Shown here piece after piece: positions 1-32,194 of a stretch of DNA of 32,194 nt; the stretch's first letter is position 1; the number at the start of each line of letters is the position of its first letter. This stretch comes from Gammaproteobacteria bacterium (GTDB lineage: Bacteria > Pseudomonadota > Gammaproteobacteria > Thiohalobacterales > Thiohalobacteraceae): positions 1-32,194 of the forward strand of contig JACREG010000007.1 in NCBI GenBank assembly GCA_016218375.1, given 5' to 3'. A model generated the notes under the pieces. That model worked only from the letters and a program-made list of their open reading frames with translations. It had not been told where the DNA came from and did not search any database. The translations under genes were made by a program, and so were the position numbers.

Positions 1-663
1 GGCGGCGGCGAAGAAGTGCACTGGTCGATGAGTTGCCTGTTCGACGCCATGGGCGCGCTGTCGTCCAAATACAACGAGACGCCCGAGAAGGCCTCGCGCC
101 CCTACGACGCCAACCGCGACGGCTTCGTCATCTCCGGCGGCGGCGGTCTGGTGGTGCTGGAAGAACTGGAACACGCCAAGGCGCGCGGCGCGAAAATCTA
201 CGCCGAGCTGATCGGCTACGGCGCCACCTCCGACGGCTACGACATGGTCGCACCGTCGGGCGAAGGTGCGGTGCGCTGCATGCAACAAGCGCTCGCGACG
301 GTGGATACACCCATCGACTACATCAACGCCCACGGCACCAGCACGCCGGTCGGCGACACCAAGGAACTGGAAGCGGTGCGTAACGTGTTCGGCGACAAGA
401 TTCCCGTCATCACCTCCACCAAATCCGTCACCGGCCACGCGCTCGGCGCGGCCGGCGTGTGCGAGGCGATCTACGCGCTGCTCATGCAGGAACACGGCTT
501 CGTCGCCGCCAGTGCCAACATCGAAGAACTCGACCCGCAGGCTGTGGGCATACCCATCGCGCGCACGCGCATCGACAACGCCAAGCTGGATACCGTGATG
601 TCCAACAGCTTCGGCTTCGGCGGTGCGAATGCGACGCTGGTATTCCGCAAGTTCGCCGGTTGA
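1..663 (+). CDS. fabB: beta-ketoacyl-ACP synthase I, C-terminal part (5' truncated by window edge)
   Basis: Open frame from base 1; KAS motifs including [48 protein letters not shown]. Confidence 0.93.
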
Positions 664-670
664 GTCCTCG

Positions 671-2575
671 ATGACTCAGACCGCCGAGACCCACGCCGCA
701 GCCCAAAACCCCGCCGGCAGTAACAACACCAGCCTCGCGTTGGCCGCCATCGGCGTCGTCTTCGGCGACATCGGCACCAGCCCGCTGTACACCATCAAGG
801 AGGTGTTCGGCGGTCATCATCCGATGGCCATCACGCAGGGTAACGTGCTGGGTGCGCTGTCGCTGATCTTCTGGTCGCTGATGGTCGTCGTCACCATCAA
901 ATACGTCACCTTCATCATGCGCGCCGACAACCGCGGCGAGGGCGGCATCATGGCGTTGATGGCGCTGATTCAGCGCGTCGCACCCGGCACATCGCGGCGC
1001 GGCTGGGCGCTGGCCATGCTGGGTCTGTTCGGCGCCTCGCTGTTCTACGGCGACGGCATGATTACGCCGGCGATCTCGGTGCTTTCCGCCGTCGAAGGCT
1101 TGCGCGTGGTCGAACCCGCGCTCGGCTCGCTGGTGATACCTCTGGCGCTGGTCATTCTCATCGGCCTGTTCACTATTCAAAGCCATGGCACGCACCGTGT
1201 CGGCGCCTGGTTCGGCCCGATCATGACACTGTGGTTCCTGGTGCTGCTGGTGCTCGGCATCTACAACATCGCCCGCAACCCGGGCGTGCTGGCCGCGGTG
1301 AACCCGTGGCACATCGTCGCATTCATGCGCGAACACGCCGGCTACGGTTTCCTGGTGCTGGGCGCGGTGGTGCTGGCCGTCACCGGCGCCGAGGCGCTGT
1401 ACGCCGACATGGGCCACTTCGGCCGCACGCCGATTCGTCAGGCGTGGTTCATTCTGGTGTTGCCGGCGCTACTGTTGAACTACTTCGGCCAAGGCGCGCT
1501 GCTGCTCGCCGATCCGACGGCCGTCAGTAATCCCTTCTATCTTCAGGCGCCCGCCTGGGCACTGCCGGCGATGATCTGCATCGCCACGCTCGCCACCTTG
1601 ATCGCCTCGCAAGCGGTCATCACCGGCGCGTTCTCGGTCACGCGTCAGGCCATTCAACTCGGCTATCTGCCGCGCATGCAGATCAACTTCACCTCCGAGC
1701 AGGAGATGGGGCAGATCTACATCCCGCTCATCAACTGGATGCTGCTGCTCGGTATCGTCGCCCTGGTACTGGGCTTCCGTTCCTCCAGCGATCTGGCCGC
1801 GGCCTACGGCATCGCCGTCACCGGCACCATGGCCATCGACACCATTCTCGGCTTCGTCGTGGTGCTCGGTCTGTGGCGCTGGAACCGTGCGCTCGCCATC
1901 GCCGGCCTGGTGATCTTCCTCAGCGTCGACTTGGCCTTCTTCGCCGCCAACTCGGCGAAGCTGTTCCAAGGTGGCTGGTTCCCGCTGCTCATCGGCTTGA
2001 TGGTGTTCACCCTGCTCGCGACCTGGAAGCGCGGCCGGCAGTTGCTGATGAAGACCCTCAAGAGCGAAGGCCTGGCGCTGGAACCGTTCCTGCAAGGCCT
2101 GCTGGCGCACCCGCCGCTGCGCGTGCCGGGCACCGCGGTGTTTCTGACCGCCGATCCCGACGGCATTCCGCACGCCATGCTGCACAACCTCATCCACAAC
2201 AAAGTGCTGCACGAACGCGTGGCCTTCCTCACCGTACACACCCGCGACGAACCCTATGTCGACGATGCCCAACGCGTGCGTATCCACGATCTCGGCAACG
2301 GTTTTTACCGCTTGTCCGTGCAGTACGGCTTCATGGACACCCCGGATATTCCGTATGCCTTGAGCCTGTGCACCGCGCAAGGCCTGGAATTCGAGATGGC
2401 GAGCACGTCGTTCTTCCTCAGCCGCGAAACCCTGGTCGCCACCGAGTTGCCGGGCATGGCGCCCTGGCGCGAACATCTGTTCATCCAGATGGCGCGCAAC
2501 GCGGAAGGCGCGATGAGCTTCTTCAAGATTCCGACCAACCGCGTGATCGAACTCGGCTCGCAGGTGGAAATCTGA
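671..2575 (+). CDS. kup: KUP-family potassium uptake protein
   Basis: LAAIGVVFGDIGTSPLYTIKEVFGG N-terminus, many TM segments, FGRTPIRQAWF, FFKIPTNRVIELGSQVEI C-terminus; ATG at 671. Confidence 0.95.
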   Translation: MTQTAETHAAAQNPAGSNNTSLALAAIGVVFGDIGTSPLYTIKEVFGGHHPMAITQGNVLGALSLIFWSLMVVVTIKYVTFIMRADNRGEGGIMALMALIQRVAPGTSRRGWALAMLGLFGASLFYGDGMITPAISVLSAVEGLRVVEPALGSLVIPLALVILIGLFTIQSHGTHRVGAWFGPIMTLWFLVLLVLGIYNIARNPGVLAAVNPWHIVAFMREHAGYGFLVLGAVVLAVTGAEALYADMGHFGRTPIRQAWFILVLPALLLNYFGQGALLLADPTAVSNPFYLQAPAWALPAMICIATLATLIASQAVITGAFSVTRQAIQLGYLPRMQINFTSEQEMGQIYIPLINWMLLLGIVALVLGFRSSSDLAAAYGIAVTGTMAIDTILGFVVVLGLWRWNRALAIAGLVIFLSVDLAFFAANSAKLFQGGWFPLLIGLMVFTLLATWKRGRQLLMKTLKSEGLALEPFLQGLLAHPPLRVPGTAVFLTADPDGIPHAMLHNLIHNKVLHERVAFLTVHTRDEPYVDDAQRVRIHDLGNGFYRLSVQYGFMDTPDIPYALSLCTAQGLEFEMASTSFFLSRETLVATELPGMAPWREHLFIQMARNAEGAMSFFKIPTNRVIELGSQVEI

Positions 2576-2623
2576 TCCCCGCTTGAAAAATACGCCTCGT
2601 CCGGTGATGATCGGTCGAGACAT

Positions 2624-3604
2624 ATGACCCACCATTACAGCCAACGCTTGGTCAACCCGTTCCGCGGCATCCTGAGTGTCGTGGAAACCGAGGACGCCGA
2701 TGCCGTCAGCAACGACGGCATCCATTGGGCGCTGTACATCCACGGCCAGCACGAACTTGCGCAACTCAACGACGGCACGCAACGCGACGTCGCCCTGCCG
2801 GACATCAAATACGGCGACTGGTCGCGGCAGGATGGATTCAAACACGCGCCGATCCGCAACGTGGTCGACCACCGACGTCTGGATGCCATCGGCGCGCACC
2901 TGCTCGAAGCGGTGAAATTCGCCGCCGAGCAACTGCCGTTCCCGCTGCGCGATCACTACGAACTCTGGCTGCTCGATACCCAGGCATCCCCGCTCGCGCT
3001 ATTGAACGTGGCGGTACACGATCACGAACGCGACAACCCCACCGTTCTGCACTGGCGACCCGGCGAGGCCGCCAAGGCGGTGTTCACCTCCACCAGCCCC
3101 TTGTCGGCGAATGCGGCCAATGCCTGCGCCGGACAACGCGTCGAAGATTTAGTCAATCAAGCCGCCGGCACGCCACCGGCCGCGCAATGGTTTCAGCGCG
3201 ACGCCAAAGGCGCCGGCATCGGTCTCGATGGGATACGCATCGAAGCCGAACTGAAAGGACGCTGCCTGGACGTAAGCGCATTCCCGCAACGGCTGCTGGC
3301 CACCGCCTGGGCCGCGCCCGCGGAACGCGCCCTGCTGGAGGAATTCCTCGACTGGCAGGCACCGTGGCTGCTGCAACTGCAAAACCTGAACGACGAAACC
3401 CGCGCGCACCTCGAACGACTCGCCGTGCGCCGCGCCGGCGTGGTTGCGCAATGCCATCAACTCTATCCGCAGGTGATCGACGAAGACCGCCTCACCACCG
3501 CGCGCGTCGAAGCTCGACTGCGCGGAACAGTGGACACGCCCACGGCGCCGGAACAAGACGTCGATGCCGTCGACGTGACGTTGATTCCGTATTACCGGGA
3601 GTAA
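2624..3604 (+). CDS. hypothetical protein (326 aa), no recognised domain
   Basis: Long ORF in the gap between kup and the patatin-like gene, co-directional with both. Confidence 0.75.
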   Translation: MTHHYSQRLVNPFRGILSVVETEDADAVSNDGIHWALYIHGQHELAQLNDGTQRDVALPDIKYGDWSRQDGFKHAPIRNVVDHRRLDAIGAHLLEAVKFAAEQLPFPLRDHYELWLLDTQASPLALLNVAVHDHERDNPTVLHWRPGEAAKAVFTSTSPLSANAANACAGQRVEDLVNQAAGTPPAAQWFQRDAKGAGIGLDGIRIEAELKGRCLDVSAFPQRLLATAWAAPAERALLEEFLDWQAPWLLQLQNLNDETRAHLERLAVRRAGVVAQCHQLYPQVIDEDRLTTARVEARLRGTVDTPTAPEQDVDAVDVTLIPYYRE

Positions 3605-3702
3605 CCGCACGACCCAGCATCGATCCAGCCGCGGATGATGGCCGATGGTTTTCAGGAAAAGGGGCTATACTCCCTGCACGGCAATCAGCGAAGGAGCGCG
3701 CC

Positions 3703-6027
3703 ATGACACAACAGCAGAACGCCGAACAACAATCCCCCGCCGCCGACTGGTGCAAGTACGATCCCAACGACACGACCTACCACGGCGCCAAGAAGGTCGT
3801 CGAGGCGGAACGGGCATTCATCCGAAAGCGCCGCGCCGATGCGGCAGCGGATAACCTCACCGGCCTCGCACTGTCCGGCGGCGGAATACGTTCCGCGAGT
3901 TTTTCGCTCGGTGTCATGCAGGCCCTGGCGCGCACGGGCCGGCTCAAGCGGTTCGACTACCTGTCCACGGTGTCCGGCGGTGGTTACATCGGTTCGTCGC
4001 TGACGTGGCTGTTGCACAAGCCATGGAACTACAACGGCACCGAAGATAAATCCAGCGACGTTCAGTTCGGTCTGGACGCGGATATGTTCCCGTTCAAGAC
4101 CGAGCCCGTTTGGAGCACGCAAACGACGGCCGCCCCGTCACAATCACCGTCGGCCGCGACGCCCAACACAGTGCCTGCGTACGTCAAAGGCTCCATGCTG
4201 CGCTGGCTGCGCCAGAACGGGAAATTCCTCACGCCCGGCGGCTGCCACAATTTCATGGCGCTGACGGCGGTGGTGCTGCGCGGCACACTGCTCAGCGTGC
4301 TGGTGTATCTATCGATGCTGGTGCTGCTGTTCATGGGCCTGAACGGCATGCACGTTTTCAGTGACGTACGCTGGGATTTTACGCTCGCCGATTGCGGCGG
4401 CACGCCGGCGGCGCTGATCGCCGCCGCCTGGGGCGGTGCACTGTTCGCGGTGTTGGCGCTGGCCTATTCGCTCACGACGTTTTGCTCCAGCGTCTCCGGC
4501 ACAGCATCCTCCACCGACCGTGGTTGCAACCGCATCGTCAAAGACCGCTACTGTTGGCGCCGTCGGGTGGAATGCGGCTTGGGAATCCTGCTGGCGGTGA
4601 TATCGATGCTGGTCGTGATCGGCGCGTTGCCGCTCATCCCCGCGGCCGTTCAAACACTCTACGAGCTCGATGACGAGACCAAGAACAAAATCGCCACGGC
4701 GTTCAGCGTCGTGTCCGCCTTGGCGGGCATCGGCTCAAGCATCGGCATCTTCGCGCAAAGCAATGCGCGCAAAAAATCCAAATGGATGCCGCTGCTGACC
4801 GTTGTCGCGGCGGCGCTGCTGTTGTTCGGTGTGTTACTGCTGGCGTATCAGATCGCCGTCGTCATAGGACCAAAGTATCCGGGTTATCTGCTCACCGTGA
4901 CAATTGTATTGGTCGTGTCCGGATGGTTCACCAACTTGAACTACATCTCCGTGCACCGCTACTACCGTGACCGGCTCATGGAGACCTTCATGCCCGACGT
5001 CGCGGACGCGGTAACGCACGCCGGCAGCCGCCCCGGTGCAGCGCCGGAAGCCGACCGCACCCGCATTCAGGACACCTGCGGCGGCGACGCCGGTCCCTGC
5101 GGCCCCTATCACCTAATCAACACCAACATCGTGCTGGTGGAATCCAAACGACCGAAATTCAAAGGGCGCGGCGGCGACAACTTCATCCTCTCGCCGCACT
5201 ACTGCGGCAGCAACGCGACCGGTTGGCGCCGTTCCAACGAATTCATGGACGGCGGCATGACCCTGGCGACAGCCATGGCCATCTCCGGCGCGGCCGTCAA
5301 TCCGAGCGCCGGTTGCGGCGGCGACGGCGTCACGCGGCAACCGATCATGTCGACGCTGATGGGCCTGCTGAACATCCGCCTCGGCTACTGGGCACCCAAC
5401 CCGGACCCCGAGAGACAACCCTTGCTGGGCAAGTCGCCGAATTTTTTATGGCCGGGACTCTGGGAATTGGTGCTGCGCAAATCTCTCAACGAGGATAAAC
5501 GTTTCATCCAACTGAGCGACGGCGGCCACTTCGAAAACCTCGGCCTCTACGAATTGCTCCGCCGGCGCCTCAAGGTAATTGTCGTGTGCGACGGCGGCGC
5601 CGATCCGGACTACACCTTCAGCGACCTGGCCAACGCCATCGAAAAGGCGCGCGCCGATTTCGGCGCGTTGATCAATATCGAATGTAAAGATCTGCAACCT
5701 TTAGTCGCGCGCGTCCGCGAGCAGACCGCGGACGGCGAATGCCCGGAAAAATTCGCCGAGTGCGGCCATCTCGTCGCCGACATCCATTACGCCGACAACT
5801 CGCATGGCACACTCATCTACCTCACCACCACCTTCACCAAAAACCTGAGCGCCGACCTGTACGGCTACCGCAAGGAACACCCCGAGTTCCCCGACGAACC
5901 GACCGGCGACCAGTTCTTCGACGAAAAACAGTTCGAGGCCTACCGAGAATTGGGCTTTCAGTTGGCGTGGAAGATGATCGAAGCCGTGCCCAATTGGGAG
6001 GTAGAACAAGGTTCCGCTAATACTTAG
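3703..6027 (+). CDS. patatin-like phospholipase family protein with internal transmembrane region
   Basis: Start ATG 3703 (MTQQQNAEQQ) after AAGGAG; LALSGGGIRSASFSLGVMQAL oxyanion motif, STVSGGGYIG nucleophile, LSDGGHFENLGLYELLRR Asp motif; about 5 hydrophobic segments between nucleophile and Asp motifs. Confidence 0.85.
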   Translation: MTQQQNAEQQSPAADWCKYDPNDTTYHGAKKVVEAERAFIRKRRADAAADNLTGLALSGGGIRSASFSLGVMQALARTGRLKRFDYLSTVSGGGYIGSSLTWLLHKPWNYNGTEDKSSDVQFGLDADMFPFKTEPVWSTQTTAAPSQSPSAATPNTVPAYVKGSMLRWLRQNGKFLTPGGCHNFMALTAVVLRGTLLSVLVYLSMLVLLFMGLNGMHVFSDVRWDFTLADCGGTPAALIAAAWGGALFAVLALAYSLTTFCSSVSGTASSTDRGCNRIVKDRYCWRRRVECGLGILLAVISMLVVIGALPLIPAAVQTLYELDDETKNKIATAFSVVSALAGIGSSIGIFAQSNARKKSKWMPLLTVVAAALLLFGVLLLAYQIAVVIGPKYPGYLLTVTIVLVVSGWFTNLNYISVHRYYRDRLMETFMPDVADAVTHAGSRPGAAPEADRTRIQDTCGGDAGPCGPYHLINTNIVLVESKRPKFKGRGGDNFILSPHYCGSNATGWRRSNEFMDGGMTLATAMAISGAAVNPSAGCGGDGVTRQPIMSTLMGLLNIRLGYWAPNPDPERQPLLGKSPNFLWPGLWELVLRKSLNEDKRFIQLSDGGHFENLGLYELLRRRLKVIVVCDGGADPDYTFSDLANAIEKARADFGALINIECKDLQPLVARVREQTADGECPEKFAECGHLVADIHYADNSHGTLIYLTTTFTKNLSADLYGYRKEHPEFPDEPTGDQFFDEKQFEAYRELGFQLAWKMIEAVPNWEVEQGSANT

Positions 6028-6085
6028 CGCCCGCTCGACTTATGCAAACTTTCCGTTCCCAACGCATCTCGACAGGGGGCAACTC

Positions 6086-6637
6086 ATGCACATTCTCAAC
6101 CAACGATTCACCGCCGGTCTCGTGCTCATGCTGCTGCTAAGCGGCAAGGCACTGGCCACACCCGCAGGGCACGACCTGCTGTTCGCGAACGCGAAGAACG
6201 CCGCCACGTTCAACGAAACCGACCGGCGGGCGATTTACGAGCAGCTCGGTCTCAAGGTAGGGCCCGACGGGAAGACTCTGGTGTTCGACGGTATGGAGTG
6301 CCCGCCGCTACAACCCGGCAGCGGCGACATCCAAGTTCAGATGGAAGACCTGAACAGCGACCAACGTCCCGATATCTTCGTCAGCCTGAGCAGCTCCTGC
6401 ATGTACGGCATGGCGGGCATCGGCGTCTCCCTGTTCATCAAGAACGACGCCGGACACTGGCAAGCTCACAACCTCGGCGCGGGGATGTACGAAGTGCAGA
6501 CGACACGCCATCAAGGCTATGCCGACGTCATGATCGGCGGCCCCGGTTTCTGCCACCCGGTACAGCGCTGGGACGGCACGACCTACGTGTTCGATCGCAA
6601 CGTGGCCGAACAGCCGGGAAGTTGCGACGGGCAATAA
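6086..6637 (+). CDS. hypothetical secreted protein
   Basis: 183 aa ORF; signal peptide MHILNQRFTAGLVLMLLLSGKALA. Confidence 0.7.
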   Translation: MHILNQRFTAGLVLMLLLSGKALATPAGHDLLFANAKNAATFNETDRRAIYEQLGLKVGPDGKTLVFDGMECPPLQPGSGDIQVQMEDLNSDQRPDIFVSLSSSCMYGMAGIGVSLFIKNDAGHWQAHNLGAGMYEVQTTRHQGYADVMIGGPGFCHPVQRWDGTTYVFDRNVAEQPGSCDGQ

Positions 6638-6722
6638 ATCACATTGGAACCGGAACACACCGACCCCGCTAATACATAGAACCAAGGGGATGTGGCTATC
6701 TCGACCCATAGGAGACATTCCT

Positions 6723-6865
6723 GTAGCCTGGGTTGAACGAAACCCGGGTTGGAAGAATGCCGTCACGGCATTCTTACGGCAAGGAACGGGACTGTTTATA
6801 AAGCTTTTGCCGCCATTCTATGGCATCAAAAGCGGCCGTTCGCTATCGCTCCACCCAGGCTACGC
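6723..6865. repeat. palindromic repeat family copy A (GTAGCCTGGGTT...ACCCAGGCTACG arms with about 100 bp internal insert)
   Basis: Arms gtagcctgggttgaacgaaacccgggtt and ccacccaggctacg; internal perfect 23-bp palindrome aagaatgccgtcacggcattctt at 6753-6775; same arms recur at 8020-8076. Confidence 0.75.
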
Positions 6866-7049
6866 TTGCTTGGCCGCGAAAGTCCTTACAAGGCGCGCCG
6901 GGCGCGAAGCCGCGCTATGACACGGTTTGAAGCTTGTCAGGGCGTTGGGGGTGCCGTTGCAGGCGGTGCCGGCGCATAAGTAAATTTGCCGCTTGACCGC
7001 CGCCGGCCCTGGTATTACTTTCTGAAGTATTACGACTGGAGACACTGTA

Positions 7050-7274
7050 ATGCGCATTACCAGCAAAGGCCAAGTCACCATCCCCGCCGACATCCGCGAG
7101 AAAACCGGGTTGTTGCCGGAAACCGAAGTCGAATTCGTCATGCGTGGCAACAATGTGATCCTGCGCAAAGCCGAGAAAGCCGGCCGCCGCGGCAAACGCC
7201 TGATCGGCCTCATGCGCGGCAAAGGCAGCAAGCGCATGACCACCGATGAGATCATGGCCCTCACGCGGGCATGA
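7050..7274 (+). CDS. AbrB/MazE-type (SpoVT-AbrB fold) antitoxin
   Basis: MRITSKGQVTIPADIREKTGLLPETEVEFV, a canonical AbrB-fold antitoxin N-terminus; directly upstream of PIN gene. Confidence 0.88.
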   Translation: MRITSKGQVTIPADIREKTGLLPETEVEFVMRGNNVILRKAEKAGRRGKRLIGLMRGKGSKRMTTDEIMALTRA

Positions 7275-7284
7275 AATCACTGCC

Positions 7285-7689
7285 GTGACCGGCGTGCTCA
7301 TCGACAGCAACGTGATCCTCGATATCCTGAACGAGGACGCGGAATGGTACGCGTGGTCTGCCGCTCAGATCGAACGGCTCGCGGACGAGTGCATGCTGGT
7401 CGTCAACCCGATCATCTACAGCGAAGTCTCCATTGGCTTCGATCGCATCGAAGACCTCGACCGCGCCCTTCCCGAGGAATTCTTCCGGCGCGAACCACTG
7501 CCGTGGGAAGCTGGATTCCTAGCCGGTAAGTGCTTCGTCAAATACCGCCGCTCCGGTGGTGCTCGCCATGCCCCGCTGCCGGATTTCTATATAGGCGCAC
7601 ATGCGGCAATCAGCGGGTATGCGTTGCTCACTCGCGATGCGCGGCGATACAAGACATATTTTCCGACCCTTGAATTGATTGCACCGTAG
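7285..7689 (+). CDS. PIN-domain ribonuclease toxin, VapC-type
   Basis: GTG start at 7285; VTGVLIDSNVILDIL, NPIIYSEVSIGF, PDFYIGAHAAISGYALLTRDARRYKTYFPTLELIAP with PIN acidic residues; paired with AbrB-type antitoxin. Confidence 0.87.
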   Translation: MTGVLIDSNVILDILNEDAEWYAWSAAQIERLADECMLVVNPIIYSEVSIGFDRIEDLDRALPEEFFRREPLPWEAGFLAGKCFVKYRRSGGARHAPLPDFYIGAHAAISGYALLTRDARRYKTYFPTLELIAP

Positions 7690-7712
7690 CCAATCGGTGG
7701 AAACACGACGTG

Positions 7713-8018
7713 ATGACTTCGGCAATTGACCTGAACATCCCCGATGCCGTCGGCGTTACCGTAACCGACGATACCCTGAGCGTAGAACTCAGCGACGGCC
7801 GCACGATCTCCGTGCCGCTCGAATGGTACCCACGCCTCGTCCACGCCACGCCGGACGAACGCAATCGCTGGCGGCTGATCGCGCATGGGCACGGCATTCA
7901 CTGGGACGATCTCGACGAAGACATCAGCGTCGAAGGACTGATAGCGGGACGGCCGTCGGGGGAAAATCAGGCGTCGTTGACGCGGTGGCTTGAAGCACGA
8001 CAGCAACCAAACAAGTAG
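7713..8018 (+). CDS. DUF2442-like protein
   Basis: VTVTDDTLSVELSDGRTISVPLEWYPRL...HWDDLDEDISVEGLI pattern. Confidence 0.75.
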   Translation: MTSAIDLNIPDAVGVTVTDDTLSVELSDGRTISVPLEWYPRLVHATPDERNRWRLIAHGHGIHWDDLDEDISVEGLIAGRPSGENQASLTRWLEARQQPNK

Positions 8019-8019
8019 T

Positions 8020-8076
8020 GTAGCCTGGGTGGAACGGAGTGAAACCCGGGTTTCGCTATCACTACACCCAGGCTAC
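8020..8076. repeat. palindromic repeat family copy B (compact, about 57 bp)
   Basis: gtagcctgggt (8020-8030) and acccaggctac (8066-8076) perfect inverted arms around gaaacccgggtttc (8041-8054), itself a perfect palindrome. Confidence 0.85.
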
Positions 8077-8121
8077 GCTTACTAATACATTGTTAGGCTC
8101 ACGAGTCCATCGCATACGCAT

Positions 8122-8835
8122 ATGGCGAAATCAGTAAAAGTCAGTCGAGACCCGAAGCTAAAGGATGGATCTCCGCTCCGCCGATATGTTGACTTCGCCA
8201 AGTACGTGGACATCCTGCGAACAGGCTCTCTGTATTTCCGACGCGCTGACCGATTCACAGATCGCTTTGAAGGCGCCCTCACTCCTTCAATTCGACGAGC
8301 AATCGACGAAGCCCACCGCACCCGCCCCGACGCCGAAGATGCGAACACGTTCTATGACAAGGGTCGCAAGGGAACCTACGTGAGCTGCTGGACCTTTGGT
8401 GCAAAGGACAATATGGCCCTGTGGCAACTGTTTGGCGGTACTACGGCAAGCGTCGCCATCCACACAAATGTCGAGCGCCTAACGAAGTTATGCCTGTCCT
8501 GGCAAGAGAACGTCTTGATCACTCAAGTTCAATACATCGACCACTTCGAGAACCCAGACATGGTCGTCGGTCGATATTCAGACTTGCTCAAGTTCAAACA
8601 CTTGGCCTATGACTTTGAGCGCGAAGTTAGAATCATGATCCCCAAAACTGCGACTTGGAAGGAAAACCCAGAGGACATGCTCAAGCCGATTGGCGCGTTG
8701 CACGACCTCGTCACGAGCGTGACCGTGGCACCGGATGCTAAGCAGTGGTTCATCGACCTAGTGAAAGATGTGAGTGATCGATACGGCCTCAAGGTTCCAA
8801 TACGTCAGTCCCAGCTCGCTTCGCTGCCAGCGTGA
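8122..8835 (+). CDS. DUF2971-like protein
   Basis: LRRYVDFAKYVDILRTGSLYFRRADRFTDRFEGAL...YVSCWTF...MALWQLFG pattern. Confidence 0.7.
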   Translation: MAKSVKVSRDPKLKDGSPLRRYVDFAKYVDILRTGSLYFRRADRFTDRFEGALTPSIRRAIDEAHRTRPDAEDANTFYDKGRKGTYVSCWTFGAKDNMALWQLFGGTTASVAIHTNVERLTKLCLSWQENVLITQVQYIDHFENPDMVVGRYSDLLKFKHLAYDFEREVRIMIPKTATWKENPEDMLKPIGALHDLVTSVTVAPDAKQWFIDLVKDVSDRYGLKVPIRQSQLASLPA

Positions 8836-8866
8836 ACCGAACCTCACAATCAACCAGGGCGCCACG

Positions 8867-11800
8867 TTACGACCCTCTTCCCACCTCCTCCAACCGCTTC
8901 CCCGACACCTTCTCCGCCGTACCCAGCTCCTGAGCAAAAAGCGAGACGCGGAATTCTTCGATCAGCCAGCGGTAGTGTTGTAACTCATCCGGGATCGCGC
9001 CTCGTTTGCGGGCGGCGTCCAGGCGTTGTTTACATTTCTGCCAGTGCGGTTCGACCTGCAAGGTGAGCGGTCTGTCTTTGGCCGGATTCTGTTGCAGGCG
9101 GTCGAGGCGTTTGTTGATGGCTTTGAGATAGCGACCGAGGTGTTTGAGTTGTGCGGCGTGGGTGTCGAGGACGAAGCCGCCGTAGATCAGGTGGTCGAGT
9201 TGGTCGCGGATGTCGTTGATGGCAGCGAGCCAGGCGGGGGTAATCGCGCCTTTGATGCGTTTCTGGATGGCGTGGTATTCGGCGAGTGCGTCGGCGACGG
9301 CTTTGCAGATGTGGTTGCCTACGTCGATCAGGTTTTGTTCGGCACGCGCGGCGGCGGTGTCGAAGGCGGCGCGGTCGCGCGGCACGGTCGCGTCGGGATA
9401 CAGCGCGGCTTCGGTGATACGTTGGACGAGATCGGCCTTGAGCTGTTCGCATTGGCCGGCGGCGGCGTAGTTCAGACACATCTGTTGAATGCCGGGCAGG
9501 TTCTTTTCCAGGTAGCGCAGCGATTTCGTTGCGCGCAGTTGGAACAGCACGAGGACGCCGGCACGGTGCGCGACGTGCGCCTTGTCAGCCGAGTCCAACA
9601 GACGCAGGTTGATCTGGGCTTTGTCGGCGACCAGCGCGGGATAACCGCGCAAGGTCAGGCCCTGCTGTTCGATCTCGACGAACTCCGGCAGATCACCGCA
9701 ATCCCAATCGGTGAGCTTGTCGCGCTCGTACTGCGCGGTCGGCAGGCGCTCGAAGGTTGCGACGGCTTGTGCGCCGACTTGCTGTTTCAAGGCGTTCAGA
9801 TCACGGCCACGCGCGATCAGTTTGCCGTTCGCGTCGATGAGGTGGAAGTTCATGGACAGGTGCGGCGGCAGTTGTTCCAACTGCCAGGCATCGGCCGGCA
9901 CTTCGACCGCGGTCATGCGCCTGAGTTGCGCGCTGAACTGGTCGAGCAGACTCGCCTTCCCCGGCACCAACGCCTGCCGCGCCGCACGCGCGAAATCCGG
10001 CGCAGGCACGAAATGTCTCCGCAACGCTTTCGGCAATGACTTGATGAGCGCGACGAGTTTGTCTTCCAGCAAGCCCGGCACCAGCCAGTCGAAATGCCGC
10101 TGATCGAGCTGATTGAGCGCGGCGACCGGCACTTTCACGGTCACGCCGTCGTCGACGTGGCCAGGTTCGAAGTGATAGTCGAGTGCAAGGCGCAGGCCGT
10201 TGACCTCGATCTGCGGCGGGAAGTCTTCGGCGGTGACGCCTGAAGCCTCATGCTGCATCAGATAGTCGCGCGTTAACTTCAGCGCGTCGCGTTCGGCCTC
10301 CGTCGCCTGTTTGTACCAGCGCTCGAACTGCGGGCCGTTGCTTACATGGCTGGGCAGTCGCTCGTCGAAGAAGCGGTACAACAATTCCTCGTCGACCAGC
10401 ACGTCGCGGCGGCGCGATTTAGCTTCCAGTTCCAGCACGGCTTCGATCAGCGTGTGGTTGTGTTCCAGGAACGCCGCCTTGCTGATGAGTTCGCCCGGCA
10501 CCAGGGCTTGGCGGATGAACACTTCACGCGCCTCGATAGGATTGACGCGGCCGTAGTCGATCTTTCGGCTGGGCGTGAGCACCAGGCCGTAGAGCGTGGT
10601 GCGTTCGCTGGCGACCACATGACCGCGCTTCTTCTCCCAATGCGGGTCGGTGTAGCTGCGCTTGATGAGATGGTCGGCCAAACGCTCCACCCATTCGGGC
10701 TCGATGCGCGCGACGGTGCGTGCGTAGCGACGCGCGGTCTCGACCAGTTCGGCGGCGACGATCCATTTGGGTTGTTTCTTGAACAGCGCCGAGCCGGGGA
10801 AGACGTTGAGCGTGAGGCCGCGCGCGCCGGTGTATTCGTTCGCGTCGCTCTTGAAGGCGATGTTGCCGAGCAGGCCGGCGAGCAAGGCGCGGTGGATCGG
10901 TTCGTAGCCGCCTTCGACTTCGTTCAAACGCATGCCCATTTCCACGGCCAGTCCGTGCAACTGCGCGTGGATGTCGTGCCATTCGCGCATGCGCACGTAG
11001 GAGATGAAATGGGTCTGGCACAGCTTGCGCAGTTTGGCCTGCGACAGATGCCGCGCCTGTTCATGGTAGAAATCCCAGAGCTTCACGAAGCCGAGGAAAT
11101 CCGACTGCTCGTCGGCGAACTGTTTGTGTTTCTCGTCGGCGGCCTGCTGCTTGTCCATTGGCCGCTCGCGCGGATCGGGCACGCTCAACGCGGACGCAAT
11201 CACCAGCACCTCGCGCAGACAGTGTTCGTCGCGGCCGGCCAGGACCATGCGGCCGATGCGCACATCCACCGGCAGACGCGCGAGCTGACGGCCGAGTTCC
11301 GTGAGTCGATCACCCTCGTCCACCGCGCCGAGTTCGTGCAGCAGTTTGAAGCCGTCGCGGATGTAGCGCGCATCCGGCGGCTCGACGAAAGGGAAGTCCT
11401 CAATGTCGCCGAGCTTGAGCGCGAGCATTTGCAGGATCACCGAGGCAAGGTTGGTGCGCAGGATTTCCGGCTCGGTGAAGGCGGGCCGCGTGTTGAAGTC
11501 GTCTTCGCTGTAGAGGCGGATGCAGATGCCGGGACCGAGACGCCCGCAGCGCCCGGCACGCTGATTGGCCGAGGCCTGACTGACCGGTTCGATGGGCAGG
11601 CGTTGCACCTTGGTGCGGTAACTGTAGCGGCTGATGCGCGCGAGTCCGGTGTCGATCACATAGCGGATGCCGGGCACGGTCAGCGAGGTCTCGGCGACGT
11701 TGGTGGCGAGCACGATGCGTCGACCGGAATGCGGCTTGAACACCTCGGCCTGCTGCGCGGCGGACAGGCGGCCGAACAGCGGTAGGATTTCGGTCTGCGG

Positions 11801-12745
11801 CGGATGGTGTTTGCGCAGCAGTTCGGTGGCCTCGCGGATTTCGCGTTCGCCGGGCAGAAACACCAGCATGTCGCCGGGGCCGTCGTGCGCGAGCTCGTCG
11901 ACGGCGGCGAGCAGCGCTTGGCCGCGATCGCGATCCTGTTCGTCTTCGTCCTCGGTCAACAGCGGCCGGTAGCGGATGTCCACCGGATAGGTACGGCCGG
12001 AGACTTCGATGATCGGCGCGTTGCCGAAGTGTTTGGAAAAGCGCTGCGGATCGATGGTCGCCGAGGTGATGATGAGTTTCAGATCGGGCCGGCGCGGCAG
12101 CAGGCGCGCGAGATAGCCGAGCAGGAAATCCACGTTCAGCGAACGTTCGTGCGCCTCGTCGATGATGAGCGTGTCGTAAGCGAGCAGATCGGCATCGCCC
12201 TGCGTCTCGGCGAGCAGGATACCGTCGGTCATGACCTTGATGTGCGTATCCGGTCCGACGTGATCGGAGAAACGCACCTTAAAGCCGACCGCTTGGCCAA
12301 TCGCGGAGTGCAACTCTTCGGCGATGCGCACGGCGAGACTGCGCGCGGCAATGCGCCGTGGCTGGGTATGGCCGATGAGCCCGGCGACGCCGCGGCCGAG
12401 TTCCAGGCAGATCTTCGGTAACTGTGTGGTCTTACCCGAACCGGTCTCGCCGCAGACGATCACGACCTGATGCTTCTCGATGGCCGTCTTGATGTCTTCG
12501 CGGCGCGCGACCACCGGGAGATCGAGCAGGTATTCGGGTTTGGGCAGACGCTCGGCGCGCTGCGCGCAGCGGGCGCGGGACTTCTCGATATCGGCGATAA
12601 GCGCCGGCAGACCGCGATCAATGGGCTGGCCCGCGCGTGCGCGGCGTTGCAACCCGGCCAGCCGCGCGCGCAACGCCGGCTGATCGACGAGCATCACGGT
12701 AGCGAGGGCAGCGGTTAATGCTTCAAGGGGCGGCGTTTGCGACAT
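8867..12745 (-). CDS. hrpA: ATP-dependent RNA helicase HrpA (DEAH box)
   Basis: 1292 aa; VIVCGETGSGKTTQLPKICLELGRG, IIDEAHERSLNVDFLLGYL, SATIDPQRFSKHF, NQRAGRCGRLGPG, long C-terminal region as in HrpA. Confidence 0.95.
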   Translation of the reverse strand: MSQTPPLEALTAALATVMLVDQPALRARLAGLQRRARAGQPIDRGLPALIADIEKSRARCAQRAERLPKPEYLLDLPVVARREDIKTAIEKHQVVIVCGETGSGKTTQLPKICLELGRGVAGLIGHTQPRRIAARSLAVRIAEELHSAIGQAVGFKVRFSDHVGPDTHIKVMTDGILLAETQGDADLLAYDTLIIDEAHERSLNVDFLLGYLARLLPRRPDLKLIITSATIDPQRFSKHFGNAPIIEVSGRTYPVDIRYRPLLTEDEDEQDRDRGQALLAAVDELAHDGPGDMLVFLPGEREIREATELLRKHHPPQTEILPLFGRLSAAQQAEVFKPHSGRRIVLATNVAETSLTVPGIRYVIDTGLARISRYSYRTKVQRLPIEPVSQASANQRAGRCGRLGPGICIRLYSEDDFNTRPAFTEPEILRTNLASVILQMLALKLGDIEDFPFVEPPDARYIRDGFKLLHELGAVDEGDRLTELGRQLARLPVDVRIGRMVLAGRDEHCLREVLVIASALSVPDPRERPMDKQQAADEKHKQFADEQSDFLGFVKLWDFYHEQARHLSQAKLRKLCQTHFISYVRMREWHDIHAQLHGLAVEMGMRLNEVEGGYEPIHRALLAGLLGNIAFKSDANEYTGARGLTLNVFPGSALFKKQPKWIVAAELVETARRYARTVARIEPEWVERLADHLIKRSYTDPHWEKKRGHVVASERTTLYGLVLTPSRKIDYGRVNPIEAREVFIRQALVPGELISKAAFLEHNHTLIEAVLELEAKSRRRDVLVDEELLYRFFDERLPSHVSNGPQFERWYKQATEAERDALKLTRDYLMQHEASGVTAEDFPPQIEVNGLRLALDYHFEPGHVDDGVTVKVPVAALNQLDQRHFDWLVPGLLEDKLVALIKSLPKALRRHFVPAPDFARAARQALVPGKASLLDQFSAQLRRMTAVEVPADAWQLEQLPPHLSMNFHLIDANGKLIARGRDLNALKQQVGAQAVATFERLPTAQYERDKLTDWDCGDLPEFVEIEQQGLTLRGYPALVADKAQINLRLLDSADKAHVAHRAGVLVLFQLRATKSLRYLEKNLPGIQQMCLNYAAAGQCEQLKADLVQRITEAALYPDATVPRDRAAFDTAAARAEQNLIDVGNHICKAVADALAEYHAIQKRIKGAITPAWLAAINDIRDQLDHLIYGGFVLDTHAAQLKHLGRYLKAINKRLDRLQQNPAKDRPLTLQVEPHWQKCKQRLDAARKRGAIPDELQHYRWLIEEFRVSLFAQELGTAEKVSGKRLEEVGRGS

Positions 12746-12794
12746 CCGCGCATTCTAGCATCGGCCCTCGTTGGGCTGAGGAAAGGAACCGCCA

Positions 12795-13853
12795 TCAGTG
12801 AACCGCATCCCCCTGCGTCTCCCGCCAACGCTGGAAGGTGGGGAACTCTTTGTAGGCGCCGCTGGCGATGTAGTCGAGCACGTTGCGCAGACGGTAGAAC
12901 TGCACCACCGAGTCCACGCGCAGGATTTCGCGGCCGTTGAGGTCGAAGAACAGCAGCGTGGGCGCGTAGAACAGACCCAGTTGCTCGGCCCAGGCGCCCT
13001 CGGTGGTGCGGCGGCCGTCGGGGGTGATGACGGGGGTCTTGCCCCACAGATTGAGCTGCACGCTTTCGAATTGGCCGAGTCGGGCGAGGATTTCCGGTTC
13101 GGTGAGCGGGCCGGTGTGCAGGATGTCGCAGGCATGGCAATCGGGCTGTTCGAAGAACACGACCAGCGGTCGCTCGCCGGCATGGTGGGTGCGCGCCAGC
13201 GCATAGGGCGGCGGCAAAAAGAAGTTCTCGGGATTCATGTCTTCGTTGTCGAAGACCATGGCACCGACGGCGCGTTCGAGATAACTGCGGAAATTTTCCT
13301 GGCGGTAATGCGCGTCGGCGACATATTCCAGCGCGGCGCGGAACTGATACGGCGGATAATAGCCCGCCAACCGGAACACCTCCTTGCCGGTGCTGTCGTA
13401 GAACAACAGCGTCGGGGTGAAATCGACACCGTGACGCAAAGCGAAGGAACGCTCGCTGCCTTCGGCGCCATCGACATCGGTGACGCCGCGACCGCCGTGA
13501 ATGTCGATACCGATCACGTCGAAATGGCGTTGGGTATATTCGAGGATATCGTGCTTGCCGAAATTCGTTTCCAGCAGCGTCTTGCAGTAGGGGCAATATT
13601 TCTGGCCGACGTAGACCATCAAGCCGCGTTTGCCGTCGGCGACCGCTTCGCGGATATCGTCGCCGAGATCGAGAAAGCTGAGTTTGAACCAGTCCGGATA
13701 GCCGAGCGGCTCGTCCAAGGGCTGATCGTCGAATTCCAGGATGTCGTCCGCGGGCGGCGCGGTGGTGGCAAGCACCACGCCACAGCCGCACACTAGCGCG
13801 GCGAGCAATGCCCACCGGCCCAGCCATCCGCAACGCTTGAACTGACCCGCCAT
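12795..13853 (-). CDS. exported protein with two thioredoxin-like domains
   Basis: Start ATG at 13853 (MAGQFKRCGWLGRWALLAALVCGCGVVLATTA); first domain YVGQKYCPYCKTLLE, second FFEQPDCHACDILHTG; two FTPTLLFYD/YAPTLLFFD cis-Pro segments. Confidence 0.82.
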   Translation of the reverse strand: MAGQFKRCGWLGRWALLAALVCGCGVVLATTAPPADDILEFDDQPLDEPLGYPDWFKLSFLDLGDDIREAVADGKRGLMVYVGQKYCPYCKTLLETNFGKHDILEYTQRHFDVIGIDIHGGRGVTDVDGAEGSERSFALRHGVDFTPTLLFYDSTGKEVFRLAGYYPPYQFRAALEYVADAHYRQENFRSYLERAVGAMVFDNEDMNPENFFLPPPYALARTHHAGERPLVVFFEQPDCHACDILHTGPLTEPEILARLGQFESVQLNLWGKTPVITPDGRRTTEGAWAEQLGLFYAPTLLFFDLNGREILRVDSVVQFYRLRNVLDYIASGAYKEFPTFQRWRETQGDAVH

Positions 13854-14013
13854 GCTCGACCCTACCCGCCTGGATTGCGTGGGGTGGACAAAGTAACAGA
13901 TGCGCCCAGGGTCGGGAATCGCCCGTGCGAAACCGGTTCCGCGGCGGCGCATGCTGGCGCTATCATCGCGGCTCAGGCTGGGTATACCCGGGCCTTGGCC
14001 AGGAGAAGTGACG

Positions 14014-14481
14014 ATGAACGCTCTCGATTCCCGCGCGCGGCGGTGGTTTCTGGCCGCGCTGTTCGCCCTCGGTTGCACCACCGCGACGGCGGAACCCATC
14101 GACCGCAAACTGCTGGGCGAACCGGCGCATAAAGTCGTCTATCAACTCAACAAGGCCGACGCGGACTACATCAACGGCATTCTGTTCTCCGCCGGCGAGA
14201 TGCTGCGTCGCTATGGCGACGACATTCAGATCGTCATTACCGTGATCGGCCCGGGTATCCATCTGCTCGCCAAACAGCCGCAACGCCCCATCCCCGCCGA
14301 GGCCCGCGCGCGCGCCGCGAGTCTGGCCGCGTACGGTGTGGAGTTTCATGCCTGCGGCAACACGCTGAAGTCGCTGCACTGGTCGGCAACGGATGTGCTC
14401 GACTACGCCACGGTCGTCGACGTCGGCGCCGACGATCTGATGCGTTTGCAGGAACAGGGGTACGCCTACATCAGTTGGTAA
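14014..14481 (+). CDS. DsrE/DsrF-like family protein with signal peptide
   Basis: MNALDSRARRWFLAALFALGCTTATAE leader; KVVYQLNKADADYINGILFSAGEMLRRYGDDIQIVITVIGPGI...GVEFHACGNTL DsrE-like pattern. Confidence 0.72.
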   Translation: MNALDSRARRWFLAALFALGCTTATAEPIDRKLLGEPAHKVVYQLNKADADYINGILFSAGEMLRRYGDDIQIVITVIGPGIHLLAKQPQRPIPAEARARAASLAAYGVEFHACGNTLKSLHWSATDVLDYATVVDVGADDLMRLQEQGYAYISW

Positions 14482-14534
14482 GGCCGCCGCCGGTTCCACA
14501 GGCCTTTTTATCCAGGCATAAATCTTTTGCCTCA

Positions 14535-14564
14535 CATGACCAATGTCATGAACCGGACTATAAT
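14535..14564 (+). promoter_or_regulatory. candidate promoter -10 (TATAAT) with overlapping inverted repeat CATGAC-CAAT-GTCATG
   Basis: Perfect 6-bp inverted arms with N4 spacer at 14535-14550; TATAAT at 14559-14564; upstream of the cytochrome c pair. Confidence 0.45.
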
Positions 14565-14694
14565 CCCGCCGGCCTGCCAAGCGCCCCCCATAAATCCACA
14601 AGAGCGCCGTATCGCAGACTCGCCGGAAGGCCGCTGTTTGCCGTTGTTTCCGGAACGACCGTGAGCGATTAACAACTACCCAAGAGTGAGGATC

Positions 14695-15021
14695 ATGAGG
14701 ACAAGAACCGGTTTGAAGATGGTGGTGTTGTGTCTGGGCACCCTGGTAACCGCGTCGGCCTTCGCCGCCGGCAATGCGGAAGCGGGGCGCAGCAAGGCCT
14801 TCACCTGCATGGGCTGCCATGGTGTGGCCAACTACAACAATGTGTATCCGACCTATCACGTACCCAAGCTGGGCGGGCAACATGCCCAATACCTGGTCTC
14901 CGCGCTACAGAGCTACAAGAACGGTCAGCGCAGCCACGGCACCATGCGCGCGCAAGCGGCCGACCTGAGCGATCAGGATATGGAAGATATCGCCGCCTAC
15001 TTCGAAAGCCGCACGGAATGA
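14695..15021 (+). CDS. small periplasmic c-type cytochrome (class I)
   Basis: Signal peptide; single CMGCH haem motif; LGGQHAQYLVSALQSYKNGQR; DLSDQDMEDIAAYF. Confidence 0.88.
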   Translation: MRTRTGLKMVVLCLGTLVTASAFAAGNAEAGRSKAFTCMGCHGVANYNNVYPTYHVPKLGGQHAQYLVSALQSYKNGQRSHGTMRAQAADLSDQDMEDIAAYFESRTE

Positions 15022-15065
15022 ACCCGGCACAACCACTGAACGACGACAGTCAAAAGGTACGCGCT

Positions 15066-15413
15066 ATGAAAACAACCGCACTTCTCGCTTTGGGCTTGCT
15101 GCTGTCCGGCATCCTGAGTACCGCCTCCGCCGCTGGCGACGCCGCCGCCGGCAAGGAAAAATCCGCTATGTGCCAGTCCTGTCACGGTGCGGATGGCAAC
15201 AGCACCGACCCGAACTTCCCGCGTCTGGCGGGTCAGCATGCCAGCTACATCGAACGCGCCCTGATGGATTACCGCTCCGGCACGCGCAAGAACCCGATCA
15301 TGGCCGGTTTCGCCGGCGGGCTCACGGATGACGAAATCACCAATCTGGCCGCCTATTTCAGCAGCCAGACCGGTGTGGTCACTGCGGTTCAGCCCAACCA
15401 GGTTCAGCCATAA
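15066..15413 (+). CDS. small periplasmic c-type cytochrome (class I), c553/c4-like
   Basis: Signal peptide MKTTALLALGLLLSGILSTASA; CQSCHGADGNS; LAGQHASYIERALMDYRSGTR. Confidence 0.9.
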   Translation: MKTTALLALGLLLSGILSTASAAGDAAAGKEKSAMCQSCHGADGNSTDPNFPRLAGQHASYIERALMDYRSGTRKNPIMAGFAGGLTDDEITNLAAYFSSQTGVVTAVQPNQVQP

Positions 15414-15433
15414 ATTTAGGTCAGTCGTCGACA

Positions 15434-15460
15434 GCGCCGGACCTTGTGTCCGGCGCCTTT
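15434..15460 (+). terminator. intrinsic terminator after cytochrome genes
   Basis: gcgccggac-cttgt-gtccggcgc perfect 9-bp stem followed by ctttcc. Confidence 0.7.
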
Positions 15461-15597
15461 CCCCGCATTTCCCTGCCCATCCCTCCAGGGCCCGCCGCGA
15501 ACACGACAAGAATCGAATTTTTTGTCGCGATTTTCTTGACAAGCCACGAATCTCTGCAAAACTTGTCCGGAATTGTTTACGCCCCGGAGGGCATCGC

Positions 15598-16071
15598 GTG
15601 GCTGAGCACGGCTTTTCCAGCCGCCAGGTTTGCCGGATCACCGGCCTGACTGCCCGCCAGTTGCGTTACTGGCAGCAGACCGGGCTGCTCTCCCCGTCGG
15701 AACTCACCGTCGGCGGCCATGCCCGCTACAGCTTCACCGATCTGATCGCGCTGAAAAGCGCCCGCCGTCTGCTGGATGCCGGGGTGTCGCTGCAACGCAT
15801 CCGCAAATGTCTGGCCTCGCTCACGCGCTTTCTCCCCACCAGCCAGACGCCGTTGCGCGAGCTGTCCTTGGTGGTGACCGGCGATGTGATTCTGGTGCTG
15901 CATTCGGCCGGCGCCTTCGACGCCATCAGCGGCCAGGAATGGGTGCTGCCGGTCGCGGACATTCTGCAAGAGATCGAAGCGCTGCGGGATACGGATACGA
16001 CACTGCCGCTGCAATGGGAACTGTTCGAAGAAAATATCGAGGAGGATTTGTCGAGGGACCGCACCGCCTGA
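15598..16071 (+). CDS. MerR-family transcriptional regulator
   Basis: GTG start at 15598; SSRQVCRITGLTARQLRYWQQTGLLSPSELTVGGHARYSFTDLIALKSARRLLDAGVSLQRIRK winged-helix MerR pattern. Confidence 0.82.
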   Translation: MAEHGFSSRQVCRITGLTARQLRYWQQTGLLSPSELTVGGHARYSFTDLIALKSARRLLDAGVSLQRIRKCLASLTRFLPTSQTPLRELSLVVTGDVILVLHSAGAFDAISGQEWVLPVADILQEIEALRDTDTTLPLQWELFEENIEEDLSRDRTA

Positions 16072-16117
16072 ATCAGGGATTGCGGAGAGAAGATAATAGT
16101 CATCAGGCACGAGGTGG

Positions 16118-16150
16118 TGCGGCACCTGCGATCCAGGTGCCGCATCTTTT
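16118..16150 (+). terminator. intrinsic terminator/attenuator between merR-like gene and parA-like gene
   Basis: tgcggcacctg-cgatc-caggtgccgca perfect 11-bp stem followed by tctttt. Confidence 0.8.
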
Positions 16151-16199
16151 GTCGACAGCACTGCGCCGCGACCCGGCGAAAAACGGATGGAGACAAACC

Positions 16200-17258
16200 A
16201 TGCATGTGATTGCCATTGCCAACCAGAAGGGTGGGTGCGGTAAGACCACCACGGCCATCAATCTTTCCGCCGCCTTGGGCGAAGACGGTGCCCGGGTTCT
16301 ACTCATCGACATGGACCCGCAGGGCCATGCCTCGTTGGGGCTGGGCCAGAGTACGCTGGGACGCGCCGGCCTGTTCGAGGTTCTGAACGGCCAGAACGAC
16401 TTGGACGACGTGATTCAGGACGGTGTCGCCTGGGGCGTCGATCTGGTGCCCGCGACCATCTCGCTGGCGGCCGTCGAACATGTGTTATCCGATCGGCCGG
16501 AACGTGAACGTCAATTGATCAAACACCTTGAAACCGTAGCGCACCGTTATGACTATGCCATTCTCGACTGTCCACCCTCGCTCGGCCTGCTGGCCGTCAA
16601 TGCCCTGCGCGCGGCCAGCCAAGTGCTGGTGCCGATGGACGCCAGCCTGTACGCCCTCGATGGCCTGCAACGTCTGCGCGAACTCGTGCACCTGATCGAG
16701 ACCCGCTATGACCTGGACATCCCGCTACGGCTGTTGCCGATCATGTTCGACACGCGCACGCGCTTGGCGCGCAGTCTGTTCGATCACCTGCTGGAACAAG
16801 GGCTGAACACATGCGCGACGCGTATCCGTGCCTGTGTGAAAATCCGCGAAGCCGCCTTGCAGGGGCAATCGCTGCTGGCCTATGCGCCGCGCGCGCCGGT
16901 CGCCGCCGACTACCGCAATCTGGCCCTGGAGCTGCGTTCGCAGGCAACCGCGCAGCAGCGTGCGACGACACTGGAGACGACGACAACCGCTACGCCGATA
17001 GAGGCCCACGAAATCGTACTGAACTTCCAGGATCTGGAATGCCGGCGCCTGCAGATCGCCGGCGATTTCAACGACTGGATTCCGGACGGTGGCGTGGAAA
17101 CCCGCCAGCTCGACGGCAGTTGGCAGAAAGTGCTGCACGTAGCCGAGGGCGCCTATGAATACCGCGTCATCATCGACGGCATCTGGCAACAAGATCCGAC
17201 CAACCCGTATGAAGTGCCCAATAACCTGGGCGGCAACAATTCGCTGCTGCGCGTATGA
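16200..17258 (+). CDS. ParA/MinD-type ATPase fused to C-terminal AMPK-beta/CBM48-type glycogen-binding domain
   Basis: MHVIAIANQKGGCGKTTTAINLSAALGEDGARVLLIDMDPQGHASLGLG deviant Walker A; YAILDCPPSLGLLAVNAL; C-terminus RRLQIAGDFNDWIPDGG...DGSWQKVLHVAEGAYEYRVIIDGIWQQDPTNPYEVPNNLGGNNSLLRV. Confidence 0.92.
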   Translation: MHVIAIANQKGGCGKTTTAINLSAALGEDGARVLLIDMDPQGHASLGLGQSTLGRAGLFEVLNGQNDLDDVIQDGVAWGVDLVPATISLAAVEHVLSDRPERERQLIKHLETVAHRYDYAILDCPPSLGLLAVNALRAASQVLVPMDASLYALDGLQRLRELVHLIETRYDLDIPLRLLPIMFDTRTRLARSLFDHLLEQGLNTCATRIRACVKIREAALQGQSLLAYAPRAPVAADYRNLALELRSQATAQQRATTLETTTTATPIEAHEIVLNFQDLECRRLQIAGDFNDWIPDGGVETRQLDGSWQKVLHVAEGAYEYRVIIDGIWQQDPTNPYEVPNNLGGNNSLLRV

Positions 17259-17278
17259 CGTGCGAAGGAGTCACTGCG

Positions 17279-17971
17279 ATGCTGAATCCCGCCTGGCAAC
17301 CCGCCCAGGAACACGCCGAGCGGCTGATCCATATCAGCCACCATTTCCTCAGCGACAACATCATCCCTCAGGTGCCTCAGGCACCCCAGGTGACACAGGT
17401 GCCGCATGCACCGGCGGCTGATCTCCCGGCGGCGGAGCCCGTGGTGATCCCGGTGCTGCTCGCCGTCGCCGCCGATATGCCGCAACGGCAGGACCCGGGC
17501 TATCTGCTGCGCGCACTGGCACGGCAGTTGAACCTGCCGAGCTCGGCGGCGTCCGAACACCCCGAGCGCGACGAGCGTGCCGGGCGTGCCGAACGCGATT
17601 GGCATCTGCAAACCTGCGCGCACGCCGGCGAAATTGCCCAGGCGTCCCCGCTGGTCGTGCTCATGATCGACGCCACGCTGGACGCAACCCGCGAGGCCTA
17701 TGGGCTGCTCAAGCAAGCCAACCAACGGCAGATCGAAAATGTCGGCGTCATCTTCCGCGCCGGCGACGATCTGGCCGCGGCGCGGCGTTGCTATCGGCGT
17801 CTGGCCGTCGGCGCGTTGCGCTTTCTCGATCGACCCTTGGTCAATCTGGGTTGGCTGCCCAATCCCGGCCCGCATTTCGCGGCGGCGCTGGCGCATGCCG
17901 CCCAAGTGATTCATAGCCAACGGCACGAACGCGCACCGCAGGAACCCACACGCGGCGAGGTCATGCAATGA
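17279..17971 (+). CDS. hypothetical protein, possibly a MinD/FlhG-like domain without P-loop
   Basis: ATG 17279 with AAGGAG at 17265-17270 (alternative ATG 17255 overlaps parA stop as ATGA); SPLVVLMIDATLDATREAYGLLKQANQRQIENVGVIFRAGDDLAAARRCYRRLAVGALRFLDRPLVNLGWLPNPG. Confidence 0.75.
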   Translation: MLNPAWQPAQEHAERLIHISHHFLSDNIIPQVPQAPQVTQVPHAPAADLPAAEPVVIPVLLAVAADMPQRQDPGYLLRALARQLNLPSSAASEHPERDERAGRAERDWHLQTCAHAGEIAQASPLVVLMIDATLDATREAYGLLKQANQRQIENVGVIFRAGDDLAAARRCYRRLAVGALRFLDRPLVNLGWLPNPGPHFAAALAHAAQVIHSQRHERAPQEPTRGEVMQ

Positions 17972-18561
17972 GTCTGCACATCCGCGCCGTCGCGCCGCCC
18001 ACGCAGGCACGCCTGCGGCAATTGCTGCTGGAGTCCTTGCCGCAATTGCTGGGTAGCGAGGCGCGCGCACTGCCGTCGGCCGGTCACATGCCGGTCGACA
18101 CGCTGATCGCGCTCGACGCCTATCAACGCTTGTGGGTACTGAGTTTCAACAGTCACGATCCCGCCCGTGCCCTGCTCGACGGCATGACGGCACTGCAACA
18201 GGTGCGCGACCTGCTACCCTGGCTGCGTCAGGCGCGGCTGGTCGGCGCCGAACTCACGGAATGCTCGCTGCTGGTATTGACGACGGACATGCCCGCCGGC
18301 AGCGCGGAACTCGCCAAACGCGCCGGCATCGAGTGGCGCCGGCTGCGCTGCCTGGAAGTGAACGGCGAACTCGGTCTGCTGATCGAACCTGCCGAGACAC
18401 CCGCACTGCAACCGCCGCGCCAGCAACCGACGGTAACGAATCCTGCATCGACTCCGGCGGCGCCCGCCGCGCCGAATCCACAGCCGGGCACACTGACCCC
18501 GCTGCCGCGCCGCGACAACCGGCTCACGCCCGAAGAGGAAGCGTTCTTCCAGCATCTATAA
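17968..18561 (+). CDS. hypothetical protein (197 aa)
   Basis: Start overlaps upstream stop (ATGA at 17968); good co-directional ORF; Pro/Ala-rich linker then RLTPEEEAFFQHL tail. Confidence 0.72.
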   Translation: MSLHIRAVAPPTQARLRQLLLESLPQLLGSEARALPSAGHMPVDTLIALDAYQRLWVLSFNSHDPARALLDGMTALQQVRDLLPWLRQARLVGAELTECSLLVLTTDMPAGSAELAKRAGIEWRRLRCLEVNGELGLLIEPAETPALQPPRQQPTVTNPASTPAAPAAPNPQPGTLTPLPRRDNRLTPEEEAFFQHL

Positions 18562-18626
18562 AATCCGTTACAGTTCTCCCGCCGGGCGGTCGCTGTTACC
18601 ACTACTCGCATACATCCCCACACCCC

Positions 18627-19424
18627 ATGGCCGACATCAACATCCCCGACCTCGCCATCACCGTCGTCGAACCCTCGGCGGTCCAGGCGCAGATCATTGC
18701 CGGACATCTGCGCGACGCCGGCGCGCAGAACGTGCAGACCTTCCACAACGGCGCGGCCGTGCTCGCCTATCTGGAACGCTACAAATCCGATCTGGTCATC
18801 AGTGCGATGTATCTGCCGGACATGACCGGCGCCGAACTCGTGCAACGCATGCGCGCCACCCGGCGCCTGGAAGACCTGCCGTTCATGCTGATCTCCAGCG
18901 AGACCTCGTTCGCCATGCTCGACCCAATCCGCCAAGCCGGCGTGGTCGCCATCCTGCCCAAACCGTTTGCCCCGCAGGATCTGCGCCGGGCGTTGGCCGC
19001 GACGCTGGAGTTCGTCAATCCGGATGCCGCGGCACTCGCCGACATCGTGCTGGACGATCTGCAAGTGCTGGTGGTCGACGACAGCAGCACCGCGCGCAAA
19101 CACATCTCGCGCGTGCTGAAGAATCTCGGCATCGACAACATCACCACCGCCGAGAACGGCCGCGCCGCTGTGGAACTCATCGAACACAACTTCTTCGATC
19201 TGGTGGTCACCGACTACAACATGCCGGAGATGGACGGCGAGATGCTCACCCGCCACATCCGCGAACACAGCTCGCAGCGCAGCATCCCGGTGCTGATGGT
19301 CACCAGCGAAGGCGACTCCAGCCGCCTGTCCGCCGTACAGCAGGCCGGCGTCTCCGGCATCTGCGACAAACCTTTCGATGCCATCACCGTCAAGCAGATG
19401 ATCCGGAATATGCTGGCTGGCTGA
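18627..19424 (+). CDS. response regulator with two receiver domains (first degenerate)
   Basis: Second REC: VLVVDDSSTARKHI...DLVVTDYNMPEMDG...VMVTSEGD...GICDKPFD; first REC: ITVVEPSAVQAQII...DLVISAMYLPDMTG...AILPKPFAP. Confidence 0.92.
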   Translation: MADINIPDLAITVVEPSAVQAQIIAGHLRDAGAQNVQTFHNGAAVLAYLERYKSDLVISAMYLPDMTGAELVQRMRATRRLEDLPFMLISSETSFAMLDPIRQAGVVAILPKPFAPQDLRRALAATLEFVNPDAAALADIVLDDLQVLVVDDSSTARKHISRVLKNLGIDNITTAENGRAAVELIEHNFFDLVVTDYNMPEMDGEMLTRHIREHSSQRSIPVLMVTSEGDSSRLSAVQQAGVSGICDKPFDAITVKQMIRNMLAG

Positions 19425-19465
19425 TTCCGGTATGATGGCGCGGTCGCAATCCACGGCCCGCGCTC

Positions 19466-20761
19466 ATGCACGACACCCCTGAACCGACTCCCGAACCCAC
19501 GCGCCGCGCCGCCTATGCCTGGGCCTGCTACGACTGGGCCAACTCGGCGTTTGCCACGACGGTCATGGCCGGGTTCTTTCCGCTGTTCTTCAAACAATAT
19601 TGGAACAGCGGCGTCGCCGATACGTTGAGCACTTTCCGGCTCGGCATGGCCAACTCCATCGCCAGTCTGATCGTGGTGTTGGGCGCGCCGCTGCTCGGCG
19701 CCATCGCCGATCATATGGACACGCGCAAGGGTTTCCTGCTGCTGTTCTCCGCACTCGGCGTGGTGATGACCGGCTCGCTGTATTTCGTCGCCGCCGGCGA
19801 CTGGCAGATCGCGGCCTTGTGTTATGTGCTGGCGGTGCTCGGCTTTTCCGGCGGTAATCTGTTCTACGACTCGCTGCTGATTTTCGTCGCGCGGCCCACC
19901 CAACTCGACCGCATCTCCGCGCTGGGTTTCGCGCTCGGCTATCTCGGCGGCGGCGTGCTGTTCGCGGTGAACGTGCTGATGGTGCTGCACCCGGACTGGT
20001 TCGGACTGCCGGACAAGAGTGCGGCGGTACGCACCAGTTTTCTCACCGTGGCGGTGTGGTGGGCAGTGTTCACCGTGCCTGTATTGATGAGCGTGCATGA
20101 ACCGCGTGCCGCGCAACCGACGCGATTGCGTGCGGCGCTCAGCCAGGGTTTCGGTCAGTTGCGGCATACGCTGCGCGACATCGGTCGGCTGCCGCAGACG
20201 TTTCTGTTTCTGCTTGCCTATTGGCTGTACATCGACGGCGTCGACACCATCATCCGTATGGCCGTCGATTACGGTTTATCGTTGGGCTTTCCGTCCAACA
20301 GCCTGATCGTCGCGCTGCTCATCACCCAGTTCGTCGGCTTCCCCGCCGCCATCGCCTTCGGCCGGATCGGCGAACGCATCGGCGCACGCACCGGCATCCT
20401 GATCGCGCTCGCGGTCTATATGGTCGTCACCGCCTGGGGCGCGTTCATGTCCCAGGTGTGGGAGTTCTATCTGCTCGCCGTGGTGATCGGCTTGGTGCAG
20501 GGCGGCGTGCAATCGTTGAGCCGTTCGCTGTACGCACGGCTGATCCCCGCCGGGCGCAGCGCGGAGTTCTTCGGCTTCTACAACATGCTCGGCAAGTTCG
20601 CCGCCGTGCTCGGACCGGCGTTGATGGGCTGGGTCGGCGTGCTCACCGGCAACCCACGTCTGGGGATATTGTCGGTGCTGGTGCTGTTCGTGCTCGGCGC
20701 GGCGCTGTTGACGCGTGTCGATCTGGAACGCGGCCGGCAGAATGCGATGAAGCACGGTTAA
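19466..20761 (+). CDS. UMF1-family MFS transporter (Atg22-like)
   Basis: AYAWACYDWANSAFATTVMAGFFPLFFKQYW; multiple TM segments; QSLSRSLYARLIPAGRSAEFFGFYNMLGKFAAVLGP. Confidence 0.9.
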   Translation: MHDTPEPTPEPTRRAAYAWACYDWANSAFATTVMAGFFPLFFKQYWNSGVADTLSTFRLGMANSIASLIVVLGAPLLGAIADHMDTRKGFLLLFSALGVVMTGSLYFVAAGDWQIAALCYVLAVLGFSGGNLFYDSLLIFVARPTQLDRISALGFALGYLGGGVLFAVNVLMVLHPDWFGLPDKSAAVRTSFLTVAVWWAVFTVPVLMSVHEPRAAQPTRLRAALSQGFGQLRHTLRDIGRLPQTFLFLLAYWLYIDGVDTIIRMAVDYGLSLGFPSNSLIVALLITQFVGFPAAIAFGRIGERIGARTGILIALAVYMVVTAWGAFMSQVWEFYLLAVVIGLVQGGVQSLSRSLYARLIPAGRSAEFFGFYNMLGKFAAVLGPALMGWVGVLTGNPRLGILSVLVLFVLGAALLTRVDLERGRQNAMKHG

Positions 20762-20781
20762 CGTCGGCGCACTGCCAAGCC

Positions 20782-21690
20782 CTAGTCCAACCATACATAG
20801 CGCACGATGAACCGGGCACTTTCCCGGAAACCATTCTCCACATGGCTGTCGGCACCGACTTCCAGTTGCAACTGGTGCCTGGGATTCAGATAACGGGCGG
20901 CGCCGATGCGGTAACGTCCCTGGTTCTTCGTATTCTGCTGGTCGATACCGTCGACCGACGTTTCGCCGCCCCAGTCGTGAAGATAAGACGCGGACACGCG
21001 GGTGGCCGGGTCGATCTGGTAGCGCAGGTGAATCTGCGCATTGACGAGAACACGCTGTTCGAGGCGGTGATCGCCGAGATACTCGTCGTTCGCGCTGTGC
21101 CCTACCACGTCACCGACCAGATCGAGCAAGAACTTTCCGGGCAACGGCATGATGACACCGCTATTGACGCCGATCTTCCAGCGGTTTTCACCCAGATTAA
21201 GCGACCTGTCCTTATCGTAGTTGCCCACGGGCACGGATAGATAGGGCGTGACGGCAAGATAGCGTTTCTCTTGGGGACGATTGCGCACCCAGAACACCGT
21301 GCCCACAATCGGATCGGCACACCCACGCGCCGTGCCGAGACCAGCGATATCGCTGCCGGCGCGGGTAACGCCGCAACTGGCGATGAAGCCCGGCGCCACG
21401 GTGCGGCCGCGGTATTCCAGATAGTGAAGAAACCGCATCTGTAGGCTATTGCTGTCCAGTGTCACATCGCCCGACAGTTTTTCGCCGTCGGCATAACGGG
21501 CATTGCGTTCGACATGCTGAACATAGAGTCCGAGTGCATTCTTCCCGGGCGCGCGTGCAGTGTAGATGCCGGGTTCGATATCGATGGCATAGGCCTCCGC
21601 GCGATACAGCAACAGCACACCCAGCAGGCGTAGCGCACGGAGGGTGTTACGCCCATGTCGATGTTCCGCTAGGCCCTCTCGGACAGCCAT
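20782..21690 (-). CDS. outer-membrane protein of the transporter/phenol MetA-pathway (Phenol_MetA_deg-like) family
   Basis: IDIEPGIYTARAPGKNALGLYVQHVERNARYADGEK...TPYLSVPVGNYDKDRSLNLGENRWKIGVNSGV...RFIVRYVWLD; start uncertain (ATG at 21690 overlaps the upstream gene's 3' end). Confidence 0.72.
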   Translation of the reverse strand: MAVREGLAEHRHGRNTLRALRLLGVLLLYRAEAYAIDIEPGIYTARAPGKNALGLYVQHVERNARYADGEKLSGDVTLDSNSLQMRFLHYLEYRGRTVAPGFIASCGVTRAGSDIAGLGTARGCADPIVGTVFWVRNRPQEKRYLAVTPYLSVPVGNYDKDRSLNLGENRWKIGVNSGVIMPLPGKFLLDLVGDVVGHSANDEYLGDHRLEQRVLVNAQIHLRYQIDPATRVSASYLHDWGGETSVDGIDQQNTKNQGRYRIGAARYLNPRHQLQLEVGADSHVENGFRESARFIVRYVWLD

Positions 21691-24539
21691 GCAAGAAATT
21701 CCTCTTCGGGCAACGGTCGGCAGAACAGGAAGCCCTGGAAGCCCTCGCATCCCAGCCCCAGCAGGATGTCGTGTTGTGCTGCGGATTCGACGCCTTCCGC
21801 AATGATCGCCAAGTGCATGTGCCGGCCGATCGCGATCATGGTTTCCACCAGGCTATGATCCTTGGATCGATCCAGCTCGCCAATAAACGTCTTGTCGATT
21901 TTGATCTGGTCCAGCGGCAGATCCTTGAGGTAGGCCAGCGAAGAATAGCCGGTGCCGAAATCGTCCAGCGACACATGCAGCCCGAGCGCGCGCAGTGTTT
22001 CCAATTTCCTGACCGTCCCTTCGAGATCGTACAGCAGCGCGGTCTCGGTCAGTTCCAGCATCAGCAAATCGGGATCGATCTGGTGCCGCGCAATGCACTC
22101 GCTCACCATCTGGACGAAATCCGGTCGGGCGAATTGCCAGGGGCAGACATTGATCGACAGGTGCCCGGAGAACGGCACGCCGGCCCGCAGCCACGCATTC
22201 AGTTGGCTGCACGCACGATCGAATACCCAACGGCCGATGGAATGGATCAAGCCGGTTTCTTCGGCAACGGGGATGAACGTGTCCGGCGGGATATCGCCCA
22301 ACTCCGGATGCCGCCAGCGCAGCAGCGCCTCGGCGCCGATCATCCGCCCGCCGGCATCGAGCTGCGGTTGAAAATACAAGGCCAGCTCGTCGTTGGCGAT
22401 CACCCGACGCAGTCCTTCCTCCAGTTGCAAGCGTGTGGCGGCCGCGGTCTGTAGACTGGGCACATAGAACTGAATGTTGCCGCGACCCAGGCCCTTCGCC
22501 CGGTACAAGGCCATCTCCGCATGGCGCAGGATGTCCAATTCGGACTCGCCGTTTGCAGGGAACAGCACCACGCCGATGCTGGCGCCGATGCTGAAGGCGC
22601 GCTCGCCCAGTAATATCGGGCTCGATAATTTATCCATGATCTTTTGCGCAAGCTCGTGCGCCACACGTTCCGCCGTCGGGATATCCACGGACCCCAACTC
22701 CATGAGCACCGCGAATTCGTCGCCGCCCGGCCGCGCCACCAGTGCGCGACCGCCGACGACCTCGTCCAGGCGGTGGCCGACCGCGCGCAGCACGTCATCG
22801 CCGACGTCGTGACTGAGTGCATCGTTGATGGTCTTGAAGTGATCCAGATCGATCAACAGCAGGGCACCGCAGGTTCTAGATCGACGCGCCTGCCCCAATA
22901 CCTCGGTAAGGCGTTCGTGCAACTGCGCGCGATTGGCCAGATCGGTCAGGTAATCGCGATATGCCATGCGCCGTATGTGCGCCTCGGCGCGCAGCCGCGC
23001 GAGTTCGGCACCCGCACGCGCGGCAAAGATTTCGAGAATCTCCCACACCTGTTCGATGTGCACAAGGGGTTTGCCGTCGAGCACCACGAGCAGTCCCAGC
23101 GGTTCGCCGCGGGCATCGAACAAGGGCGTACCGATATAACCTTCGGCGCCCATTTCGACGAGCAGGCGATCCTTCGGAAACAACTGCTGCACGCCGTGCG
23201 GATAGGCGCAGGTGCCCTGCCCCATGACCGTGGCGCAAGGCGTGTCCGCCAACGCGTAACTGATATTGGGGGCCGTCTGTCCGTGCGCCCAGACCGTCAG
23301 CGTGTCGATCCGTTGTGCATCTCGCCCGTCGACCGTGCCGATGAAGGCATAGTCGGCGTCGAACAATTGCGCCAGGCTCTGCACGAGCTGTTGGAAAAAA
23401 CGCTCGCCGGTCGCCGCCGAAACGCCGGCCGCGATCAGACGAATGGCATCCTCGACGCGCTTTTTCCCGGTCACATCCTCGTGCATCAGGATCACATCGC
23501 GGATACCTCCGACCTCGTCTTTGATCGGATAGATGTAGGCACGCACCCAACGGTCGCGAACCGGTCCGCGTACGACTGGATTGTCTGCCGGGTTGTATAT
23601 GATCGGTGGGAGCTCAACGGATTTTCCCGAGAAGGCCTCCTCGATATAAGGCATGACACCTTTATCCCGCAGTTGCCGGTCGTGCAGAATGTTGTAGTCG
23701 CCGAGACTGTCGGCACGCACGCCCCACAGCTTTTCCCAGGCCGCATTGACCTGCCGCGTCAACCCGGCCGGCGACAGCACCTGAATACTGAATGGGGATT
23801 GTTCCACCAGGGAACGGAAGCGGCGTTCGGAATCGCGCAGCCGTTGGCCGGTCTCATGGTCGAGCAAGGCACTCATGACAATGACCATGGCCAGAAAACC
23901 GAAAGGCCCCAACGGGACGAAGTCGATCATGGAGGCCCGGGCCAGAACGCCCTCGATGGCCGTCACTAGATACACTCCGACGGCAAGCAACATGGCCAGT
24001 ATCGTGCGCGCACGGTTGCGGCGGTAGATCACGCCCAGGGCATACAGCGCGAAGCCGATATTCGTCAGCACCAGTAGCGAGCCAATCCCGAACCCTGCGC
24101 CCGTTCTACCTACCGGGTGTGCGATCGTCTCGCCCCAGGGCAGGCGCAGCGCCTCCAGCCCGGACAATTCCGCGAACTGCAAGCTGTAGGGCTGGAACAG
24201 ATTGATCAGGAACAGTGCGGCAAACAGCATATTCGAAGCCACCAGCCAGCGCCGCGGACGCAGGCCGGTAAATTCCGCGATGAACCAGGGGAACAACATG
24301 AACGTCAGAACAATGAAAGAAATATTCCACTTCAGCGCCACGACAAACTCGACAAGGGTGGTGGCCCGATAGACCTGGACGTGCGACACCCCGAACAGGA
24401 CCGCTGTCAGGCACATGCCGGCGAACAACCGATGGGTGAGATTGCCCGGTCGATGCCAGGCAACGGAAAAATGCCTGACCGCGGCATAGGCACAGACGCC
24501 ACTCAATACCAACAGACTTGTGACAAAAGCACTGTCCAT
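21669..24539 (-). CDS. membrane 7TM-PAS-GAF-GGDEF-EAL protein (diguanylate cyclase/phosphodiesterase)
   Basis: N-terminal hydrophobic helices; PAS RFRSLVEQSPFSIQVLSPAG; GAF-like middle; GGDEF intact (ARPGGDEFAVLMELG); EAL intact (IGAEALLRWRHPELG) with DDFGTGYSSLAYLKDLPLDQIKIDKTFI. Confidence 0.94.
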   Translation of the reverse strand: MDSAFVTSLLVLSGVCAYAAVRHFSVAWHRPGNLTHRLFAGMCLTAVLFGVSHVQVYRATTLVEFVVALKWNISFIVLTFMLFPWFIAEFTGLRPRRWLVASNMLFAALFLINLFQPYSLQFAELSGLEALRLPWGETIAHPVGRTGAGFGIGSLLVLTNIGFALYALGVIYRRNRARTILAMLLAVGVYLVTAIEGVLARASMIDFVPLGPFGFLAMVIVMSALLDHETGQRLRDSERRFRSLVEQSPFSIQVLSPAGLTRQVNAAWEKLWGVRADSLGDYNILHDRQLRDKGVMPYIEEAFSGKSVELPPIIYNPADNPVVRGPVRDRWVRAYIYPIKDEVGGIRDVILMHEDVTGKKRVEDAIRLIAAGVSAATGERFFQQLVQSLAQLFDADYAFIGTVDGRDAQRIDTLTVWAHGQTAPNISYALADTPCATVMGQGTCAYPHGVQQLFPKDRLLVEMGAEGYIGTPLFDARGEPLGLLVVLDGKPLVHIEQVWEILEIFAARAGAELARLRAEAHIRRMAYRDYLTDLANRAQLHERLTEVLGQARRSRTCGALLLIDLDHFKTINDALSHDVGDDVLRAVGHRLDEVVGGRALVARPGGDEFAVLMELGSVDIPTAERVAHELAQKIMDKLSSPILLGERAFSIGASIGVVLFPANGESELDILRHAEMALYRAKGLGRGNIQFYVPSLQTAAATRLQLEEGLRRVIANDELALYFQPQLDAGGRMIGAEALLRWRHPELGDIPPDTFIPVAEETGLIHSIGRWVFDRACSQLNAWLRAGVPFSGHLSINVCPWQFARPDFVQMVSECIARHQIDPDLLMLELTETALLYDLEGTVRKLETLRALGLHVSLDDFGTGYSSLAYLKDLPLDQIKIDKTFIGELDRSKDHSLVETMIAIGRHMHLAIIAEGVESAAQHDILLGLGCEGFQGFLFCRPLPEEEFLAWLSERA

Positions 24540-24897
24540 TCACCCTCCGTCTCCGTCCCATAGGCCCATCATCCTATCGAGCAGAAATCACCGCTAGCAC
24601 ATCGTGGTGCATCATATATGCCCGAGGTACGCAATGACTACCGCGCCCCACACCGCACATCCAGGCGCCGCACGCCCCGGAGGGAACGGGAGCGACACAT
24701 AAATGCCATATCGCCCTCTAGACCTAAGTCTAGCTCTCAAACCTGTAGTGACTACATTGCGGGAGAAGAGACTGAGAATTAACGGGTGCTACGGGTAGGT
24801 TGGTCCATCGACCCCAGCATGGTGAGGGCGGAGGGAAAATCCGCTCACAATAACAACAAGGAGTTAGCCGCCTGCTGAACCCCCTGCTTCATACTCT

Positions 24898-25767
24898 TTA
24901 GCCGGCCTTCGCGAGCTCATCCCCCATGAGCTGTGCCACGAATTCTCCCAGCGGAAGATCCACGCGCTCGATGCCTTGGTCTTCCAGGAAGCGCCGTTCG
25001 TTGCGCGTGAGTTCCCCCGGGATTACCGCCCAGTGGCGACCCGACGAACGCTTCATGATCTGGCGCGCGAAGATGCGTTCGAGTTGGGTGGAAAAACGGC
25101 AGCCGAGAAACAGGAAATGCCGGTCGATGCGCAGTTGCTGCACCGCCTCCGGAATCGGTGTCTGAATGTCGATCTCAGTGAGCACCTCGACGAAATCGGA
25201 ATCCGACACCAGGAAATTCGCCGCCGGCGCGATCGAGCCGAGCGGCTGATACAGCAGCGTGGCTGCCGACGCGGGAATATCCTGGCGATCCATGTGATCC
25301 ATGCGCGCGCCATCGGTCGCAAACCAATGCACCCAGTTGCCGAAATGCTCGGCCTGGCTGACACCCTGCACCATGGCCCAATCGTCACCCCGCTCGTCGC
25401 TCGCCTGCAAGGCGCGCTGTGGCAGATCGTCGTACCAGGCATGCACCAGCAACGGCAGCGTCGGCAAGGTCGCGAGATAATCGTGCAGCACGGTCGGCGG
25501 CACGGCATGGCCGAACGCCTCGGTCATCGCCCGGCTCACTGTCTTGCGGTGTTTGAAGTTCTCGATGAACTGCGCTGCAGCGGTGAGATTGTTGCGGATC
25601 TTGCCCGGCACGCTCGCCTTCGCGGTAAGCCGTCCGACCAGCGCCAACGGTGTGGCCGGCACAGGACACTCGGCACCGGCCAGTTCGAGCACGCCCGCGC
25701 CGAGATACGGGATGGCACGGCCGGCGTGCAAGGCCGCGCGGATTTCTTCAATGATGTGTGTCGACAT
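24898..25767 (-). CDS. SIR2-like domain protein
   Basis: ALHAGRAIPYLGAGVLELAG N-terminal SIR2-type NAD-binding motif; HFLFLGCRFSTQLERIFARQIM...RHWAVIPGELTRNERRFLEDQGIERVDLP C-terminus. Confidence 0.75.
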   Translation of the reverse strand: MSTHIIEEIRAALHAGRAIPYLGAGVLELAGAECPVPATPLALVGRLTAKASVPGKIRNNLTAAAQFIENFKHRKTVSRAMTEAFGHAVPPTVLHDYLATLPTLPLLVHAWYDDLPQRALQASDERGDDWAMVQGVSQAEHFGNWVHWFATDGARMDHMDRQDIPASAATLLYQPLGSIAPAANFLVSDSDFVEVLTEIDIQTPIPEAVQQLRIDRHFLFLGCRFSTQLERIFARQIMKRSSGRHWAVIPGELTRNERRFLEDQGIERVDLPLGEFVAQLMGDELAKAG

Positions 25768-25791
25768 GATCTACTCCGGCAAGGCTGTTGT

Positions 25792-26958
25792 TCACAAATA
25801 AATCGCCGCGCCCGCGCCCACGTTAATGGAAGCGTCCTTGGCGGTCTGCACGATGAAGCTCACCTGGTCTTCGCCGAGATGCGCATGAAACGGCAGCACC
25901 AGCGCGCGGTCGGCGATCTTCTCCGTCACCGGGAATTGTCCGCGGCGATAACCCTGATCGATATGCTTGCGATCCAGGTAATGGCGTTGTTGATGCAAAG
26001 GCTGGCAATACGCGGCGGCCTCCACGCCTGCGGTATGCAGATCGCTCACGATGGCGCCGCGACTGCTCTTGGAGAAACGCGTGCCCAGATGCACCAGGTA
26101 CAGGAACCAATGCACCTCGTCGACCTCGGGCGCGATATAGGGCGGCTTGATACCCTCGAAGCTGAGGATATGATCGGCGTAATACTGTTCGACGCGTTTG
26201 CGCCGCGTGAGCATCTGCGGCAGGCGCTGCAATTGCTGCATGCCCAGGGCGGCACTGAGTTCGCTCATGCCGGCCTGCCAGGGTACATGCGCGCTAACGC
26301 TGACCGAGAAGCGCTCGTCGAGACGCCGGTTGCGCAGCGCGCGCAGGCGCAATGCCACATCGGCATCGTCGGTCACGACCATGCCGCCCTCGCCGCAGCA
26401 CAGCGCGCTCGGCTGAGAAAAATCGAACACCGCGCAATCGCCGAAGCTACCCACCAACTGGCCTTGATAGCGCGAACCCAACGCCTCGGTGGAATCCTCC
26501 AGCAACAACAGCCCGTGTTGCGCCGCGAATGCGCGCAGCGGTCCCCAGGCCGCGGGATGACCGGCGACGTTGCCGGCCAGCACGGCGCGCGTGCGCGGCG
26601 TAAGTTTGTCGGCGAGTTTTTCCGCATTGAGACAACCCGACCAGTAGTCGATATCGCTGAACACCGGCGTCGCGCCCGCAAGGCCGATGGCCTGCGCGAT
26701 CTGATGCCAGCCGAAGGGCGAACAGATGACTTCGTCGCCCGTGCCGATGCCCTGCGCCTGCAACGCCAGCAACAAACCCAAGGTGCCGCTCGCCACCGCC
26801 ACCGCATGGCGACGCCCCAGATAGCCGGCGAAGGCCGCCTCGAACTGTTCCACCCGCGGCCCCTGCGACAGGCGCGGCGAACTCAGCACCGCCTCCACCG
26901 CCGCGAGTTCCGCGGCGCTGATATCGGGATCGGACAACAGGATGGAATACTCGGTCAT
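25792..26958 (-). CDS. DegT/DnrJ/EryC1/StrS-family aminotransferase-fold protein (PLP lysine apparently absent)
   Basis: LSSPRLSQGPRVEQFEAAFAGYLGRRHAVAVASGTLGLLLAL; LLLLEDSTEALGSRYQG; FDFSQPSALCCGEGGMVVTDD; MSELSAALGMQQLQRL. Confidence 0.9.
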   Translation of the reverse strand: MTEYSILLSDPDISAAELAAVEAVLSSPRLSQGPRVEQFEAAFAGYLGRRHAVAVASGTLGLLLALQAQGIGTGDEVICSPFGWHQIAQAIGLAGATPVFSDIDYWSGCLNAEKLADKLTPRTRAVLAGNVAGHPAAWGPLRAFAAQHGLLLLEDSTEALGSRYQGQLVGSFGDCAVFDFSQPSALCCGEGGMVVTDDADVALRLRALRNRRLDERFSVSVSAHVPWQAGMSELSAALGMQQLQRLPQMLTRRKRVEQYYADHILSFEGIKPPYIAPEVDEVHWFLYLVHLGTRFSKSSRGAIVSDLHTAGVEAAAYCQPLHQQRHYLDRKHIDQGYRRGQFPVTEKIADRALVLPFHAHLGEDQVSFIVQTAKDASINVGAGAAIYL

Positions 26959-26959
26959 G

Positions 26960-27166
26960 TCAGTCGTTCAATCGCCGCGCTTCCACCGTGATCGGCAGCT
27001 TCGTGTCGGCGCTCAGGTCCGGGAGTTCCAGCCGCCAGCCGTTGGCGAGCGTGACCGTGCCGCCCCACAGGTCGGGCTTCTCCATCGCGACGATGGGCTC
27101 CTCCAGATCCTTCTTCGGCACATAGGCCGACAGGCCGGTCTCGGATCGGCGGATCATTACTTTCAT
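26960..27166 (-). CDS. nifT: nitrogen fixation protein NifT/FixU
   Basis: 68 aa; MKVMIRRSETGLSAYVPKKDLEEPIVAMEKPDLWGGTVTLANGWRLELP. Confidence 0.88.
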   Translation of the reverse strand: MKVMIRRSETGLSAYVPKKDLEEPIVAMEKPDLWGGTVTLANGWRLELPDLSADTKLPITVEARRLND

Positions 27167-27212
27167 GTCGTTACTCCCATCGATTTAGTGAACCTCTGAT
27201 TTATTAGTTCAC

Positions 27213-27352
27213 CCGTCATTGCAAGCGCGGATTTCGTAGCCCGGATGCAGGCGCACAGCGCCGGAATCTTGGATGTTGCGATAACCTGGATTGCGCTTCG
27301 CTCCATCCAGGCTACAGGCTTAGAGATTGCTTCGCTGCGCTCGCAATGACGG
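27213..27352. repeat. nested inverted repeat: outer CCGTCATTGCAAGCGC/GCGCTCGCAATGACGG, inner GTAGCCCGGATG/CATCCAGGCTAC (copy C)
   Basis: Outer arms 27213-27228 and 27337-27352 (15/16 complementary); inner arms at 27236 and 27304-27315 resemble copies A and B. Confidence 0.75.
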
Positions 27353-28499
27353 TATTCGCCGCCTGCGCGACACGCTGGACGATACCGGGCAACACGTCCA
27401 GCACATACTCGATATCCGCCGCCGTGGTGTCGCGGCCCAGCGAGAAGCGGATACAGGCGAGCGCTTCGTCGCGCGTCAGCCCCATCTCCAGCAACACATG
27501 CGAAGGCAGTTGACTACCCGCAGTGCAGGCGGCGCCGCTGGAGGCGTAGACCGCAACGCTTTCCAGTTTGTGCAGCAGCGCCTCGGCGGGCAGCGTGCCG
27601 AAACAGATGTTGCTGGTGTTCGGCAGACGCGGCGCTCGCGCACCCACGACACGCGCGAACGGCACGCGCGCTAGAACGCCTTGTTCCAAGCGGTCGCGCA
27701 GCGCCGTCATTGCACCCAATCCATGCGCCAGTTCCGCGTGCGCCAATGCGCAGGCCACGCCGAGGCCCACGCAGCCCGGCAGATTCTCAGTGCCGCCGCG
27801 CCGCTGGCGTTCCTGATGACCGAACAGCAGCGCCGGCAGCTTCAACGGCTTGCGCACGAACAACGCGCCGGTGCCCGGCGGGCCGTGCAGCTTGTGTCCG
27901 GACAACGACAGAAAATCCACCGGCACCTGCGTCAGATCGATTGGGTGTTTGCCCGCCGCCTGTACCGCGTCGGTGTGGAACAACGCACTGTGCGCCTGCG
28001 CGATGCGCGCCGCCGCCTCGATGGGAAAGCGCACGCCGGTCTCGTTGTTGGCCCACATCAGACTCACCAGGGCGGTATCGGCATCGACGCTGTGCGCCAG
28101 GCGTTCGAGATCCAGTTCGCCGGACGCACTCACCGGCAAATAGCTCACGCGCACGCCATGGCTTTCCAGATGGCGGAACAACAGCAGTTGCGCGGGATGC
28201 TCCACGGCGCTGGTGACGATGCGATTGCGCCCCGGACGCAATGCCAGCGCGCCCAGCACCGCTGTGTGATTGGCCTCGGTGCCGCCGGAGGTAAAGACGA
28301 TTTCCGCCGGTGCGGCGTTGAGCAGCCGCGCCACCTGCGCGCGCGCCGCGCTCAAGCGCTGCCGCGCCGCATCGCCCAAGGCGTGTTTGCTGGAGGGATT
28401 GGCGTAACTTTCCGCGAGACAGGCGCACAGCGCCTGCACCGCGGCCGGCGCGGGCCGGGTGGATGCATTGTTATCCAGATATACGCCGGCCATTGTCAT
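27312..28499 (-). CDS. nifS: NifS cysteine desulfurase
   Basis: MAGVYLDNNASTRPAP; SGHKLHGPPGTGALF (PLP Lys); SSGAACTAGSQLPSHVLLEMGL (catalytic Cys); ATG at 28499 overlaps upstream TGA. Confidence 0.92.
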   Translation of the reverse strand: MTMAGVYLDNNASTRPAPAAVQALCACLAESYANPSSKHALGDAARQRLSAARAQVARLLNAAPAEIVFTSGGTEANHTAVLGALALRPGRNRIVTSAVEHPAQLLLFRHLESHGVRVSYLPVSASGELDLERLAHSVDADTALVSLMWANNETGVRFPIEAAARIAQAHSALFHTDAVQAAGKHPIDLTQVPVDFLSLSGHKLHGPPGTGALFVRKPLKLPALLFGHQERQRRGGTENLPGCVGLGVACALAHAELAHGLGAMTALRDRLEQGVLARVPFARVVGARAPRLPNTSNICFGTLPAEALLHKLESVAVYASSGAACTAGSQLPSHVLLEMGLTRDEALACIRFSLGRDTTAADIEYVLDVLPGIVQRVAQAANTVIASAAKQSLSL

Positions 28500-28861
28500 C
28501 GCCAGAACAACCGTTGTGGATCTTCGTTCAGCCGCTGCAACACCGCGGTCAGACTGGTGTACTCGCCTTCCGCCACCCATTGGTCGCGGAGGTGATCCTT
28601 GCGGTACAACCGCCAGGCACTGCATGGGTCGAGATATTCCAGCCGCGCGATGTCGATGACCCCGCCGCTTTGATCGACATTGCGCGAACAGCACGGGCTT
28701 TCGATCCGATAACCGTCCGCCGCCTTGCGTACATAAGGCGAGACGTAGCGGTAACGCTGCCGCTGCGCGAGCGCGCGTTCGATGCGCTTGCGGTCCACGT
28801 CGTTCGGATGCGGACTGACGCCGCGCTCTGCCTCCGACCATGGGTTCATGGCACTGTTCAT
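28496..28861 (-). CDS. DUF3024-like, nif-associated small protein
   Basis: HPNDVDRKRIERALAQRQRYRYVSPYVRKAADGYRIESPCCSRNVDQSGGVIDIARLEYL; start uncertain (ATG 28861 or 28873). Confidence 0.65.
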   Translation of the reverse strand: MNSAMNPWSEAERGVSPHPNDVDRKRIERALAQRQRYRYVSPYVRKAADGYRIESPCCSRNVDQSGGVIDIARLEYLDPCSAWRLYRKDHLRDQWVAEGEYTSLTAVLQRLNEDPQRLFWR

Positions 28862-28880
28862 TCGCTCGCCCATCGCCCGA

Positions 28881-29120
28881 CTATCGCGGCGCAATCTCGT
28901 CTTCCAGGCAACCCACGACATGGCCGGTCTGAAACTCCACCATATAAACGGGAAGCTTCGATTCCACATGCGTACCGATCTGCACGATCTCGCCCGGCGT
29001 GCCGGTTTCCACCAGCAGGGCCTGTTCCGCGTGCTCCGGATAGCTGCCGTCATTGAGCAGATCGATACAGGCCTGCACCGGCTGTCCCCACTGGTATTTT
29101 GGTTCGCGCGGCTCGATCAC
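28881..29120 (-). CDS. NifZ-like protein (divergent)
   Basis: PKYQWGQPVQACIDLLNDGSYPEHAEQALLVETGTPGEIVQIGTHVESKLPVYMVEFQTGHVVGCLEDEI. Confidence 0.72.
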   Translation of the reverse strand: MIEPREPKYQWGQPVQACIDLLNDGSYPEHAEQALLVETGTPGEIVQIGTHVESKLPVYMVEFQTGHVVGCLEDEIAPR

Positions 29121-29437
29121 GACACTTTCTCCATGCTCGGTGTGTCCTGCGTATCGACGCCCTCATCGCTGCCGATCTCTTCGATCTCTTTGGACTTCAT
29201 GCCCACGCGATACCCGCGCTCGACGAAATCCACGCCATAGATATAGAAGCGTTGCAGGAAGGTGCCGATGCTGGTGACATAACCGACCTCGCCCTTCTTC
29301 ACCAGGATGTCGCCGATCTCGCGGCCCGGAAACGTGTCGTCGTTGCGCACGCTTTTGCGCGAACGCACTTTCTGTCCGTACTCGAAGCGCGGCGGGCCTT
29401 CGAGTTCGCCTTCATCGAACTGTGGAACCGGTTCCAT
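29117..29437 (-). CDS. nifZ: nitrogen fixation protein NifZ
   Basis: PRFEYGQKVRSRKSVRNDDTFPGREIGDILVKKGEVGYVTSIGTFLQRFYIYGVDFVERGYRVGMKSKEIE. Confidence 0.87.
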   Translation of the reverse strand: MEPVPQFDEGELEGPPRFEYGQKVRSRKSVRNDDTFPGREIGDILVKKGEVGYVTSIGTFLQRFYIYGVDFVERGYRVGMKSKEIEEIGSDEGVDTQDTPSMEKVS

Positions 29438-29438
29438 C

Positions 29439-30215
29439 TCAAAGCTCCTCTACCGTCGGCAAACTATCCGCCGTGGACAAACGCTCGGCGACCTTGGCCC
29501 GCACCAGCGGATCGGGATCGTCGCGCAGATCTTCGAGTTGCGTGGCGTCGAGCCTATTGCACAGTTCGTAGCGCACGCGCCAGTCGGCATCCTTCATCAG
29601 CCACGGCAGTTGCGCGGTGGACAGACGCTTCGTCACCTCGATGCGCACGCGCGAGTCCACATCCGCCGCCAGCGGCATCAACCACTCGCTGGCGATGCGC
29701 CGCGCCACCACCCGCCGCACCTCCGCCTCGGGATCGTGCAGCATGAGCGGCAACAGCGATGCGCTGATACGCCCGGCCACGATCTGGCGCACGTAATAAT
29801 CCGCATCGTGCACCATCAGTAACAGATCGGTGCCTTCCAAGCGCGCGGCCACGCGGATACGCACTTCGCGATGCGGATCGGTGCGCAACCGCAGCAGATA
29901 GCGCTGCGGTAGACGCGCGGCGGCGTTCCAGCGCACCGTCTCGTCCGGATCGGCGAGCAGCCGCGGCAAACGGAAGATGTCGGCGTATCGGGCCGCGACC
30001 GCGCGCAGCTCGAAATGCGCGTGGCCGAGATAATCGTTGGCCAGCCGGGGATTCCAGGCGAAGAAGCGGTCGATGCGCCGCGCATAACGGTCCAACACGC
30101 AGGCGCGTTGCAGGGCGCAGCGTCCGGTGGCCGCCAAGGCGCGATGCGCGCAGTGCGCGCAGTCGATCTCGTTGCCCTGCCAGTCTCTGGCCTCGTCGAT
30201 GTCAGTCGTCGTCAT
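29439..30215 (-). CDS. 4Fe4S-binding leucine-rich-repeat-variant (LRV) protein
   Basis: N-terminal Cys cluster DCAHCAHRALAATGRCALQRACVLD; repeated DPDETVRWNAAARLP / DPHREVRIRVAARL / DPEAEVRRVVARRI / DVDSRVRIEVTKRL units. Confidence 0.85.
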   Translation of the reverse strand: MTTTDIDEARDWQGNEIDCAHCAHRALAATGRCALQRACVLDRYARRIDRFFAWNPRLANDYLGHAHFELRAVAARYADIFRLPRLLADPDETVRWNAAARLPQRYLLRLRTDPHREVRIRVAARLEGTDLLLMVHDADYYVRQIVAGRISASLLPLMLHDPEAEVRRVVARRIASEWLMPLAADVDSRVRIEVTKRLSTAQLPWLMKDADWRVRYELCNRLDATQLEDLRDDPDPLVRAKVAERLSTADSLPTVEEL

Positions 30216-30257
30216 CGTCGTCGCGCCCTTGTCGTTGCGAACTCCAAGCCATACCGC

Positions 30258-30626
30258 TCAGTGCTTGCGCGTGATGCTGCCGATCTCGACCGTGGCCAAC
30301 CCTGGCGCGCCGGCACTGCTGCTGCACCCGCAGGCCGAACCGCCCGGCTGATGAAACACCAAACCCGTTTGCGTGGGCGTGTCGGTGAAATCCACCGTCG
30401 CGCCTTCCAACAACACGCGGCTCTCGGCCGGCAGGAATAATTTCATGCCGTTCCATTCCACCACGGCGTCGCCGGCGAACGGCGCACTTTCCACGCTGAA
30501 CTCGGCGCTCAAACCGGAGCAACCGCCCGGCGATACCACCAGACGGAAACCGTGGTCCATGCCGCCGCCGAAACGCAGCATGCGGCGGATGAATGTCTCG
30601 GCGGCGGGCGCGATCACAATATTCAT
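30258..30626 (-). CDS. HesB/IscA-type iron-sulfur assembly protein
   Basis: MNIVIAPAAETFIRRML...GFRLVVSPGGCSGLSAEFSVES...GSACGCSSS conserved Cys residues; ATG at 30626. Confidence 0.87.
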   Translation of the reverse strand: MNIVIAPAAETFIRRMLRFGGGMDHGFRLVVSPGGCSGLSAEFSVESAPFAGDAVVEWNGMKLFLPAESRVLLEGATVDFTDTPTQTGLVFHQPGGSACGCSSSAGAPGLATVEIGSITRKH

Positions 30627-30634
30627 GACATCTC

Positions 30635-30853
30635 CTAGGCGACGTAGCGCGGCACGCTGGTATCGATGACGCAGGTGTTGTCCACCGGACACACCGCCAC
30701 GCACTGCGGATCGTCGAAGTAGCCGAGGCACTCGGTACACTTCTCCGGCTTGATGATGAACGTGCCGTTCTTCTCGCGGATGGCGTTGTTCGGGCATTCC
30801 GGTTCGCACGCCGAGCACGCGGTGCACTGCGATGCGATGATTTTATAGGCCAT
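30635..30853 (-). CDS. fdxN: 2[4Fe-4S] ferredoxin, nif-associated (FdxN-like)
   Basis: [16 protein letters not shown] and [23 protein letters not shown] motifs; directly downstream of nifB. Confidence 0.87.
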
Positions 30854-30936
30854 GTTTCAACTCCTCTTTACTTGGTTTACAGCCTGCACAATTTGGTAGT
30901 CTGCGGTAGCGCGTAGGATCGACGTAGCCGGACATG

Positions 30937-32194
30937 TCACGCCGCCGTATACGCACCTGTGTATGCCCCTTGGCGGATCTGCGCGTCGCCGCGCTCCACA
31001 TGGATGATCTCGCCGCGCTTGACCTTGTCCAGGTATTCCTTGAAATAGCCGAGCACCGATTGCTCGATGAACTCATGCGCGTAGCGGTCCACCGGATCGA
31101 TACCGGCCGCTTGCAGTTCGGCGCGCGGACAGCCGCCGACCTTGGCGACAAACACCGCCACGCAGTCGTTGATGGCGCGGATCACCGTCGGCAAGGTGTC
31201 TTCCTCGCCATAACCGCCCTGGCAATACAGATCGACGCGACGATGGCCGACGAAGGTGCAGCCGCCGGTGCCTACCTCGTAGATCTGGAACTCGGTGGCA
31301 TGACCGAAGTGTTCGTTGATCTTGCCGCCGCCGGTGGTGGCGACCGCGATCAGCACCTTGATAACGGAGTGTTCGCTGGCAAGACTCGACAGTTCTTCCT
31401 GCTTGGCGGCCACTTGCTGTTCGCGTTCCTGTTCGACCAACGACTGGTAGGCCTTGCGCACCGTCGGGTCGTAGTCGATGTCCATCGCCATCACCTTCTC
31501 GGTGGTGAATTCCGCCGAACGGTCCTCGCCCAGCAGGCCGACGGCGTCGGCGCGGCATTGGCGGCAATGGCGCATCATGTTCATCTCGCCGGAGCAACTG
31601 TCCTGCAAGGCCTTCAACTCCTGCGCGCTCGGGCCGCGCTGGCCGTTCAGGCCGAACACCGTGCCGTGCTCGGGCGCGGAGATCAGCGGCATGATGTTGT
31701 GCAGGAAGGCGCCGCGGCTTTTGACGGCCTTGTTCACCTCGACCAAATGCCGATCGTTGATGCCCGGGATCATCACCGAATTGACCTTGCACAGAATGCC
31801 GCGCTCGGTGAGCATCTCCAGCCCGCGCAATTGATGTTCGCTGAGAATCTCGGCGGCGGCGCGACCGGTGATGCGCTTGTGCTTGTAGAAGATCCAGGGA
31901 TAGATCTGCGCACCGATGTCCGGATCGACCATGTTGATGGTGATGGTCACGTGATCGACATTGAAGCGTTGGATCGTGTCGACATGCTCCGGCAAGGCCA
32001 GGCCGTTGGTCGACAGGCACAGCTTGATGTCCGGCGCCTGCTGCGAGATCAGCTCGAAGGTTTTGAAGGTCTTCTCGGGATTGGCCAGCGGATCGCCGGG
32101 GCCGGCGATGCCGAGCACGGTCATCTGTGGAATGGCCGAGGCCACGGCCAGCACCTTCTTCGCCGCTTGTTCGGGCGTGAGGCGTTCGCTGACC
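30937..32194 (-). CDS. nifB: nitrogenase cofactor biosynthesis protein NifB (N-terminus outside window) with C-terminal NifX/NafY-like domain
   Basis: [59 protein letters not shown]-terminal [28 protein letters not shown]; open frame continues to window end. Confidence 0.95.

Follow-up and report, generated by a model that had tools for sequence, protein, structure and literature searches.

The closest described relatives of the protein presented here are GDP-perosamine synthase, ArnB and PseC, which carry a catalytic lysine. DegT-fold enzymes in which a His replaces this lysine are the dehydratases ColD and RfbH/E1, both of which use PMP. In another subfamily of fold-type I, serine palmitoyltransferase has a subunit without the Lys (LCB1/SPTLC1) that is non-catalytic and forms a heterodimer with an active paralogue in lipid synthesis. 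Lys-less DegT-fold proteins (ColD, and RfbH with His) and Lys-less fold-type I subunits (SPTLC1) are therefore already known. Our protein resembles LCB1/SPTLC1 in being a fold-type I PLP-family protein minus the Lys, and LCB1/SPTLC1 differs from it in subfamily, in its role in lipid synthesis and in its pairing with an active paralogue. The neighboring gene also has described counterparts, since SIR2-like genes are found in the nif clusters of R. capsulatus (Rcc03262), Z. mobilis (ZMO1821) and P. stutzeri (PST_1325). The reports on these genes do not mention a DegT and assign no function to the SIR2-like protein. In R. capsulatus, the nif-cluster SIR2 family protein was detected only in NifA-bearing strains (PMC6925177).

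We analyzed a stretch of 32,194 nucleotides (C73:1-32194, the window). An initial annotation had placed a DegT/DnrJ-fold protein that had lost its PLP-anchoring lysine in a nif cluster of this window, and this location was borne out by an operon running from nifB to a SIR2-like gene. In their order along the minus strand its genes are:

30937..32154, minus strand: nifB, N-terminus lost at the contig end (TIGR01290, 527 bits, cut-off 344)
30258..30827, minus strand: IscA/SufA-like Fe-S assembly accessory protein (TIGR00049, 60.2 bits, cut-off 58.8)
29439..30215, minus strand: 4Fe4S leucine-rich-repeat-variant protein, LRV_FeS (PF05484, 92 bits)
28496..29053, minus strand: DUF3024 protein, a conserved operon member (PF11225; conserved neighborhood)
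27312..28493, minus strand: core of a NifS-type cysteine desulfurase, the ORF extending upstream (TIGR03402, 456 bits, below the 531-bit cut-off)
26960..27166, minus strand: nifT, directly upstream of the DegT gene (TIGR02934, 111 bits, cut-off 41)
25792..26958, minus strand: DegT/DnrJ/EryC1/StrS-fold protein without the lysine, 388 aa (ORF, ATG start), here called the Lys-less DegT
24898..25767, minus strand: SIR2-like protein (SIR2_2), 289 aa, 24 bp downstream of the Lys-less DegT (PF13289, 67.8 bits)

The nifH and nifK genes of the same genome sit on other contigs. Sites for sigma-54 (TGGCACG-N4-TTGC) and NifA (TGT-N10-ACA) showed no excess over chance in the window, and the nifB promoter is likely to be located past the end of the contig. 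Between 27170 and 27420 on the minus strand, the last part of the NifS ORF and the sequence separating it from nifT resemble a dispersed repeat (RHCERSEAISKPVAWMERSAI, VIASAAKQSLSL); a repeat insertion may therefore have changed the C-terminus of NifS. A large GGDEF-EAL protein (c-di-GMP turnover; 21669-24539, minus strand) is encoded downstream of the nif genes, and GGDEF-type matches also occur within ~6 kb of the Lys-less DegT at loci L015, L023, L024 and L026.

Apart from the lysine, the DegT fold is well preserved, as had been noted from the letters. PF01041 (DegT_DnrJ_EryC1) matched nearly the whole length of the protein with 305 bits (cut-off 19.8), and an AlphaFold model built from 30 family sequences reached a mean pLDDT of 82 and a pTM of 0.85. 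Foldseek returned GDP-perosamine synthase (3dr4/3bn1; TM 0.82, E 7e-34) as the best structures, and ArnB was also among the best matches, giving a TM of ~0.8 for the shared fold. Profile and type I fold both place the protein in the DegT/DnrJ/EryC1/StrS family. It shares ~30% identity, the pyridine-N Asp, the stacking aromatic residue and the GEGG segment with GDP-perosamine synthase, ArnB and PseC. Unlike these enzymes, it lacks the Lys and the NYR motif, carries Asp instead of Ser, and possesses an extra conserved C-terminal tail and a nif operon context. Around the lysine position the minus-strand translation reads CAVFDFSQPSALCCGEGGMVVTDD. In a gap-free alignment Ser184 falls on the catalytic Lys of GDP-perosamine synthase 3bn1/3dr7 (CATFSFFGNKIITTGEGGM vs CAVFDFSQPSALCCGEGGM), and PDB entry 3dr4, titled as the K186A mutant of this enzyme, has Ala at the same position.

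Scanning 84,980 species genomes gave 48 loci of the Lys-less DegT family (55-88% identity), and whole-genome searches gave additional members. The member set used for residue comparison comprises 59 proteins from alpha-, beta- and gamma-proteobacteria; distant DegTs from archaea and Planctomycetota served as outgroup, their use being restricted to Lys-bearing controls. The codons compared are:

26407..26409, minus strand: Ser184 (agc), position of the PLP internal-aldimine Lys (alignment; Lys in 0/59 members vs 10/10 of the outgroup)
26422..26424, minus strand: Asp179, invariant Asp replacing the PLP-phosphate Ser (Asp in 59/59; outgroup Ser 8, Ala 2, Asp 1)
26494..26496, minus strand: Asp155, kept Asp that contacts PLP N1 in active relatives (59/59; equivalent to Asp170 of Spr1654, PMC5936713)
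26395..26400, minus strand: Cys187-Cys188, a pair not conserved in the family (C187 in 8/59, C188 in 51/59)

The lysine column holds Gly in 35 members, Ser in 19, Ala in two and Cys, Leu or Gln in one each, whereas Lys occupies the site in all ten outgroup DegTs that could be aligned there. The alignment of nif-linked homologues that the initial annotation had proposed thus extends the loss of Lys to the whole clade, and a sequencing error or strain mutation at Ser184 was rejected, the relatives being likewise Lys-free. His was found at this position in none of the 59 members. The family therefore resembles ColD and RfbH/E1 as a natural DegT-fold protein without Lys and differs from them in never having the His base, which led us to reject a PMP dehydratase of that type. 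The PDB entries 2gms and 3bb8, which we take to be these dehydratases, were matched by the Lys-less DegT.

In the active relative Spr1654, the PLP phosphate is bound by Ser194 and Thr59, Asp170 contacts the ring nitrogen and an aromatic side chain stacks on the ring (PMC5936713). Counting from the Lys, we transferred these sites to residues 179, 59, 155 and 84 of the Lys-less DegT. Residue 59 is Thr in 48/59 members, residue 84 is W, F or Y in all 59, and Glu190 persists. In the GxNYR segment, Asn228 is replaced by Gln and Arg230 mostly by Gly or Ala; family-wide, Q, G, R, A or H occupies the Asn site and mostly G, A or C the Arg site, whereas all 10 of the outgroup proteins have N and R there. 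In DegT enzymes this Asn and Arg are presumably contributed by the partner subunit. Of the features of a functional DegT/StrS aminotransferase, the family has the Asp for the pyridine N and an aromatic residue for stacking, and the Lys, the phosphate Ser and the GxNYR Asn and Arg are missing clade-wide. Judged by these residues, normal transamination is very unlikely, in agreement with the initial annotation, and the sequence-database label 'aminotransferase' is almost certainly wrong as to activity; RefSeq-derived plasmid annotation lists these genes as 'DegT/DnrJ/EryC1/StrS family aminotransferase'. The accompanying idea that the two adjacent cysteines might bind metal or FeS is not supported by the comparison: few members have the first Cys, and the Azospirillum lineage has Thr in place of the second (position 188).

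The pocket appears remodelled, not erased. Because Asp155, the aromatic residue 84, Glu190 and mostly Thr59 are kept, the Lys-less DegT may still bind a ligand resembling the cofactor. PDB entries titled as K186A, K188A and K185A mutants of close relatives contain PLP or a ligand according to their descriptions; loss of the Lys alone therefore does not abolish binding. The protein might accordingly act as a sensor whose non-covalently bound ligand is PLP, PMP or a nucleotide sugar and whose output is the SIR2-like protein. However, the phosphate Ser is now an invariant Asp and the NYR Asn and Arg are lost, changes that should weaken the binding of a phosphate cofactor, and we regard such a sensor as unlikely. 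The replacement of the phosphate Ser makes the PLP sensing put forward in the initial annotation less likely, but Asp155, the stacking aromatic and Glu190, all kept, still leave room for it. The same pocket contains, in or near the old active site, three invariant acids (Asp155, Glu158 and Asp179) together with N130 and H134 (58/59), residues that could point to a different enzyme performing non-PLP chemistry, e.g. acid-base or metal chemistry at the three acids. Yet the residue at position 184 (G, S, A, C, L or Q) is no conserved nucleophile, C188 is not shared by all members and the protein has no metal motif, making a different enzyme quite unlikely.

In a maximum-likelihood tree, the 59 members formed one clade with a support of 100/100 and a long stem (1.58). 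Lys-bearing DegTs, including the nearest in the tree (L009 and L082), fell outside this clade, a topology that fits a single loss of the Lys. Because some branches are long, the branching order within the clade is unsure. Compared to its nearest homologue (L010, 88% identical), the Lys-less DegT gene had a dN/dS of 0.13 and is therefore under purifying selection. Two copies are split over two frames, one in a Breoghania MAG (L057 5800-7130) and one on a Bradyrhizobium plasmid (L115 7595-9002). Such broken copies would suit a sugar aminotransferase that was captured in the nif region and is now decaying, but the dN/dS, the ~80 invariant columns among 30 members and the conservation of the position across alpha-, beta- and gamma-proteobacteria contradict decay for the family as a whole. 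We find this explanation scarcely credible and reject a pseudogene at the family level. Paraburkholderia sprentiae (L113 8973-11489) has an intact Lys-less DegT flanked by short NifS and SIR2 ORFs.

The Lys-less DegT is tied to nitrogen fixation by genome co-occurrence as well as by linkage to nif genes, and is confined almost entirely to nif clusters. Among the sampled genomes of the class, nifB was present in 8/8 genomes with the Lys-less DegT at a base rate of 32/369 (hypergeometric p ~1e-9, uncorrected for kinship), and in a phylum-wide sample all four further carriers have nifB. In one genome (G222) the two genes are on separate contigs. The nearest Lys-bearing homologues, G038 (40% identity) and G183, lie outside the clade and their genomes lack nifB, which argues against the scenario, considered in the initial annotation, of a strain-specific mutation with close homologues in non-nif contexts retaining the Lys. 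The fixation of the family in diazotrophs agrees with the proposal of the initial annotation that the protein may have been repurposed for nitrogen fixation. Since the gene is absent from 24 of the 32 nifB genomes (~3/4 of the sample), it is not essential to nitrogen fixation generally. Within the genus of the window genome, the Lys-less DegT was found in neither G001 nor G002, and G002 also yielded no nifB, so that the nif cluster may be unevenly distributed in this genus.

At the 48 loci from the genome collection, many of which have contigs or flanks too short to show every neighbor, same-strand SIR2-like genes were found at 46, NifS at 36, LRV at 33 and NifB at 32. The gene order varies: in Methylocystis the SIR2-like gene lies upstream of the Lys-less DegT, unlike the usual order, and on a Methylococcus plasmid the complete operon extends from nifA to SIR2 and BolA, a 2Fe-2S protein being encoded between the Lys-less DegT and SIR2. 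In Methylococcus sp. EFPC2 (L114 9164-9496), the latter two are separated by a 2Fe-2S ferredoxin-like gene and a small hypothetical gene, with BolA following. The frequent presence of NifS, which is encoded two genes upstream in the window, and of a Lys-bearing DegT elsewhere in the window genome (L002) would allow the Lys-less DegT to be the regulatory subunit of one of these catalytic PLP partners, by analogy with LCB1/SPTLC1. We strongly doubt this, since NifS, an aminotransferase class V protein, comes from a different PLP family, with which mixed dimers are unlikely, and since no NifS was seen at several loci with complete flanks, e.g. L029, L032 and L033.

The initial annotation had overlooked that the adjoining SIR2-like protein is equally degenerate. 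Its model (pLDDT 87.6) found its best fold matches in the SIR2 NADases ThsA (Thoeris) and DSR2. In ThsA, N112 and H152 are both needed for NADase activity (PMC7272460). Residue comparison placed the following codons at these sites:

25435..25437, minus strand: Trp111, position of the catalytic Asn112 of ThsA
25240..25242, minus strand: Leu176, position of His152 of ThsA

Unlike ThsA and DSR2, the SIR2-like protein thus has Trp for the NAD-cleaving Asn and lacks the His that is mostly replaced among its relatives, so that the window protein possesses neither catalytic residue of a SIR2 NADase. A role in defense was rejected, as the PADLOC match to ThsA is weak (E 2e-5) and the NADase residues are lost. 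SIR2-like proteins were encoded in 26/369 genomes of the class, and all 26 have nifB. These nif-linked proteins (24898-25767 on the minus strand, L087-L112) split into a WYD and an INRD subclass. In the former, WYD replaces TNYD of ThsA (Asn112), Trp111 is invariant in A2 and the His is mostly replaced, Methylocystis-type copies excepted; the latter keeps the Asn and has Met at the position of His152. The Lys-less DegT was present in 8/10 genomes with the WYD type and in 0/16 with the INRD type (Fisher p 3e-5, uncorrected for kinship).

Both proteins contain a near-invariant segment of low model confidence. In the Lys-less DegT this is the C-terminal tail, a candidate interaction motif:

25795..25839, minus strand: near-invariant C-terminal tail (KDASINVGAGAAIYL; low confidence in the monomer model)

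Block 381-388 of this tail has a conservation of 0.90 and a pLDDT of 45 in the monomer model, and the family pattern is TxKDASxNVGAGAAIYL. The SIR2-like protein carries the invariant loop SDxDYVEVLTEIDIQTPIP (loop residues 186-206), with block 191-200 at a conservation of 0.94 and a pLDDT of 50 in the monomer model. Conserved segments that are poorly modelled in a monomer often become ordered on partner binding, and the two segments may be partner-binding sites. Against this counts that homodimer formation could account for both segments as well, the DegT tail simply completing the homodimer.

Taking the evidence together, we lean towards the reading that the Lys-less DegT is a pseudo-aminotransferase whose sugar-aminotransferase fold gave up PLP chemistry in a single event at the root of the clade and was retained in the nif operon as an accessory protein without catalytic function. 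The structural role mentioned in the initial annotation, or one as a scaffold, may apply and comes close to this. We infer that the protein would form the usual DegT dimer, that its remodelled acidic pocket would no longer hold PLP normally, and that it would have a ligand and work with the SIR2-like protein in a physical complex, perhaps via the DegT tail and the invariant SIR2-like loop. Such a pair would act post-translationally, helping to assemble, protect or regulate nitrogenase or its Fe-S supply, a role other than making a sugar or an amino acid. More speculatively, and with considerable doubt, the PLP-less aminotransferase fold and the NAD-noncleaving SIR2 fold might constitute a two-part pseudoenzyme module that, in many proteobacteria, either regulates nitrogenase in a ligand-gated manner or assists its assembly, a control layer so far undescribed.

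In open-access PMC full text, an incomplete sample of the literature, we found nothing relevant on DegT in nif clusters and no Lys-less, His-less DegT clade in nif operons beside an inactive SIR2; papers on the P. phymatum nif transcriptome do not mention the gene. With catalytic residues lost throughout a clade that is fixed in nif operons next to another degenerate enzyme, the Lys-less DegT points to a nitrogenase accessory factor that has escaped study; it is probably a nitrogenase helper that has gone unrecognised, not an enzyme. We think that, together with the SIR2-like protein, it is an accessory factor for either assembly, protection or regulation. Such a factor could be relevant to the transfer of nitrogenase to new hosts.
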